From: Pyrococcus yayanosii CH1
GTDB taxonomy: Archaea; Methanobacteriota_B; Thermococci; Thermococcales; Thermococcaceae
DNA length: 64,000 bases
Assembly: GCF_000215995.1 (NCBI RefSeq)
Contig: NC_015680.1
Span: 1,625,160-1,689,159, forward strand
Reading direction: 5' to 3'
Part shown: positions 1 through 64,000 of the stretch, in pieces
Position numbering within the stretch: position 1 is the first letter of the stretch
Layout of the letters: each line of letters starts with the position of its first letter
Notes under the pieces: model-generated
The model's database searches: none
The model's input: the letters and a program-made list of their open reading frames with translations, nothing else
What the model was told of the DNA's origin: nothing
Made by a program: the position numbers and the translations under genes

Positions 1-185
1 GGGTGGACGACAAGCCCTGGCGGTTCATCGGTATTGGGGACGAGAAAACCGAATACGTCTGGTTCTACTTCCCAATCACGGCCCGCTTCGTTACCGAGGA
101 GATACTTGCCCGGATACCTCACCTCCACGTCATCCATGACCTCTGGAGCATTTTTGACGTTATCAGGAACGTTTCTCCTCCATGA
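1..185 (+). CDS. C-terminal end of an unidentified protein (cut by window edge)
   Basis: Open frame running in from the left edge and ending in TGA at 183-185. The visible tail of about 60 residues is rich in aromatic residues and ends [17 protein letters not shown] do not recognise the family. The frame overlaps the earliest possible gcvPA start by 4 nt (ATGA), but the likely gcvPA promoter lies just after this stop, so the two genes need not share a transcript. A GTG at position 3 is the first start-like codon in the window, but the gene probably begins further left. Confidence 0.5.
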
Positions 186-200
186 AAAAGTATATATTTT
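186..200 (+). promoter_or_regulatory. TATA/BRE promoter for gcvPA
   Basis: The A/T run AAAAAGTATATATTTT is a near-ideal archaeal BRE/TATA element centred at about 195. Transcription should start about 25 nt downstream, near 218-222. That places the ATG codons at 224 and 230 just inside the transcript and puts the ATG at 182 upstream of it. Confidence 0.65.
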
Positions 201-229
201 ACACAGGCAAAACCCTTCTGGGGATGCGC

Positions 230-1576
230 ATGGCGAGGCATTACATTCCGAACTCCGCCCACAAGGAGGAGATGCTGAGGGAAATCGGCTTCTCCTCCAT
301 AGAAGACCTCTTCGCCGACGTTCCAAAGGGCATGGTCAAGGAGTTCAACCTGCCCGAGGGCAAGAGCGAGTTCGAGGTCTTCCTTGAGCTCAACGAGGTT
401 CTATCAAAGAACAAGACTGTCCTTGAAATGCCGAGCTTCCTTGGGGCTGGAACATACTTTCACTACGTCCCTGCCCACGTCAAATACCTCATCGAGAGGA
501 GCGAGTTTCTAACAGCTTACACCCCATACCAGCCCGAGATAAGTCAGGGCATACTTCAGGCTCTGTTCGAATATCAGAGCCTCATAGCCGAGCTCGTGGG
601 CCTTCCCGTCGTGAACGCCTCCATGTACGACTGGGGAACCGCGATGGCCGAGGCCGCGCTGATGACGGTCAGATTGTTCAGGGGCAAAAGGAAAAAGTTC
701 GTGGTCCCTAAGTACACCCACCCGGAGAGGATGGCCGTCCTGAGAACTTATGGAGCGGGGCCCGGCATCGAAATAGAGACCGTTGGATGGAACGAGAAGG
801 GCCAGCTCAACCTCGAAGAGCTAAAGGAGAAAGTAGAGGGGGCTGCAGGCGTTTACATCGAGATGCCAAACTTCTTCGGAATCCTCGAAGAGGAGATAAG
901 GGCGATAGGCGAGATAACCCATGACGCCGGGGCCTTCTTCGTAGTCGGCGTTGACCCAACCGTTCTAGGAATAGTTGAGGCACCGGGAGAGCTTGGTGCT
1001 GATATAGTCGTCGGTGAGGCGGCATACTTCGGCAACCCCATGAACTTCGGCGGGCCGAGGGCTGGAATCTTCGCGGTCAGGAATGACCCAAAGCTGATAA
1101 GGCAGATGCCCGGAAGAATCATCGGAATGACAAAAGATGCCGAAGGAAAGAGGGCCTTCGTCATGACACTTCAGACAAGGGAACAGCACATAAGGAGGGC
1201 CAAGGCGACCTCTAACATATGTTCTAACGAGGCACTGGTTGCTGTAGCTGCAGCCATACACATCGCAAGTCTCGGCCCGAGGGGCATTAGGGAGCTTGGC
1301 GAGGTCATCCTCAAGAACACCGCCTACCTGAAGAAGCGCCTGAGTGAAGTTGGGGAGATACCCTTCGAGGCCGTCAACTTCAAGGATGTCTTGGTCAGGT
1401 TCGAGAAGCCCTATCCGGAGATACACGAGGCTCTCTTAGAGAGGAACATACACGGCGGCTACTACGTTAAGCCCCACTTCCCGGAGCTCGGTGAGGCAGC
1501 ACTCTTCGCGGCCACCGAAACGACGAGAAAAGAGTGGGTCGATGCCCTTATTGAGGCCCTGAAGGAGGTGAGTTAA
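230..1576 (+). CDS. gcvPA: Glycine dehydrogenase (decarboxylating) subunit 1, GcvPA
   Basis: Alpha subunit of the two-subunit glycine cleavage P-protein. With GcvPB it decarboxylates glycine and passes the aminomethyl group to lipoyl-H protein. From ATG 230 the protein has 448 residues and begins MARHYIPNS, as archaeal GcvPA proteins do. It carries the family's PNFFGILEE and [18 protein letters not shown] segments. The frame stays open back to ATG 182 (464 aa), but that extension would be translated through the TATA box at 186-200, so I reject it; ATG 224 is also possible. It is followed with a 1-nt overlap by a DUF104 gene and then gcvPB. The PLP-binding lysine is on the B subunit. Confidence 0.93.
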
Positions 1577-1776
1577 TGCCCATAGAGGCCGTTTATGAGG
1601 GAGGAGTAATCAAGCCCCTGAAGCCTCTAAACTTGAAAGAGGGACAGAAAATCAGGATAGAGATTATGGGCGATTTCATTGAGGACAGCTTTGGGATAGT
1701 TAAGTTGAAAGTTAACCTCAAAGAGCTGGAGGAAGCCTACCATGAGTACCTCCTTGAGAGAACGCGTGCTGATTGA
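1576..1776 (+). CDS. DUF104 (AF2212-like) antitoxin
   Basis: A 66-residue protein starting [20 protein letters not shown], the typical opening of DUF104/AF2212-like proteins. These are small beta-barrel antitoxins usually paired with PIN-domain VapC toxins. The start ATG overlaps the gcvPA stop by one base and follows GGAGGTGAG, so it is translated from the gcvPA message. The expected partner directly downstream survives only as a 34-codon remnant overlapping this gene's 3' end, so the antitoxin now lies alone between the two halves of the P-protein operon. The fold is inferred from the family; there is no sign of decay in this frame. Confidence 0.75.
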   Translation: MPIEAVYEGGVIKPLKPLNLKEGQKIRIEIMGDFIEDSFGIVKLKVNLKELEEAYHEYLLERTRAD

Positions 1777-1846
1777 CAACAACGTTATCGTGGAGCCCCT
1801 TGATCTCGGTTTAGTGGAGATTATAAAAGCCGAAGGAATGAGGTGA
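1742..1846 (+). pseudogene. Remnant of a PIN-domain VapC toxin
   Basis: Frame 1742-1846 encodes 34 residues that include [14 protein letters not shown]. This matches the first strand and acidic residue of PIN domains (usually VLIDTNVIIE), then a short [13 protein letters not shown] tail and TGA. A functional VapC needs about 130 residues with three or four spaced acids, so nearly the whole domain is missing. The frame overlaps the DUF104 gene by 35 nt, the normal arrangement for an antitoxin-toxin pair. Its last codons contain the gcvPB ribosome binding site, which may be why the fragment has been kept. Confidence 0.6.
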
Positions 1847-1851
1847 TGATC

Positions 1852-3357
1852 ATGTTCCGCCAGGCTAGGTGGGATGAGCCCCTCATATTCGAGCTTTCTC
1901 GTCCCGGTAGAGTCGGCTACACCCTTCCCAAGCCGATTGAAAATATTGAGGTCGAGGTTCCCGAGAAGATAAGGAGGAAGAGTCCCCTCAACCTCCCCGA
2001 GCTGAGCGAACCCGAGGTAGTGAAGCACTACACGCGGCTGAGCCAGATGAATTACGGTGTAGATTCCGGCATCTACCCGCTCGGTTCATGCACAATGAAG
2101 TACAATCCCAAGATAAACGAGGAGCTTGCTGGCCATCCAAAAGTCGCCTACATCCATCCCTATCAGGACGAGAGGACGGTGCAGGGTGCCCTTGCGATAA
2201 TGTGGGAGCTGGAGCAATGGCTTAAGGAAATAACTGGAATGGACCGCTTTACCCTACAACCGGCGGCAGGTGCCAACGGCGAGTTCACCGGAGTCATGAT
2301 AATCCGCGCCTACCATCTCGACCGCGGCGAGTCTCAAAGAGACGAAATCCTCGTGCCGGATTCAGCCCACGGAACTAACCCCGCCTCGGCTGCCATGGCC
2401 GGCTTCAAGGTCATTGAAATTCCTTCTAACGAGAATGGAACGGTTGATTTGGAGGCCCTTGAGAACGCGGTTGGCGAGAGAACTGCCGGTCTGATGCTCA
2501 CGAATCCCAACACCCTCGGCATATTTGAGGACGAGATACTTGAGATAGCGAAAATCGTGCATAGGGCCGGTGGTCTTCTCTACTACGACGGCGCTAACCT
2601 CAACGCCCTCCTCGGCAAGGTGAGGCCCGGCGATATGGGCTTCGACATAGTGCACCTGAACCTCCACAAGACCTTCTCCACCCCGCACGGTGGCGGCGGC
2701 CCAGGCGCTGGTCCCGTTGGCGTCAAGGACTTCCTGAAAGACTACCTGCCCGTTCCGCTCGTGAGCTACGATGAAGAAAAGGGCTACTACCTCGATTACG
2801 ATGTTCCAAAAAGCATAGGCAAGGTCAAGGAGCTCTACGGCAACTTCGCCGTCCTCGTCAGGGCCTTAACGTACCTGAAGATAATGGGCAGGGATGGGCT
2901 CAGAGAAGTCAGCGAGGTGGCGGTGCTCAACGCGAACTACCTGACGCAGAAGCTAAAGGGAACCAAGGGCTACGAGCTCCCACACAAGGAGCTTAGAAAG
3001 CACGAGGTGGTGTTCTCGGCGGAGCCTATGAAGAGGGAGACGGGCGTTAAAGCTCTTGATGTTGCCAAGAGACTTCTCGACTTCGGCCTTCACGCGCCAA
3101 CGATGTACTTCCCGTTGATAGTGCAGGAGGCGTTAATGATAGAGCCCACCGAAACGGTCACCAAGGAGGAGCTCGACGCCTATGTCGAGGCTCTCAAGCG
3201 GATAAGCGAGGAAGCATACACCAATCCTGAGGTAGTCAAGAGCGCCCCGCACAACACGGCCGTCAGAAGGGTGGATGACGTCCTCGCGACGAAGAAGCCC
3301 GTGATCACGTGGAGAATGTACAGGGAGCTGAAGGAGAAGGGAGAGGTGGATTACTGA
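1852..3357 (+). CDS. gcvPB: Glycine dehydrogenase (decarboxylating) subunit 2, GcvPB
   Basis: Beta subunit of the glycine cleavage P-protein, 501 residues from ATG 1852 (preceded by GAGGTGAT). The PLP lysine lies in [18 protein letters not shown]; the glycine-rich segment after it is diagnostic. N-terminal landmarks include [11 protein letters not shown] and [11 protein letters not shown]. Length and motifs match archaeal GcvPB with no truncation. Upstream in-frame GTG 1843 and ATG 1846 overlap the ribosome binding site and are less likely starts. It works with GcvPA; the genes for T, H and L proteins are not in this window. Confidence 0.95.
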
Positions 3358-3412
3358 GGGTCGGTCAGTGCCGATGTCATCATTGCTCAGACCGGTAAAC
3401 GTTCCTCATTCC
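3358..3412 (-). ncRNA. Box C/D guide sRNA (minus strand)
   Basis: On the minus strand the intergenic DNA reads as a complete double-guide C/D sRNA. C-like box ATGAGGA is at 3409-3403, a 12-nt guide at 3402-3391, D' box CTGA at 3390-3387, a 3-nt spacer, C' box ATGATGA at 3383-3377, a 12-nt guide at 3376-3365, and D-like box CCGA at 3364-3361. Both guides are exactly 12 nt, the archaeal norm. A TATA element centred near 3437 predicts a start near 3412, just before box C. The 3' end abuts the gcvPB stop. Box C has G for U at its fifth base and box D has C for U at its second, giving a G-C instead of U-U pair in the kink-turn. Guide complements are TCAGTGCCGATG and ACCGGTAAACGT; I did not assign targets. 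Confidence 0.68.
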
Positions 3413-3430
3413 CCTATTCTTATTCACAGG

Positions 3431-3443
3431 ATTCTTTTTAAGG
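3431..3443. promoter_or_regulatory. Shared, nearly symmetric TATA element between two C/D sRNAs
   Basis: ATTCTTTTTAAGG contains a TATA-like core that reads as TTTTTAAG on plus and CTTAAAAAG on minus. Measured 25 nt either way from its centre (about 3437), the predicted starts fall near 3462 (+) and 3412 (-), each a few bases before the C box of an sRNA. Bidirectional use is inferred from geometry only. Confidence 0.5.
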
Positions 3444-3461
3444 TCTTGGGCCAAGTACATT

Positions 3462-3520
3462 TGGCCAATGACGAGCGTTAGCCACGCTGAAGATGATGAG
3501 AAGAGGGTTAGCCGAGGCCC
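3462..3520 (+). ncRNA. Box C/D guide sRNA (plus strand)
   Basis: C-like box ATGACGA (3468-3474), guide GCGTTAGCCACG (3475-3486), D' box CTGA (3487-3490), 2-nt spacer, C' box ATGATGA (3493-3499), guide GAAGAGGGTTAG (3500-3511) and D-like box CCGA (3512-3515). Both guides are 12 nt. GGCC on each flank (3463-3466 and 3516-3519) can form the terminal stem with one bulged A. A TATA element sits about 30 nt upstream of box C. Again box C (U to C) and box D (U to C) change together, giving C opposite C in the kink-turn. An 18-codon frame over the same DNA (ATG 3468) is probably fortuitous. Targets would contain CGTGGCTAACGC or CTAACCCTCTTC; not assigned. Confidence 0.66.
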
Positions 3521-3554
3521 TTAATAAAACCTCCATGGAAAGGGGAAGTGAAGT

Positions 3555-4421
3555 TCACAGGTGCTTCTTCAGAAACTCTCCCACCCTTTCCTTCCACTCC
3601 TCCGGGTAGAGCTTCAGGGTTCTCACGTGGGGAGCATCTGTCACCCAGAGCTCAACCTCCCGATTTATCACCCTGTTCCTCTCGTAGAACTCCCTGATTT
3701 CCTCAACCTTCACGAGAGGGTCCTTTTCTCCCGCTATCAGGAGGAGGGGCTTTCTAACTTTGTCAGCGTATTCAAGCATGTTCAGCTCCTTTGCACCACT
3801 GAAGAGCTTGGTGAAAGGCTTGACGAAGGTGTAGAGCCATTCCGGCAGTTTAGCGAAATAACTAAGCCCTCTAGCCCCTGTTTTGTCAAGATAAATCGGC
3901 GGGCTGTCAGCAACTCCACAGCAGACCCTGTCATCCTCAGCGAGGGCCCTGATGGTAACCATTGCCCCCATGGAGAAGCCTATTAGCCCTATCTTACCAG
4001 CCCTCTCAGGGTGCTTCTCCTTCAGCCAGTCTATCGCAGAGAGAACGTCTATTACCTCTCTATCGCCAACGGTCGTGTATTTGCCTTCACTTCTTCCATG
4101 TGCCCTGAAGTCGAAGACTAAAACGTTGTAGCCCTCCCTGAGCAGGAACTCTATGGTGGGCTTCATGTAGAGGGAATACCACCTGCTTGCGGTGTAGCCG
4201 TGAAGCGGAATCACCGTCTTATCGCTTCCGTTGTCTATCCACCAGCCGCTCAGCTTGAGACCATCGCGCGTCTCTATTGTTACATCCTCGTATTCGAAGC
4301 CAAGGTCCTTTGGCGTCCAATTCTCGATAAGTCGCGATGGTCTTACCATCTTGTAGCCAACGACGGCGCTGAAGGCTAGGAAAAGGAAGATAACAAAGGC
4401 AAGGGCAACGAGCCAGCCCAT
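3555..4421 (-). CDS. Membrane-anchored alpha/beta hydrolase
   Basis: 288 residues with one N-terminal membrane segment (about residues 3-22, ALAFVIFLFLAFSAVVGY) followed by an alpha/beta hydrolase domain. The nucleophile elbow is GFSMG (Ser about residue 149), with an upstream PLHGYTASRWYS oxyanion region, then an acid in LIAGEKDPLV and a late His in DAPHVRTLKLYP. It resembles the dienelactone hydrolase/BAAT-type peptidase-esterase clan; the substrate is unknown. The start follows GGTGAGGTGATAG. It lies 9 nt after an MFS transporter gene and probably ends the three-gene minus-strand operon that begins at 7084. Confidence 0.8.
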   Translation of the reverse strand: MGWLVALAFVIFLFLAFSAVVGYKMVRPSRLIENWTPKDLGFEYEDVTIETRDGLKLSGWWIDNGSDKTVIPLHGYTASRWYSLYMKPTIEFLLREGYNVLVFDFRAHGRSEGKYTTVGDREVIDVLSAIDWLKEKHPERAGKIGLIGFSMGAMVTIRALAEDDRVCCGVADSPPIYLDKTGARGLSYFAKLPEWLYTFVKPFTKLFSGAKELNMLEYADKVRKPLLLIAGEKDPLVKVEEIREFYERNRVINREVELWVTDAPHVRTLKLYPEEWKERVGEFLKKHL

Positions 4422-4430
4422 TCTATCACC

Positions 4431-5741
4431 TCACCCCAGACGGTTCGTCTGAACCTCAAGGTTCTTCATATGCCATATCATCGGCATCGCCAGAAGAACC
4501 ATTACCGCACCTATCGGAAAGAGGATCTTGTAGTTTCCGCCAGCCAGGTCAACTATGGCACCGCCGATGACTCCAGCGAGAAGCACCGGAAGGGAGCGCG
4601 TTGCCTCGAAAAAGCCATAATACCTGCCGGTGAATGCCTCCTTCTCGTAGTGAGTTAACAGGTCGCCGATAACCGGGTAAGAGGCCGCCATAAGCATTCC
4701 CCACCCAAGTCCAGCTATGGCAAGGGCTATGACTATTTCAGCCTGACTCGTTATGAACCAGCCCCAAAGCTGAGGAAGAGCGAAGACCAGACCCCCAATT
4801 ATTATACTGAGCCTCCTTCCTAGCTTGTCATAGACTATACCGCCGGGCAGGGCCCCAATGAGGACTGTGACGTTGAAGAGGGCCATGAGGTAGAGCCCGA
4901 GGGAGGTCACGGCCTTAACGTTCTCTTCGCTGGCACTTCCGTGGAGAATGTAGGCTAAGATACCATAGAGGAAGATTGCCACGAACTCGAAGCTCATCCA
5001 CCAGAGCGTCTGGGCGGCGTAGAACTTTAGAAAGTCGCGATTCTCGACGATGCTCTTGAGGTAGTCCTTGAGCCTTTCGTCCTCTCCGATTTCAGGTGCC
5101 TTGGGTTCACGGACGATTAGGTAAACGAAGAGTGCCGCGCTTATGAGGAATACGGCGGTAACTATGAAGGGTATCTTGAGATAGGGAGTCTGGGCCAACG
5201 CCTTTATCCCTTCGCTCTCACCGGTTTCGGCGACGGCCTTGGCAATTAGATAGCCAGCCAGTCCAAAGAGGAAGAGGTTGCCAGCCCACTCTAATAAAGT
5301 TATGACGCCGCTCGCCTTGCCCCTCTGACCGCTTTCAATCGTATCGGGCATTAGAGCTCTAAACTGAGCTGTGTATAGGTGCATAGAGAGATAGAAGAAC
5401 GCTAACGTTAGGGCGAAACCCCAGAGGGGAGCACCCATCGCGTAGGCCGTGTATATCATGAGAGCTGCCGTTCCCGCTAAAACGCCACCGGCCATGATAA
5501 AGGGCCTTCTCCTCCCGTGCTTCGACTTGAGCGTATCGCTGTAATAGCCGAGCAGGGGCGGGATGAGGAGTCCTATTATTCCCTCAAAAGCTAAGATTGT
5601 TCCCTTAACGAAGGCTGACTGAGTGTAGCTGGAAAGGAGGGGAAAGGAAAGCCCCTTATTCAAGGCCCAGCCTACGCTCCTACTGAAGCCGAGTAAGGCG
5701 AGACCCAGCACAACCCCCCAGCTGAATCCCTTCTTCATCAT
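4431..5741 (-). CDS. MFS transporter, SLC45/GPH-like
   Basis: About 436 residues with roughly 12 hydrophobic segments. The first cytoplasmic loop has YYSDTLKSKHGRRRPFI, the RxGRRR signature shared with SLC45/sucrose-type and GPH sugar carriers, and a second-half repeat reads VYDKLGRRLSI. The substrate is not determinable; the sugar link is by family. The frame opens at 5756, but GGAGGG precedes ATGATG at 5741/5738, so I choose 5741, which removes the 4-nt overlap with the upstream gene. The neighbouring gene (5753-7084) encodes a paralog in the same operon. Confidence 0.82.
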   Translation of the reverse strand: MMKKGFSWGVVLGLALLGFSRSVGWALNKGLSFPLLSSYTQSAFVKGTILAFEGIIGLLIPPLLGYYSDTLKSKHGRRRPFIMAGGVLAGTAALMIYTAYAMGAPLWGFALTLAFFYLSMHLYTAQFRALMPDTIESGQRGKASGVITLLEWAGNLFLFGLAGYLIAKAVAETGESEGIKALAQTPYLKIPFIVTAVFLISAALFVYLIVREPKAPEIGEDERLKDYLKSIVENRDFLKFYAAQTLWWMSFEFVAIFLYGILAYILHGSASEENVKAVTSLGLYLMALFNVTVLIGALPGGIVYDKLGRRLSIIIGGLVFALPQLWGWFITSQAEIVIALAIAGLGWGMLMAASYPVIGDLLTHYEKEAFTGRYYGFFEATRSLPVLLAGVIGGAIVDLAGGNYKILFPIGAVMVLLAMPMIWHMKNLEVQTNRLG

Positions 5742-5752
5742 CCAACCCTCCT

Positions 5753-7084
5753 TCAATCGACATCCGGGACGTATTCATAGGACTTGGCAATTTCTCCCAC
5801 GATATCCCCCCTCTTGACGAACCTCACCATTAGGAGGGCCAGCAGGAAGAACACCGCCGCAAAGGGCAGGAGCGTCTTATAGCCAGAAACATCTATGAAG
5901 GCTCCGGCGAGGGGCGGTGCTACGAGGTTGGCCGCCTGGCTGAAGAAGTAGTAGAGGCCGGTGTAGCCACCGAGCTTTTCCTCCGTGGTCATGTCAACGA
6001 CCATCGGCAGGGAATTAACGTTTATCATCGCCCAGCCTATGCCACCAACGAAGAAGAGCCCCATGAAACTCATGACGACGGGATCGTTAAGGGAGCTGCT
6101 GGTAGGCCTCGAGCTTTCACCAAGCTGATACGCCAAAAGCACGACTGCCGTCACGATGAGCAGGCCGAGGATTATCGTCTTCCTTCTTCCAATCCTCCCG
6201 CCAATTAACCCTGCCGGGATTGCGAAGAGCATGAAGCTCAGCGAGAAAACACCAAGCATGAAGGCGCCGGTGCTCTCCTCGATGCCTAAGCGATACTTGG
6301 CGTAGCTCGTGAAGAAGGTCTCCAGCGAGTTGAAGGCAATAAACCAGAAGAATATCGCCAGGAGTATTGCAAGAAGGCTTCTCTCCTTGCTCGCGAAGAC
6401 GTCCTTGAGGTTCTCCTTCAGTTCACCAAAGCTCTTCCTTGCCGTCTCCCTGATGATACTCCCAATGTCAAGCTTTCCTCCTGGAACGCGGTACTCCTCA
6501 GGCTCGGGAACGAAAAGGACGACGAGCATGTTCGCTATCAGCATTATCGCGGCACCGAAGTAGAAAGGATAAGCGTAATTTATGTCGTAAAGAATCTTTC
6601 CACCAAAGTAGGCCAGCAGAGCGCCAAGGCCACCCATAAAGTTGATTATACCGTTGGCCTGGCTCCTCTTCTCGCTTGGGGTTATGTCAGGCATGAAAGC
6701 GATGACGGGAGAGCGGAAGAGAGCCATGAAGAAGTTCATAAAGATTATCGTCCCCATGAACAGGGAAAGGTTTTCATATCTCCGGGCAAGGGGGATGAGC
6801 GCAAACATCAGGGCGGCGGAGGGGGCACCGAGCAGGATGTAAGGCTTCCTTCTTCCAAGCCTCGTCCGCGTCATGTCGCTCAGAGCACCGAGGAAAGGAA
6901 GGAGCAGAACGGCGAACAGGTTGTCAATCGTCATAATGAAGCCCGTGATAGTCTTGTTGAGCTTGAAGGTCTCCTGGAGAAATATTGGGACATAGGCATT
7001 GTAGAGGGCCCAGATGATGCTTATTCCGAAGAAGCCGAAGCCAAGAAGGAATATCCTGCTGTACTTGAACTCCTTCACGTTCAT
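5753..7084 (-). CDS. MFS transporter, SLC45/GPH-like (paralog)
   Basis: About 443 residues, 12 predicted membrane segments, with GALSDMTRTRLGRRKPYI in the first loop and GGRIGRRKTIIL at the second-half repeat. It is clearly a relative of the product of the next gene. The ATG at 7084 follows GGTGGTG; the in-frame GTG at 7090 is part of that ribosome binding site. A minus-strand TATA-like CCTTAAAAATTCC lies at about 7128-7140. First gene of the operon MFS-MFS-hydrolase. Divergent from the glycerophosphodiesterase gene, so the carriers could import a related organic solute, but nothing in the sequence shows the substrate. Confidence 0.82.
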   Translation of the reverse strand: MNVKEFKYSRIFLLGFGFFGISIIWALYNAYVPIFLQETFKLNKTITGFIMTIDNLFAVLLLPFLGALSDMTRTRLGRRKPYILLGAPSAALMFALIPLARRYENLSLFMGTIIFMNFFMALFRSPVIAFMPDITPSEKRSQANGIINFMGGLGALLAYFGGKILYDINYAYPFYFGAAIMLIANMLVVLFVPEPEEYRVPGGKLDIGSIIRETARKSFGELKENLKDVFASKERSLLAILLAIFFWFIAFNSLETFFTSYAKYRLGIEESTGAFMLGVFSLSFMLFAIPAGLIGGRIGRRKTIILGLLIVTAVVLLAYQLGESSRPTSSSLNDPVVMSFMGLFFVGGIGWAMINVNSLPMVVDMTTEEKLGGYTGLYYFFSQAANLVAPPLAGAFIDVSGYKTLLPFAAVFFLLALLMVRFVKRGDIVGEIAKSYEYVPDVD

Positions 7085-7125
7085 CACCACCTAATTTTAG
7101 TCTCGTATGGATAGAACTGTGCGTC

Positions 7126-7166
7126 GGAATTTTTAAGGGTTTTTCGAAGTTAAACGTTTTAACTCC
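7126..7166. promoter_or_regulatory. Divergent promoters: MFS operon (-) and glycerophosphodiesterase operon (+)
   Basis: The 111-bp gap holds two TATA-like blocks: TTTTTAAGGG near 7131-7140, which reads CCCTTAAAAA on the minus strand, and GTTTTAAC near 7157-7164 on the plus strand, about 30 nt before ATG 7196. No long inverted repeat was seen. Confidence 0.45.
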
Positions 7167-7195
7167 CAACACCTACACCCCACCGGCGGTGTCTT

Positions 7196-7945
7196 ATGTA
7201 TTGGAAGAGAAACGACGTCATAGTCCTTGGACATAGGGGATACATGAGTAGATACCCCGAGAACACCCTCTTAGCCTTTCAAAAGGCTCTTGAAGCCGGT
7301 GCCGATGGAATAGAGCTCGACGTCTGGCTCACGAGGGATGGAAATGTTATAATAATGCATGACGAGACCATAGACAGAACGAGCAACATGCGGGGCAGGC
7401 AGAAGGGCATGACGCTTGAGGAGCTCAAGAAGGCAGAGCTCGGCATGGGTCAGCGCATTCCCACGCTTGAAGAGGTATTTGGGCTCCTTCCAAAAAACGT
7501 GCTCGTAAACATCGAGCTCAAAGATCCAGACGCCGCCGAGAAGGTCGCCGGGATAGTCAGGGAGAACAACCCCGAGAGGATTATGATATCCTCCTTCCAT
7601 ATAGAGGCCCTGAGAAGGTACCGCAAATACGATAGGGACACGATTATGGGCCTGCTAATAGACAGGGAAGACATCGTTCCCTTAATCCCCAAGCTCAAGG
7701 AGGAGCTGAACCTCTGGTCCGTCAACGTCCCTATGGAGGCCATACCAATAATCGGGTTCGAGCGGACCGCAAAGGCCATAGCCTGGGCCCGTTCCCTTGA
7801 CCTGAGGGTCGTCCTCTGGACGGAGAACGATGAGCTCTTCTACACTAATGACAACCTGGCGAGGCTCAAGGGAATGTTCGAGGTCGTCATAGCGAACGAC
7901 GTGGAGAGGATTATTGAGTACCTGAAGGAGCTGGGTCTCAGATGA
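7196..7945 (+). CDS. Glycerophosphodiester phosphodiesterase
   Basis: 249-residue GDPD-family TIM barrel that hydrolyses glycerophosphodiesters to glycerol-3-phosphate and an alcohol. Active-site motifs are near the N-terminus: [13 protein letters not shown] (catalytic His, metal-region Glu), then [12 protein letters not shown] and [12 protein letters not shown] with the second His. The C-terminal [10 protein letters not shown] fits the conserved Trp-Thr strand of the family. No signal peptide, so the enzyme is cytoplasmic. ATG 7196 follows GGCGGTG. It overlaps the next MFS gene by 4 nt (ATGA) and heads a run ending in glycerol kinase and glycerol-3-phosphate dehydrogenase, consistent with lipid head-group salvage. 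Confidence 0.9.
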
Positions 7946-9099
7946 GGAGAAACCTTGGAATCGCTCTCCTCGTGCTTTCCGCCTTCACGGGCACGCTCGC
8001 CTTTAGGCTAGTGACTCCAGCAGTAGCCTTCTACACGAGGGACGTCCTAGGATCGGCCATGGTCCACATCTCGATAATCTCGGCATCCTTCATCCTTGCC
8101 CGCTCTCTCTCGGCCCTCTTCTCAGGCCTGCTGGTGGAGAAAAGAAAGAAGCTCGTGTACCTCGGGGCCCTCGCGATGGCCGGTAACGCCTTCGCGGTGA
8201 ATCTCTACCCGATGGCGGCGTCGTGGCTTCAGGTGACCGGCATAAAGCTCCTCAACGGTCTCCTAAACGGGATAGCATGGCCGATCGCCCAGTTTGTCGT
8301 GGCGGTAACCTCGCCAAGGGATGTTCGAAGTAGGGTGACCGCCGTATACTTCATTTCTGGCAACCTGGCTGGACTTCTAGGCAACTACACTTACGCCATA
8401 ACCCAGAGGCTCGGCTTGAGAGTGCAAATGCACATCGCAAGTACCTTCTTCCTCCTGACGGCCATCCTCATGATGACCTCCTACCACCTCCTCTACGAGG
8501 GGATAACGCCGCGGAGGGAGGGAAAAGCTAGGGAGGCACCACCCATAAATCCACGGGTGGCATTGACGGCCTCCGCCCTGGTGTCACTCCTCACGGCCTT
8601 CACCTCGGGCGAGGTGACCTACATTTACGTGGCCGAGACACTTGATATGGAGAGGGGAAAAGTCGCGACTCTCATAGGAACCGTTGGGTTCCTCGCAACG
8701 CTCCTGTCCTACATCCCGTCCAAGTTCGCGGATTTGGGAAGCGAGAGAAGGGTAATCGCGGTGGTCGCCTTACTGGCCGGCATCTCGCCCCTGCTGGTAG
8801 CTATCAAGAGCATCTGGACGGTACCCCTCGGAATCTTCCTCGGGATATTCGCGGCCCAGGCGTTCAGGCCGGTTGTTAGGAGCGTTTTGGTGTCCGCGAA
8901 GAGGGCGTCGGCAGCCATAGGAGCCGTTAACGCCGTGGCCAACATCTCAACAACAGCAGGTCAGCTCCTCTTCGGAGCGGCGTATCCCCTGGGGGAGATC
9001 GTAGTCCTCGGGGTCGTGTTGAAGGTGGCTCCCCTGCTCTTCGCTCCCGCATCCTTCTTGCTCCTTGGAATCGCCACGAAGGTGCACAAGCGAAGATAA
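7942..9099 (+). CDS. MFS transporter
   Basis: 385 residues with about 11-12 hydrophobic segments; the N-terminus goes straight into the first helix ([17 protein letters not shown]). LLVEKRKKL marks the first cytoplasmic loop. Start ATG overlaps the glycerophosphodiesterase stop (ATGA), so the two are co-transcribed, and glpK follows after 43 nt with its own TATA. Context suggests uptake or efflux of a glycerol-related solute, but the family alone does not specify a substrate. It is distinct from the SLC45-like pair on the other strand. Confidence 0.75.
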
Positions 9100-9100
9100 C

Positions 9101-9112
9101 GGCTTTATATCA
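9101..9112 (+). promoter_or_regulatory. TATA promoter for glpK
   Basis: GGCTTTATATCA, centred near 9107, about 36 nt before ATG 9143. Places the transcript start near 9130, just before the GGTGG ribosome binding site. Confidence 0.55.
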
Positions 9113-9142
9113 TCCCGCCCTAACAGTTCTCAGGTGGCCCTC

Positions 9143-10624
9143 ATGGAGAAGTTTGTGCTCTCCCTAGATGAAGGAACCACATCAGCAAGGGCTATAATCT
9201 TCGACAGGAACAGTGAGATTCTCGGCTTTGGACAGTACGAGTTCCCCCAGCACTACCCCAGGCCCGGCTGGGTGGAGCACGACCCTGAGGAAATCTGGGA
9301 CGCACAGCTCAGGGCCATAAAAACGGCGCTTGAGATGGCCAAGGTGGAGCCTAGTCAGATAGCGGCAATTGGAGTCACAAACCAGCGCGAGACGACAATA
9401 GTCTGGGACAGGAAAGGAAAACCCCTCTACAACGCCATAGTCTGGCAGTGCAGGAGGACGGCCGAAATCGTCGAGGAGATAAAGAAGGAATACGGCGACG
9501 TTATCAAAGAGAAGACTGGCCTCGTTCCCGACGCCTACTTTTCGGCGAGCAAGCTTAAGTGGGTCCTCGACAACGTTCCCGGCCTTAGGGAGAGGGCCGA
9601 GAAGGGCGAGGTCATGTTCGGAACGGTTGATACGTTCCTCATCTACCGCCTCACGGGCGAGCACATAACGGACTATTCGAACGCGTCCAGAACAATGCTC
9701 TTCAACATCAAAAAGCTGGAGTGGGACGAGGAGCTCCTAGAAATCTTCGGAATTCCTGAGAGCATTCTGCCAGAGGTTAGGGAGTCGAGCGAGGTTTACG
9801 GCTACACTAAGAAGGAACTTTTAGGGGCCGAAATCCCTGTGAGCGGAGACGCCGGCGACCAGCAGGCGGCACTTTTTGGCCAGGCCGCCTTCGAGGAGGG
9901 CACGGTTAAGGCCACCTACGGAACCGGCAACTTTATCTTAGCGAACACTGGCAGGATGATACTTTACTCAGACAACCTCCTCACGACGATAGCCTGGGGA
10001 CTGGACGGAAAGGTAACCTACGCCCTCGAGGGTAGCGTGTTCATTACGGGCGCCGCCGTCCAGTGGCTCCGCGATGGGATTGAGATAATCAAGAGTGCTT
10101 CCGAGACGGAAGAATTGGCTACAAAGCTCGCCTCAAATGAAGGCGTCTACTTCGTTCCAGCGTTTGTGGGCCTCGGTGCTCCTTACTGGGACCAGTTTGC
10201 GAGGGGCTTGATAATCGGCATAACGCGTGGAACGAGCAGGGAGCATTTCGCGAGGGCAACGCTCGAGGCGATAGCCTATCTGACGAGGGACGTCATCGAG
10301 GAAATGGAGAGGCTTATCTCCATTAAGGAGCTCCGCGTTGATGGAGGGGCAACCGCGAACAACTTCCTCATGCAGTTCCAAGCTGACATCCTGAACAAGA
10401 GGGTGATAAGGCCCGTCGTGAAGGAAACAACAGCCCTTGGAGCCGCCTACCTGGCGGGTCTCGCCGTTGACTACTGGGAGAGCTTGGATGAGATAAGGGC
10501 ACTCTGGAGGGCCGAGAGGGTCTTCGAGCCGAGCATGGATGAGGAAACGAGGGAAAGACTATACCGCGGATGGAAGGAGGCCGTGAAGAGGGCAATGGGC
10601 TGGGCGAAAATCGTGGCGGCTTGA
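9143..10624 (+). CDS. glpK: Glycerol kinase
   Basis: 493-residue FGGY kinase converting glycerol and ATP to glycerol-3-phosphate. Motifs: [15 protein letters not shown] (phosphate loop), [31 protein letters not shown] and the C-terminal [11 protein letters not shown]; all match canonical GlpK, and length equals that of Thermococcus and bacterial enzymes. The frame opens at 9065, but the upstream 78 nt hold the TATA box; ATG 9143 has AGGTGG five bases upstream. The next gene oxidises the product, so this starts a glycerol catabolic unit. Confidence 0.96.
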
Positions 10625-10681
10625 TGACGAAAATCCTTAAATCTAGCCTCTTTCTCCATTAGCTGGCAAGTGGTGATGAGC

Positions 10682-12169
10682 ATGAAAAAGCTCCGAATTG
10701 CCATAATTGGGGCCGGAATAACCGGGGCCAGCATAGCACGCGTTCTGAGCCGTTATGAAAACCTTGAGGTGCACCTAATAGACAAGAACCCCGACGTTGG
10801 CTGGGGCGTGAGCAAAGCAAACACGGCGATAATACACGGGGGATATGACGATGATCCGGACAAGTACCCGGTGAGGGCAAGGTTGTGCGTGAGGGGTAAC
10901 CGCCTCTGGCATCAGTGGGTCAAGGAGCTGGAGATACCCCACGTGTGGAACGGGGCACTCGTGGTCGCCCTGAAGGAGGAGGACTTCGATGAGCTGGAGA
11001 AGCTACTAGAGCGCGGGAGACGGAATGGCGTTCCCGAGATGAGGATAGTTGAAGGGGAGGAACTCTTCCGCCTCGAGCCAGGATTGACGAAAGAAGCTTT
11101 GGGAGCCCTCTGGGTGCCGATAGTAGGTCAAATAGGGCCAATTTCAGCTGTTATAGCAATCGCCGAGAACGCTGTGGCAAACGGCGTTAAGACGCATCTC
11201 GAGACGGAAGTGACTGGAATAAGGGTTGAGAGGGGCGAGGTCAAGGGCGTTGAAACTAATGAAGGCTTCATTAAGGCGGATATCGTGATAAATGCCGCTG
11301 GCCTCTATGCTGACGAGATAGCGAGGATGGTAGGCGTCGACTACTTCGAGATACACCCGAGGAAGGGTGAATACTGGATATTCGACGAAGGCATTCCCGG
11401 GCCGAGAAGAGTTCTCTTCCCAACTCCGACGCCGATAAGCAAGGGTATAGTCGTTACCACCGAGATAAGCGGCCACCTCATGATTGGACCCAACGCTCAG
11501 GATCTGCCAGCTGAAGAGAAGGACAACCTTGCGACGACGAGGGAAGGCCTCGAAGAGGTTTGGGAAGGGGCCAAAAAGCTCTGGCCCAACCTTCCGCCAA
11601 GGGACAAGGTAATAAGGACGTTCACCGGCTTAAGGCCTGAGCCGACGGGTGGAGACTTCATAATAAAGGCTGAGGAGGTCTGGGGCTTCATAAACGTCGC
11701 CGGAATACGCTCTCCGGGATTAACCAGCGCCCCAGCCATAGCCTACGAGGTCGTCGAGATAATCCGGAGGGACCTCGGGATAGAGCTCGTTGAGAAGAAA
11801 AAGTGGAATCCCTATCGCAGGGATATAACTCACTTCTTCGCCCTCCCAAGGGAGAAGGCAAATGAGTTCATAAAGAGAAACCCGGCCTACGGAAGGATAG
11901 TCTGCCGCTGTAATAAGGTTAGCGAGGGCGATGTACTTGAGGCGATAGAGAGAATGAAATTCCTTGCCATTAAGACGCCGAGCGTCGATTCCGTCAAGTT
12001 TAGGACAAAGGCGACGACAGGCACGTGCCAAGGAAGCTTCTGCAGGCCACGCATAATCCAGATACTCGCAAGGGAATACGGCGTTGAACCTTGGCAGGTA
12101 ACCCTGAAGGGGAAGGGCAGCGAAATCGGCATAGGCGACGTCAAGGTTCTGCTCAGGAGGGAGGCGTGA
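10682..12169 (+). CDS. glpA: FAD-dependent glycerol-3-phosphate dehydrogenase with C-terminal BFD-like [2Fe-2S] domain
   Basis: 495 residues. The N-terminal FAD domain opens IAIIGAGITGASIARVL and includes ANTAIIHGGYD, as in GlpA/GlpO and L-2-hydroxyglutarate oxidase-like proteins. The C-terminal 90 residues form a BFD-type iron-sulfur domain with cysteines in IVCRCNKVSEGDV and TGTCQGSFCRPR. This two-domain layout matches GlpA of the anaerobic dehydrogenase, which makes dihydroxyacetone phosphate. ATG 10682 follows GGTGATGAGC; a TATA-like AATCCTTAAATCT lies at 10632-10644. The stop overlaps the next start (TGATG), and the following two genes probably encode its electron-transfer partners. Confidence 0.88.
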   Translation: MKKLRIAIIGAGITGASIARVLSRYENLEVHLIDKNPDVGWGVSKANTAIIHGGYDDDPDKYPVRARLCVRGNRLWHQWVKELEIPHVWNGALVVALKEEDFDELEKLLERGRRNGVPEMRIVEGEELFRLEPGLTKEALGALWVPIVGQIGPISAVIAIAENAVANGVKTHLETEVTGIRVERGEVKGVETNEGFIKADIVINAAGLYADEIARMVGVDYFEIHPRKGEYWIFDEGIPGPRRVLFPTPTPISKGIVVTTEISGHLMIGPNAQDLPAEEKDNLATTREGLEEVWEGAKKLWPNLPPRDKVIRTFTGLRPEPTGGDFIIKAEEVWGFINVAGIRSPGLTSAPAIAYEVVEIIRRDLGIELVEKKKWNPYRRDITHFFALPREKANEFIKRNPAYGRIVCRCNKVSEGDVLEAIERMKFLAIKTPSVDSVKFRTKATTGTCQGSFCRPRIIQILAREYGVEPWQVTLKGKGSEIGIGDVKVLLRREA

Positions 12170-13401
12170 TGTACGACGTTGTGGTAATCGGGGGCGGGCC
12201 TGCGGGAATGGCCGCCGCCATAAAAGCTAAGGAGCTCGGCCTGAACGTCCTCCTTCTGGACGAGAACGACTATCTGGGCGGAATTCTGCCACAGTGCATA
12301 CACCCGGGTTTTGGAATCCATTACTTCAGGGAAGAGCTGACGGGGCCGGAGTTCGCTCACCGCCTTAAGGAGAGGCTCAAGGAGCTAAGGGTAAAAGTGA
12401 AGGGGAACGCGAGAGTACTTTCCATAGAGAACTACTCCGACCTCGAGAAGGTCGTCACGTTCGTCTCGCCCGAGGGCATTTTCGACGTGAGGACGAAGAC
12501 CATAATCTACGCCGCCGGTGCAAGGGAAAGGCACGCATTCGAGATAGGCATCGTCGGTGATAGGGTTGCAGGCATCTATACGGCGGGAGAAGCTCAAACA
12601 CTCATGGACATCTACGGTATAATGCCCGGTAAGGAGATAGTCATCGTTGGCTCGGGCGACGTTGGATTGATAATGGCACGTCGCTTCGCCCTCGAAGGTG
12701 CAAGGGTCAAGGCCGTCATAGAGTTAATGCCTTATCCCGGCGGCCTTGCGAGGAACATCATGATACTTAGGGACTTCAACATCCCCCTCTATCTGAGCCA
12801 CAAAGTGGTTGAGGTCAGGGGAAGAGGTAGGGTTAAGAGGGTGAAAGTGGTCAAGGTCGATGAGAACCTCAGGGAGACCGGGGAAGAGTTCTGGATAAGC
12901 TGTGATACTCTGATAATCTCCGCCGGGCTAATTCCGAACGTAAAGCTTCTCAAAGAGGTGGGTGTTGAGATAGACCCGGCAACCGGCGGCCCAGTGGTCA
13001 ACGACAGGCTAGAGACTAGCGTTCCCGGAATCTTCGTGGCCGGAAACGCCCTCGTAATAAACGATCTCGTGGATTACGTGGCCGAGCAGGGCGAGCTTGC
13101 CGCTGAAGGAGCCAAGGAGTTCGTGGAGAACGAGGGGATTGGGACGAAGCGCTGGATTCGGCTGAAGAGGGGACAGAACGTCAGGCTTCTGGCTCCGCAC
13201 TATCTCAGCGGCGAGCGGGACGTTTGGATTTACGCACGCGTTTCTAAACCCATGGAGAACGTTGCCGTGGAGTTCCCAGAGATAGGCAAGAGAATCCGCC
13301 TCCCGGTCGTGAAGCCGGCCGAGATGCTCAGGATAAGGCTGAGGAAGAAGGAGATAGCGAGGGCCAAGGGAGCCATCACGATGGAGGTGGTGCCCCTATG
13401 A
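12169..13401 (+). CDS. FAD/NAD(P)-dependent oxidoreductase, partner of GlpA
   Basis: 410 residues with two dinucleotide folds: FAD site VVVIGGGPAGMAAAIKAKE at residues 3-20 and NAD(P) site IVIVGSGDVGLIMARRFA near 165. The SISAGLIPN-type and GIFVAGNALVINDLVDYV segments are FAD-closing motifs. No redox-active CxxC of thioredoxin reductase is visible; PQCIHPGFGIHYF near residue 43 has one cysteine. Similar proteins sit beside GlpA/DUF1667 in archaea and firmicutes and are thought to pass electrons between the dehydrogenase and NAD(P). The start is set by the TGATG overlap. Confidence 0.82.
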   Translation: MYDVVVIGGGPAGMAAAIKAKELGLNVLLLDENDYLGGILPQCIHPGFGIHYFREELTGPEFAHRLKERLKELRVKVKGNARVLSIENYSDLEKVVTFVSPEGIFDVRTKTIIYAAGARERHAFEIGIVGDRVAGIYTAGEAQTLMDIYGIMPGKEIVIVGSGDVGLIMARRFALEGARVKAVIELMPYPGGLARNIMILRDFNIPLYLSHKVVEVRGRGRVKRVKVVKVDENLRETGEEFWISCDTLIISAGLIPNVKLLKEVGVEIDPATGGPVVNDRLETSVPGIFVAGNALVINDLVDYVAEQGELAAEGAKEFVENEGIGTKRWIRLKRGQNVRLLAPHYLSGERDVWIYARVSKPMENVAVEFPEIGKRIRLPVVKPAEMLRIRLRKKEIARAKGAITMEVVPL

Positions 13402-13742
13402 TATACCGCTTCACTTGCATAGTCTGCCCCCTCGGTTGCACAATCGAGGTCGAGGTTGATGATGACAGGGTCAAGGCTGTTAGGGGCCACACCTGCCAAC
13501 GGGGAAAGGAGTGGGCCATTGAAGAGGTAACCAATCCAAAGAGGGTCGTCATGAGCGTTATTCCTGTTGAAGGAGGAAGGCTACCGACGGTGAGCGTCAA
13601 GACGGCGGAACCAGTCCCGAAGGAGAAGATTTCCGAGCTTATGAGGTTCCTCGCTCGCCTCAAGGTCAAAGCTCCCGTGAGACCAGGGGAAGTCGTTGCA
13701 GAGTTTGATGGGGTTAAGATAGTGGCGACGAGGGAGGCCTAA
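13398..13742 (+). CDS. DUF1667 iron-sulfur-type small protein
   Basis: 114 residues beginning MIYRFTCIVCPLGCTIEVE, with further Cys in GHTCQRG. This CxxCxxxC plus CxxG pattern is the DUF1667 signature and resembles the cluster-binding start of molybdopterin oxidoreductases. Its gene overlaps the FAD/NAD oxidoreductase stop by 4 nt, and it is known to occur next to GlpA-type dehydrogenases. I infer a small electron-transfer subunit of the glycerol-3-phosphate dehydrogenase complex; cluster type and role are unproven. The operon ends here, and the ribosomal promoter begins directly after. Confidence 0.8.
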   Translation: MIYRFTCIVCPLGCTIEVEVDDDRVKAVRGHTCQRGKEWAIEEVTNPKRVVMSVIPVEGGRLPTVSVKTAEPVPKEKISELMRFLARLKVKAPVRPGEVVAEFDGVKIVATREA

Positions 13743-13754
13743 AGCTTTATAAAG
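13743..13754 (+). promoter_or_regulatory. TATA promoter for the L37Ae/RpoP cluster
   Basis: AGCTTTATAAAG right after the DUF1667 stop, centred near 13749. The predicted start is near 13774, about 25 nt before ATG 13801. Confidence 0.6.
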
Positions 13755-13800
13755 GGTGGAAAGGCTAAACCCTTCAGCTCGCGGCTCAGGGGTGATGCTC

Positions 13801-14058
13801 ATGAGCGGAACTAAGAAGGTCGGTTCAGCCGGAAGGTTTGGGGCAAGGTATGGTCTTAAGATAAGGAGGAGAGTTGCCGCTGTTGAGGCCAAGATGAGGC
13901 AGAAGCACACCTGCCCGGTGTGCGGCAGGAACGCCGTCAAGAGGATAAGCACGGGAATATGGCAGTGCCAGAAGTGCGGGGCAACTTTTGCGGGCGGTGC
14001 ATACCTGCCCGTCACTCCAGCAGGTAAGGTCGCCAAGAGGGTTACGAGCTCTGAGTGA
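13801..14058 (+). CDS. rpl37ae: Ribosomal protein eL43 (L37Ae)
   Basis: 85-residue large-subunit protein: basic N-terminus [18 protein letters not shown] and a C4 zinc ribbon (CPVCGRNAV and [13 protein letters not shown]). The open frame reaches back to 13756, but that overlaps the promoter; ATG 13801 has GGGGTGATGCTC before it. It is followed 11 nt later by rpoP, a common archaeal pairing of L37Ae with the RNA polymerase P subunit. Confidence 0.95.
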
Positions 14059-14069
14059 CGGTGGTCTCG

Positions 14070-14219
14070 ATGGTTGAAGCCGTCTACAGGTGCGCCAAGT
14101 GCGGCCGTGAAGTCAAGCTCGATCTATCCATAACCAGGGACCTCCGTTGTCCTTACTGCGGGAGCAAAATCCTCTACAAGCCGAGGCCGAAGGTTGCCAG
14201 AAGGGTAAAGGCAATCTGA
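14070..14219 (+). CDS. rpoP: DNA-directed RNA polymerase subunit P (Rpo12)
   Basis: 49-residue protein, the usual length of archaeal RpoP. It begins MVEAVYRCAKCGREVKL and has a second CPYCG pair, forming the zinc ribbon, then a basic tail ending RRVKAI. It bridges RNA polymerase subunits at the assembly platform. The start ATG follows GGTGGTCTCG with 11 nt after rpl37ae, so the two genes are co-transcribed. Confidence 0.94.
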   Translation: MVEAVYRCAKCGREVKLDLSITRDLRCPYCGSKILYKPRPKVARRVKAI

Positions 14220-14271
14220 TTCTCTGGCAAACATTTTTAACTTCCCGCCGCTATTCTCCAAGGGAGCAAGC

Positions 14272-14928
14272 ATGATGCTCATAACGACGTCCCATAGGCC
14301 CACCAGGAGGACAAGGAGCTTTGGCCATGACTTAGAGAGGGTTTTCCCTAACTCCCTCTACGTAACGCGCGGTAAGAAGACCATCCAAGACCTCCTCATG
14401 GAGGCCTACGACAGGGGCTACGAAAGATTGCTAATAATCAACGTCTGGAAGGGCAATCCCCTGAAGATGACGTTCATCAAGGTCTCCCCCGACGACTGGG
14501 GCTACCTCGGCTACCTTTACCTACACGGCATAAAGCTTCAGAGGGAAATCGGCTTCAAAGGCCTCAACCCAATAAGGGAAGAGATGCCGCTCGTGGTAAC
14601 TACGGCCAAGCGCGTTGGCCTTGACCACATAGCCTTCGCCCAAGTCTTCGCCGAGCTGACCAATGGGAAGTTCGTGCCCCGCGGAGAGAAGAGCCTTATG
14701 GCAATTGCGGATAGATACAACACAGACGTCTTAGGCGTTATCGAGAGGCATCCGAGAGGAATGGCGATAAACTTCTACCGCCTTGACGTTACGAAGGAGA
14801 GGCCGGTCGGACCGCTCATAAGCGTCAAGATATGGATAATGGAGGACGGGAGAAGATGGGACTACAAGGAGGCCTTTGGTATAAAGGTGAGGCCGCGAGG
14901 GAAGGGCTGTGAAGCCGAGGAAGATTGA
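14272..14928 (+). CDS. Brix-domain ribosome biogenesis protein
   Basis: 218 residues. MLITTSHRPTRRTRSFGHDL is the hallmark start of the archaeal Brix/IMP4-like protein, with two half-repeats (second from about LVVTTAKRVGLDHIAF). Brix proteins bind rRNA during subunit assembly (Imp4, Rpf1, Brx1 in eukaryotes; one copy in archaea). A TATA-like CATTTTTAAC at 14231-14240 gives it its own promoter; GGGAGCA precedes tandem ATGs at 14272/14275. Its 3' end overlaps pcc1 by 20 nt. Confidence 0.88.
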   Translation: MMLITTSHRPTRRTRSFGHDLERVFPNSLYVTRGKKTIQDLLMEAYDRGYERLLIINVWKGNPLKMTFIKVSPDDWGYLGYLYLHGIKLQREIGFKGLNPIREEMPLVVTTAKRVGLDHIAFAQVFAELTNGKFVPRGEKSLMAIADRYNTDVLGVIERHPRGMAINFYRLDVTKERPVGPLISVKIWIMEDGRRWDYKEAFGIKVRPRGKGCEAEED

Positions 14929-15157
14929 GGGCCGGCTCGTTCTCGAGTTTCCGAGCGAAGACGTTGCAAAGGTCGTTTACCAGGCCGTCCTCTACGAGCA
15001 CCTGACGGTTCCTTACAGGAGGAGCGAGATTGAATTTCGGCTGGATGGGAGGAGAATCGTAATAGAGCTGAGAGCTGATGACAGCTCGGCCCTGAGAGGA
15101 ACCCTCAATTCCTACCTCCGCTGGATAAAGGTCGCAATAGATGCTGTTGAGATTTGA
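14909..15157 (+). CDS. pcc1: KEOPS complex subunit Pcc1
   Basis: 82 residues from GTG 14909, the correct size for Pcc1. Key stretch EGRLVLEFPSEDVAKVVYQA and the C-terminal SSALRGTLNSYLRWIKVA helix are family features. Pcc1 dimerises Kae1 and helps bind tRNA for t6A37 formation. It overlaps the Brix gene by 20 nt. Bud32 (34609-35280) and Sua5 (22766-23788), which act in the same modification, are elsewhere in this window. Confidence 0.88.
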   Translation: MKPRKIEGRLVLEFPSEDVAKVVYQAVLYEHLTVPYRRSEIEFRLDGRRIVIELRADDSSALRGTLNSYLRWIKVAIDAVEI

Positions 15158-15229
15158 ACGGCTCCTCCATAAGGTTCTTAAATGAGGGTCCTTATTCTAA
15201 CCCGGCATCACGATTACGGAGGTGTTGTC

Positions 15230-15580
15230 ATGCAGAACGTTCCGCCCCAGGTCCAAGCCATGTTGGGACAGCTCGAGAGCTACCAGCAACAGCTCCAGCT
15301 CGTGATCCAGCAGAAGCAGAGAATCCAGGCCGAGCTCACCGAGGCAAAGAAGGCCCTTGAGGAAATTGAAAAGCTTCCCGACGATGCGGTGATCTACAAG
15401 ACCATCGGAACCCTCATCGTGAAAACAGAGAAGAGCAAGGCCGTGGAGGAGCTGAAAGAAAAGGTAGAAACTTTAGAGGTCCGCCTGAACGCCCTAAACA
15501 GGCAGGAACAGAAAGTGAACGAGAAGATTAAGGAGCTGACACAGAAGATACAGGCCGCCCTTAGGCCGGCCGCCGGCTGA
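15230..15580 (+). CDS. pfdB: Prefoldin subunit beta
   Basis: 116-residue coiled-coil protein starting MQNVPPQVQAMLGQLESYQQ. Two heptad helices flank a short hairpin (VIYKTIGTLIVKTEK), as in the four beta subunits of archaeal prefoldin, which holds unfolded proteins for the thermosome. ATG 15230 follows GGAGGTGTTGTC. A TATA-like GGTTCTTAAATG at 15173-15184 indicates its own promoter. The open frame upstream to 15182 runs through that promoter and is not coding. Confidence 0.93.
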   Translation: MQNVPPQVQAMLGQLESYQQQLQLVIQQKQRIQAELTEAKKALEEIEKLPDDAVIYKTIGTLIVKTEKSKAVEELKEKVETLEVRLNALNRQEQKVNEKIKELTQKIQAALRPAAG

Positions 15581-15602
15581 TTCTAATTTTTTGGTGGTCG
15601 GC

Positions 15603-15917
15603 ATGAAAAAGGTCATCCACATAGGCCTGCCGGAGCTCAGTGAGGAGGATCTTATCGAGATAGGGGACATCGCCCAGAGGGTTATAATCGACCACATCTT
15701 TGAATACCTTAACAAAAGCGACGTGAAGGACTTGGAGGTAACCGCGAGGATAAACAGGGAGGATACCCTCGACTTAGAGCTGGAGGTTTATCTGGAGATT
15801 CCGATATTCGTCAAGGTGGACGTTGAGAGGGTAATAGAAGAAGCCCTCGACAAGGCCTATGAGGCCGTGGAAAGAAGGCTCAGGGAGCTCGCCGGTAAGT
15901 CGGGGATGGTTGAATGA
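15603..15917 (+). CDS. DUF3194 family protein
   Basis: 104 residues, MKKVIHIGLPELSEEDLIEI onward, rich in acidic residues with an alternating strand-helix pattern. This is the Thermococcales DUF3194 family, which sits after prefoldin beta; the function is unknown. ATG 15603 follows TTGGTGGTCGGC; the frame's in-frame TTG at 15591 lies in the ribosome binding site. Preceded by an oligo-T (15587-15592) after pfdB, so readthrough may be partial. Overlaps the DHH gene by 4 nt. Confidence 0.75.
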   Translation: MKKVIHIGLPELSEEDLIEIGDIAQRVIIDHIFEYLNKSDVKDLEVTARINREDTLDLELEVYLEIPIFVKVDVERVIEEALDKAYEAVERRLRELAGKSGMVE

Positions 15918-16906
15918 AGGGGGAGAGGAAGCTCAAAAGGTTTCTCCTTGACTTGCCCCGGGACACGTCAATGCTCCTCCTCTGTCACCACAACGCTGAT
16001 CCCGACTCCCTGGGCTCTGCCATAGCCTTTTCTCGGCTTCTCAGATGGCTCGGGTTCGAGCGGGTTAGAATAGGCGTCGCCCAGAGCGTGGCCAGCTACG
16101 CCAAGAGGCTCCTTTCCCTATCGGATATTGAGATAGTTAGAAACCCTCATGTGGAAGAGAACGTAGTGTTCGTTTTCGATACTTCGTCCCTCGAACAGCT
16201 GGAGCCCGTTATCCTGCCCGAGGGTGCAAAGGTCGTCGTTATAGACCACCACGTCGAGAAGGATATGCCCATAAGGGCCGAGGTAAGGGTCGTGGACTCC
16301 TCAAGGACCTCAACCGCCGAAATAGTTTGGGAGCTCTTTAAGAAGTTCCGGTTCCACGATGAGCTCTCCGCGAGAGTTCTGCTAGCTGGAATAACCTCGG
16401 ACACGGCCAACTTCAGGTACGCGAACTCTAAAACCTTCAGGACCGTTGGGGAGATACTCTCCCTCTATGATATCCCTATGGGGGAGATATACGCCCTCAT
16501 CGCACCCGTGAGCGACGAGAACATAGACTCCTCCAAGAGGATGGCGATACTGAAGGCCTGCCAGAGGATGGAGATTCATAAGTTCCGGAGGTTCGTGATA
16601 GTCACGTCAAAGGTCTCCGCCTATGAGGCCCTGGTCTGTAAGGTTTTCCTCCAGCTAGGAGCTGACGTGGCCATAGTCGGGAGCGAGAAGGACGGCGTCA
16701 GGATATCGGCGAGGGCCAAGGAGCATCTCGTAAGGATGGGACTGCACCTCGGAAAGCTCATGGAGAAGGTCGGACCCATAATAGAGGGTTCCGGTGGGGG
16801 ACACGCCGGCGCGGCCGGTGCCAACGGAAAGGGGAACCTCGACGAGGCCATGAAGTTCCTCGTAAAGGAAGTTCAGAAGTTCCTAAAGAGCGCAACCAAT
16901 CGCTAA
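15914..16906 (+). CDS. DHH-family phosphoesterase
   Basis: 330 residues with a DHH domain: LCHHNADPDSLGSAIAF near residue 24, VFVFDTSS near 86 and VIDHHVEK near 108 supply the metal-binding Asp/His residues. The C-terminal DHHA1 part has GGGHAGAAGANGKG. Relatives include RecJ-like nucleases and NrnA/c-di-AMP phosphodiesterases; the lack of the longer RecJ core suggests a nanoRNase or small-nucleotide phosphodiesterase. The exact substrate is unknown. The start overlaps the DUF3194 stop (ATGA). Confidence 0.85.
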   Translation: MKGERKLKRFLLDLPRDTSMLLLCHHNADPDSLGSAIAFSRLLRWLGFERVRIGVAQSVASYAKRLLSLSDIEIVRNPHVEENVVFVFDTSSLEQLEPVILPEGAKVVVIDHHVEKDMPIRAEVRVVDSSRTSTAEIVWELFKKFRFHDELSARVLLAGITSDTANFRYANSKTFRTVGEILSLYDIPMGEIYALIAPVSDENIDSSKRMAILKACQRMEIHKFRRFVIVTSKVSAYEALVCKVFLQLGADVAIVGSEKDGVRISARAKEHLVRMGLHLGKLMEKVGPIIEGSGGGHAGAAGANGKGNLDEAMKFLVKEVQKFLKSATNR

Positions 16907-16947
16907 GTTTTTAGCCGCCTGAAGGGGAGTTTTTCAAGGTGCGTGCC

Positions 16948-17283
16948 ATGGCGAAGTGTCCCGTATGCGGGAGGCCCCTCAAGTGGGAGACCCTCATAGA
17001 ACAGATGCTTATCCTACCAAACTTCAGGGAGCTCCTCAAGGACAGGGAGACCTTCCTGAAGACCCTCGAGGACTTCGTCTTTAAGTGCCCTGAGTGTAAG
17101 GAGGAGTTCTACGGAAGGACCCTTCCCAGGGGCGAGGCCGAGAAGGTCTTCGAGCTATTGAACGATTTTAAGGAGGGCATAGACTACGAGAGGAAGGTGG
17201 TTAGGTTAAAGCTCACGAACCTCCTTGCCCTTGAGGTCATGCTTGAGGAGTGGGATAGGAGGGTTAAGAGGCGTGCCCCATGA
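16948..17283 (+). CDS. Zinc-ribbon protein of unknown function
   Basis: 111 residues. Two CxxC knuckles, AKCPVCGRPLKW at the N-terminus and VFKCPECKEEFY near residue 48, probably bind one zinc; the rest is helical and charged. I do not recognise a named family. ATG 16948 is preceded by AAGGTGCGTGCC; a TATA-like CTAAGTTTTTAG at 16903-16914 overlaps the end of the DHH gene. Overlaps the following helical-repeat gene by 4 nt, so they are probably translated together. Confidence 0.7.
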   Translation: MAKCPVCGRPLKWETLIEQMLILPNFRELLKDRETFLKTLEDFVFKCPECKEEFYGRTLPRGEAEKVFELLNDFKEGIDYERKVVRLKLTNLLALEVMLEEWDRRVKRRAP

Positions 17284-18401
17284 CATTCGAGAGCATCCGT
17301 GAGGCCCTTCGCCAAGGCAACACTAAGCTCGCCCTCAAAATAGCGGAGGGAATAAGGGACCCCTTCTCGAAGCTTAGGGCATACTCCTTCATCGCCAAGA
17401 GGATAGAGGACGACGAAACAATAGAGCTCACCATATCGAGGATGTTTGAGGCTCTCAAAGGCATAAGGGGGGAAGTGGAAATAGTCAGGGCCCTCTCCCT
17501 CATAGGCTACACCGCCTATTGGGTCGGAAAGGTGAGGCTTGGCGACAAGGCGTTTTCCGACGCCGAGACCCTCGCTAACCGGATAAATTACCTGCCCTGG
17601 AGGGCCCTGGCCCTTGGTTATATTGGCTACTACTTAGCCTTAGCCGAGCCCCCGAGCGAAGCCCTTAGGTTCTTTGAGAAGGCCGTGCTGACCCTGTTAA
17701 GGAGCAGGGGCCCCTACTCCGAGCTTGTCTCAACGGCCATAAGGCTGGCTGGTCTAATTGTGTCCGCCGGGGACGAGACTTCTAACGAGAAGGCTCTCGA
17801 GATGTATTCGTTGGCAAGGGACCTTTACATGGAATTCAACATGAGGATGAGGGCGAAGGTCATCGAGGAGAAGATAGCCTTTGTGGAGGGCGTGCTAAAG
17901 GAAAAGAACGTCCAAATCGTTAAGCTCCTGGAGATGGGAGATATAGACAGGGCAATCCTGGGCGTGAGGTACCTAGAGCCGAAGGACAGGATAGGGGCCC
18001 TCCTCGAGATAGCCTACTGGCTCTTCCTCCATAACAGGTCTGATCTGGCCGTGGCAGTCCTTGAGGATGCCTATGACGCCATGCTCCTCTACAAAGTCAG
18101 GCCTGATGAGACTGAAATAGAGAGGGTGGCCTACAAGTTCCTGAAGCTCGGTGCTCTGGAGGAGGCCCTCACCTTAACGGGTCTGCTGAAGGACAGGGAG
18201 AAGGTGGACAGGCTCCTCTCACGGATAGCCCTAGCCTACGCCAAGAGGGGGGACATCGGAAAGGCCCTTAACATGGCCGAAGGAATTAAGAATGAGCTCG
18301 TGAAGAGGAGGCTCCTGAGGAAGCTTGAGGAGCTAGGTGGTGAGGAACATGTGGGACACGAGCAAGGACTACAGACTTCTGGTGGCGGAGAAAAGCGTTG
18401 A
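17280..18401 (+). CDS. TPR-like helical-repeat protein
   Basis: 373 residues, almost wholly alpha-helical with recurring A-x-L-x-A-x-x-I patterns typical of tetratricopeptide-like solenoids: [20 protein letters not shown], then several 30-40 residue repeats, ending [18 protein letters not shown]. No signal peptide or membrane segment. Likely a cytoplasmic scaffold; nothing shows its partners. The last 53 nt overlap the start of the tRNA-binding gene in another frame, an unusually long overlap. The overlapping tail ([17 protein letters not shown]) looks like a by-product of extension rather than folded sequence. Confidence 0.75.
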
Positions 18402-19071
18402 GTTATTCTTGAAGACCATCGAGGGGGCCAAGTTTAGGGGTAATTGGGACAAGAAGAGGGCAATCCAGCTCGCTAAGGAGATGCTCCCTGACCTGCAGGC
18501 CCTCCGCTACAGCTATCTTAATCCGGCGGAGCTCGTAGAGACTCCCCAAATGGATGCCCTTAGGGAAAAGGCCAGGGGGATAATCGAGGCCTTAGGCGGC
18601 GAGGAATGGCACAGGAAATTTCTTGAGGCTGCTGGCAAGGACAGGGAGAAGGTCGAAGAAGCTGTCGCCAAGATAAAGTTCTTCCTCAACACGATACTTG
18701 GCCTTGAGAGAAGGCTCAAGCTTGGAAAGATAAACGACCCCGTCGTGGCCGTGGATATAGTCGTCGGAGAGGTTATGAGCGTTTCTAAGCATCCGAGGGC
18801 CGACAGACTACTCGTGACGAACGTGAACATAGGTGAAAGAGCCGTAACCGTCGTGACGAACGATCTTACAGTTAAAGAGGGCAACAGGGTGGCCGTGGCG
18901 CTTCTTCCACCAAGAAGCTTCTTTGGAATAGTTAGTGAGGGCATGTTCCTCGGAACTGGAGACGGAGTTCTCAAGGACGTGAAAGGAGAGATAGGAGGCC
19001 TTCCAAAGGGAATCCCCTTAGAAGCGCTTAACGAGACCCGGAACCTTGTGGAGGCCTTCCTCAAAGGATAG
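18349..19071 (+). CDS. tRNA-binding domain (EMAPII/CsaA-like OB-fold) protein
   Basis: 240 residues from ATG 18349 (GGTGGTGAGG upstream). The N-terminal 130 residues are helical; the C-terminal half is a tRNA_bind OB-fold with [19 protein letters not shown], the conserved strand and HPxAD motif, and MFLGTGDG near the end. This fold occurs in CsaA, Arc1p, EMAPII and the C-terminus of bacterial MetRS. Function is probably tRNA delivery to a synthetase; an archaeal MetRS-beta-like role is possible. Its start lies inside the preceding helical-repeat gene, suggesting translational coupling. Confidence 0.82.
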
Positions 19072-19079
19072 TGGCGAAA

Positions 19080-19091
19080 ACCTTATAAACC
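19080..19091 (+). promoter_or_regulatory. TATA promoter for tRNA-Gly
   Basis: ACCTTATAAACC centred near 19086, about 34 nt upstream of the mature tRNA 5' end. Confidence 0.6.
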
Positions 19092-19119
19092 CATCTCCAC
19101 ACACCAAATAACGGCCCGT

Positions 19120-19197
19120 GCGGTGGTAGTCTAGCCTGGTCTAGGACGCCACCCTGCCAAGGTGGAGACCCGGGTTCAAATCCCGGCCACCGCACCA
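19120..19197 (+). tRNA. tRNA-Gly (anticodon GCC)
   Basis: Acceptor GCGGTGG (19120-19126) pairs fully with CCACCGC (19187-19193); discriminator A and an encoded CCA follow. The anticodon arm is CCACC-CTGCCAA-GGTGG, giving anticodon GCC, and the T arm is CCGGG-TTCAAAT-CCCGG. No intron. T-rich CAATTTTTC directly after is a likely terminator. Confidence 0.96.
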
Positions 19198-19198
19198 C

Positions 19199-19207
19199 AA
19201 TTTTTCT
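19199..19207 (+). terminator. Oligo-T terminator after tRNA-Gly
   Basis: ATTTTTC two bases after the encoded CCA, the normal archaeal oligo-T release signal. Confidence 0.45.
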
Positions 19208-19228
19208 TCCCAACCTTCATCCCAAGAA

Positions 19229-19241
19229 AAAGCTTTTAAGG
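19229..19241 (+). promoter_or_regulatory. TATA promoter for tRNA-Arg
   Basis: AAAGCTTTTAAGG, about 30 nt before the tRNA-Arg acceptor stem; the tRNA therefore has its own promoter separate from tRNA-Gly. Confidence 0.6.
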
Positions 19242-19265
19242 GCACCAATCGAGGGAGGGATGGGT

Positions 19266-19343
19266 GCCCCGGTGGCCTAGTCTGGATAGGGCGCGAGGCT
19301 GCGGACCTCGAGGTCCGGGGTTCAAATCCCCGCCGGGGCGCCA
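19266..19343 (+). tRNA. tRNA-Arg (anticodon GCG)
   Basis: Acceptor GCCCCGG (19266-19272) pairs with CCGGGGC (19333-19339), discriminator G, encoded CCA (19341-19343). The anticodon arm CGAGG-CTGCGGA-CCTCG gives GCG. The T arm is CCGGGG-TTCAAAT-CCCCG-like. No intron. The 3' 22 nt are also the 3' end of the convergent cyclase gene. Confidence 0.96.
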
Positions 19344-19906
19344 ACAACGGCAACCGCCCTCACGGGGCTTCCCGAGCCCTTCTCTATCCTAAGCGGAAGG
19401 CCTATGAAGGTGAACTCCTTCCCCAAGAGAAGTTCCAAATTTATGAGGTTTTCAAACACCGGAATTCCCGCCCCCAGAAGGATTCTATGGACATCCTCGT
19501 CCCCGATGCTAATCCCGTCCGTTCCAACGGCCTTGACGCCAAGGGCAACGAGCTTCTCGGCCGCCTCGGGAGATAACTCCCTTCCCCCCGTCAGGAGGAG
19601 AACTATCACACCCTCCAGCCCTGCACTCGGAAGCTCCCCTGGCTCCACCCTCCCCTTACCCATCCTAACGTCTATCACGATCCCCTTCCCGATGAACCTC
19701 TCGAGAGGTATCTCCTCTATCGTCGGCCCTCTAGGGACGAAGTGGACAGGTGCATCCACGTGAGTCCCACTGTGCTCCCCGAGCCTGAGGGCGTTCATGT
19801 AGTAGCCGTTCCGCTCGATGGAGGCCCAAGCCATTACTTCAACGGGAGGATCGCCAGGATAGACAGGAGTGTTCTTTCCAAGCGGCATCGAGAGATCGAT
19901 TATCAT
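19322..19906 (-). CDS. Cyclase family protein (kynurenine formamidase-like metal hydrolase)
   Basis: 194 residues from ATG 19906 (GGTGAACCC upstream). The metal motif LGEHSGTHVDAPVHFVPRG near residue 42 is diagnostic of the cyclase/arylformamidase fold; the opening IIDLSMPLGKNTPVYPGDPP also fits. The family hydrolyses amide or isatin-like bonds with Zn or Mn; no tryptophan pathway gene is nearby, so the substrate is open. The last seven codons (VGAPAGI) and the TGA stop lie inside tRNA-Arg on the opposite strand; the stop comes from the antisense of the T loop. Upstream in-frame ATG 19927 is unlikely. Confidence 0.85.
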   Translation of the reverse strand: MIIDLSMPLGKNTPVYPGDPPVEVMAWASIERNGYYMNALRLGEHSGTHVDAPVHFVPRGPTIEEIPLERFIGKGIVIDVRMGKGRVEPGELPSAGLEGVIVLLLTGGRELSPEAAEKLVALGVKAVGTDGISIGDEDVHRILLGAGIPVFENLINLELLLGKEFTFIGLPLRIEKGSGSPVRAVAVVGAPAGI

Positions 19907-20001
19907 GGGTTCACCAACTACTTGCAAGGTTTTATGGATAAAATTCTTGCCCTCATCAATGCCTTTTTATTCCCTCTACCAAATACCTTCTGGTGATGCT
20001 C

Positions 20002-21270
20002 GTGGTAGACTGCACCAAGGACTACTGCGTCAAGGACATATCGCTGGCTCCGGAGGGCTGGAAGAAGATAGACTGGGTCTCCCGCTTCATGCCCGTCCTG
20101 AGGGCGATAAGGGAGGACTTCGAGAGGAGGAAACCCTTCAAGGGCGTGAAGATAGCGGCGACGCTCCATCTCGAGATGAAGACGGCCTTTCTCCTGTTGA
20201 CCCTTAAGGCGGCTGGAGCTGAGGTTTCGGCCGCGGCAAGCAACCCCCTGTCAACACAGGACGACGTTGTGGCGGCCTTGGCAGAGGCAGGCATCAAGGT
20301 CTACGCCATAAGGGGCGAAACCAGGGAGGAGTACTACGAGAACATGCACAGGGCACTCGACATCGGCCCAAACATAATCATCGACGACGGTGCCGACATG
20401 GTAAGCGTGGTTCATAGGGAGAGGCAGGAGCTCATTGACGAAATCTGGGGCGCCAGCGAGGAAACTACGACGGGCGTCATAAGGCTCCGCGCCATGGAGA
20501 GGGACGGTGTTCTGAGGTTCCCAGTCATAGCCGTGAACGACGCCTACACCAAGTACCTCTTCGATAACCGCTATGGAACCGGTCAGTCAACTTGGGATGG
20601 AATAATAAGAACCACCAACCTGCTCATTGCCGGCAAGAACGTTGTCGTCGTAGGTTACGGCTGGTGCGGTAGGGGAATTGCCATGCGCGCCAGAGGTCTC
20701 GGGGCGACGGTGATAGTCGTTGAGGTTGATCCGATTAGAGCGTTAGAGGCAAGGATGGACGGCTTCCTTGTGATGCCCATGCGCGAGGCGGCAAAGATTG
20801 GAGACATATTCATCACGGCCACCGGAAATATAAACTGCATTAGGAGGGAACACTTCGAGGTCATGAAGGATGGGGTCATCCTCGCCAACGCCGGCCACTT
20901 CGACGTCGAGATAAGCAAGCCCGACCTTGAGGCCCTGGCGGTCGAGATAAGCCAACCGAGGCCGAACATAACTGAATACAGGCTGGCGGATGGTAGAAGG
21001 CTCTACCTCCTAGCGGAGGGCAGGTTAGTTAATCTCGCCGCTGCAGACGGCCATCCAGCGGAGATAATGGACATGAGCTTCGCCCTTCAGGCGAAGGCCG
21101 CCGAGTACATAAAGGAGAACCACGAGCGGCTCGAGCCGAAGGTCTACACTCTGCCGAGGGAGATAGACGAGATGGTGGCCCGCATTAAGCTCAGGGCAAT
21201 GGGCATAGAAATTGAAGAGCTCACGGAGGAGCAGAAGAGGTATTTGGAGAGCTGGGAGCACGGCACCTGA
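20002..21270 (+). CDS. ahcY: S-adenosylhomocysteine hydrolase
   Basis: About 422 residues. Converts S-adenosylhomocysteine to adenosine and homocysteine, pulling methylation forward. Motifs: [42 protein letters not shown] and the NAD site [13 protein letters not shown]. Length matches archaeal enzymes, which lack the insert and C-terminal extension of eukaryotic ones. GTG 20002 follows GGTGATGCTC; ATG 19996 lies inside that site and remains an alternative. A TATA-like GCCTTTTTATTCC lies at 19963-19975. It neighbours trmO, which produces S-adenosylhomocysteine. Confidence 0.95.
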
Positions 21271-21275
21271 CTTTC

Positions 21276-21284
21276 CATTTTTTG
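21276..21284 (+). terminator. Oligo-T after ahcY
   Basis: CATTTTTTG six bases after the ahcY stop; it overlaps the start of the trmO ribosome binding region, so termination may be partial. Confidence 0.35.
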
Positions 21285-21293
21285 GTGATTTCA

Positions 21294-21692
21294 ATGGATT
21301 TCGAGCCCTTCAAGCTCGTCCCCATAGGAGTTGTGAGGAAGGGGAACAGAACGTGGCTTGAGATAAGGCCCGAGTTCGCGGAGGGCCTCAACAGCCTGCG
21401 CGAGGGCGACTGGATAAAGCTCATCCTCTGGTTCCACAAGAGTGACACGCCTGAGAAGAGAAGAACGCTGAAGGTCCATCCGCGCGGGGATCCGAGCAAC
21501 CCGCTCAGAGGAGTTTTCGCGACACGCTCACCAGTTAGGCCAAATCCGCTCGCCCTTTACACCGTCAGGATACGACGTATTGAAGGAACAAGGATTTTTG
21601 TAGAGGACATAGATGCCTACGATGGGACGCCGATAGTGGACATCAAGATATTCGTGCCCCACCTAGACTGCCCAGAAGACCCAGAAGGATAA
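21294..21692 (+). CDS. trmO: tRNA (N6-threonylcarbamoyladenosine37-N6)-methyltransferase
   Basis: 132 residues of the TrmO/UPF0066 family, a beta-barrel SAM methyltransferase that methylates t6A37 to m6t6A. Signature regions: LVPIGVVRKG, LILWFHKSD, the conserved GVFATRSPVRPNPLALYTVR and DIDAYDGTPIVDIKIF. ATG 21294 has TTGGTGATTTCA upstream; the earlier TTG 21282 lies in the T-run. Two genes later sua5 makes the t6A precursor, so substrate formation and its methylation are encoded close together. Confidence 0.88.
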   Translation: MDFEPFKLVPIGVVRKGNRTWLEIRPEFAEGLNSLREGDWIKLILWFHKSDTPEKRRTLKVHPRGDPSNPLRGVFATRSPVRPNPLALYTVRIRRIEGTRIFVEDIDAYDGTPIVDIKIFVPHLDCPEDPEG

Positions 21693-21703
21693 GGGGAGGA
21701 AAC

Positions 21704-22726
21704 ATGAGAGTGCTCCTGGTGGGCCATTATCCCCCCCACAGGGGTGGCGTCGCCAAGCATGTGAAGGCTCTCGCTGAACATTTGAGGGAAAGGCACGAGG
21801 TTCACGTCCTTACCTACGGACCCGTGAAGACGTTGGAGCCCTTTGTCCATCAAGTCAGAGTGCCGGGAACCTTCGGCCTCAGAGGAACCTCTTTCGCCCT
21901 CTTGGCATCAAGGAAGATAGTTAGACTGCACGAGAGATTTAATTTCGACGTTGTTCACGCCCACTACGTCGGGACGACGAGCTTTGCCGGTGTGTTGGCC
22001 AAGGAGAGAACGGGCCTTCCTCTCGTTGTCACGGCGCATGGTAGTGACCTTGACCACATGTCCGAGCTTCCCCTCGGCAATTATTTCGTCAGAAGGAGCC
22101 TCTTGGAGGCGGATGCCGTCATAGCGGTCAGCCATTACCTTGCCAAAAGGGCGATCTCGCTGGGGGCCAAGGGCATAAGGGTAATACCCAACGGCGTTGA
22201 CACGAAGGGAAACCGGGAAAGGGGAGAAGCCGTGATATTCATCGGTAGACTGGCCAAGTACAAGGGTGTGAAAGACTTCATAGAGCTCGCGAGGCGCTTT
22301 CCTGAGGAGGAGTTCTGGGTCGTTGGACATGGACCTCTAATGGGAAAGCTCAAGGAATTGGCCCCCATAAATGTCAGGTTCCTCGGCTACATGGATAACG
22401 TCGCGACAATACTCGAAAGGGCAAAAGCCCTCGTGCTACCCTCCCAGAGGGAAGGATTCGGTCTCGTGATACTTGAGGCAAACTCCTTCAATGTTCCAGT
22501 TCTCGGCAGGGAGGTGGGAGGAATAAAGGAGCTCATAAGGGAAGGAAAGAACGGGCTAACATTCAAGGACGTTGATGAGGCCACCGAGGCCCTCAGGAAA
22601 CTCCTCGAACCGAAGGATAACAAAAAGATGGGCGTTACTGGACAAAGAATTGCCAGAAAATACTCGTGGGAGGCAATTTGCAGGAAGGTGGAGAAAGTCT
22701 ATGAGGAAGTCGCCGGACGAGGATAA
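21704..22726 (+). CDS. Glycosyltransferase family 4
   Basis: 340-residue GT-B enzyme. The N-terminal GHYPPHRGGVAKHVKALAEH contains the GG loop that binds acceptor; VIPNGVDTKGN and FIGRLAKYKGVKDFIELAR open the C-terminal half; the E-x7-E motif is PSQREGFGLVILEAN. No membrane helices, so it is cytosolic or peripheral. Sugar donor and acceptor are unknown; glycolipid or protein glycosylation is likely. AGGGGAGGAAAC precedes the ATG, 11 nt after trmO. Confidence 0.85.
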   Translation: MRVLLVGHYPPHRGGVAKHVKALAEHLRERHEVHVLTYGPVKTLEPFVHQVRVPGTFGLRGTSFALLASRKIVRLHERFNFDVVHAHYVGTTSFAGVLAKERTGLPLVVTAHGSDLDHMSELPLGNYFVRRSLLEADAVIAVSHYLAKRAISLGAKGIRVIPNGVDTKGNRERGEAVIFIGRLAKYKGVKDFIELARRFPEEEFWVVGHGPLMGKLKELAPINVRFLGYMDNVATILERAKALVLPSQREGFGLVILEANSFNVPVLGREVGGIKELIREGKNGLTFKDVDEATEALRKLLEPKDNKKMGVTGQRIARKYSWEAICRKVEKVYEEVAGRG

Positions 22727-22735
22727 TTTTATACC
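22724..22735 (+). promoter_or_regulatory. TATA promoter for sua5
   Basis: GATAATTTTATA, overlapping the end of the glycosyltransferase gene. The predicted start at about 22754 supports ATG 22766 rather than 22748 as the sua5 start. Confidence 0.55.
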
Positions 22736-22765
22736 CGGTCCACATTGATGGCAAGGGGTGAGAAA

Positions 22766-23788
22766 ATGACCATAGTCATCAACATGAGGCGTGGTTTGGA
22801 TAAGAGAAAGTTGATGGTTGCGGCGAGGCTAATAAGGGAGGGAAAGCTGGTAGCGTTCCCCACGGAGACCGTCTACGGCCTCGGTGCCGACGCCCTGAAC
22901 GAAAGGGCCGTGAGGAGGATATTCGAGGCCAAGAATAGACCCGCGGATAATCCCCTCATAGTCCACATAGCTGACTTCGAGCAACTGAAGGAGCTCGCCC
23001 AGGAGATACCGAAGGAGGCCAAGCTGCTGGCCGAAAGGTTCTGGCCCGGTCCTCTCACCCTCGTCCTACTAAAGGCCGAAAACGTCCCGAGGGTTACGAC
23101 GGGTGGCCTTGACGCAGTTGCCGTGAGAATGCCAGCCCACGAGATAGCCCTTGCCCTTATAAGGCTCAGCGGAAAGCCGATAGCCGCCCCCTCAGCAAAC
23201 ATAAGCGGCCGTCCAAGTCCCACGACGGCGGAGCATGTGGCGGAGGACTTATATGGCAAGATAGAGTGCATCGTTGATGGTGGAGAGACAAGGATAGGAG
23301 TAGAATCCACGGTCATAGACCTGACGGAGCGGCCGCCAGTGCTCCTCAGGCCCGGCGGCCTGCCCCTTGAGGATATCGAGGCCGTTATAGGAAAAGTCAG
23401 GATTCATCCGGCCGTATTTGGAAAGAAAACTGACGTTGCAAAGGCTCCCGGTATGAAGTATAGGCACTATGCACCGAGGGCGGAAGTGATAGTTGTAGAG
23501 GGTTCCAGGGAGAGAGTCGAGGCAAAAATTGCTGAGGTCGTCGAGGAACTTAAGAGAAAGGGTCTTAGGGTGGGAGTTATTGGAAGGGAGAGCTACGGTG
23601 CGGACGAGTTCTACCACCTAGGAGAAACCGTCGAGGAGGTTGCGAGGAACTTGTTCAGGGCGTTAAGGGAGATGGACAAGAGGGGGGTTGACGTGATAGT
23701 TGCCGAAGGCGTCGAAGAGAAGGGACTTGGGTTGGCCGTCATGAACAGACTCAGGAAGGCGGCGGGTTACAAGATAATTAGGGTGTGA
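22766..23788 (+). CDS. sua5: Threonylcarbamoyl-AMP synthase (Sua5)
   Basis: 340 residues. The N-terminal YrdC domain has RLIREGKLVAFPTETVYGLG, KNRPADNPLIVHI and SGKPIAAPSANISGRPSPT; the C-terminal Sua5 domain follows PGMKYRHYAPRAEVIV. It makes threonylcarbamoyl-AMP from threonine, bicarbonate and ATP for t6A37 synthesis by KEOPS. ATG 22766 follows AGGGGTGAGAAA and fits the TATA distance. Full-length Sua5 (rather than a YrdC-only form) is typical of archaea. Confidence 0.93.
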   Translation: MTIVINMRRGLDKRKLMVAARLIREGKLVAFPTETVYGLGADALNERAVRRIFEAKNRPADNPLIVHIADFEQLKELAQEIPKEAKLLAERFWPGPLTLVLLKAENVPRVTTGGLDAVAVRMPAHEIALALIRLSGKPIAAPSANISGRPSPTTAEHVAEDLYGKIECIVDGGETRIGVESTVIDLTERPPVLLRPGGLPLEDIEAVIGKVRIHPAVFGKKTDVAKAPGMKYRHYAPRAEVIVVEGSRERVEAKIAEVVEELKRKGLRVGVIGRESYGADEFYHLGETVEEVARNLFRALREMDKRGVDVIVAEGVEEKGLGLAVMNRLRKAAGYKIIRV

Positions 23789-23851
23789 ACATGAAAATGT
23801 AAAGCCGCAACCGTTTTAAAGGGGGAACTGACTCAGCTATGGGTAAGGACC

Positions 23852-24871
23852 ATGCCAAGCGTTATAGTCGTTGGAGGACAGTGGGGGGACGAGGGTAAGG
23901 GCTCGATAATCGCTTACCTTGCCCTGAAAGATAAGCCTGAGATAATAGCCAGAGGCGGTGTCGGAACGAACGCCGGACACAGCGTTTTTATAAACGGCAA
24001 GAAGTACGCCGTAAGACAGCTCCCAACTGGCTTCATGCAGAGAGATGCAAGGCTTCTGGTCGGCGCTGGCGTCCTCGTAGACCCCGAAGTCTTCTTCTAC
24101 GAGCTCGAGCACCTAAAGGACTTCAACGTCGCCGAGAGAGTTGGGATAGATTATCGCTGCACCATAATAGAACCAAGGCACAAGGAGCTCGATAGAACTA
24201 ATGGCCATCTGCACGGGAAGATAGGGACTACCGGTTCAGGCTGCGGTCCGGCCAATGCTGACAGGGTTATGAGAAGGGCAAAGCAGGCGAAGGAAGTGAA
24301 GGAGCTGGCTCCCTATTTAACTGACGTTGCCGCCGAGGTCAACGATGCCCTTGACGAAGGAGCCCTGGTTCTCGTTGAAGGAACGCAGGGCTTTGGACTG
24401 AGCCTCTACTACGGCACATACCCATACGTTACCTCGAAGGACACCACCGCTTCAGCCATAGCGAGCGATGTCGGGATAGGCCCTACGAGGGTCGATGAGG
24501 TTATAGTCGTTTTCAAGAGCTTCCCGACGAGGGTTGGTGCTGGTCCATTTCCCACTGAGATGCCGCCCGAGGAAGCCGAGAGGATGGGTCTCATCGAGTA
24601 TGGAACCGTTACCGGCAGAAGGAGGAGGGTAGGTTGGTTCGACTTTGAAATGGCACGCTACTCCGCAAGGATTAACGGCGCCACGATGCTCGCCGTGACG
24701 ATGCTAGATAAGTACGATAAAGAAGCCTTCGGCGTCACAGACTACGATAAGCTCCCGAGGAGGGCGAAGGAGTTCATCGAGGAGATTGAGGAGCGCGTCG
24801 GTGTTCCCGTTGGATTCATCAAGACGGGTCCCGAGCTTGAGCACATAATAGACCTGAGAGAGAACATTTAG
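23852..24871 (+). CDS. purA: Adenylosuccinate synthetase
   Basis: 339 residues, the short archaeal form (bacterial enzymes are about 430). The GTP loop [17 protein letters not shown] opens the protein; [12 protein letters not shown] and [17 protein letters not shown] follow, and the ending TGPELEHII is normal. It joins IMP and aspartate in AMP synthesis. A TATA-like CCGTTTTAAAGG lies at 23812-23823, and GGTAAGGACC precedes the ATG. Other purine genes are not in the window. Confidence 0.95.
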
Positions 24872-24930
24872 GCTCTCCACTATAAACTTTCCTTTTTAGA
24901 TGCTTCAGCTTCGAACGATCCTCGCTTCCA

Positions 24931-25107
24931 CTAATCGAAGTCCCAAATGGTCCTTCCCTTGTAGAACAACATCACGTAGCCGCAGTTTTCGCAAATCACT
25001 ATCTTCACCTTGTGGGCAGTGAACCCCCATTTGCTGTCTAGCTTTCCCTCCTCCACCCTGAAGCTTGTTCCGCCGCACAGGGGACACTTGAGGTGTCTTC
25101 TCTCCAC
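24931..25107 (-). CDS. Small zinc-ribbon protein (nucleic-acid-binding type)
   Basis: 58 residues from GTG 25107: MERRHLKCPLCGGTSF at the start and IVICENCGYVMLFYKG near residue 35 give two CxxC pairs in the spacing of a compact zinc ribbon. Similar small proteins occur across Thermococcales as predicted nucleic-acid binders. GGTGGT sits four bases before GTG, and CCTTTATACAT (25136-25147, minus) is a suitable TATA at the right distance. The frame can be extended to 25116 but that removes the ribosome binding site. Function unknown. Confidence 0.7.
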   Translation of the reverse strand: MERRHLKCPLCGGTSFRVEEGKLDSKWGFTAHKVKIVICENCGYVMLFYKGRTIWDFD

Positions 25108-25129
25108 GATGACCACCGGTTCAATTTGA

Positions 25130-25347
25130 CTAAATTATGTATAAAGGTTTTGTGTGAATCTCTCCGTTCAGCTTCGCGATATCCTCCAGCGAGAATTTTT
25201 CCCGTTCTCCGCAATCTGCTCGTCCGTCACTTAGTATGGTAAGCCCTCCAAGGGAAGGTTATCCACTACGAGTAGCACGGAAGTTTCACCCCTGCCAAAA
25301 GTAGCGAATAACCGGAGCAGGGGATCAATCGCTTCCAAAGAGTGCTT
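25130..25347 (-). pseudogene. Decayed gene fragment of unknown family
   Basis: On the minus strand, immediately after the lipase stop, one frame reads LEAIDPLLRLFATFGRGETS then VLLVVDNLPLEGLPY and hits TAA; the frame resumes as VTDEQIAE. A shift then gives FSLEDIAKLNGEIHTK and a TAG at 25130-25132. Residue choice is protein-like on both sides of the shift, so this looks like a gene broken by a stop and a frameshift with its N-terminus lost. The family is not recognised. The end of the fragment doubles as the TATA region of the zinc-ribbon gene. Confidence 0.5.
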
Positions 25348-26121
25348 TCAACCCGCGTGTCTCTTTATCCACTCGATGATGACCTTGTGGACCTCCTCCC
25401 CCCACTCTGGATCCTCAAATATCTCGTGATAGGCTCCTTCAAACTCTTTCAGCGTCTTGTCTTTAACCTTAAGCTCCTCAAAGAGTCTCCTCGCACCCTC
25501 AGGAGGGGTTATGACGTCATTCGTGCCCACGAGGAGCAGAATTGGAACCTTTATCCTCTCAGCCTCAATGTGGGCCAGCTCCATATTCTCGAATATGCTC
25601 TTTCCTAGCTTGGCCGAAATTTTGTCATGCACAAGAGGGTCCTTCACGTATCTCTCGACGGCCTCAGGGTTCCTCGATAACAGCTTTGGATCTATGCCGT
25701 TGGAGAGGGTTATCTTAGGCGATATCCTACCCAAAATCTTCGCGAGAATCACGAAAAAGGAGGGCGTCTTCGGGCTCTTAGCTAGGGCGGGCGATGAAGC
25801 GATCACACCCTGTATGTTGTCTGGTCTCGTCTCGGCGTACCTTATCACAGTCAGTCCACCGAGGCTGTGACCAAAGAGAAACGGCTTTTCTCTAATCTCG
25901 TCTATAATGCCGTCTATTATCTCCATAGCCTCCTCGACACTTGTATGTCCCCTCTTCCCGGAACTCCGGCCGTGGCCAGGCCAGTCAAAGGTGTAAACGG
26001 CGAAGCCTGCCTCGATGAGCATCCTGATAAGCTTCCCGTACCTGCCGCTGTGCTCCCCGAGGCCGTGGACAAGAATCACCCATCCCCTCTCAGGGGTTCC
26101 AAATTTTACCCTGTATATCAT
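25348..26121 (-). CDS. Lysophospholipase/monoacylglycerol lipase-like alpha/beta hydrolase
   Basis: 257 residues from ATG 26121: MIYRVKFGTPERGWVILVHG with the HGLGEHSGRYG oxyanion motif, FDWPGHGRSSGKRG and nucleophile elbow FGHSLGG (Ser about residue 85). Acid in LVGTNDVITPPEGA and His in GAYHEIFED complete the triad. Matches the PldB/MGL (serine aminopeptidase S33-like) family of Pyrococcus. The frame extends to 26220 but runs through a minus-strand TATA (GTTTTATCCC, about 26153-26162). Divergent from the CGTase gene; no TGM was seen on this side. Confidence 0.87.
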   Translation of the reverse strand: MIYRVKFGTPERGWVILVHGLGEHSGRYGKLIRMLIEAGFAVYTFDWPGHGRSSGKRGHTSVEEAMEIIDGIIDEIREKPFLFGHSLGGLTVIRYAETRPDNIQGVIASSPALAKSPKTPSFFVILAKILGRISPKITLSNGIDPKLLSRNPEAVERYVKDPLVHDKISAKLGKSIFENMELAHIEAERIKVPILLLVGTNDVITPPEGARRLFEELKVKDKTLKEFEGAYHEIFEDPEWGEEVHKVIIEWIKRHAG

Positions 26122-26179
26122 CCACATTACACCTGTGAAAGTCTGAACAAAACGGGATAAAACGTTGTCGGAGGGGAGA

Positions 26180-26190
26180 ACATTTATAGG
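26180..26190 (+). promoter_or_regulatory. TATA element of the CGTase-like gene
   Basis: ACATTTATAGG centred near 26186; the predicted start is at about 26210, inside the TGM operator. Confidence 0.55.
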
Positions 26191-26199
26191 AGCCAAACC

Positions 26200-26216
26200 T
26201 ATCACCACCGGTGATA
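26200..26216 (+). promoter_or_regulatory. Perfect TGM operator (TrmBL1/Tgr site)
   Basis: TATCACCACCGGTGATA matches the Thermococcales glycolytic motif TATCAC-N5-GTGATA at all 12 positions. It lies downstream of the TATA, over the transcript start and ribosome binding site. For this regulator a site placed there represses in the absence of maltodextrin-type sugars. Confidence 0.85.
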
Positions 26217-26218
26217 CC

Positions 26219-28336
26219 ATGAGGATCGCTGTGGTCCTTATCCTAATGCTTATCCTCCCCCCGGTCGGGGCCTATAACGTCCCCGAGAGGGGCGTCATAT
26301 ATCAGATAATGGTCGACCGCTTCTACGACGGAAACGAGAGCAACAATGGGCCCTTCTACGATCCGACGCACACCAACTACCGGCTCTATTGGGGCGGTGA
26401 TTTAGAGGGCATAATTGAGAAGCTCGAGTACATCGAGAGCCTGGGCGTCTCAATGATATGGCTTTCTCCGGTGAACGATAACATAAACAGGATGGCCAGC
26501 GGTAGCGCTCCCTACCACGGCTACTGGCCCCGAGATTTCAAGAGCATCGAGGAGCACTTTGGAACCTGGGAAACCTTCAGGCAGCTCGTCGAGGAAGCGA
26601 AAAAGCGTGGCATCTGTATAATCGTCGACTACGTCCCTAACCACTCCAACCCGGCGACGGAAGGTGAGTTCGGCTCCCTCTACGACAACGGAACTCTGAT
26701 TACAACCTACTACTACGACGCCAAAAATGCGACGGTGAACCCTTACACAGGCAGCAGGGAGCTGATATACCACCATAACGGGAACATATACGACTGGTTC
26801 GGCTTTCAGCTCAAGTACGCCAACCTCTTTGGTCTGGCCGACTTCAACCAGCTCAACCCTTGGGTAGACTCCTACCTGAAGGAGGGGGCAGAACTATTTA
26901 TAAAGGCTGGCGTCTGCGGCTTTAGAATCGACGCCATCAGGCACATGGAGCTGGGCTGGCTCGAGAGCTTCTACCTGTATCTCTACGGCCGTGCTGAGGA
27001 GCCGCTCTTCATATATGGCGAATACTATCTGCCTAACCCTGAAAAGACGGACGACCTCTACGAATTCTACCGCTACTCAAACGTCTCATCGCTGCTGAGC
27101 ATTCCGATAAGAAACGATATTGTGAGAGTCTTCGCCTACGGTGGGAGTCTGAAAAATCTCGCGGCTGAGCTGGAGGAATACTACTTCCGCTTTGTCCACC
27201 CCGACAAGCAGGTCAACTTCCTCAACAGCCACGACATGGTCCGCTTCCTCAACGAAAGTAAAAACAAAGAACGCTACCACATGGCACTAGCCCTAATTAT
27301 GACCCTTCCGGGGATTCCTGTAATCTACTATGGCGATGAGAGCTATCTGGTGAGCAGGGACGGAAAGGGGGACCCGTACAACAGACCTATGATGGTCTTC
27401 GACAATACCACCGAGGCGGCACGGATAATTAGAACCCTCGCCGCGCTCAGAAAGATTAATGACGCTTTAGCTTTCGGTGACTTCAGGACGCTCTATGCCG
27501 ACTACAACGTCTGGGCCTTTGAGAGAACCTTTGGTGCTCATAGGATCCTTGTTGTCATGAATAAAGGACAGGAGAAGAACCTGACGCTAACCCTAGACTG
27601 GGAGGACGGTTCTTACACTGACGTCCTCTACGGGGCCGTTATGGAGGTCAAGGACGGAAAGGCCATCTTGACCCTCCCCCGAAACAGCTTCTACGTTTTC
27701 CACGTAGAGGGCGAGCAGAAAGAACCATTGATAGGTTCGCTCACACCCTACGTCGCTCAACCGGGCCAGAAGGTTCTAATAGCTGGTGCTGGCTTTGGGA
27801 ATGATGGCCACGTCTATATCGGCGGCAAGAGGGCAAAGGTTCTCTCCTGGAGCAACGACAAGATACTCGTAGAAGTTCCCGAGCTGGAGACCTCCGAAAC
27901 CTGGGTTCCGGTCTACGTCGAGGCGAACGGGAAGAGAAGCAACACAATGAAGCTGCGCTATTACTCAGGGAATGATATTCCAGCTCTACTCGTGGTCAAC
28001 GGAAGTAACTTAACTGGCTTCCTCTGGATAAAGGGCAATATTCCTGAGCTAGCCGAACCGAGACCACTCATAAAATCGAGCACGGGCTATTACTTCACGG
28101 TGGCGCCACTTCCCAACGGCACTATATTCTCGGTTCAGCTCTATCGCGGCCTGCCCTGGGACGAGCTTGAGGCCCTCAACATCACCCTCTATGGTAGGGC
28201 AGGCTCAACCGTCATCTTAAGCTCCGAGCCACCTAGAGATGCATTAACTGGAGGTTTGAACCCCTTTACCTACGCTGGCCTTGCGGTGGTTGCTACCGCT
28301 CTTCTCCTCCTGCTCCTAAGAAGAGGCCACTCATGA
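26219..28336 (+). CDS. Cyclomaltodextrin glucanotransferase-type GH13 enzyme, membrane-anchored
   Basis: 705 residues. Signal peptide (residues 1-17, LILMLILPPVGA), then a GH13 barrel: IYQIMVDRFYDG, VDYVPNHSNP, nucleophile Asp in CGFRIDAIRHM, acid/base Glu in FIYGEYYLP, and FLNSHDMVRF. After the barrel come a C-domain, a TIG/IPT domain (SLTPYVAQPGQKVLIAGAGF) as in CGTases, a further beta region, and a C-terminal membrane helix (AGLAVVATALLLLLL) with RRGHS. It should act outside the cell on starch while tethered. Cyclodextrin formation is inferred from the TIG domain and length near other thermococcal CGTases. Convergent with the amylase gene. Confidence 0.85.
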   Translation: MRIAVVLILMLILPPVGAYNVPERGVIYQIMVDRFYDGNESNNGPFYDPTHTNYRLYWGGDLEGIIEKLEYIESLGVSMIWLSPVNDNINRMASGSAPYHGYWPRDFKSIEEHFGTWETFRQLVEEAKKRGICIIVDYVPNHSNPATEGEFGSLYDNGTLITTYYYDAKNATVNPYTGSRELIYHHNGNIYDWFGFQLKYANLFGLADFNQLNPWVDSYLKEGAELFIKAGVCGFRIDAIRHMELGWLESFYLYLYGRAEEPLFIYGEYYLPNPEKTDDLYEFYRYSNVSSLLSIPIRNDIVRVFAYGGSLKNLAAELEEYYFRFVHPDKQVNFLNSHDMVRFLNESKNKERYHMALALIMTLPGIPVIYYGDESYLVSRDGKGDPYNRPMMVFDNTTEAARIIRTLAALRKINDALAFGDFRTLYADYNVWAFERTFGAHRILVVMNKGQEKNLTLTLDWEDGSYTDVLYGAVMEVKDGKAILTLPRNSFYVFHVEGEQKEPLIGSLTPYVAQPGQKVLIAGAGFGNDGHVYIGGKRAKVLSWSNDKILVEVPELETSETWVPVYVEANGKRSNTMKLRYYSGNDIPALLVVNGSNLTGFLWIKGNIPELAEPRPLIKSSTGYYFTVAPLPNGTIFSVQLYRGLPWDELEALNITLYGRAGSTVILSSEPPRDALTGGLNPFTYAGLAVVATALLLLLLRRGHS

Positions 28337-28382
28337 TTTCTTTTATTTCGGGTGCAAAAAGAAGAAAATTAAGAATCAGGAA

Positions 28383-29759
28383 TCAACCAACCCCGCAGTA
28401 GCTCCATATTGAGTAGCCATAGTAGCCGTTGGCCGGATCGTAAGGTGGAGCCTCGAGGTAGACCCAGCCGCTGTAATCGACGTATTTGTCCACCCAGCCG
28501 CCTAAGTTACCCGTGTACTCATGGATGCATGCTCCGGCAAACTTTGGAACGTAAATCCACCTTCCAACCCAGCTATTCGACAGGTTTATGTAAGTTATGA
28601 GGCCCGGCTTGTCCCCATACCCGTTTCTGACGAAGATGAGCTCATCGCTGTCGTAGTATACAAAGGTCGTGCTCCCACCGGTGAGATGATCATGTATCCA
28701 GATGAGATTTATCAGCTTGTCTTTGTTAAGCCACTCCTCGAAGTCCCTGTAGAATATCACTGGCTGACCTTCATACGTCAAGATGAAGGCGTAAGCCGGG
28801 TACTTATTCCAGATTATGTCAGTGTCGTGGTTTGCCACGAAGGTCACGGCCTTGAATGGGTCACGCGAAACAACCGTTTGGCCGTTGAGTATAGCCTCCA
28901 CGAGGGCCGGGATGTTATAGTTGTCAAAAGCCTCGTCCATCTTATAGTAGAGAGGGAAGTCGAAGACCTTGGCACCGCTAGCGTAGGCCCAATTGAGGAG
29001 AGCATCGACGTTGGTGTCCCAGTACTCACCGACCGCCCAGCCACCCCACGTGTCCAACCAATCCTTGACAACCCACGCCGGGTAGCCTTTAACGTAGTCA
29101 AAGCGCCAAGCATCGAATCCTACGCTCCTCAGGTAGGCGGCGTAGCTCTCGTTGCTCTTCCAGAGCCAGTATTGGTTCCACTCCTTGTCGTGGTCTATGT
29201 CCGGGAAGCCGCCGAAGGTTCCCTCGTCTGCATAGCTGACATCATTGGGGTGGAAGTCAAGGTAGCAGGCGGTGTATTTACCGGAGGCCACCTTGGAGAA
29301 ATCGGTCCAAGTGTAGTCATTGACGAAGGGGTTCCACTCGAGATCCCCGCCAGCGCGGTGGTTTATGACGACGTCTGCTATGACCTTAATCCCATAGGCA
29401 TGGGCCGTGTTTATGAGGGCTATGAGTTCACTCTTCGAGCCAAAGCGAGTCTCCACGGTCCCCTTCTGGTAGTATTCACCTAGGTCAAAGTAGTCGTACG
29501 GGTCGTAGCCCATCGAATATGCACCGCCCATACCCTTGCTGGGTGGCGGAAGCCAGATAGCGGCTATGCCTACCTCTGCCCATTCAGGTATCTTAGCCCT
29601 TATCGTGTCCCACCAGATTCCGCCCGTTGGAACGTCCCAGTAGAAGGCCTGAAGTATAACGCCGCCGTTTTCGAGGGTTTCTGCGCTCACTGGGACTGTC
29701 AGCAGGCTTAGAAAAACCAGGAGTATTGCGAAGGTTGCAATAGTTTTATTTCCTGGCAT
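28383..29759 (-). CDS. Extracellular alpha-amylase (GH13)
   Basis: 458 residues with signal peptide (cleavage near TVPVSA-E). Closely follows the Pyrococcus/Thermococcus secreted amylase: [37 protein letters not shown], nucleophile Asp in [12 protein letters not shown], Glu in [13 protein letters not shown] and FVANHDTD. The paired late cysteines FAGACIHEY and SYCGVG are kept. The loop carrying the metal-binding cysteines in the P. furiosus/P. woesei enzyme reads [16 protein letters not shown] and PDIDHDKEW here, with no Cys. ATG 29759 follows GGGGTGACCCC; the extension to 29786 is not needed. Regulated by a TGM site upstream. Confidence 0.95.
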
Positions 29760-29790
29760 GGGGTCACCCCATGCGATGTTAACCATGATG

Positions 29791-29807
29791 TATCACCGTT
29801 GGTGAAG
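29791..29807 (-). promoter_or_regulatory. TGM-type operator of the alpha-amylase gene
   Basis: On the minus strand CTTCACCAACGGTGATA agrees with TATCAC-N5-GTGATA at 10 of 12 positions (the GTGATA half is perfect). It lies immediately downstream of the TATA block AACTTAAATACTT (about 29805-29817), the repressing position, as in the neighbouring CGTase-like gene. Confidence 0.75.
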
Positions 29808-29922
29808 TATTTAAGTTTTTCCACTATTGGACACTAAAGAACGTGATTGTTCATCGACAAGGGAACCCCGACCAAAGCCGTTATTAAGCCACAAACAGGT
29901 AAAATTCGGGGGATGAATATCC

Positions 29923-30678
29923 ATGTTCGCCGAGATACTAACAATTGGTGATGAGCTGCTGACGGGCAACACCGTGGACAGCAACTCCGCCTTCATAGCC
30001 AAAAAGCTCACGGAAAGAGGCTACTGGGTAAGGAGGATAACGACGGTCGGGGATGATGTAGAGGAAATAAAGACCGCCGTCAGGGAGGCTCTCGCGAGAA
30101 AGCCCGAGGTGCTAATAATTTCCGGCGGCCTGGGGCCGACGCATGACGATGTTACGATGCTGGCCGTTGCCGAAGCATTGAACAGAAAGCTCATCCTCTG
30201 TGAGCCCTGCCTTGAGAAGATTAAGGCCTTCTACGAGAAGCTTTACAGAGAAGGCCACATAGACGACCCTAACCTAAACGAAGGCAGGAGAAAGATGTCC
30301 TACCTTCCAGAAGGGGCCGAGCCTCTGGAGAACACGGAAGGAGCAGCTCTCGGAGCCTTCATTGAGCATGAGGGCGTTAAGATATTCGTCCTGCCAGGAA
30401 TGCCCCGCGAGATGAAGGCGATGCTCGAAAGGGAAGTTCTTTCAAGGCTCGGGAAGAGGAAGTTCATTCAGAAGAAGTTCTTGGCGGAGATAACCGACGA
30501 AAGCAAGCTCGCCCCTATTTTGAAGGAGGCCCTCGAACGCTTCTCCGTAAGGATCCACTCCTCGCCCAAGGGCTTCGGGAAGTTCATCGGAATAATAATC
30601 TTTGCCGAGGACGAGGAGGAGATTGAACGGGCAAAGGCCTTCATGGAGGCCAAGGGTGTCCGCTTCGAGGAGCTATAG
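29923..30678 (+). CDS. CinA/MoaB-like protein (NMN deamidase-related)
   Basis: 251 residues. The N-terminal molybdopterin-binding (MoCF) fold starts MFAEILTIGDELLTGNTVDS and includes IISGGLGPTHDDVT and VFVLPGMPREMKAM, all CinA N-domain signatures. The C-terminal NMN-deamidase domain of bacterial CinA is absent; a short alpha/beta tail follows. The molecular role is unclear (pyrophosphatase activity is known for CinA N-domains). A TATA-like CGTTATTAAGCC lies at 29878-29889. Confidence 0.85.
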   Translation: MFAEILTIGDELLTGNTVDSNSAFIAKKLTERGYWVRRITTVGDDVEEIKTAVREALARKPEVLIISGGLGPTHDDVTMLAVAEALNRKLILCEPCLEKIKAFYEKLYREGHIDDPNLNEGRRKMSYLPEGAEPLENTEGAALGAFIEHEGVKIFVLPGMPREMKAMLEREVLSRLGKRKFIQKKFLAEITDESKLAPILKEALERFSVRIHSSPKGFGKFIGIIIFAEDEEEIERAKAFMEAKGVRFEEL

Positions 30679-30715
30679 CGAAAGAGTGATAAAGGGGTGG
30701 AGGGAATTCTGTAGC

Positions 30716-31540
30716 ATGCTTCCTCCCGAGGTTCGCTCTATAATCGAAGAGATGAGGGCCGAGCAGATAAGAGGCGCGAGCTACCTGGCAAAAAGGGGAG
30801 CCGAAGCCTACGTAAAGCTCGCTCAGTTGTTGAGCGGCGAGGAACTCAGGAAGGCCCTGAAGGAAATAAGGAGGGAGATAATAGGCGTAAACCCAACGAT
30901 GGCGTCCCTGTACAATCTCGTCCGCTTCGTCCCGATAACTGGAGATGCTTCCCTTGTAAGGGCAAGGGCGGAGGAGTTCATAAGGCTCGCAGAGGAGGCT
31001 AAGAGGGAGATAGGGAACATAGGAAGCGAGTTGATAGACGATGGGGAAGTTATCATAACTCACTCCTTCTCCTCAACGGTCCTGGAGATATTTAAGGCCG
31101 CCAAGGGAAAGGGAAAACGCTTCAGGGTCATTCTTACGGAGAGCGCCCCCGACTACGAGGGTCTAGCCCTCGCCGAGGAACTTGAGTCTCTTGGGATCCC
31201 CTTCGAGATAATAACCGACGCCCAAATAGGTCTATTCGCGAGGAAGGCCACCCTGGCCATAGTAGGGGCTGACAACGTTACAAAAGACGCGGTCATCAAC
31301 AAAGCAGGCACATACCTCCTAGCCCTGACTTGCCATGAGCAGGGAGTTCCCTTCTACGTCGCGGCCGAGACCTTTAAGCTGCACCCTGAGGCTAGGGCTG
31401 AGGAAGTTGAACTCCTAGAGAGGCCACTCGTGAGGGGTGGCCGACTCGTCAGGAATGTCCTCTTCGACGTTACGCCCTGGAAGTACATCCGGGGTATAGT
31501 TACCGAGCTCGGTATCCTCGTCCAACCGAAGGACGTTTAA
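30716..31540 (+). CDS. eIF2B alpha/beta/delta-like protein (aIF2B / ribose-1,5-bisphosphate isomerase family)
   Basis: 274 residues: MLPPEVRSIIEEMRAEQIRG with a helical N-domain, then a Rossmann-like domain with IITHSFSSTVLEIFKAA, RVILTESAPDYEGLALAEEL and GADNVTKDAVINKAGTYLLA. The last motif holds the ADN and NKxGT elements shared by eIF2B, MtnA and R15P isomerases. Archaeal members do not act in eIF2 exchange as in eukaryotes; this shorter form is the aIF2B-delta type rather than the about 320-residue R15P isomerase. The true role is uncertain. It ends 23 nt before the MutS2-like gene. Confidence 0.8.
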   Translation: MLPPEVRSIIEEMRAEQIRGASYLAKRGAEAYVKLAQLLSGEELRKALKEIRREIIGVNPTMASLYNLVRFVPITGDASLVRARAEEFIRLAEEAKREIGNIGSELIDDGEVIITHSFSSTVLEIFKAAKGKGKRFRVILTESAPDYEGLALAEELESLGIPFEIITDAQIGLFARKATLAIVGADNVTKDAVINKAGTYLLALTCHEQGVPFYVAAETFKLHPEARAEEVELLERPLVRGGRLVRNVLFDVTPWKYIRGIVTELGILVQPKDV

Positions 31541-31563
31541 AGCCTCCCGAACACCATCACCCG

Positions 31564-33258
31564 ATGAAGCTTAGGGCAGACGCTAGGGATATTCACAGGG
31601 CCATCCTCAATGAGCTCCGGCGAAGGATTAGGATGAACGGAGCCCTAAGGTTCCTGGAGGAATTTAGGCTTATATCGAGGAGGGAGGAGATTCTAAGGAG
31701 GCAGGCCTATCTGAGAGAAGGCTTCTCGAAGATAAAACCGGGCTTGGGGGAACTGTTGAAAATTGTTAGGCCCATAAGGTTCAGGAAGGAATTCCTCCAC
31801 GACCGCGTTCTCATTGTGGAGGAAGACGAGGTTGAGAAGGCCGAGGAGCTCGGGCTCTGCGAGGTCTCCACGGAGCCCCTCGACTATCCTCTCGTCCTCA
31901 GCACGGTAGGCTTGGGAATCGACGTCGAGCTCAAACCTCACCACGTGGCTCCGGAGCTCTATGTGCTACCCCTCTGGGAGAACAGAGACACCTTAAAAGC
32001 CTTAGACAGGATAGGTAAGCTGACAGGCGAGGGGAGCGTTGCCGGCCAAATCTTAAGGGAGTTGGAGAGAATTGAACCCATTATGGAGAAACTTAAGCTT
32101 GTCGAGACCCTAGACGAGCTTGTTGCTGAGGAGGAGAGACGGCTTAACGAGGCAATTGAAAGGAGACTCGAGAAGTTTCAACTCACGCTCAGCGGTAAGG
32201 AGCTCATTGAATTCTTGAAGAGCCTGAAGGAAGGGGACATAGACGATCTCCTCGCAAGATTCTCGGGGCTCAGCGAGGAAATCCTTGAGGAGATAAGGAG
32301 AGCTGAGAAGAGGCTCTCAGAGAGGTTGGGCATCGACGCGGAACTCTTCCCAAGGGATGCGGGATATCCGATAGAGGTTCCCTCTGAAAAGATCGAGGCC
32401 CTGCGGGAGGCCCTGGAAAGGGAGCTGAAGCTTGAACTCTACCTGGAGAGCCGGAGGATCATCGAGAGGATTCTTCCCCTACTTCCGAGACTCAGGCGGG
32501 ATATTGAGAGGGCCGAAGAGCTGGAGTTCCTCCGGGCCGTGAAAGAGTTCTCGGAGGGGTTCACGTTCCCGGAGATCGTGGAGGGAGGCGTGGGCTTCGT
32601 TGAGGGGAGGCACCTCTTCATAGAGAACCCCCAGCCCGTGAGCTACTTCGTTGGAAAGGCCAGAAAGCCGTTCGAGGGCGTTATGGAGGCCAACGTCCTC
32701 ATACTCACCGGAGCCAACAGCGGCGGAAAGACATCCCTGCTGGAGCTGATGACCCAGGTGGTAATACTGGCCCACATGGGCCTGCCGGTGCCCGCGAGAA
32801 ATGCCTGGGTGGAACCCTTAGGGGAGCTCTTCTTCTTCAGAAGGAAGAGGTCAAGCTACGGGGCGGGAGCCTTTGAGACGGCGCTGAAGGGATTCGTAAA
32901 GGCCCTAAAGGGAAGTGGCAGGAAGCTGATACTTATAGACGAGTTCGAGGCCATAACGGAGCCGGGGGCGGCTGTGAAAATAATCGCCGAGCTCCTAAGG
33001 ATAGCACAGGAGAAAGGCTTCTACGTCGTCATAGTTTCTCACTTGGGGGAGAACCTCAAGAGGGAGCTTCCATTTGCCCGCGTGGACGGAATAGAAGCGA
33101 GCGGACTGGACGAGAACCTAAATCTTATCGTGGATAGACAACCCAAGTTCGGACAGATAGGAAAAAGCACTCCGGAGCTCATAGTTGAGAGGCTCGTTAG
33201 AACAAGCAGGGGGGAGGAGAGGAAGGTCTTCGAGCGAATACTACGGAGATTCAGATGA
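31564..33258 (+). CDS. MutS2-like ATPase without nuclease domain
   Basis: 564 residues. Helical N-terminal region (1-330) with a long charged coiled coil, then the MutS ATPase domain: Walker A in LILTGANSGGKTSLLELM, N-2-type FFRRKRSSYGAGAFETALKG, Walker B in KLILIDEFEAITEPG, and VVIVSHLGENL. Layout equals MutS core III-V as in bacterial MutS2, but the C-terminal Smr nuclease is missing, and there is no mismatch-recognition domain I. May act on branched DNA or stalled ribosomes, as shown for MutS2 relatives elsewhere. ATG 31564 is close behind the eIF2B-like stop. Confidence 0.87.
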   Translation: MKLRADARDIHRAILNELRRRIRMNGALRFLEEFRLISRREEILRRQAYLREGFSKIKPGLGELLKIVRPIRFRKEFLHDRVLIVEEDEVEKAEELGLCEVSTEPLDYPLVLSTVGLGIDVELKPHHVAPELYVLPLWENRDTLKALDRIGKLTGEGSVAGQILRELERIEPIMEKLKLVETLDELVAEEERRLNEAIERRLEKFQLTLSGKELIEFLKSLKEGDIDDLLARFSGLSEEILEEIRRAEKRLSERLGIDAELFPRDAGYPIEVPSEKIEALREALERELKLELYLESRRIIERILPLLPRLRRDIERAEELEFLRAVKEFSEGFTFPEIVEGGVGFVEGRHLFIENPQPVSYFVGKARKPFEGVMEANVLILTGANSGGKTSLLELMTQVVILAHMGLPVPARNAWVEPLGELFFFRRKRSSYGAGAFETALKGFVKALKGSGRKLILIDEFEAITEPGAAVKIIAELLRIAQEKGFYVVIVSHLGENLKRELPFARVDGIEASGLDENLNLIVDRQPKFGQIGKSTPELIVERLVRTSRGEERKVFERILRRFR

Positions 33259-33328
33259 AATATACATAAACACCTACACAAAAAAGATATACATATTGTT
33301 ACCAAGGTTATAGGATGAGGTGGTGTGA

Positions 33329-35280
<1,952 letters not shown>

Positions 35281-35353
35281 GTTCGATCCCCAAAGTCTTG
35301 GAAGCACAAAATCCTTATATCTTTACGGCCCCAAGGATAATATGTGATGAGAA

Positions 35354-35518
35354 ATGAAGAGGGCCCAGACAGCACTTGAGTACCTCATGCTCCTCGCGGC
35401 CACCCTCGTGCTCGTGGCCGTCGTGGTGAGGGTTGTGAGCTACAGCGTAAGGGAAATCAATTCGAACGTTAAGGAAGTGGCAGAGCAAGTCAGGAGGGAG
35501 ATACTGGAGAACCTGTGA
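35354..35518 (+). CDS. Class III signal peptide pilin-like protein
   Basis: 54 residues: MKRAQTALEYLMLLAATLVL. After two basic residues, QTALEYLML matches the Q-x-S/A-x-E-x3-L pattern of archaeal class III signal peptides, cleaved before Q, followed by a 16-residue hydrophobic helix and a charged amphipathic tail ending ILENL. Such proteins assemble into type IV-like pili through the hydrophobic helix. Too short to have a globular head, so it may be a minor pilin, filament core or assembly factor. ATG 35354 follows GTGATGAGAA; a prepilin peptidase gene starts 9 nt after its stop. Confidence 0.82.
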   Translation: MKRAQTALEYLMLLAATLVLVAVVVRVVSYSVREINSNVKEVAEQVRREILENL

Positions 35519-35527
35519 GGTGAAACC

Positions 35528-36724
35528 ATGGAAATGGTCCCCCTTCTCCTCGGGGTTATTGTGGGTCTTTTCACCTCCTACACGGACCTAAGGAGCGGGT
35601 TTATCTATGAGGAGCAGTTCTTCCCAACGTTCTCCCTTCTCTCAAAGATCTGGTGCCGGAGGAGAGGATGCGAATACGAAGTTAAGGGCCCGTACATACC
35701 GATCGTCGAGCTTGCAATCCTCTACTACGCCTATGAGAGTATCAAGACGGGGAATTCTATCCACGCCCTCTCCGGCCTTATAGGGCTCCTCGTTGGACTC
35801 GGACTTGGGGCACTCCTCTACTATACAGGCGGATGGGCAAGTGGGGATGTCCTCATATTAGGGGCCTATTCAGCGATACTCCCCTACGCACCCCCTTCAG
35901 CTCAATATGCCGCCCCCTATGCTACCCTATATCCCCTCAACGCTCTCTCGATATTCTTCGACGGTCTGATAGCCATTTTCCCCTTTATTCTAATCTACGC
36001 CCTCGGGGTACTAATCATTAGGGGAAAGTTCGGGAGGCTTCTGGCGGTTTTCAGGGAGGGTGCAAGGTTTACCGTGGAGATAGCCCTCTGGATAAACTTC
36101 GCCTTAGGACTTTTCCTGTTCCTCACAGTAGGGCTTAGAATCTCCGTTCCCTCCCTCCTCAGGTGGATAGGGATGGTGCTCATCTTAGCAATCCTCGGGA
36201 AGTTCCGGCTCGTGGGGGACGTTCTCGGCCTCGCATCCTTAGCGGTTCTGGTATACCTCGTGGGACCAGCCTACCTCTTTGTCTTCGGGAGAATGCTCCT
36301 AATCCTCTACGCCGTAAAGGTACTCTTCTCGGCCGTGAAGGTTCTTAGGACAGAGGTGCTCGTGGAGAAGAAGAGGGTGGAGGAGCTGAGGGAGTGGGAC
36401 GTGCTCGGCGAGGCCATAATAGAAACATCCGAGGGAATAGTCCGGGACAGGGAGGACTTCTTCTCGAAGCTGAAGAAGGCCATAGCGGATCCGAGGGTTC
36501 TCAAGGGGCCCGAGGGCAGAATCATAGCATCACCAACAGTCGAAGGGCTCACGAGAGAGCAGATTGAAGAGCTCAAGAGGCTCGTGGCCGAGGGGCGCTT
36601 GGAAAACGAGTTCCTCGTCAGGAAGGCCATGCCCTTTGCCCCCGCTCTCTTCCTCGGCTTCCTGATCTCAGCCTTCTTTGGGGACGTCCTCTGGTGGCTT
36701 ATGCTGAAGGTTGTGGGGGCATAG
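35528..36724 (+). CDS. Prepilin peptidase (A24 aspartic protease, EppA/FlaK-like)
   Basis: 398 residues, polytopic. First catalytic Asp in FTSYTDLRSGFIY near residue 20; second in GGWASGDVLILGAYS near 105 (the GxGD site, here A-S-G-D). About eight hydrophobic segments. A soluble insert of roughly 100 residues (about 270-370, ETSEGIVRDREDFFSKLKKA and onward) precedes the final helix. The protein is much longer than archaellin peptidase FlaK (about 230 aa). The adjacent class III pilin gene suggests it is the dedicated processing enzyme, like methanogen EppA, but this is inferred from context. GGTGAAACC precedes ATG 35528. Confidence 0.85.
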   Translation: MEMVPLLLGVIVGLFTSYTDLRSGFIYEEQFFPTFSLLSKIWCRRRGCEYEVKGPYIPIVELAILYYAYESIKTGNSIHALSGLIGLLVGLGLGALLYYTGGWASGDVLILGAYSAILPYAPPSAQYAAPYATLYPLNALSIFFDGLIAIFPFILIYALGVLIIRGKFGRLLAVFREGARFTVEIALWINFALGLFLFLTVGLRISVPSLLRWIGMVLILAILGKFRLVGDVLGLASLAVLVYLVGPAYLFVFGRMLLILYAVKVLFSAVKVLRTEVLVEKKRVEELREWDVLGEAIIETSEGIVRDREDFFSKLKKAIADPRVLKGPEGRIIASPTVEGLTREQIEELKRLVAEGRLENEFLVRKAMPFAPALFLGFLISAFFGDVLWWLMLKVVGA

Positions 36725-36754
36725 ATTTTTAATAAAGACCCGTAGCTGAAGACG

Positions 36755-37105
36755 ATGAAGGTGTACAGGCTTTACCTGAAGGACGAGTACCTCGAGATGG
36801 TGAGGAGCGGGAAGAAGCGGATAGAGGTTAGGGTCGCGTACCCACAACTTAGGGGGATGAAGAGAGGCGACAAGATAATCTTCAACGACGAGATACCCGC
36901 CGAGGTCATATCGGTTAAGCTCTACGAGACCTTTCGGCAGGTTCTCAGAGAGGAGCCCATAGACAAGATATTTCCCGACAGACCAAGCTTCGAGAGGGCC
37001 CTCAGAAGATTTCACAATCTCTATCCCAGGTGGAAGGAGAACCGCTACGGTGTCATCGCCATAAGGTTCAGGCTGTTGGGGAGGGAGAGGGATGAAGAAC
37101 CTTAA
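36755..37105 (+). CDS. ASCH domain protein 1
   Basis: 116 residues. [20 protein letters not shown] then [20 protein letters not shown] and [20 protein letters not shown] are ASCH-fold features (a PUA-like barrel with G-x-K-x-x-E-x-R). The family binds RNA or modified nucleosides; some bacterial members are amidohydrolases. The C-terminal [20 protein letters not shown] matches the end of the ASCH protein at 54160-54498. It overlaps the next ASCH gene by 14 nt. A TATA-like TTTTTAATAAAG precedes it at 36725-36736. Confidence 0.85.
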
Positions 37106-37664
37106 GTTCGACGGCCGCTACAAGGAGGACATACTGGCTGGACGGAAGAGGGCCACCATAAGACTTGGTAGGAAGGTCAACCTAAGGCCCGGCGAGGAGG
37201 TTCTTATACACGCTGGGGGCTACGTTCTCGGGAAGGCGAGGATAACGAGGGTGGAGACGAAGCCCGTTGCCGAGCTCACTGATGAGGACGCGAGAAAGGA
37301 TGGATTCTCGAGCAGGGAGGAGCTTATTCAGGCCCTCAGGGAGCACTATAAGTTCGTTAGACCTGATTCCCCCGCCACGATAATTGAGTTCGAGCTTGTC
37401 AAGAAGCTAGACAAGCCGATACTCTCCGCGGATTTCCCATACGAGGGCAACAACCCCATAGAGATAGCGGAAATGGCCTTGAGGCATCTTGAAAACTTGT
37501 CCTTCGAGGAGGTTGCCCTACTGAAGCTGTTTCTCAGGGAGGGTAGCCTTAGGAAGGCCGCCATGAAGCTCGGAGGTCTCAACAAGAGGTATAAGATAAG
37601 AGAGGTCCTCAGAAAGGCCTATGAGGAACTCAAGAAGAGGGGTCTTATGGAGCCCAAGATTTAG
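37092..37664 (+). CDS. ASCH domain protein 2 with C-terminal helical/HTH extension
   Basis: 190 residues. Residues 1-110 form an ASCH domain: [20 protein letters not shown] with the GRKxATIR motif, then [20 protein letters not shown] and ATIIEFELV. Residues 120-190 form a helical region with [20 protein letters not shown], which resembles a small helix-turn-helix. The ASCH-plus-HTH layout suggests an RNA- or DNA-binding regulator, but this is inference. ATG 37092 lies inside the end of the first ASCH gene, so they are translationally coupled. Converges with the JAMM gene, stops overlapping by 4 nt. Confidence 0.8.
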
Positions 37665-38026
37665 ACGACCTCTACTTCTAGCTCCTTCCCGTCGCTCCCA
37701 TATGCCTTTACGTCCTCCTCGGTGTAAGGGAACGCTATTATCACGTGAACGCCACCGAACTTGGAGAAGAACCCCAGGTCCGCCTTGGAGGGCTCCGCGT
37801 TAGGTATCGGATGGGAGTGAACCGTGCCCTTTATGCTCTCGTCGGGGGGAAGTAACCAGGGGTCGAAGAACACCGAGTTCCTGCCGAAGTAACCCTTGGG
37901 AACTATGAGGACCTCTTCGAAGACTCCGTTATTCTCCCGAAGGAAGCCTGCAAATTCGTTTGGATGAAAGCCCCTAGCAAGCTCTAGGAGGTACTCAAGG
38001 AGCTCCTTTCGAATTTTAATTCGCAT
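37661..38026 (-). CDS. JAMM/MPN+ metallopeptidase
   Basis: 121 residues, a minimal JAB1/MPN domain. The zinc motif is intact: Glu in [10 protein letters not shown] near residue 24, [20 protein letters not shown] with H-x-H-x10-D, as in the archaeal JAMM1 peptidases that remove ubiquitin-like SAMP proteins. Likely a desampylase, or a protease for sulfur-carrier tails. ATG 38026 has weak upstream ribosome-binding sequence. A TATA on the minus strand (CTTATAAAGTTTAATC, about 38039-38054) may be shared back to back with the lon promoter. Confidence 0.87.
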
Positions 38027-38042
38027 GGATTTTTTTCGAGAT

Positions 38043-38054
38043 TAAACTTTATAA
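38043..38054. promoter_or_regulatory. TATA region between JAMM and lon genes
   Basis: TAAACTTTATAA, centred near 38050. For lon the start is predicted near 38075, so ATG 38075 would be leaderless while ATG 38090 has GGGGTGAG in a 15-nt leader. On the minus strand the same block reads TTATAAAGTTTA, about 25 nt before the JAMM start. Confidence 0.5.
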
Positions 38055-38089
38055 GACCACCGGCTAAACGTCCCATGGCGAGGGGTGAG

Positions 38090-41000
38090 ATGGACGAGGA
38101 GAGGCTCGACCTTGGAATAGAGTTCGAGACAACCGAGGAGATTCCCGTTCCCGAGAGGCTGATAGATCAGGTTATAGGTCAGGATCACGCCGTCGAGGTC
38201 ATAAAGACGGCCGCCAAACAAAGGAGGCACGTCCTTCTCATTGGAGAGCCGGGAACGGGCAAGTCCATGCTGGGCCAGGCGATGGCCGAGCTCTTGCCAA
38301 CGGAGAACCTTGAAGACATCCTTGTCTTCCCGAACCCCGAAGACGAGAACATGCCTAGGATAAAGACGGTGCCCGCCTGTCAGGGTAGGAAGATAGTTGA
38401 GGAGTACAGGAAGAGGGCGAGAGAGCAGGAAAACGTTAAATCGTACCTTCTCCTCTTCGTCTTCTTCGTCGTTGCCTTGGCCGTCCTCATGAGCCGCGGC
38501 GATCCAAACACATTACTTCTCGGCCTTTTCGTGATAATAGTTAGTATAATGGCCGTATCAAATCTCCGCTTCAAGACCCAAGTCCTCGTCCCCAAGCTTC
38601 TCGTGGACAACTGCGGTAGGAAGAAGGCCCCCTTCGTTGATGCAACTGGAGCGCACGCGGGAGCACTGCTTGGCGACGTGCGTCACGACCCGTTCCAGTG
38701 CTTTAGTGGAAACGAGAGCGTTATTATCAGGGAGAATGGAAAGACAAGGGCTGTAAAGCTCAGGGACTTCGTTGAAAATGCCCTAAAGAACCCATCGGGA
38801 GAAGGAACCGACGGAGACGTTAAAATAATCTACCACGACTTCAGGGATGAGGGCGTTGAGGTTCTAACGAGAGAGGGCTTCACAAAGCTCCTCTACGCCA
38901 ACAAGAGGGTTGGAAAGCAGAGGCTGAGGAGGATAGTTAACCTTGAGAAGGACTACTGGCTCGCCCTAACGCCCGATCACAAGGTCTACACCGCCAGTGG
39001 ACTTAAGGAAGTCGGGGAGCTTACAGAAAAGGATGAACTCATCAGCGTCCCCGTCACTGTTCTCGACGAGTTCGATATCGCCAGAACCTACGGCGAGGAG
39101 GACAGGCTGAGGGATTGCCTCCGCTGGAGGGAGCACCGCGAAAGGATCGGCTATGGTTATAAGGGGGCGAAGCTCAGGTCCCTCAAGATGGCAGAGGAGC
39201 TCAGAAAGTGTGGTCTTTTACCGCTCAGGAGCGACGACGAGAGGCTTGAGAAAGTTGCCCTCCTGATGGGAGCGCTCTTCAGCGACGGGAGCATAGATAA
39301 GAACCTCAACACGCTGAGCTTCATCTCAAGCGAGAGGGAGGCCGTTGAAAGGTTTGTTGAGGCCCTCAAGGAGCTCTTTGGCGAGTTCAACTACGAAATC
39401 AAGGAGAACTGCGAGGCAAGGGGAAGGAGCGTTCTATTCAGGACGTGGGACAGAAAGATTATAAGGTTCTTCGTGGCCCTCGGCGCTCCAGTTGGCAACA
39501 AGACGAAAGTCAAGCTTGAACTCCCGTGGTGGGTCAAGCTGAGGCCATCGCTGTTTTTGGCCTTCTTCGACGGCCTCTACAGCGGCGATGGTAGCGTTCC
39601 AAAGTTTGCTAATTATAAAGACGGCATAAAGTTCAACGGAACCCTTGAGGTGGCCCAGCTAACCGATGAACTCGACAAAAAGCTGCCGTTCTTCGAGGAA
39701 CTCGCCTGGCACCTCGGTCTCTTTGGAATAAACGCCAGGGTCAGGGTTGACGGGACAAAGGGCAAGCACAAGGTCAGGCTTATCCTTTCCCAGTCGGTGG
39801 ACAACGTTCTAACCTTCCTTGAGTTCGTCCGGATAAGCCTCTCCCCAGTGAAGAGGGAGAAGTTCCTCGACGAGGTTGAGAAGTACTTAAATGGGGCAGG
39901 CGATTCAAGACACTCAAACAGGCTCGACGAGCTCAGGAAGTGGCTTGAGCGCGTGAAGAAAGGCGAGAGGAGAACGTTCGTTGAGACCTGGGAAGAGGTT
40001 GAGGTAACCTACAACCTGACCACCGAGAAGGGCAACCTGCTCACCAACGGCCTCTTCGTCAAGAACTCCGGTGGATTAGGCACACCAGCCCACGAGCGTG
40101 TCGAGCCCGGCATGATTCATAGGGCTCATAAGGGCGTCCTCTTCATCGACGAGATTGCGACGCTCAGCCTCAAGATGCAACAGAGCCTCCTCACGGCAAT
40201 GCAGGAGAAGAAGTTTCCGATAACTGGCCAGAGCGAGCTTTCGAGCGGAGCCATGGTGAGGACAGAACCCGTGCCCTGCGACTTCATTCTGGTTGCGGCG
40301 GGCAATCTCGATACAATAGAGAAGATGCACCCCGCCCTGCGCTCCCGTATAAGGGGTTATGGCTACGAAGTTTACATGAGGACGACGATGCCGGACACGA
40401 TAGAGAACCGGCGCAAGCTCGTTCAGTTTGTAGCCCAAGAGGTCAGGAAGGACGGCAGGATACCCCACTTCACCCGCGATGCAGTCGAGGAAATCGTAAG
40501 AGAAGCTCAAAAGAGGGCTGGGAGAAAGGGCCACCTGACTCTCAGACTCAGGGACCTCGGTGGAATAATTAGGGCTGCAGGTGACATAGCCGTAAGGAAG
40601 GGCAAGAAGTACGTGGATAGGGAAGATGTGCTAGAGGCCCTCAAGCTCGCGAGGCCCCTTGAGAAGCAGCTGGCTGACTGGTACATCGAGAGAAAGAAGG
40701 AGTACCAGGTTATCCTGACAGAGGGCGGCGAGGTAGGCCGCGTTAACGGCCTTGCCGTAATAGGAGAGCAAAGCGGTATAGTCCTGCCAATCGAGGCGGC
40801 GGTTGCGCCGGCGGCGAGCAGAGAGGAAGGCAAGATAATCGCAACGGGCAAGCTCGGCGAGATAGCGAGGGAAGCAGTTCAAAACGTATCCGCGATAATC
40901 AAGCGCTACAAGGGTGAGGACATAAGTCGCTACGACATTCACGTCCAGTTCCTTCAGACTTACGAGGGCATCGAAGGGGATTCGGCAAGCATAAGCGTCG

Positions 41001-41329
41001 CGACCGCCGTCATCTCAGCCCTCGAGGAAATTCCTGTGAGGCAGGATGTCGCTATGACGGGCTCTTTAAGCGTTCGTGGTGAGGTTCTGCCCGTAGGGGG
41101 GGTGACACCGAAGATTGAGGCCGCGATAGAGGCTGGCATAAAGACCGTCATAATCCCGAAGGCCAACGAAAAGGACGTCTTCCTGAGCCCAGATAAACGC
41201 GAGAAGATAAACATAATTGCCGTCGAGAGGATAGATGAGGTTCTCGAGGTAGCCCTCGAGGAGAGCGAGAAGAAGAGGGAGTTAATAGAGAGGATAAGGA
41301 GGAGTCTCCCGATAACGGGGAAGGGGTGA
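38090..41329 (+). CDS. lonB: ATP-dependent protease LonB, interrupted by an intein
   Basis: Precursor of about 1079 residues; removing the 456-residue intein leaves 623, the archaeal LonB size. Extein order: AAA+ Walker [16 protein letters not shown], two membrane helices ([16 protein letters not shown] and [15 protein letters not shown]) inserted in the ATPase domain, Walker B GVLFIDEI, then the Lon protease domain with catalytic Ser in [13 protein letters not shown] and Lys in [15 protein letters not shown]. It degrades misfolded and membrane proteins at the inner membrane face. ATG 38075 is the alternative start. Inserted between the membrane region and Walker B, the intein must splice for an active ATPase. 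Confidence 0.94.
38699..40066 (+). mobile_element. LAGLIDADG intein in LonB
   Basis: 456 codons in frame. N-terminal splice block: Cys1 at TGC 38699 ([16 protein letters not shown]) after extein ...RHDPFQ. Endonuclease motifs: [15 protein letters not shown] and [18 protein letters not shown], both LAGLIDADG helices with their Asp, so the homing endonuclease looks intact. C-terminal blocks: [17 protein letters not shown] and TNGLFVKN followed by extein Ser ([12 protein letters not shown]). The penultimate residue is Lys instead of the usual His. Pyrococcus Lon proteins are known to carry inteins. The insertion point is just upstream of the Walker B strand. Confidence 0.93.
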
Positions 41330-41340
41330 GGAGGTTGCTC

Positions 41341-41622
41341 GTGGCGAGACCCTGCACAAGTATGGGAGGAATCCTTGTCCAGCTCTACTTGTGGGAAGAC
41401 GTGAAAATTGACCTCAAAAAAGTGGCCCAGAAGCTTAAGGAAAGGGGCTATCAAGTTAAGACTCTCATACCGGGAATCATGTTAATAGCGGTTATTGATG
41501 GCTTCAACGTCAGCGTTTACCCGAGCGGGAAGATCATAATAAAGGATCTCAAGGACACCAAGGAGGGAGAGAGAATAGCCCGGATAATATACGAGCTTGC
41601 GGGGGTAAGGGTTGAGGATTGA
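41341..41622 (+). CDS. Small protein of unknown function, possibly TBP-half-like fold
   Basis: 93 residues from GTG 41341 (GAGGAGGTTGCTC upstream); the frame can extend to GTG 41326 overlapping the lonB stop, and ATG 41377 is also possible. Sequence alternates helix and strands: VKIDLKKVAQKLKERGYQVK, MLIAVIDGFNVSVYPSGKI, then IKDLKDTKEGERIARIIYEL. The VYPSGKIIIKD strand-turn followed by an amphipathic helix resembles one half of a TATA-binding-protein fold, but that is only a pattern resemblance. It overlaps the next glycosyltransferase gene by 11 nt. Confidence 0.6.
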   Translation: MARPCTSMGGILVQLYLWEDVKIDLKKVAQKLKERGYQVKTLIPGIMLIAVIDGFNVSVYPSGKIIIKDLKDTKEGERIARIIYELAGVRVED

Positions 41623-42652
41623 ACTCCTTCTAATTTTCATCATACTCTGGGATGGATACTACTTCTTCAGCTACTTGTTCAGCCTCCTGAGGCGCTACAG
41701 AACGAAGAAGTGGATGCCCTCTGTGAGTGTCATCATACCGGCATATAACGAGGCCGAGAACATAGAGAGAGCCGTGAGGGCCGCCCTCGAGCAGGAATAC
41801 CCTGTTCTCGAGGTTATAGTTGTTGACGATGGTAGCGAGGACGACACCTTTGAGAGGGTGGCTCGCATAAACGACCCCCGCCTTAAGGTCTTCAGGAAGG
41901 AACATGAAGGAAAGGCAAAGGCCCTAAACTTTGGTATAGCAAAGGCTAGGGGGAAAATTATCGTTACAACGGACGCCGATTCTTATATGGACCGAAAGGC
42001 CGTAGAAAAGCTCGTGGAGAGGTTCTACTCGGAGGACGTGGTTGCTGTAGGTGGCCAGATAAGGGTCATTCCCGAGTCGTTCCTATCCCTTGCCCAAGAC
42101 GTGGAGCACTTGAGGATAGCGATGTATCGTAGGGCGAGGGAACTCGAGAACCTGAGCCTTGCACCGGGCCCCCTCTCCGCCTTCAGGAGAGAGGCCCTAG
42201 AGAAGATTGGGGGGATAGTGGAGAGCACCGTTGAGGACTACGCCACAACGAAGGCACTCAAGCAGTTGGGTCACGTAGTTTATGCTCCTGAGGCCAAAGT
42301 CTTCACGAAGATGCCGACCTCCCTGAAAGCCCTCTGGACCCAGAGAACTAGGTGGTTTCTTGGAGATCTGCGGCATGTGAGCATTAAAGATCTCGCCAGA
42401 CTCCTCCTTGGCGACTTCATAACTTTCTTGGATATAATCGTCCCTCTACTCCTAATCCTCGAAGGCAACTTTTCCCTGCTCGCACTCTTCTTAGTCTTTG
42501 AAATCCTGACCATACTTATCCCCCTGAGGCTCGAGGGAGGGAATATAGTTGAAGGGCTGCTCTTCCCGATTTTCCTCTGGTTCTGGGCCGTTTTCTACCT
42601 CGCCGTTCACATCTACGGCTACGTGACAACCCTCAGGAACAAAACCTTTTAA
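41612..42652 (+). CDS. Membrane glycosyltransferase family 2
   Basis: 346 residues. N-terminal membrane helix (ELLLIFIILWDGYYFFSYLF), GT2 domain with VSVIIPAYNEAENIERAVRA, VIVVDDGSEDDT, VTTDADSYMD (DxD) and VEDYATTKALKQLG, then the QRTRWFLGDLR motif typical of processive GT2 enzymes. Two or more C-terminal helices (LDIIVPLLLILEG, LFLVFEILTIL, FLWFWAVFYLAVHI). Likely transfers sugar to a lipid or builds a surface polysaccharide. The start is TTG 41612, overlapping the preceding small gene; GGGGGTAAGGG is upstream. Confidence 0.85.
   Translation: MRIELLLIFIILWDGYYFFSYLFSLLRRYRTKKWMPSVSVIIPAYNEAENIERAVRAALEQEYPVLEVIVVDDGSEDDTFERVARINDPRLKVFRKEHEGKAKALNFGIAKARGKIIVTTDADSYMDRKAVEKLVERFYSEDVVAVGGQIRVIPESFLSLAQDVEHLRIAMYRRARELENLSLAPGPLSAFRREALEKIGGIVESTVEDYATTKALKQLGHVVYAPEAKVFTKMPTSLKALWTQRTRWFLGDLRHVSIKDLARLLLGDFITFLDIIVPLLLILEGNFSLLALFLVFEILTILIPLRLEGGNIVEGLLFPIFLWFWAVFYLAVHIYGYVTTLRNKTF
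42641..42652 (+). promoter_or_regulatory. TATA promoter of the GAPOR gene
   Basis: AAACCTTTTAAG at the extreme 3' end of the glycosyltransferase gene; the predicted start is near 42672, at the TGM-like site. Confidence 0.5.
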
Positions 42653-42669
42653 GTCTCGGAGCCCAATTC

Positions 42670-42686
42670 CAACACTGGGAGTGGTA
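42670..42686 (+). promoter_or_regulatory. Degenerate TGM-like site before the GAPOR gene
   Basis: CAACACTGGGAGTGGTA matches TATCAC-N5-GTGATA at 9 of 12 positions with correct spacing, and lies at the predicted transcript start like the two starch-gene sites. It may be a weak site for the sugar regulator, or chance. Confidence 0.35.
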
Positions 42687-42699
42687 TGGAGGGATGGCT

Positions 42700-44664
42700 A
42701 TGAGATTTCGGGTGCTTAAGCTCGACGTCGGTAAGAGGGAAATCTCAACGGAAGACTTCGAGAAGGAAGACGTCTTCGGAATCATTGACTATGGAATCCA
42801 CCTCCACTCAGAGGTTTACAAGAGCTACGAGGTCGAGCCCTATGACCCAAGGAACATCGTTGTGTTCGGTAAGGGACCCTTTGCCGGCTCCGCGCTCCCC
42901 GGGTCCCACAGGCTTATGTTCTTCTTCCGATCACCTCTCTACGGTGTCCTTATGCCCTCGGCGATGGGAGGGGCCGCGTACCAGTTCCAGCACGTTGGAG
43001 TGGACTTCGTGGTCGTGGAGGGGAGGGCGGAGAAGCCCACCGTCGTCGTGCTCAAGAACGATGGTGAGAGGCTCGAGGTGAACCTTCTTCAGATGGAGCT
43101 TGATAAGGTCATCGAGATTTGGAGAGGTTACAAGGGTGAAGAAGGTGTCTATGCACTCACCCAATACCTCCTCGACACCTTAGGAAAGGAGTTCGAGGGA
43201 ATGAAATTCAGGATTGCCGTCGTGGGGCCCGCGGCCCTCAACACAAACTACGGAGCCATATTTTCTCAGGCGCTGAGGAACGGAAAGCGTATGGTTGGAA
43301 GCGAGGACTGGGCGGCACGCGGCGGTCCCGGTAGCGTTCTGCTAAGAGCTCATAATGTCGTTGCAATAGCCTTCGGTGGAAAGCCGAGGAAGAAGGCCTT
43401 CCCAGGGGAGGACATCGGGAGCTTCAAGACCGCCAAAGGCATAGTGGAGGGCGTCCACAAGAAGCCCTACAACGAGGTCGTGAGCGAGAAGACCGTCAAG
43501 TACAGGTTCAATCCCAAGCTTAACACGGGGGGAACCTTCGGCGGCAACTATCCGGCCGAGGGCGACCTCGTGCCCATCCTGAACTGGCAAATGCCTTACA
43601 TCCCGAAGGAGGACCGCATAAGGATTCATGAAAACATAATGAAGCACTACTGGGGGCCCTTCAACGAGGAGGCCATCAAAACCAAGAATTGGACGACCTG
43701 CGGTGAGCCTTGTCCGGTCGTGTGTAAGAAGCACCGTAGGGGCCATCACGTCGAGTACGAGCCTTACGAGGCCAACGGTCCACTGAGCGGAAGCATAAGC
43801 CTAAGGGCGAGCGACATAAGCGTCCACGCCGTTGACGCCATGGGCTTTGATGCCATAGAGTTCGGAGGAACCGCCGCTTGGATCCTTGAGCTGGTCCACA
43901 GAGGCCTGCTTAAGCCCGAAGAGGTGGGTCTAAGTGGGAAGCCAGAGTTCACCAAAGAGGCCCTGCTCGAGAAGCCCGTCGAGACCAGCGAGGTGAACGC
44001 GAAGCTCGTGGCCGAGTTAGCTCACAGGGTTGCCTTCGCCGAAAACGAGATAGCTAAGATAATCGGACTTGGCAAGAGGAAGGCCAGCAGGATACTCGAT
44101 GAGAAGTTCAAGGACAGACTCGCCTACGGGGAAAGCTTCAAGGACTACGGCGTCTTTGTGCCGCTGGGAGAGGATGGTGAGATAACTCCAACGATGTACT
44201 GGGCCATAGGCAACTACATACCACTCCCGATTCAGGGTCGGTACTGGACGTTTTATCAATTCGGCGTCTTCCTTGAGCCCGAGGAGCTGGCCCAGAAGAT
44301 AGTGGCGAGCGCTATTTGGGAGTTCTGGTATGACAACGTCGGGTGGTGTAGATTCCACAGGGGATGGATGAAGCCCGTTTTGAAGGTCCTCTTCATGGAG
44401 GCATACGGCGTCAACGTGGATATGGAAGAGCACGCGAAGAAGCAGATGAGGAAGCTCATAGAGTACGCCAAGAAGGCTGGCTACGAGCCCGTGTTCTGGG
44501 ATTCCATGAGGGTCATAGACCTCGTGGCTGCCGGCGCCGAGGAGTTCGGCAATGAGGCGTGGGCCGAGCGCTTTAAGGCCGACAAGATTGGAACCGCCAA
44601 GGAATACCTGAAGAGGGTCCTCAGGACCTACAGCCAGCTACTGGGTGTTGAGTGGGAGATTTAA
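42700..44664 (+). CDS. gor: Glyceraldehyde-3-phosphate:ferredoxin oxidoreductase (tungsten GAPOR)
   Basis: 654 residues of the aldehyde ferredoxin oxidoreductase family. MRFRVLKLDVGKREIS, VEPYDPRNIVVFGKGPFAGS and GSHRLMFFFRSPLYG are specific to GAPOR, the key enzyme of the modified thermococcal glycolysis that replaces GAPDH and PGK. The [4Fe-4S] cysteines are in TTCGEPCPVVCKKH with the last in NVGWCRFHRGW; tungsto-bispterin loops lie around WAARGGPGSVL. ATG 42700 follows GGAGGG with 6 nt spacing; ATG 42694 lies within the site. TATA at 42641-42652, TGM-like site at 42670. Confidence 0.95.
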   Translation: MRFRVLKLDVGKREISTEDFEKEDVFGIIDYGIHLHSEVYKSYEVEPYDPRNIVVFGKGPFAGSALPGSHRLMFFFRSPLYGVLMPSAMGGAAYQFQHVGVDFVVVEGRAEKPTVVVLKNDGERLEVNLLQMELDKVIEIWRGYKGEEGVYALTQYLLDTLGKEFEGMKFRIAVVGPAALNTNYGAIFSQALRNGKRMVGSEDWAARGGPGSVLLRAHNVVAIAFGGKPRKKAFPGEDIGSFKTAKGIVEGVHKKPYNEVVSEKTVKYRFNPKLNTGGTFGGNYPAEGDLVPILNWQMPYIPKEDRIRIHENIMKHYWGPFNEEAIKTKNWTTCGEPCPVVCKKHRRGHHVEYEPYEANGPLSGSISLRASDISVHAVDAMGFDAIEFGGTAAWILELVHRGLLKPEEVGLSGKPEFTKEALLEKPVETSEVNAKLVAELAHRVAFAENEIAKIIGLGKRKASRILDEKFKDRLAYGESFKDYGVFVPLGEDGEITPTMYWAIGNYIPLPIQGRYWTFYQFGVFLEPEELAQKIVASAIWEFWYDNVGWCRFHRGWMKPVLKVLFMEAYGVNVDMEEHAKKQMRKLIEYAKKAGYEPVFWDSMRVIDLVAAGAEEFGNEAWAERFKADKIGTAKEYLKRVLRTYSQLLGVEWEI

Positions 44665-44677
44665 GGGGGTGTGAAGG

Positions 44678-45385
44678 GTGATTAAGGCGGTTTTCTTCGA
44701 CTTCGTTGGAACCCTCCTCAGCAAGGAGTCGGAGGAAATTACGCACCTCAAGATAATGGAGGAGGTCGTGAGGAAGGCCGGTGCTAACGTATACCCCGAG
44801 GAGCTCTTTAGGGAATACGAGGCCATGACCTCGAGGGCATTCTTGCAATATGCTGGCAAGCCCTTCAGGCCCATAAGGGACATAGAGGTTGAGGTTATGA
44901 AAGAGCTCGCTGAGAGGTACAGTTTCCAGCTCCCCGGCGACTTCTGGGAGATTCACCTTCGGATGCACCAGACCTACGGAAGGCTGTACCCTGAGGCCAT
45001 TGACGTCCTGAAGGAGCTGAGGGAAAAGGGTTACCACGTGGGCCTTATAACGGACTCGGACAATGACTACCTCAGGGCCCATCTAGAGGCTCTTGGAATA
45101 GCTGGGCTCTTCGATTCCATAACGACCAGCGAAGATGCAGGTTTCTTCAAACCGCACCCGAGGATATTCGAGCTTGCACTTAAGAAGGCAGGAGTAAAGG
45201 GTGAGGAAGCCCTTTATGTCGGGGACAATCCCCTGAAGGACTGCAGAGGCGCCAGGCAGCTCGACATGCTTTCCGTGCTGCTTGACAGAACAGGAGAAAA
45301 AAGGGAGCTCTGGAAGGAGTGCGAGTTCGTCGTGAGCGACCTCAGGGAGATTCTAAAGATATTGGAAGAGTTAAGCAGATCCTAA
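44678..45385 (+). CDS. HAD-superfamily hydrolase
   Basis: 235 residues. Motif I is FFDFVGTLLS (nucleophile Asp; the usual second Asp is Val), motif II GLITDSDNDYL, motif III Lys in DAGFFKPHPRIF, motif IV YVGDNPLKDCRGA. The helical cap between motifs I and II is the C1 type of phosphoglycolate phosphatase/dehalogenase relatives. Loss of the second Asp is seen in haloacid dehalogenases (DxYGT), so reaction type is uncertain. GTG 44678 starts it; GGGGGTGTGAAG is upstream. It sits 13 nt after gor and may be in its operon. Confidence 0.82.
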   Translation: MIKAVFFDFVGTLLSKESEEITHLKIMEEVVRKAGANVYPEELFREYEAMTSRAFLQYAGKPFRPIRDIEVEVMKELAERYSFQLPGDFWEIHLRMHQTYGRLYPEAIDVLKELREKGYHVGLITDSDNDYLRAHLEALGIAGLFDSITTSEDAGFFKPHPRIFELALKKAGVKGEEALYVGDNPLKDCRGARQLDMLSVLLDRTGEKRELWKECEFVVSDLREILKILEELSRS

Positions 45386-45390
45386 CTCTC

Positions 45391-45449
45391 CAGGGTCGGT
45401 AACGGCAGGGCTCATCACAGCTCAGAGGTAGCGATTTTCGTCATCCTCT
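45391..45449 (-). ncRNA. Box C/D guide sRNA, predicted to target 23S rRNA domain IV
   Basis: Minus strand: C-like box ATGACGA (45444-45438), guide AAATCGCTACCT (45437-45426), D' CTGA (45425-45422), spacer GCT, C' GTGATGA (45418-45412), guide GCCCTGCCGTTA (45411-45400), D-like box CCGA (45399-45396). Both guides are 12 nt. The TATA GGCTTTTAAGG on the minus strand (about 45468-45479) predicts a start near 45448. The D' guide complements AGGTAGCGA of the universal 23S segment AACGGTCCTAAGGTAGCGA, placing methylation at the A of GGUAG. The D guide pairs with AACGGCGG a short distance upstream in the same domain. Its promoter is inside the convergent-side phosphatidyltransferase gene. Confidence 0.78.
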
Positions 45450-45461
45450 TTTCTTCTTCTG

Positions 45462-46025
45462 CTATCCCCTTAAAAGCCTTCTCGCCACCCAGACCCTCTG
45501 GAAGAAGGTTATCCAAGCAAGGATTACTACGAGGTAAACGCCCAGCCAAACCCTCCCAACGAGGGCCGCAATCGTGATTATTATGAGCCTTTCTCCTCTT
45601 TCCGCTATCCCAACGGCCAGCGTCCCAGAACCGGCCAGCTCTGCTCTGCATCTCGCATAGCTTACCATATACGACCCGATTAGGGCCAGGAAAGCTATGG
45701 GCCACTCAACAAGGCCGCCGAGGGCTATACCAAAGAGTATAGCGGCGTCACTAAGCCTGTCGAGGGTAGAGTCCAGGAAACCACCAAACCGGGTAACCCT
45801 GCCCGTGAGCCTCGCGAGAGAGCCGTCGAGAGCATCGAAAAATGCTCCAATGGCAAGGAGTAAGGCAGCTACTCTCTGATCACCGCGGTAGAAGGCGTAA
45901 GCCGCGGCCAGGGAGAGTAAAAGACCCAGAACGGTGAGATGATTAGGGGAAAAGCCAAGACGGACAAGGGGTCTTGCGGCTGCCTCAAGCCACCCTCTAA
46001 TGCCCGGCCTCAGCTTGCTCAGCAT
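45462..46025 (-). CDS. CDP-alcohol phosphatidyltransferase (archaetidylinositol-phosphate synthase-like)
   Basis: 187 residues with about five membrane helices. Catalytic motif [20 protein letters not shown] then [13 protein letters not shown] equals D-G-x2-A-R-x8-G-x3-D-x3-D. Archaeal relatives join CDP-archaeol with inositol-1-phosphate. N-terminal [20 protein letters not shown] lies at the membrane surface. ATG 46025 follows GGAGGTCAGAAAGG; it overlaps the trm56 gene by 29 nt. The substrate is inferred from family. Confidence 0.87.
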
Positions 46026-46554
46026 CCTTTCTGACCTCCACAACTTTCTTTCCTCTTGCCTGCGGGATTATCCTGAGCCTCGCATCCTTAAATTCTTTCC
46101 TGAGACCCTTCCCCTCAAGAAGCCTGTCGAGGAAGACGGCGAGGGCCGCAACCTCGCTGTGGGGCTGGTTTCCTATGGCAACGTTGTAGTGGGCGAGCTC
46201 GTAGACTTCTCTCGGAACCTTTTCGGCACCGACGACAATCAGGAGATCCTCCCCCCTCCTGTAGGCATCCCTTATCTCCTCGATGACGTCATCGACATGG
46301 AGGCCATACATCGTTAGATGAACGACGATGCCGGACCACTCCCTTATGACTCTTCTCCAGTTTTTGTTGAACTCGAGGAAGAATGGACCTCCCCACCTCT
46401 CCACGACGTCCTCCACGCTCTCCTTGACTTTTTCGTCCGGTTCTCCCGCTATTATGACCCCATCAGCTCCAAACGCTCTGGCTGTCAGCGCCACGTGGGT
46501 GGTTATCCTCTTGTCCCTCCCGGGCCTGTGACCAAGACGGAGCACCACTATCAT
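45997..46554 (-). CDS. trm56: tRNA (cytidine-56-2'-O)-methyltransferase
   Basis: 185 residues of the archaeal SPOUT methyltransferase Trm56, which methylates C56 in the T loop. [20 protein letters not shown] is the family start, with [19 protein letters not shown] and the knot segments [18 protein letters not shown] and [23 protein letters not shown] 46554 follows GGTGATAGCC. The stop of the upstream transglutaminase-like gene lies 6 nt before. In most archaea C56 is modified by this enzyme rather than by a C/D sRNA. Confidence 0.92.
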
Positions 46555-46559
46555 GGCTA

Positions 46560-48149
46560 TCACCTGTAGATGCTACTGAACTTCTCCCAATAAGCCCTAA
46601 AGTCCTCCGCCCAGTCCATGTCCCCGTAGAACTTGTAAAGGGCGTCAACACTGCCCCTAAGGGTGGCAGGGTTGTGCTTTTTAAGGATAGTGGACGCCTC
46701 CTCCGGAGGTGCCGAGGCGAATAGGAAGAGTGCAAACCTCTTTTCCTCCGGAGAGAATTCGGCCACCAGTATCGTTAGCCTCGTGAAGGCCTCACGGTCA
46801 AGCCTCTCAGAGAGGACGTCAAGGAGAACATCTTCAATGTTTCCAACGTACTCCTTCGCAACATCAACATGACCATGGCCAGCCCCTTTCGGCCTCTGGG
46901 CGACCAGGGAGTATCCATTCCTCGTGATGAGCTGGTAGATCCTTGGGAACCACCTGCTGGCGATGAAATCTTCCCTCGTCCCGAAGAAGGACGTATCGAA
47001 GTCCACAACGTACCACCTTCCAGAAGCGTAGAACTCGACGAATGCCTTTCTGGTGCAGTCGAAGCCATCATAGAGGGTTACAAGTCTAGCCGGGATATTG
47101 AGGGAGCGAAGATAGGCAACCATAAGTATGTTGGCCTCCGTCGGGCTTATCGAGGACCTTTCAAGTATATCGGAGGGATTAAGAGTTGTAGTGTTTGTGT
47201 CGAGAGTGTGTTTGGTGAGAATAAGGTTAAAGAGGGCCCTGGCCGCGTCAACATCCGACTCGGCTTCATTCACTACGGGGAGAACGACTTCTCTAAGGGC
47301 GGTCCTGTTGAACGATGAATCACTTCTATAAACCCACTCCCAGTAACCGTCCACGACCCTGTCTAGCCATATCCATTCCGAATTATTCCCGTAAGCGGTT
47401 TTCAGGACTTCACTGCTCATCTCCCAGGGCCGCCACACGCTCTTAAAGGTTGCCTCGGCAACGGCCCGCCCCGACTCGCCGGCAGTCAAATACTCCACTA
47501 CAACGAGAACCCTCTCAGAAAGCGAGGCATATGGAGCCTTCAAAACATAGGTCAGGGAAACGCTTGAATTAGTTTCTAGAAATTCCGGGAACTTGGGGGA
47601 TTCTACAACTTCAAAGCGGCCTGGGATTAATTCAACGGAAGTTATCCTAGCGAGTTTTCCAAGGCCATTGACGATGGTTACTCCTACCTTGAACTCGGTC
47701 CCCCCTTGGACCTCCTTGGGAGCGTCAAGGTATATGGACAGCTCAGAGGTAATGGGCTTTCCAATAACCTTTATCCTTGTCTCATAGGTAAATCCCTTCC
47801 AGACCCTGTGAAGTTCATCCGTTATCTCGAGGTAAACTTTAAGCTGGTAGTCCCCGGGGACTAGGGGCGCCCTCACCATCCAAACGAGCTTCTTAGCCTC
47901 CCCAACTTTCAGAACATCGGGAAAAGAAGGGCTCTTCACGACCACGAACCTCTCATCATCTATCCAGAGGTAAACGTCTTTTATCCCTACCTTCCCGGTG
48001 TTGTTTATGGTAACGATTATGTGGAAGGTACCCCCCGGCTGAACAACACTCCTGTCGACCTCGAACTTTACCTGGGCCGGGGGCTTTATCAGACAGCCCG
48101 AGAGCAGGACCACTGAAAGGAGGAGCAAGGGCAATACCCTGAACCTCAT
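46560..48149 (-). CDS. Lipoprotein with CARDB-like and degenerate transglutaminase-like domains
   Basis: 529 residues. Lipobox [11 protein letters not shown] at the N-terminus, then two CARDB/Ig-like repeats ([20 protein letters not shown] and [20 protein letters not shown]), followed by a transglutaminase-like core around residues 290-420. Where the family has a catalytic Cys there is [18 protein letters not shown]; the His-bearing strand reads [18 protein letters not shown] with no His. The fold seems kept but the triad lost, so it is probably a surface binding protein. ATG 48149 follows GGTGGAC; a TATA-like GGTTTTAAATAAC lies just upstream. Confidence 0.75.
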
Positions 48150-48181
48150 GTCCACCAAAGGTTATTTAAAACCGGGATTAA

Positions 48182-48973
<792 letters not shown>

Positions 48974-49025
48974 TAGTCCTCAAGGTTTTAAACAGTAAAA
49001 CAACAAGTCTAACATGGTGATACGT

Positions 49026-49295
49026 GTGGTTAGCATAAGGCTGAAGGTCGGACCCAAAGGGCAGATCGTTATTCCAAAGGTCTTTAGGGAGGCGTACGGG
49101 ATTAAGGAGGGAAAGGAGGTCATAATAGAGCCAACCGAGAGAGGCCTTGTAATAAGAGCGCCAGTGGACGCAGAAAAGCTCATGGAGAAGCTGAGAGAAA
49201 GGAGGAAGAGGATGAAGGGAAGAGGTGTACGGGCCAAGCTCGGCGATCTTAGGAGTGTTGACCTGGAGGATGAGTTCGATGAAGGTGTTCCTTGA
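49026..49295 (+). CDS. AbrB/MazE-type antitoxin (VapB)
   Basis: 89 residues. The N-terminal swapped-hairpin domain is VSIRLKVGPKGQIVIPKVFR then YGIKEGKEVIIEP, the AbrB/SpoVT pattern; the basic C-terminal arm (LMEKLRERRKRMKGRG) probably wraps the toxin. GTG 49026 has GGTGATAC upstream and fits the TATA GGTTTTAAAC (48983-48992); ATG 49014 would be leaderless. Overlaps the PIN toxin gene by 17 nt, the usual vapBC coupling; the operon is expected to be autorepressed. Confidence 0.82.
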   Translation: MVSIRLKVGPKGQIVIPKVFREAYGIKEGKEVIIEPTERGLVIRAPVDAEKLMEKLRERRKRMKGRGVRAKLGDLRSVDLEDEFDEGVP

Positions 49296-49680
49296 TGCCA
49301 GCTTTATCATTTACCTCAACGTTGATCTACCCGAGGAGGATGCTGAGAAAATAGATGCCCTTTACAAGAGGCTAGTTGAAAATGAAGAGCTCTACACGGA
49401 CCCCCTCGTATTGGATGAGGTCATTTACGTCTTATGGAAGAAATATCGGATTCCGTACGAGGAGACGATTGACATGCTGGACGATATAATAATTCCCTAT
49501 GTAAGCGTTCTTCCGGTAGGTTTGATGGAATATCTCAAGGCCCGGCAGAACATTCTTAAGTACGGGCTCAGGCCATCGGATGCCCTTCACTTAGCGGTAA
49601 TCGAGAACAGCGGTATTCAGGCCATAGTAACCGAGGACTGTGATTTCGATGACGTGCCTGTAAAGAGGATATGGATTTAA
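49279..49680 (+). CDS. VapC-type PIN-domain toxin
   Basis: 133 residues. Acidic residues in order: MKVFLDASFII (D6), PLVLDEVIYVLWKK (Glu), GLRPSDALHLAVIE (Asp) and VTEDCDFDDVPV (Asp), the four-acid PIN site. PIN toxins cleave tRNA or rRNA. ATG 49279 lies within the antitoxin gene. Intact by all visible features. A nadM gene starts directly after. Confidence 0.87.
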   Translation: MKVFLDASFIIYLNVDLPEEDAEKIDALYKRLVENEELYTDPLVLDEVIYVLWKKYRIPYEETIDMLDDIIIPYVSVLPVGLMEYLKARQNILKYGLRPSDALHLAVIENSGIQAIVTEDCDFDDVPVKRIWI

Positions 49681-49691
49681 GGGTGGTCGAG

Positions 49692-50258
49692 ATGCCGAAA
49701 AGAGGATTATTCGTCGGCCGGTTCCAACCTGTTCACAACGGCCACATAAAGGCCCTCGAGTTTGTCTTCGACCAAGTTGACGAGGTTATAATAGGCATTG
49801 GAAGCGCCCAGGCCAGCCACACACTCAAGAATCCCTTCACTACCGGTGAGAGGATGGAGATGCTAATAAGGGCCCTCGACGAAGCCGGCCTGACGAAGAA
49901 GCGCTACTACCTAGTCCCGCTTCCCGACATAAACTTCAACGCCATATGGGTTCCCTACGTGGAGAGCATGGTCCCCCGCTTTCATGTGGTCTTCACCGGT
50001 AATTCCCTCGTCGCACAGCTTTTTAGGGAGAGGGGTTACAAGGTCATCGTCCAGCCCATGTTCAGGAAGGATATCCTCTCCGCCACCGAAATAAGGAGGA
50101 GGATGATTGAAGGGGAACCTTGGGAGGAGCTCGTCCCGAGGAGCGTGGCCGAGTACATAAAGGAGATAAAGGGTGTCGAGAGAATAAAGATGCTTGCCAC
50201 GAACCTTGAGAAGAACGAGAAGGAGCTACAGGCGCCGATAAGGATACCCGAGTATTAG
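49692..50258 (+). CDS. nadM: Nicotinamide-nucleotide adenylyltransferase
   Basis: 188 residues of the archaeal NadM family, forming NAD from NMN and ATP. RGLFVGRFQPVHNGHIKALE holds the GRFQPxHxGH nucleotidyl-transfer motif; FNAIWVPYVESMVP and DILSATEIRRRMIEGEPW with S-x-T-x-I-R follow. ATG 49692 has GGGTGGTCGAG upstream; the open frame to 49671 overlaps the PIN gene end. Followed 9 nt later by a KH protein gene and then a site-2 protease gene. Confidence 0.94.
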   Translation: MPKRGLFVGRFQPVHNGHIKALEFVFDQVDEVIIGIGSAQASHTLKNPFTTGERMEMLIRALDEAGLTKKRYYLVPLPDINFNAIWVPYVESMVPRFHVVFTGNSLVAQLFRERGYKVIVQPMFRKDILSATEIRRRMIEGEPWEELVPRSVAEYIKEIKGVERIKMLATNLEKNEKELQAPIRIPEY

Positions 50259-50267
50259 GTGGTGCCC

Positions 50268-50456
50268 ATGGACGAAATTTACGAAAAACTCAGGAAAATG
50301 CTTAGGTCAGAGATAATCGACGTGGAATTCGACGGCGACAAGATAATCGTCTATGTTCCAAAGGATCAGGTCAGAATTGCCGTTGGCACCGGAGGAAGCG
50401 CCGTCAGGGCGGCAGAGCTCGTGCTGAGGAAGAAGATTGAGGTGAGAGCCAGGTGA
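50268..50456 (+). CDS. Small KH-domain (NusA-like) protein
   Basis: 62 residues: MDEIYEKLRKMLRSEIIDVE, then IIVYVPKDQVRIAVGTGGSA and AELVLRKKIEVRAR. The I-A-V-G-T-G-G-S loop in strand-helix context is the GxxG loop of a type II KH domain, as in NusA (consensus A-I-G-K-G-G), with Thr in place of the basic residue. A free-standing RNA-binding module. ATG 50268 follows GGTGGTGCCC; overlaps the protease gene by 4 nt. Confidence 0.75.
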   Translation: MDEIYEKLRKMLRSEIIDVEFDGDKIIVYVPKDQVRIAVGTGGSAVRAAELVLRKKIEVRAR

Positions 50457-51022
50457 CGAGAAGGAGCGAGCTCGAAGACCTAATACTTTCATACGCGGTC
50501 CTACTCCTCCTTTTCTCAGACTTCGAGCCCGTTAAAATGCCCTACGTGGCCCCAGCTATTCTCACCGCCTTCGTCTTTCACGAAATTGCCCACAGGCAAG
50601 TTGCGAGACACTTCGGCTACGTGGCCTTCTACAGGCGATGGGACACCGGCATAATTCTGGCACTTCTCCTCGGCGTCCTGACCAAGCTAACCACAGGAAG
50701 GGCTTGGATCTTCGCCGCCCTTGGAGCGGTCCACATCTACGCCCCCTACCAGTACTGGGAGGACAGGTACGCGGAAGGATTAATATCCCTCGCGGGTCCC
50801 CTGGCGAACATCGCGGTGGCTACCATCGGCCTATTGATATCTAAACTCTTTGGTGGATTTTTCGGCCTGATCGCTTGGTACACCGCCCTAATCAATGCGT
50901 GGCTGGCGTTCTTCAACCTCCTTCCGGTCCCTCCCCTTGACGGCTTCAAGGTTCTGAGGTGGAATCTAGCGTACTGGGCCGTCGGTATGGGCGTTGCTTT
51001 CCTACTTTACAATATCACCTGA
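50453..51022 (+). CDS. Site-2-type membrane metalloprotease (M50)
   Basis: 189 residues, about six helices. Zinc site FVFHEIAHRQVARHFG (HExxH in a helix) and third ligand in LPVPPLDGFKVLRW. Cleaves within membranes. GTG 50453 overlaps the KH gene stop. No PDZ or CBS domain. Targets unknown; the operon nadM-KH-M50 is conserved-looking but its logic is not clear from sequence. Confidence 0.87.
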   Translation: MTRRSELEDLILSYAVLLLLFSDFEPVKMPYVAPAILTAFVFHEIAHRQVARHFGYVAFYRRWDTGIILALLLGVLTKLTTGRAWIFAALGAVHIYAPYQYWEDRYAEGLISLAGPLANIAVATIGLLISKLFGGFFGLIAWYTALINAWLAFFNLLPVPPLDGFKVLRWNLAYWAVGMGVAFLLYNIT

Positions 51023-51040
51023 AGAAATCCCGGGGCGGCC

Positions 51041-51060
51041 TGGGTAATTATTTTTACCCA
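51041..51060. repeat. Inverted repeat TGGGTAA/TTACCCA
   Basis: 7-bp perfect arms at 51041-51047 and 51054-51060 with a T-rich 6-nt loop, 19 nt after the M50 stop. It could form a hairpin at the transcript end or be a palindromic protein site near the next promoter (TATA-like AAAGATTAAAAGC at about 51083-51095). Confidence 0.45.
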
Positions 51061-51137
51061 CATATCGTTTAGATATTCATCGAAAAGATTAAAAGCGTGC
51101 AATCGAAGGAAGGGCGTAGAGATAAGGGGTGGTAAAG

Positions 51138-52637
51138 ATGGAGGGGATTTTCCAGAACGAGATTATAAAGCAGATTCTCGCTAAGTATAGGCGTATCTGG
51201 GCTATAGGGCATGCTCAGAGCGTCCTTGGCTGGGACATGGAGGTCAACATGCCAAAGGAAGGCATCCTAGAGCGCTCGGTAGCTCAAGGAGAGCTTTCCG
51301 TTCTCAGCCAAGAGTTCCTTCTAAAGCCGGACTTCGTCGAGCTTGTCGAGAAAGCGAAGGGAATCGAAGACCTCAACGAGTACGAGCGCGGAATTGTTAG
51401 GGTCCTAGACCGCTCCATAAGGATAAGCAAGGCCTTCCCACCCGAATTCCTCAGGGAGAGGAGCGAGGTAACGAGCCAAGCGACGAAGGCCTGGGAAGAG
51501 GCCAAGAAAGACGATGACTACTCCAAGTTCGAGCCCTGGCTCGACAAAATCATCGATCTCGCTAAAAGGGCCGCCGAGTACCTTGGCTACGAGAAGGAGC
51601 CCTATGACGCCTTACTTGACCTCTTCGAGGAGGGCCTAACAACCAGGGAAGTTGAGAGAATGTTCGAGAAGCTTGAGAAGGATCTCAAACCGCTCCTCGA
51701 AAAGATAATGGAGGAGGGCAAAGTTCCACAAAGTCATATACTTGAGAAGGAGAAGTATGAGAGGGAGCAGATGGAGAGGGTAAACATTTGGATTCTCCAG
51801 AAGTTTGGCTTCCCACTGGGAGTTAGGGCAAGGCTCGATGTTTCGGCACATCCCTTCACAACCGAGTTTGGTATAAGAGATGTTAGGATAACCACCAGAT
51901 ACGAAGGCTACGACTTCAGGAGAACTATTTTGAGCACGGTCCACGAGTTCGGTCATGCACTCTACGAGCTCCAGCAAGATGACAGGTTCATGTTCAGCCC
52001 AATAGCGGGCGGAGTTTCCTTAGGAGTTCACGAGAGCCAGAGCCGCTTCTGGGAGAACATCATTGGAAGGAGCAGAGAGTTTGCCGAGCTGATATATCCA
52101 ATCCTCAAGGAGAACCTGCCCTTCATGTCTGGTTATACTCCAGAGGACGTCTACCTTTACTTCAACATTGTCAGGCCCGACTACATAAGGACTGAGGCGG
52201 ATGTCGTCACCTACAACTTCCACATCCTGCTTCGCTTCAAGCTTGAGAGGATTATGGTCAGCGAGGAAGTTAAGGCAAAGGATCTGCCGGAGCTCTGGAA
52301 CGAGGAGATGGAGAGGCTTTTGGGCATAAGGCCGAAGACTTACAGGGAGGGCATCCTCCAGGACATCCACTGGGCCCACGGAACAATAGGTTACTTCCCA
52401 ACCTACAGCATAGGAACCCTCCTCGCGGCCCAGCTCTACTACCACGTAAAGAGGGATATTCCAGACTTCGAGGAGAGGATTGCGAAGGGCGATTTCGAAC
52501 CCATAAAGGCCTGGTTGCGCGAGAGGATACACCGCTGGGGCTCAATCTACTCGCCTAAGGAGCTCATAAAGAAGGCCATCGGCGAAGACCTAAATCCGGA
52601 ATACTTCGTGAAGTGGGTGAAGGAGAGGTATCTGTGA
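51138..52637 (+). CDS. Thermostable carboxypeptidase 1 (M32 family)
   Basis: 499 residues, the length of the Pyrococcus furiosus enzyme. Zinc motif STVHEFGHALYELQ (HExxH) with downstream Glu in GVHESQSRFWEN; IRPKTYREGILQDIHWAHG and GYFPTYSIGTLLAAQ are M32 signatures. It removes C-terminal residues from peptides in peptide-fermenting growth. ATG 51138 follows AGGGGTGGTAAAG. T-run CCTATTTTTTT after the stop is a likely terminator. Confidence 0.95.
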   Translation: MEGIFQNEIIKQILAKYRRIWAIGHAQSVLGWDMEVNMPKEGILERSVAQGELSVLSQEFLLKPDFVELVEKAKGIEDLNEYERGIVRVLDRSIRISKAFPPEFLRERSEVTSQATKAWEEAKKDDDYSKFEPWLDKIIDLAKRAAEYLGYEKEPYDALLDLFEEGLTTREVERMFEKLEKDLKPLLEKIMEEGKVPQSHILEKEKYEREQMERVNIWILQKFGFPLGVRARLDVSAHPFTTEFGIRDVRITTRYEGYDFRRTILSTVHEFGHALYELQQDDRFMFSPIAGGVSLGVHESQSRFWENIIGRSREFAELIYPILKENLPFMSGYTPEDVYLYFNIVRPDYIRTEADVVTYNFHILLRFKLERIMVSEEVKAKDLPELWNEEMERLLGIRPKTYREGILQDIHWAHGTIGYFPTYSIGTLLAAQLYYHVKRDIPDFEERIAKGDFEPIKAWLRERIHRWGSIYSPKELIKKAIGEDLNPEYFVKWVKERYL

Positions 52638-52642
52638 CTTCT

Positions 52643-52653
52643 CCTATTTTTTT
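52643..52653 (+). terminator. Oligo-T terminator after the carboxypeptidase gene
   Basis: CCTATTTTTTT, 6 nt after the stop codon; marks the edge of the AT-richer relic patch. Confidence 0.5.
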
Positions 52654-52658
52654 GCTAG

Positions 52659-52862
52659 GGCACAATTGCATGGGCAAAGGAATGTCTTAATCGTTATCCT
52701 GAGAGGGAGGATAAAGTTATTGAAAGTACATTGAACTGGGTTCAGGGATATTACAAAGCGCTTACAGGTAAGAACATGCCCCAGGAAATCTTGAGAGTGA
52801 TAGAAGAGAGACTTTGCAAAGCCTATATTTACGTTTTCTTTACTGCTTCCATGCTCCAATGA
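52659..52862 (+). pseudogene. C-terminal gene fragment of unknown family
   Basis: An open stretch after a TAG encodes AWAKECLNRYPEREDKVIES then TLNWVQGYYKALTGKNMPQE and ILRVIEERL. The helical, charged composition looks like real coding sequence, but there is no start codon near the beginning and no ribosome binding site. The last 20 or so nt overlap the end of the minus-strand relic below, so true homology probably stops near VIEERL. Not recognised. Confidence 0.4.
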
Positions 52863-53163
52863 TACTCCGGATGGTTTCTTGGAACTCTTTTTCACCGGGC
52901 TTGTCTGGGAACACCTACTCTATTACCCTATTCAAGTTCATATCTGTAATGCGTGGGTATTCTTTCGAGTGCCGCCCCGATGTGTACTCCAAAAGCTGTT
53001 TTAGATCGTTCTGTGTAATCTCAACCTTTGCGTCTATTAGAACTGCTCTATTAGGTGGATTTTTGAGGATATCCCTCCTTGAGTAGTACTCTCCCCTGAA
53101 AATCATGATGTCAGGTTTCACATGGATTCTTTTGGAAGAACGCATCGATGCAAGAACTTTCAT
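52840..53163 (-). pseudogene. Nuclease-like gene interrupted by an in-frame TAG
   Basis: From ATG 53163 the frame reads KRIHVKPDIMIFRGEYYSRR then AVLIDAKVEITQNDLKQLLE, and stops at TAG (52915-52917). The same frame continues as VFPDKPGEKEFQETIRSIIG and AWKQ to TAA at 52840, so one amber codon breaks an otherwise continuous protein of about 107 codons. P-D-I...L-I-D-A-K-V resembles a PD-(D/E)xK nuclease core, by pattern only. N-terminal coding probably extended to about 53187 (IIGVKLPRSSAKA). The adjacent upstream gene is also broken. Confidence 0.5.
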
Positions 53164-53189
53164 AGCTTTCGCAGAACTTCTGGGTAGTT

Positions 53190-53451
53190 TTACTCCAATA
53201 ATTTCTCAGCCTCTTCGTACTCGCCGTTTGCTATTCTCTTTGTGACCTCGTCAATTATTGGCCAGAAATAGTCCCACACTACCTCAGTCCAGTCTTTTAT
53301 TGAGAACTGGTGCCACACAGTAAGTGGTAGATTTAAATTGCTTCTTACTAGTGTTGACAGGTCCTTGTGCGTTATCCAAAGTGTTCTCTTCTCTGGAGCT
53401 TTTGTGAGTTTCCCTCACTATAAGATGTTCGTTTTCTAACTTGATGGTCAT
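53190..53451 (-). pseudogene. Frameshifted small gene of unknown family
   Basis: ATG 53451, preceded by GGGGAGCTAA, begins MTIKLENEHLIVRE; around 53410-53420 the frame must shift for the next stretch, KLTKAPEKRTLWITHKDL then SIKDWTEVVWDYFWPIIDEV and ending YEEAEKLLE-TAA at 53190. The promoter-like region upstream (GCTTTAACCC on minus, about 53465-53475) remains. The family is not recognised. Together with the nuclease-like relic it looks like a former two-gene unit. Confidence 0.45.
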
Positions 53452-53552
53452 TTAGCTCCCCGTCTTGGGTTAAAGCATAATAGTTTTTAATGTTTTTATG
53501 TTGGGGGCAATGCTTAAATATGATGCATGTGTTCAGTGTATTGGTGCTTGCT

Positions 53553-53789
53553 ATGGCGAAAACCATAACGATTTCAGATGATGTTTACAGAGAGCTTGTG
53601 AGGATTAAAGGAGACAAGTCGTTCTCGGAAATTCTGAGGGAGCTGCTGAAGGAGAGAAAGGGAAATTCTCACGTTCTTCTCAGGATATTCGGAATACTCA
53701 ATGAGAAGGAATACAAAGAAGTTAAGAAAAAATTGAAAGAGCTTGAGGAGGAGTTTGAGAAATGGGGGCAGTCCTTGATACAAATGTGA
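53553..53789 (+). CDS. VapB-type antitoxin (DUF217/UPF0330-like)
   Basis: 78 residues: MAKTITISDDVYRELVRIKG then DKSFSEILRELLKERKGN, the ribbon-helix-helix start of the DUF217 antitoxin family, with a helical C-terminus (EYKEVKKKLKELEEEFEKWG). ATG 53553 is chosen because the family begins at MAKTITI; the frame extends to 53490 across a TATA (GCTTAAATATG, about 53512-53522). Overlaps the PIN gene by 28 nt. Confidence 0.85.
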   Translation: MAKTITISDDVYRELVRIKGDKSFSEILRELLKERKGNSHVLLRIFGILNEKEYKEVKKKLKELEEEFEKWGQSLIQM

Positions 53790-54139
53790 TAATTGAAGTT
53801 GCACGAGGAAACGAGACTGTCCTTAGGGATGTTCTTTCCATTGACAGCACGTTTTATATAACTTCAGTGACGAAGTTCGAAATTCTTATCGGTATTCCAA
53901 GAAAGAAAGAGCTCCTATGGTTCAACATTCTTGAGGAGTTGCCCTTCGAGGGGCGAGCCGCTGAAATCGCGGCCTACCTCCACAAAAAGCTTAAAGAAAT
54001 GGGCAATATGCTCAGCCTCAGGGACTTGTTCATAGCGGCAATATGCCTCGTCAACGATATTCCGCTCGTAACTCTCGATGAAGACTTCAAAATATTGAGA
54101 GATTTTGGGCTTGAGGTTCACATAATTAGGAGGCAATAA
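53762..54139 (+). CDS. VapC-type PIN-domain toxin
   Basis: 125 residues with the full acid set: GAVLDTNVIIEVARG (D6), ITSVTKFEILIGIP (Glu), LSLRDLFIAAICL (Asp) and VTLDEDFKILRDFG (Asp). A ribonuclease toxin paired with the upstream DUF217 antitoxin. It belongs to a different PIN subgroup from the one at 49279-49680. It lies next to decayed genes in an AT-richer patch, consistent with horizontal arrival. Confidence 0.88.
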   Translation: MGAVLDTNVIIEVARGNETVLRDVLSIDSTFYITSVTKFEILIGIPRKKELLWFNILEELPFEGRAAEIAAYLHKKLKEMGNMLSLRDLFIAAICLVNDIPLVTLDEDFKILRDFGLEVHIIRRQ

Positions 54140-54159
54140 GCCACCCTCAACGGACAGCG

Positions 54160-54498
54160 TCATTTATCTTCCTCTATCGGCTCCACCTCTATCGCGACAA
54201 CGCCATACTTCTTCTCCCTCTCCTCGTCGTAGAACTGCCTGTAAACCCTGACGCCCTCCTCTATGCTATCAACCCCAGGCAAAACGTTTTCCAAACCCTC
54301 CTTCTCCAGCATCTCCCTGAATGAGGAGTAAACGCGTAGGGCCTTCACCCTGACTTTCAACTTCCCACCCTCGAAGGAAATTATGTCGCCCGGCTTTATT
54401 TGCCGTCTCTTCTCGTCGTATAGCCTTCCTTCAATCTTCTTCTTCCCGGTCCTTATCAGCTCTATATACTCCTCCTGGAGCCCCATTTCCCACTCCAT
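54160..54498 (-). CDS. ASCH domain protein 3
   Basis: 112 residues from ATG 54498 (GGTGGTGAGC). GLQEEYIELIRTGKKKIEGR then LYDEKRRQIKPGDIISFEGG carry the K-K-x-E-x-R motif and the barrel; the end RVYRQFYDEEREKKYGVVAI resembles ASCH protein 1 (36755-37105). Probably binds RNA or nucleoside. It is encoded 10 nt downstream of the reductase gene on the same strand. Confidence 0.85.
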   Translation of the reverse strand: MEWEMGLQEEYIELIRTGKKKIEGRLYDEKRRQIKPGDIISFEGGKLKVRVKALRVYSSFREMLEKEGLENVLPGVDSIEEGVRVYRQFYDEEREKKYGVVAIEVEPIEEDK

Positions 54499-54508
54499 GC
54501 TCACCACC

Positions 54509-55624
54509 TCATAGCAGTGCCCTCACGATGCTTGGGCTTATCCTTATAAGCTTCGCCAGGAGCCTAGGCCTCCTAAGTATAGCCTTAGCGGTCTTTAGGT
54601 GGTCGTCGAAGTCCGCCTGTGCCTCTATTATGGCCCTCGCCTCTTCGCTCCCGAGTACGTCGAAGATTTCCTCGATAGCGTCCTGGGAAAGCCTGCGGAA
54701 TAACCTCCTAAACCTCAGACCGAAGGATATCTGGCGCCTTATCCAGGAGCAGGCCTTCTCGTAGGCGTCAAGGTTATCCTCGAGGAGGGCATTCTTTAAG
54801 GCGTGGGCGCAGACCATTCCAAAGACTATGCCGCCCGCCGTCGTCGGCTTAATCTGGAGGGCGGCATCCCCTATGAGGGCCACATTTCCCCTTACCCAAG
54901 GCCGTCTAGTTCCAAAGCCCACGACACCGCTTTTAAACTCCACGACGGCCTCCGGCTTTAGCATGCGAACCTTCAAGAACCGGGCGAGGGCATCGACGCT
55001 ACCAAAGGTGCCCACCCTGGCTAGGCCCTCATTCACCGGCGCAACCCAGAAGAAGAAGTCGGGATTCATATCTTTGTTCACCCAGACCTCCACGAAGTCC
55101 TTCCTCGAGAAGTCCCCAACGACCTCGACCTCAAAGCCAGTGAGGAACTCGGCCCTAGTTCTGGCCCCAATGGCCTTAGCCACAGCGCTGTTCACGCCGT
55201 CCGCCCCAATATAAAAGGTGGCCTCAACCTCGAACTCCTTTCCAAGGTGCTGAAGAACGGCCCTGCCGTTCCTGAAGCCGATGAACGTCGTCGCCATGTA
55301 GTATTCCGCCCCCCTCCTTATGGCCTTCTCCGCTAATGTCTTCTCAAGGATCTTCCTGTCAACGAGATAGGCCTGAGGAGCCTTTCTCTCGACCTCAAAG
55401 CTCCTTATCCTGGAGTAGAAGACCGCACCCCTGAACTTGTTCAAAATGGCGTCTTTCGGGAGCCCCAGCCTCTCAAAACTTTCGGCCCCAATTATGCCGG
55501 TGCAAGCCTTTCCCCCAAAAGAACCCTTTTTCTCGACGACTGCGACCCTGAAATCGCCGGCGAGCAGGTAGGCGAGGTAGTTCCCAACGGGCCCACCACC
55601 TATTATGAGCACGTCGTACTTCAT
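54509..55624 (-). CDS. Geranylgeranyl reductase-family FAD protein (archaeal lipid saturation)
   Basis: 371 residues: YDVLIIGGGPVGNYLAYLLA FAD fold, GGKACTGIIGAESFERL near residue 37 with the conserved Cys, YIGADGVNSAVAKAIG and NVALIGDAALQIKPTTAGGI. These mark the digeranylgeranylglycerophospholipid reductase family that saturates isoprenoid chains; some members act on other isoprenoids. Starts at ATG 55624, divergent from pcp. The next gene on the strand encodes ASCH protein 3. Confidence 0.87.
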   Translation of the reverse strand: MKYDVLIIGGGPVGNYLAYLLAGDFRVAVVEKKGSFGGKACTGIIGAESFERLGLPKDAILNKFRGAVFYSRIRSFEVERKAPQAYLVDRKILEKTLAEKAIRRGAEYYMATTFIGFRNGRAVLQHLGKEFEVEATFYIGADGVNSAVAKAIGARTRAEFLTGFEVEVVGDFSRKDFVEVWVNKDMNPDFFFWVAPVNEGLARVGTFGSVDALARFLKVRMLKPEAVVEFKSGVVGFGTRRPWVRGNVALIGDAALQIKPTTAGGIVFGMVCAHALKNALLEDNLDAYEKACSWIRRQISFGLRFRRLFRRLSQDAIEEIFDVLGSEEARAIIEAQADFDDHLKTAKAILRRPRLLAKLIRISPSIVRALL

Positions 55625-55689
55625 ATTATCTCCCCACCGTTTTGAGTGGATTTTTAAAATCTAAAAACCTAACCTCCCGGGGTGATGGC

Positions 55690-56307
55690 ATGAAGGTCCT
55701 GCTTACAGGTTTCGAGCCGTTTGGCGGTGAGAGTATAAACCCCTCTTGGGAAGCTGTGAAAAAAGTAGAAGTCGAGGGAGTTGAGCTCGTTAAAAGGAAG
55801 CTTCCCGTAAGCTTCAAGCGGGTAAGGGGGGAACTACCCGCCATAATCCTCGAAGAGAGGCCAGATGTTGTAATACTAACTGGACTCGCGGGAGGCAGGC
55901 CCAACATCACCGTGGAGCGCGTGGCCATAAACGTCATGGACGCGAGGATGGATGACAATGATGGTTACAAGCCCGAGGACGAGCCCGTGGTAGAGGGCGG
56001 GCCCGATGCCTACTTCTCGACCCTGCCCATTAAGGCCATCATAAAGGCCCACAGGAATGCCGGAATCCCTTCGGCGGTCTCAAACACAGCCGGCACATAC
56101 GTCTGCAACACCGCCATGTACGTCGCCCTCCATACCGTCAAGACGCACGGCTTGGACACCATAGCGGGGTTCATCCATGTTCCCTACATTCCGGAGCAGG
56201 TGCTCGAGAAGGGAGCACCCTCCATGCCCCTCGATATGATTGTCAAAGCTATCGAAATAGCCGTGCGGGTCAGCGTGGAGCACAAATTATATAGGCCGGA
56301 GAGGTGA
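55690..56307 (+). CDS. pcp: Pyroglutamyl-peptidase I
   Basis: 205-residue C15 cysteine peptidase removing N-terminal pyroglutamate. MKVLLTGFEPFGGESINPSW is diagnostic; the catalytic Cys is in SNTAGTYVCNTAMY, Glu in GLAGGRPNITVERVAIN and His in GFIHVPYIPEQ. ATG 55690 has GGGGTGATGGC upstream; the frame's 55642 start would pass through the TATA (GGATTTTTAAAATC, about 55648-55661). Confidence 0.95.
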   Translation: MKVLLTGFEPFGGESINPSWEAVKKVEVEGVELVKRKLPVSFKRVRGELPAIILEERPDVVILTGLAGGRPNITVERVAINVMDARMDDNDGYKPEDEPVVEGGPDAYFSTLPIKAIIKAHRNAGIPSAVSNTAGTYVCNTAMYVALHTVKTHGLDTIAGFIHVPYIPEQVLEKGAPSMPLDMIVKAIEIAVRVSVEHKLYRPER

Positions 56308-56328
56308 ATGATACAGAGGTGTTCAGCT

Positions 56329-57936
56329 GTGAAGAGGATCCTGATATTTTTCCTGCTCCTGTTCCTCATTCCGGCCGTCTCCGCCCAGTACGCTGTCTTC
56401 GATGTTGAGGGTGAGATCTGGGTTTTAGCGGGCGACCTCCACGAGGGTTCAGTCCTCCTCAAGAACGACCTGTCCGTTAACTTTGACTATGTCATCATAA
56501 GGAAGCACTCGATTCTCGATTCTGAGGGCAAAGAGGTTGAAGGCATCTACGTTACCTTCAGAAGGACGAGGTTCGGAGCGTGGGGAACGGGAGAAGCCAA
56601 GGAGCTGGAGTACATCGCCTTCGCGGAGGCCGACGTTCCCCCGGGCACCTACACCGTTAGCTTAACCCTGTGGGGTTTCGTCGGCGGCAAGATCTACGTG
56701 ATAAAAGCAAATATTCCCCTTGTTGTCTCCGACAAGTCCCTGGTCTTCCACGAGGCCACTTCCTACATCGAGGAGAGGCCCTTCTCCGACGTCGCCCTCA
56801 ACGGCGAGAGTATAGTGGTCTACTCCCACGTCACGAACCTTAAGAGCTCTAACGTTACCCTTAGGGCCAAAGCATATCTGGTTGGTTTTCAAGGGGTAGT
56901 CTTGAAAGAGGAAAGGGTTCTGAGCCTCGAGCCAGGAGACAATCTGATACGCTTTGAGCTTAGAATCCCCTACGACCTGCCTGCAGGTGAATACGAGCTC
57001 GTTTATGAGCTGAGGTATGAGAAGGGTGAGTATAGGTATTCGAAAAAATACTGGGTGGAGTTCGGTGTTAGCGTTGAGGGATTTTCGGTAGAGAGCACAT
57101 CTACCTTCGAAGGTGAGGAGAACGTAGGATACGTCACGGTGATTTCCGAAAGGACGATAAAAGTTAACGTAACCGTGGAGGTTTATGGAGAAGACGGGAG
57201 CAATGTGTGGAGCGAGAGAAAGGAATATCTGCTCGTCGAGGGGCCTAACATGATAAAGGTCTCTCTTCCCACGTCTTCTCCAGGAAAGAACACCGTGAAA
57301 GTTGAGGTGAGCTATGGGAACGTTAATCTAGGGTCGGCTACCGGATGGTACACCGTTATAGCTTATCCGAGGATAGAGAATGTTGAGTTCGACGAGAAAG
57401 GACCCCAGCTAATAGTCACCGTGGAGAACAGGAATAACGCCGAGGTTGCCGCCCTTCTGAGCTATAGACTCTCATGGGAAAACGGCAGAATCTACAAGGA
57501 AACGGAGGAGGTAAGAATACCGCCAGGAGAGAGCCTATTAGTTATCCCCCTGCCAAAGGAGCCCGGAAACGTAACTTACGAGCTTTCCCTTGATGCCCTT
57601 GGAAAGACCATAGAGGTCAAGGGAACCATAGAGATAACTCCCGAGACCCCTACACCCACTCCTACGAAGAGCGAAACCGAAACCAGGAGCAAGGTGCCTG
57701 GAACAAACACAACCGTCACGGAGACCGTTGAAGGGGAGAAGGGAGGATATGAATACCTGATACTCCTCGCCTTTGTGATACTTGCCGCGATAGTTGTTCT
57801 CCTCATGGGAAGGGGGGGCAGAGGAAAGAAAAGAAGACAGAGGCCGAGGCCCAAGAGGTCGTCACCTCTGGGCAGGTTCAAGCCCCCAAAGCCCCCCAAG
57901 TCCGTGGAGAGGAGGGAGCTCCCTAGGAGGAGGTGA
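56329..57936 (+). CDS. Cell-surface protein with Ig-like repeats, stalk and C-terminal membrane anchor
   Basis: 535 residues from GTG 56329 (AGGTGTTCAGCT upstream; TATA AAATTATATAGG at 56285-56296, making ATG 56308 less likely). Signal peptide ILIFFLLLFLIPAVSA, then four or five beta-sandwich repeats (each with a pattern like PPGTYTVSLTLW or PAGEYELVYELR), a Thr/Pro/Ser stalk (ETPTPTPTKSETETRS), one membrane helix (YLILLAFVILAAIVVLLMG) and a strongly basic tail (GKKRRQRPRPKRSS). Not assigned to a family; probably an external protein-protein or S-layer-associated factor. The basic cytoplasmic tail may contact nucleic acid or lipid heads. Confidence 0.72.
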   Translation: MKRILIFFLLLFLIPAVSAQYAVFDVEGEIWVLAGDLHEGSVLLKNDLSVNFDYVIIRKHSILDSEGKEVEGIYVTFRRTRFGAWGTGEAKELEYIAFAEADVPPGTYTVSLTLWGFVGGKIYVIKANIPLVVSDKSLVFHEATSYIEERPFSDVALNGESIVVYSHVTNLKSSNVTLRAKAYLVGFQGVVLKEERVLSLEPGDNLIRFELRIPYDLPAGEYELVYELRYEKGEYRYSKKYWVEFGVSVEGFSVESTSTFEGEENVGYVTVISERTIKVNVTVEVYGEDGSNVWSERKEYLLVEGPNMIKVSLPTSSPGKNTVKVEVSYGNVNLGSATGWYTVIAYPRIENVEFDEKGPQLIVTVENRNNAEVAALLSYRLSWENGRIYKETEEVRIPPGESLLVIPLPKEPGNVTYELSLDALGKTIEVKGTIEITPETPTPTPTKSETETRSKVPGTNTTVTETVEGEKGGYEYLILLAFVILAAIVVLLMGRGGRGKKRRQRPRPKRSSPLGRFKPPKPPKSVERRELPRRR

Positions 57937-57939
57937 GCC

Positions 57940-58347
57940 TTGGAGAGGGCCACAAGAATAATAGAGGTCGAAGTGGCAAGGATAAACTCCCATCTTCCGA
58001 GGGCCAGAAAAACGCTTGCCCAGCTACTCTCTGAGGAAGAGCCTTCAATAACTCTCAAGGATGGAAGCAAGCACTATTTCAGGCGAGAAGAGCTTCAGTT
58101 CATAGCGTCCCTCCTCGACGAGGGCGAGAGGGAAACGCTCAGGCTCCCCATAATCCTTGAGATAAGCACCGTCACAAGGGAGCACTTCAGGGTCAGGGGA
58201 AGGACTGAGGTGAAGGTCATACAGAATGTTCTCGGCATCGAAGAGGACCTTGAGGAGAGATCCGTCCTCGAACTCCCCCGCTACCTGCTAGCCAAAGTTA
58301 GGAGAGCCCTCCCGACGACCACAACTTACGCCTTCATACTGGAGTGA
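57940..58347 (+). CDS. DUF61 (UPF0216) family protein
   Basis: 135 residues from TTG 57940 (GAGGTGAGCC upstream): ARINSHLPRARKTLAQLLSE then SITLKDGSKHYFRREELQFI. The family is archaeal and of unknown function; the mixed alpha/beta pattern has a conserved H-Y-F-R-R-E-E-L. The gene is 3 nt after the surface protein gene and 6 nt before the small membrane protein gene, so all three are probably one operon. Confidence 0.82.
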   Translation: MERATRIIEVEVARINSHLPRARKTLAQLLSEEEPSITLKDGSKHYFRREELQFIASLLDEGERETLRLPIILEISTVTREHFRVRGRTEVKVIQNVLGIEEDLEERSVLELPRYLLAKVRRALPTTTTYAFILE

Positions 58348-58353
58348 TGGAAA

Positions 58354-58626
58354 ATGGAGGAGACCCTCCTCAGATACTACGCTCTCACCGTCCCCCATGT
58401 GACGATTTTTGTCGGGACCCTCTTCGGCCTCCTCCTGATTATGGGGGTTGACATAAGGTTAGCCGCCGGAATATTCTCCCTCCTCTACGGACTCATGCTC
58501 ACGATAATTGCCCTAATTGTCAGGGAGCACTTCGGGGGCCTTTGGCTTTACAAGATATCTCTCGCTTCCTTCCTCTTACTCACGGCCTTTGGAGCTATAA
58601 TCGTCCTCAAGTATTTGCCATTTTAA
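58354..58626 (+). CDS. Small membrane protein of unknown function
   Basis: 90 residues with three membrane helices (VTIFVGTLFGLLLIMGV, LAAGIFSLLYGLMLTIIALI, SLASFLLLTAFGAIIVLKYL). No recognised family. ATG 58354 follows GTGATGGAAA. Last gene before the glnA control region. Confidence 0.65.
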   Translation: MEETLLRYYALTVPHVTIFVGTLFGLLLIMGVDIRLAAGIFSLLYGLMLTIIALIVREHFGGLWLYKISLASFLLLTAFGAIIVLKYLPF

Positions 58627-58707
58627 TGTCAATTTTCCCTGCTTGATCACCACAAATCAACTTATTTTTGTCAAAAAGTCCGCCCGGCGGCTTCCCTTTT
58701 GTCATTG

Positions 58708-58781
58708 GTTCAAAGTTCAGTTCAAAAAGTTTAAATTTCACATTTGTTCACAGTTGCGTTGTGAAATTGAACTAATGTTCA
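58708..58781 (+). promoter_or_regulatory. Operator-rich glnA promoter
   Basis: TATA element AAAGTTTAAATTT (58727-58738) is embedded in repeats. GTTCA occurs at 58708, 58715, 58720, 58746 and 58777; the last forms palindrome TGAACTAATGTTCA (58768-58781). A separate perfect inverted repeat, AATTTCACA (58734-58742) with TGTGAAATT (58760-58768), overlaps the TATA and straddles the predicted start near 58756. This suggests repression by one or two dimeric regulators, probably nitrogen- or amino-acid-linked. Confidence 0.6.
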
Positions 58782-58795
58782 TTAAGGGGGGCTAT

Positions 58796-60121
58796 ATGAT
58801 GAACAGTCTCAAAGCGATTGAAAGCGGCTTCGGAAGGAAGGTCAGGTTCGTCCAGCTGATATTCGTGGACATAAACGGTGTCCCCAAGGGCATGGAGATT
58901 CCAGCAGCGAGATACGAGGAGGCCATAGAGGACGGCATATCCTTCGACGGCTCTTCAATCCCTGGCTTCCAGGGAATAGAGGATAGCGACCTCATATTCA
59001 AGGCCGACCCGAGCACCTACGCCGAAGTTCCCTGGGAGGGCATCGCGAGGGTTTACGGTTACATATACAAAGACGGAAAGCCCTACGCCGCGGATCCTAG
59101 GGGCGTCCTGAAGAAGGTTATTGATGAGCTCGCCAAAGAGGGACTCACCGCCTACATAGGGCCGGAGCCTGAGTTCTACCTCCTCCGGAGGAACGGGTCC
59201 TGGGAGCTTCACCTTCCCGATGGAGGCGGCTACTTTGACATTCTCTCCCTCGACAGGGCAAGGGAAATAAAGAGGGAAATCGCAGAGTACATGCCCGCCT
59301 TTGGCCTGATACCAGAGGTTCTGCACCACGAGGTCGGAAACGCTCAGCATGAAATAGACTTCCGCTACGACGAGGCCCTGAGAACAGCCGACAACATCAT
59401 CAGCTTCAAGTACGTTGTGAAAGCCGTCGCCGAGAGGCACGGCCTCTACGCGACTTTCATGCCAAAGCCACTCCACGGAATGCCCGGGAACGGAATGCAC
59501 CTCCACATAAGCCTCTGGAAAGAGGGAGAGAATCTTTTCATTGGCGAAGATGGCCTCAGCGATACTGCCTTATATTTCATAGGCGGCCTGCTTAAGCACG
59601 CCAAGGCCCTAACTGCAGTGACAAACCCGACGGTGAACAGCTACAAGAGACTTGTCCCCGGCTATGAAGCACCAGTTTACGTGAGCTGGGGCTACAGGAA
59701 CAGGAGCGCCCTAATAAGGGTGCCGGCCTTCTGGGGCAATGGAGCAAGGATAGAGTATCGGTGCCCAGATCCGAGCGCCAACCCCTACTTCGCCTTCGCG
59801 GCCATTCTCATGGCCGGCCTTGATGGAATACGACACAAGGTTGAGCCCTCGGCCTACGTCGAGGAGAACCTCTATGAGATAAGCGATGATAGAAGGAAAA
59901 GGCTCGGCATTGAAACCCTGCCTGAAAGCCTCGGCGAGGCCCTCGAGGCCCTAAAGAATGATAAAATCGTCAGGAAGGCCCTTGGAGGAGCCTACGAGAA
60001 CTTCGTGAGGTACAAGGAGAGGGAGTGGGAGGAGTACCTTGCCTATCTAGAGGCCAACCACCTGCCCAAAGACACGAAGAGGGTGACGGAGTGGGAGCTG
60101 GAAAGATACTTCCACGTCTAA
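58796..60121 (+). CDS. glnA: Glutamine synthetase
   Basis: 441 residues (ATG 58796; ATG 58799 is equally possible) after AAGGGGGGCT. GS-I type: SFDGSSIPGFQGIEDSDL, LIPEVLHHEVGNAQHEIDFR, PLHGMPGNGMHLHISLW (ATP and glutamate site), and NRSALIRVPAFW. The adenylylation-loop Tyr region of GS-I-beta is absent, so this is the GS-I-alpha form, feedback-controlled rather than adenylylated. The frame open to 58643 crosses the promoter. Stop overlaps the stop of the convergent nnr gene by 2 nt. Confidence 0.95.
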   Translation: MMNSLKAIESGFGRKVRFVQLIFVDINGVPKGMEIPAARYEEAIEDGISFDGSSIPGFQGIEDSDLIFKADPSTYAEVPWEGIARVYGYIYKDGKPYAADPRGVLKKVIDELAKEGLTAYIGPEPEFYLLRRNGSWELHLPDGGGYFDILSLDRAREIKREIAEYMPAFGLIPEVLHHEVGNAQHEIDFRYDEALRTADNIISFKYVVKAVAERHGLYATFMPKPLHGMPGNGMHLHISLWKEGENLFIGEDGLSDTALYFIGGLLKHAKALTAVTNPTVNSYKRLVPGYEAPVYVSWGYRNRSALIRVPAFWGNGARIEYRCPDPSANPYFAFAAILMAGLDGIRHKVEPSAYVEENLYEISDDRRKRLGIETLPESLGEALEALKNDKIVRKALGGAYENFVRYKEREWEEYLAYLEANHLPKDTKRVTEWELERYFHV

Positions 60122-61560
60122 AACTCCAAGGCCCACCTCGTGGCATTAGGTATCTTTTCCGCAACATCCAAGGCCGTGAAGTTCTCCCCCTTCTCTTCCT
60201 TCACCATGTCACCCGCAAGGCCATTGAGGAAAGCTCCAACGGAAGCCGCCCTTAGCGGCTCGTTGCCTAACGCCAAGAGAGCCCCGACGATACCCGCAAG
60301 GACGTCGCCGGTTCCCCCTGTCGTCATCCCCCTGTTGCCGGTTTTGTTATATTTCCACGTTTTTCCGTCGCTTATGACATCGTAGGAGCCTTTGAGCAGT
60401 ATCACGCCACCGATCTCTTTAGCCTTCTTCATAACTGTGGCGGCCCTCTCCTTCAGGCCCGCCGGTGGAAGTTCACCAAAGAGCATCCTGAACTCACCGG
60501 CATGGGGAGTTAGAACGAACCTCTTCCCCCTTAGGGCGTCCAAATCCCCAGCTATAGCCTTCAGAGCGTCGGCATCAATAACCATAGGCCTTCCACAGCG
60601 CCTAATGAATTCTCGGACAAAGGCCTTCGTATTCTCGTCGACGCCAATGCCGGGCCCTATGACCACTGCATCGACCTTTTCCGCAATGGTCAGAACGTTC
60701 TCAAGATGCTTCAGGGCAAAGTTGCTCCCTTCAACGGGCCTCAGGATTAGATTGGGGTCCCCTATGCGCCGGGCCGAGTACTCAGGCATGGTTAGGAAGA
60801 CCAGGTCCACCAGATAGGAGGCGGCCTTGGCCGCTAAGTAGGGGGCACCGAAATAATCCTCACTACCGCCGATTATCAGGAGCCTTCCGTTCTGTCCCTT
60901 GTGTTCGCCCTTCTTTCTCAGGGCAAACTTGGCATCACCAGGCCCAACGATATTGTAGAGCTCCTTCGGATAGCCAATTTTAACGACCACCCTCTCAAAC
61001 CCCTCATACTCATCCTTGTCCCACTGGAACGTGACGGCAAAATCCGCCTTGACGCGAACGGTTGATGGGTAGCCACTTGGCAGGTCTATACTCACTATCT
61101 TGGCCCTTCCGGCGTATTCGTTTATCTTCTCTATCGCGCTCCTTATCGGCTCTCTTGGCTCGCCCTTCGTGCCAGCACCGAGTAGGGCATCAACTATGAC
61201 GTCGAAGCCGGAGAGATCGAGCTCCTTGATGTGAGCCGAATCCTTGAGAACCCTTATCTTCACAAAGTCCAGTCTTTTGAGGATCTCCCAATTGTGCTTT
61301 GCCTCTTCGCTCCTTATCTTAGCCTCATCACCGACGAGGAAGAGCGTGACGTCGTTCTCGAAGCTGAGGTGTCTGGCAGCAACAAAGCCGTCGCCGCCGT
61401 TGTTGCCAGTTGCAGAGAAGACGGCTATCCTGAGGCCCCTTCCAAAGCGCTCCTCTATAACCCTTGCCACTCCCGCGCCTGCATTCTCCATGAGCTGGTG
61501 AGGAGTTATGCCAAGCCACCTAGCGTTGATGTCCCAGATATATACGTCCTCGATTCTCAT
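60118..61560 (-). CDS. nnr: Bifunctional NAD(P)H-hydrate repair enzyme
   Basis: 480 residues. N-terminal NnrE epimerase: QLMENAGAGVARVIEERFG, FSATGNNGGDGFVAARHL and VDALLGAGTKGEP. C-terminal NnrD dehydratase (ADP- or ATP-dependent): IIGGSEDYFGAPYLAAKAAS, VVIGPGIGVDE, LTPHAGEFRMLFG and GNRGMTTGGTGDVLAGIVGA. It repairs hydrated NAD(P)H, a product of high temperature. ATG 61560 follows GGTGGTGCCC. Confidence 0.93.
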   Translation of the reverse strand: MRIEDVYIWDINARWLGITPHQLMENAGAGVARVIEERFGRGLRIAVFSATGNNGGDGFVAARHLSFENDVTLFLVGDEAKIRSEEAKHNWEILKRLDFVKIRVLKDSAHIKELDLSGFDVIVDALLGAGTKGEPREPIRSAIEKINEYAGRAKIVSIDLPSGYPSTVRVKADFAVTFQWDKDEYEGFERVVVKIGYPKELYNIVGPGDAKFALRKKGEHKGQNGRLLIIGGSEDYFGAPYLAAKAASYLVDLVFLTMPEYSARRIGDPNLILRPVEGSNFALKHLENVLTIAEKVDAVVIGPGIGVDENTKAFVREFIRRCGRPMVIDADALKAIAGDLDALRGKRFVLTPHAGEFRMLFGELPPAGLKERAATVMKKAKEIGGVILLKGSYDVISDGKTWKYNKTGNRGMTTGGTGDVLAGIVGALLALGNEPLRAASVGAFLNGLAGDMVKEEKGENFTALDVAEKIPNATRWALEF

Positions 61561-61611
61561 GGGCACCACCAGTGGAAACTCCGTCTTTGATAATAAAAAG
61601 GTAACACAGAA

Positions 61612-62319
61612 CTACTCCTCCCTGAAAATCCCCTCCCGAAAAGCCAGCATTCCAGAGAGGACAGCCCACGTGAGCAGGGCGACGAGGGAGAGATTCCAGT
61701 AAGGCAGGGGCTCGTAGAGCGACCTTATTAGATAAGCGGAGGCGCTCGTGGGGAGCAGTAGTAGAGGCTTTTGGAGAACGCTCGGCAGGACCTCGACGGG
61801 ATAGTAAACGGGCAGGAAGACCGTGAGGAGCGTTAGCGCTATGTTTGAGGCGCGCATAATAACGATGGGCTCCTTCAGCTTCACCCCCAGGTAAAGGCCT
61901 ACGAAGACGCTCCAGAGCCATAGCAGGGCAAGAGCCGCGAGAAGCGAGAGAACCTTGGGGAATGACAGACCTTCGAGGTAAGCCAGGGATAGAACGAGCA
62001 GAACCAGGTAAGGCAGCGCGGGAAGGCTCATTCCAATGGAGATGCCGAGTCCTAGCTTGAGTGGATGCACTGGGAGGGTTATGAGAATGTCGTAGAACTT
62101 CGAGCGGGTTTTAAGACCGGCCAACTCTATGGCCAGGTCAGTTATTCCGACGCCGGCGATAAAGCTCACCATCGCACCGATTAGAGCATTCGGAAGGAGC
62201 CGTCCACCGCTGATGACTGTCAAGAGGAAGATAAACGAGAGCGGCTGAATCGCGAAGCTGAGGAGAGAGGAGCGGTTTTTAGTTAAGGCCCTCGCATAGT
62301 ATTCCAGCATGCTAATCAT
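61612..62319 (-). CDS. ABC-2 type transporter permease
   Basis: 235 residues, about six helices (PLSFIFLLTVISGG, LPYLVLLVLSLAYL, LLAALALLWLWSVFVGLYLG). Typical ABC-2 permease without a large soluble part. ATG 62319 overlaps the ATPase gene stop by 8 nt, with GGTGGGAGC upstream; ATG 62310 is an alternative. Pairs with the ATPase below as an exporter; the substrate is unknown. Confidence 0.85.
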   Translation of the reverse strand: MISMLEYYARALTKNRSSLLSFAIQPLSFIFLLTVISGGRLLPNALIGAMVSFIAGVGITDLAIELAGLKTRSKFYDILITLPVHPLKLGLGISIGMSLPALPYLVLLVLSLAYLEGLSFPKVLSLLAALALLWLWSVFVGLYLGVKLKEPIVIMRASNIALTLLTVFLPVYYPVEVLPSVLQKPLLLLPTSASAYLIRSLYEPLPYWNLSLVALLTWAVLSGMLAFREGIFREE

Positions 62320-63190
62320 GCTCCCACCCCATCAGGAAGAGATCCTCGATTGTGAGCTCCTCCACCCTGAAGGGAACGCCCTTATCGAGGAGAAGGCCTT
62401 CAAGCTCCCTCAGCTCGGTCTCGCTCGCGGGGTAGACGAAGGTGTACCTCCCGGCGCGCTTTGATGTGAAACCCTCTAGCTCAAAGCTCTCAAAGAGCAC
62501 CACCTTCTTTCTGAAGTGCGGAAGGTAGAGCCTGGCTATCTCCTCCGGCTTCCCCTTCAGGAGAACCCTCCTCCTGAGGAGCATCACCTCATCGCATACC
62601 CTGGAGATCTCGTCCACGTAGTGGCTTGTTAGAAAAATCGTGGCGTTTTCGGACTTCTCCCTCAGAACGTCCCAGAGCTCGAATCTCGCAGAGGGGTCGA
62701 GGCCAACCGTCGGCTCATCCAGAAAGTAGAGCTCAGCGTCGTAGGCCAGAACCATCGCGAGAAGGGCCTTTCTAACCATCCCACTCGAGAGCTCGACGAT
62801 CGGCCTGTCCGCGTAATAGAGGTTAAGCTTTTCCACCCACTCGCTGGCCTTTCCCTTCGCTTTGCTCCTCGGAAGGCCGCGCATTCTGAGGTAGTGGTAG
62901 ATATACTCCCTCGGCGTGAGGGTGTAGAAGTGCGCTCTGACCTCTTGGGGCAGGAGGGCGATTCTCCTTTTGATTTCCATTGGCTCCTTTAAAACGTCAA
63001 AGCCAAGAACCCTCGCCGTTCCAGAGGTGGGCTTCAGCTGGGTGGTTAAGATTTTTATGAGCGTCGTCTTCCCGGCACCGTTGGGGCCTATGAGGCCTAC
63101 TATGTCCCCATCTACCTCGAAGGTAACGTCTTCGAGGGCTGTCACGCTTCCAAACCGCTTAGTTAGACCGTAAACTTCCACCGTCGGCAT
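62312..63190 (-). CDS. ABC transporter ATP-binding protein
   Basis: 292 residues. Walker A LIGPNGAGKTTLIKIL, Q loop ALLPQEVRAHFYTLTPREYI, signature VELSSGMVRKALLAM, Walker B AELYFLDEPTVGLDP and H loop IFLTSHYVDEI. The C-terminal 80-residue extension (FESFELEGFTSKRAG onward) is usual for ABC-2-linked ATPases. A minus-strand TATA GCTTATAAGTTC (63211-63222) gives the operon its promoter. Confidence 0.92.
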   Translation of the reverse strand: MPTVEVYGLTKRFGSVTALEDVTFEVDGDIVGLIGPNGAGKTTLIKILTTQLKPTSGTARVLGFDVLKEPMEIKRRIALLPQEVRAHFYTLTPREYIYHYLRMRGLPRSKAKGKASEWVEKLNLYYADRPIVELSSGMVRKALLAMVLAYDAELYFLDEPTVGLDPSARFELWDVLREKSENATIFLTSHYVDEISRVCDEVMLLRRRVLLKGKPEEIARLYLPHFRKKVVLFESFELEGFTSKRAGRYTFVYPASETELRELEGLLLDKGVPFRVEELTIEDLFLMGWEHD

Positions 63191-63261
63191 GACACACCCT
63201 TAGAGTATGCGAGAACTTATAAGCCTGATGTCTTTCCTTCCGAGAGTCAAGGATGTTCGGT

Positions 63262-63288
63262 TTGAGGCCAACCTCAACTTTCTTATAC
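63262..63288 (+). promoter_or_regulatory. Inverted repeat and TATA before the dehydrogenase gene
   Basis: TTGAGG-CCAA-CCTCAA (63262-63277), a perfect 6-bp palindrome, directly precedes the TATA TTCTTATACC (63279-63288). Position just upstream of BRE/TATA is where archaeal activators bind. Confidence 0.4.
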
Positions 63289-63318
63289 CTTTTCGACGGA
63301 TATCTTAACGGTGGTCCC

Positions 63319-64000
63319 ATGCGCCCTAAGGTCGCTGTGCTCTTCAAGATGAAAAGCGGCCCCCTGAAGGAGCTGGAGAGGTATACGGATGTTGAAATTC
63401 TCCTCTATCCGAGCGTTGAAGAGCTCGGGGAGAAGATTGCCGAGTTCGACGGAATAATAGTTTCTCCGCTGAACCCGATCCCGCGCGAGGTTATCGAGAA
63501 GGCTGAGAGGCTGAAGGTGATAAGCTGCCACTCGGCCGGTTACGACCACGTTGATGTGAAGGCCGCGACGGAGAGGGGAATCTACGTCACAAAGGTTTCC
63601 GGCTGGTTGAGTGAGGCCGTTGCCGAGTTCGCCGTTGGATTAATGATAGCTCTCCTTAGGAAAATCCCTCACACCGACCGGTTTATTAGGGCGGGAGAAT
63701 GGAAAAGTCATCGCGTAGTGTGGAGTCGTTTCAAGGAGATAGAAACGGTTTACGGGAAGACCGTCGGGATACTGGGAATGGGAGCCATAGGTAAGGCCAT
63801 AGCAAGGCGCGTCAAGGCCCTCGGTACGGAAGTCGTTTACTGGTCGAGGAGCAGGAAGCCTGACATCGAAGAGGATGTTGGGGCCAGGTATCTTCCCCTA
63901 GAAGAGGTTCTCCAAAGGGCTGACATCATCGTCCTCGCACTTCCGGCGACGCCTGAAACTTACCACATAATCAACGAGGAGAGGCTTAAGCTTATGGAGG
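63319..64000 (+). CDS. D-2-hydroxyacid dehydrogenase (cut by window edge)
   Basis: The first 227 residues are visible. MRPKVAVLFKMKSGPLKELE, ISCHSAGYDHVDVKAATERG, the NAD fold VGILGMGAIGKAIARRVKA and ADIIVLALPATPETYHIINE mark the glyoxylate/hydroxypyruvate/phosphoglycerate dehydrogenase family. Catalytic Arg and His lie beyond the edge. The Gly-x-Gly-x2-Gly with Trp-Ser-Arg-Ser-Arg after it suggests NADP preference, by analogy with glyoxylate reductases. ATG 63319 follows ACGGTGGTCCC. Divergent from the ABC operon. Confidence 0.87.
   Translation, partial: MRPKVAVLFKMKSGPLKELERYTDVEILLYPSVEELGEKIAEFDGIIVSPLNPIPREVIEKAERLKVISCHSAGYDHVDVKAATERGIYVTKVSGWLSEAVAEFAVGLMIALLRKIPHTDRFIRAGEWKSHRVVWSRFKEIETVYGKTVGILGMGAIGKAIARRVKALGTEVVYWSRSRKPDIEEDVGARYLPLEEVLQRADIIVLALPATPETYHIINEERLKLME

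Follow-up and report, generated by a model that had tools for sequence, protein, structure and literature searches.

Two box C/D sRNA genes lie on opposite strands in the gap between gcvPB (+) and an alpha/beta hydrolase gene (-) of Pyrococcus yayanosii CH1, and the RNAs that they encode, sR12 (-) and sR34 (+), are very probably 2'-O-methylation guides transcribed divergently from one symmetric TATA box. This judgment takes in the use of TBP and TFB, the trimming of the transcripts and the methylation itself. Its basis in our analysis of the window (the whole stretch of 64,000 nucleotides that we examined) is the genes, their geometry, their conservation and their complementarity to rRNA; both RNAs and both start sites have been shown by others in Thermococcus kodakarensis (PMC9014305). 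In the proposed mechanism, TBP would bind the near-palindromic TATA and TFB would engage either side of it. Transcription is predicted to start about 22-24 bp from the TATA each way, at about 3461 (+) and 3416 (-), and the 5' ends that an earlier note on this DNA had placed at 3462 (+) and 3412 (-) fall close to these computed positions. The short transcripts would be trimmed to C/D RNAs of roughly 60 nt that bind L7Ae, Nop5 and fibrillarin, and three of the four guides would direct methylation in the 23S rRNA, around helices 68-71. For this organism we infer TFB use in both directions, the expression of the sRNAs and the methylations.

The coordinates of the locus are collected in Table 1. 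Both sRNA genes scored above the Rfam gathering cut-offs (40 for RF01273 and 38 for RF01147), and their E-values place the resemblance to the two families beyond chance. Sequence and Rfam matches alike bear out the two full C-D'-C'-D arrays, with four 12-nt guides, that had been proposed from the letters of the DNA. Each RNA has the archaeal box C/D features (C, D', C' and D boxes, 12-nt guides and a GC terminal stem), and CCGA replaces CTGA in the D box of both. On its own, neither RNA folds in a remarkable way (z about -0.4); such a result of conventional folding is usual for C/D sRNAs and does not count against them. The 3' end of sR12 lies 2 nt off the gcvPB stop codon. Upstream, between gcvPA and gcvPB, we also observed a lone 66-aa ORF of the AF2212-like antitoxin type (window 1576-1776, +; Pfam PF01954).

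Table 1. Features of the sR12/sR34 locus (positions in the window; minus-strand elements are given 5' to 3').
Feature	Position	Strand	Evidence or remark
gcvPB, glycine dehydrogenase subunit 2	1843-3357	+	Pfam GcvP2_C, GDC-P; convergent onto sR12
sR12 box C/D guide RNA gene (RF01147)	3360-3411	-	Rfam cmscan 50.9 bits, E 1.4e-7
sR12 box C ATGAGGA	3409-3403	-	sequence
sR12 D' guide ACGTTTACCGGT	3402-3391	-	sequence
sR12 box D' CTGA	3390-3387	-	sequence
sR12 box C' ATGATGA	3383-3377	-	sequence
sR12 D guide CATCGGCACTGA	3376-3365	-	sequence
sR12 box D, variant CCGA	3364-3361	-	sequence
Divergent promoter spacer, 52 nt, common to sR12 and sR34	3412-3463		gap between 5' ends
Shared near-palindromic TATA box TTTTTAA	3435-3441 (T/A boundary 3439/3440)		weight matrix; invariant in 58 distinct spacers
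sR34 box C/D guide RNA gene (RF01273)	3464-3517	+	Rfam cmscan 79.8 bits, E 2e-13
sR34 box C ATGACGA	3468-3474	+	sequence
sR34 D' guide GCGTTAGCCACG	3475-3486	+	sequence
sR34 box D' CTGA	3487-3490	+	sequence
sR34 box C' ATGATGA	3493-3499	+	sequence
sR34 D guide GAAGAGGGTTAG	3500-3511	+	sequence
sR34 box D, variant CCGA	3512-3515	+	sequence
Alpha/beta hydrolase gene	3555-4421	-	Pfam Hydrolase_4, Abhydrolase_1; convergent onto sR34

We scored the spacer between the two genes with a BRE-TATA weight matrix obtained by expectation maximization (EM) on 203 upstream regions from 400 kb of the same genome (consensus GAAAAC TTTAWAAA). The same bases, TTTTTAA, scored 8.6 bits in the sR34 direction (centre at -25.5) and 13.0 bits in the sR12 direction (centre at -27.5), which puts the TATA 25-28 bp from the 5' ends of both sRNAs; random placements of the same divergent geometry reached both scores in 58 of 200,000 trials. 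The TATA matrix is nearly symmetric and a good score on both strands is, therefore, partly automatic, so the case rests on the spacing and the start sites. Of 18 control RNA genes from this genome (one tRNA gene, the other 17 for small non-coding RNAs), 11 have a site of at least 7 bits at about -23 to -32, and the placement found for sR12 and sR34 is thus a normal one. The shared, near-symmetric TATA block that had been noted at 3431-3443 and its spacing are as described, with the TATA proper inside the block. One TATA hence stands at about -25 of both divergent starts, which are predicted here and mapped in T. kodakarensis. The flanking BREs differ: +2.1 bits on the sR12 side versus -2.0 bits on the sR34 side, where the median across genomes sharing a single TATA is -4.8 bits. 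With a good BRE on one side and a poor one on the other, transcription may be strongly biased.

The arrangement is conserved across the Thermococcales: of the 94 genomes from this order, 92 carry sR34, and sR12 adjoins it divergently in 82 of the 92 loci, in four genera. The largest class comprises 61 genomes (58 distinct spacers) with a 5'-5' gap of 50-53 nt and one TATA common to both genes, centred at -26.2 (sd 0.6) from sR34 and at -27.4 (sd 0.8) from sR12; the two placements coincide within 2 bp. TTTTTAA never varies among the 58 distinct spacers, although these are related sequences and percentages overstate their independence. The best-conserved columns outside the TATA in these related spacers are a T at -16 and an A at +15. 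Read in its own direction, each 5' end is thus preceded by an A at a distance of about 10-11 nt, which fits a promoter-proximal element in both directions. The gene on the left is nearly always convergent onto sR12 (gcvPB in 21 genomes, dTMP kinase in 56) and the right neighbour of sR34 varies widely; as the neighbours change around the locus, the sR12/sR34 pair and its promoter stay together. Such conservation of both RNAs across genera already contradicts the proposal that only one promoter is functional and that the opposite RNA is bidirectional noise resembling a C/D sRNA by chance. In P. furiosus, symmetric TATA boxes often give rise to antisense noise (PMC6640164), but here both RNAs match Rfam families, the guide cores of both stay complementary to 23S rRNA and both orthologues were sequenced as circular RNAs in T. 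kodakarensis (PMC9014305), which makes noise an extremely improbable explanation. The RNA tree places the window beside a single Thermococcus sequence but is built on 114 columns only, and in the gcvPB tree the window stays with Pyrococcus; we therefore do not claim that the cassette entered this species by horizontal transfer. A second strong sR12 match (41.3 bits; G088:C20:6790-6841, L043) was observed on another contig of a fragmented genome and is possibly on a duplicate contig.

Published data for T. kodakarensis provide start sites for the orthologous pair. Table 1 of PMC9014305 lists the circular RNAs sR41 (1226838-1226899) and sR42 (1226948-1227017), here called Tko-sR41 and Tko-sR42, and the same paper gives their start sites at 1226903 (-) and 1226948 (+), respectively, from the primary transcriptome of Jager et al. 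(2014). The sR34 gene of one genome in our set (G023) maps to 1226844-1226898, and the 23S coordinates of this genome agree with those in PMC9014305. These matches identify G023 as T. kodakarensis, Tko-sR41 as the sR34 orthologue and Tko-sR42 as the sR12 orthologue. The RNA named sR34 in that paper has other coordinates and is a different RNA, and we rejected it as the counterpart of Rfam sR34. The reported starts of Tko-sR41 and Tko-sR42 are 21.5 bp and 23.5 bp, respectively, from a single TTTTTAAAA at 1226921-1226929. Together with the 50-53-nt spacing in 61 genomes, these start sites and the reads reported in PMC9014305 support the bidirectional use of one TATA that had been suggested for the window. 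The covered passages of PMC9014305 and of the start-site paper contain no discussion of a shared promoter for Tko-sR41 and Tko-sR42.

The same data bear on whether the TATA drives sR12 only, with sR34 processed from gcvPB read-through in the way that most archaeal C/D sRNAs arise from longer precursors. Speaking for such an origin are the weak sR34-side BRE, the transcription of gcvPB towards sR34, a review estimate that only about 20% of archaeal C/D sRNAs have their own TATA motif (PMC7994747) and the small-RNA reads of T. kodakarensis, 1,967 for Tko-sR41 versus 12,085 for Tko-sR42 (PMC9014305). The read bias is not general, however, for the total-RNA reads in the same source are 359 versus 226. 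Furthermore, the sR34 orthologue has a reported start of its own at the distance from the TATA given above, and the narrow spread of the sR34-TATA distance across 61 genomes is unexpected for an unused site. We therefore regard transcription of sR12 alone from the TATA as unlikely. In T. kodakarensis the small-RNA reads follow the BRE asymmetry and the total-RNA reads do not; because the two types of reads disagree, they permit no conclusion on relative promoter strength.

The shared TATA is not universal among the relatives. In 16 genomes the gap is 35-37 nt and holds two interleaved TATAs with an offset of 16-18 bp; each of them sits at about -27 of its own gene, close to the start of the partner. 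Two separate, overlapping TATA boxes are very unlikely to be used in the window as in these relatives, since its 52-nt spacer has no other site of at least 4 bits on either strand beyond 1-bp shifts of TTTTTAA. Three further genomes (G004, G006 and G008, presumably P. abyssi, P. horikoshii and P. furiosus) have a gap of only 2 nt and no TATA between sR12 and sR34. The gap is 80 nt in another two (L116 in G007 and L118 in G011), where a 44-bp insertion moves the sR34 TATA to -70. The insertion is a CGCCCTTCAGGGCG-type hairpin, a dispersed repeat with 9-17 copies per genome and about 20 in the genome of the window, and presumably resembles the right end of IS200/IS605-type elements. The remaining 10 loci lack sR12, and six genomes of one group (g4) among them keep the sR34 promoter. 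In two outgroup loci without sR12 (L121 and L120, in G002 and G093), we observed that sR34 is reversed beside dTMP kinase, in the usual place of sR12. When the shared state is mapped onto a 23S tree (29 genomes), no fewer than two changes are required, in Thermococcus (g3) and in the lineage of the window, and the tree does not polarise the change.

The P. furiosus group has its next good promoters on the far side of the partner gene. At +75 to +83 on the minus strand, they score 15.0, 13.7 and about 8 bits, and the plus strand has a site of 8.5 bits at -90 in two of the three genomes. From their positions we predict that transcription may run through the antisense of the partner. It is possible, though we put it forward tentatively and think it rather doubtful, that the divergent promoter is a module which evolution rebuilds rapidly, with a shared TATA, a pair of interleaved TATAs or none at all. 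Where only 2 nt separate the 5' ends, in genomes of the P. furiosus, P. horikoshii and P. abyssi types, an outside promoter would then produce each guide RNA by transcription across the partner's entire antisense. The two precursors would in that case be complementary to each other, and they may be processed in a coupled way.

We searched for guide targets in the rRNA of the same genome (23S positions are in its own numbering). The D' guide of sR12, ACGTTTACCGGT, pairs through 11 nt with 23S 2007-2018 (predicted Gm2011), the D guide of sR34, GAAGAGGGTTAG, pairs through 10 nt with 2031-2040 (predicted Cm2034), and the D guide of sR12, CATCGGCACTGA, pairs through about 9 contiguous nt (one G-U) within 1966-1977 (predicted Um1970). 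Hence, three of the four guides, with 9-11 paired nucleotides placed by the D+5 rule, match one 76-nt stretch of domain IV (1966-2041), and the three predicted sites are kept in nearly all the 23S genes compared. The helix 68-71 region in which they fall is a methylation hotspot (PMC4644070), so the nearness of the targets is suggestive of coordination rather than proof of it. The fourth guide, the D' guide of sR34, has a strictly conserved core and a best rRNA match of 8 bp (23S 2306-2313) that is missing from many Thermococcus 23S genes. Searches with its complement, GTGGCTAACG, in 16S, 23S and the whole genome of the organism revealed no convincing target and no tRNA; in the genome, the complement matched nothing but the gene for sR34 and one coding region.

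Each separately, the two RNAs and this type of promoter are already known. The earlier note had called the arrangement little described, a description that applies only in part: BRE-TATA-BRE promoters with start sites 49-50 bp apart were shown in vitro in P. furiosus in 2019 (PMC6640164), and the mechanism is thus not new. Literature outside subscription journals yielded no paper describing a shared TATA for two guide RNA genes and none on divergent C/D sRNA gene pairs. In that literature we likewise found no earlier description of the conservation of a shared TATA between two functional guide RNAs, of the switch to interleaved TATAs or of the disappearance of the spacer from the P. furiosus group. 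Archaeal bidirectional TATA promoters have so far been regarded chiefly as generators of antisense noise. At this locus dozens of species keep the geometry to a few nucleotides, apparently because both RNAs are useful, and these RNAs match nearby sites in a single region of the rRNA. The natural series of shared, interleaved, insertion-disrupted and deleted promoters offers ready-made test promoters for the choice of direction by TBP and TFB and bears on how guide RNAs still arise once a promoter is lost.

Compared with the Pyrococcus box C/D sRNAs of Rfam (RF01273 and RF01147), the RNAs of the window have the same sequence and box architecture, but both D boxes are CCGA and the gap is 52 nt rather than the 2 nt of P. 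furiosus-type genomes. By their coordinates in PMC9014305, Tko-sR41 and Tko-sR42 are the orthologues of this divergent pair and likewise have one TATA halfway between them, but their left neighbour is dTMP kinase where the window has gcvPB. Within the same genome, HgcF (H/ACA, -) and snoPyro_CD (C/D, +) are also divergent RNA genes, 75 nt apart (L178 7689-7986; G000:C1:147689-147986), yet each has a separate TATA, whereas sR12 and sR34 share one. The bidirectional promoters of P. furiosus likewise combine one TATA with opposite starts 49-50 bp apart, as here, but their second product is mostly antisense RNA taken as non-functional (PMC6640164), whereas the sR12/sR34 promoter has a weak second BRE and conserved guide RNAs on both sides.
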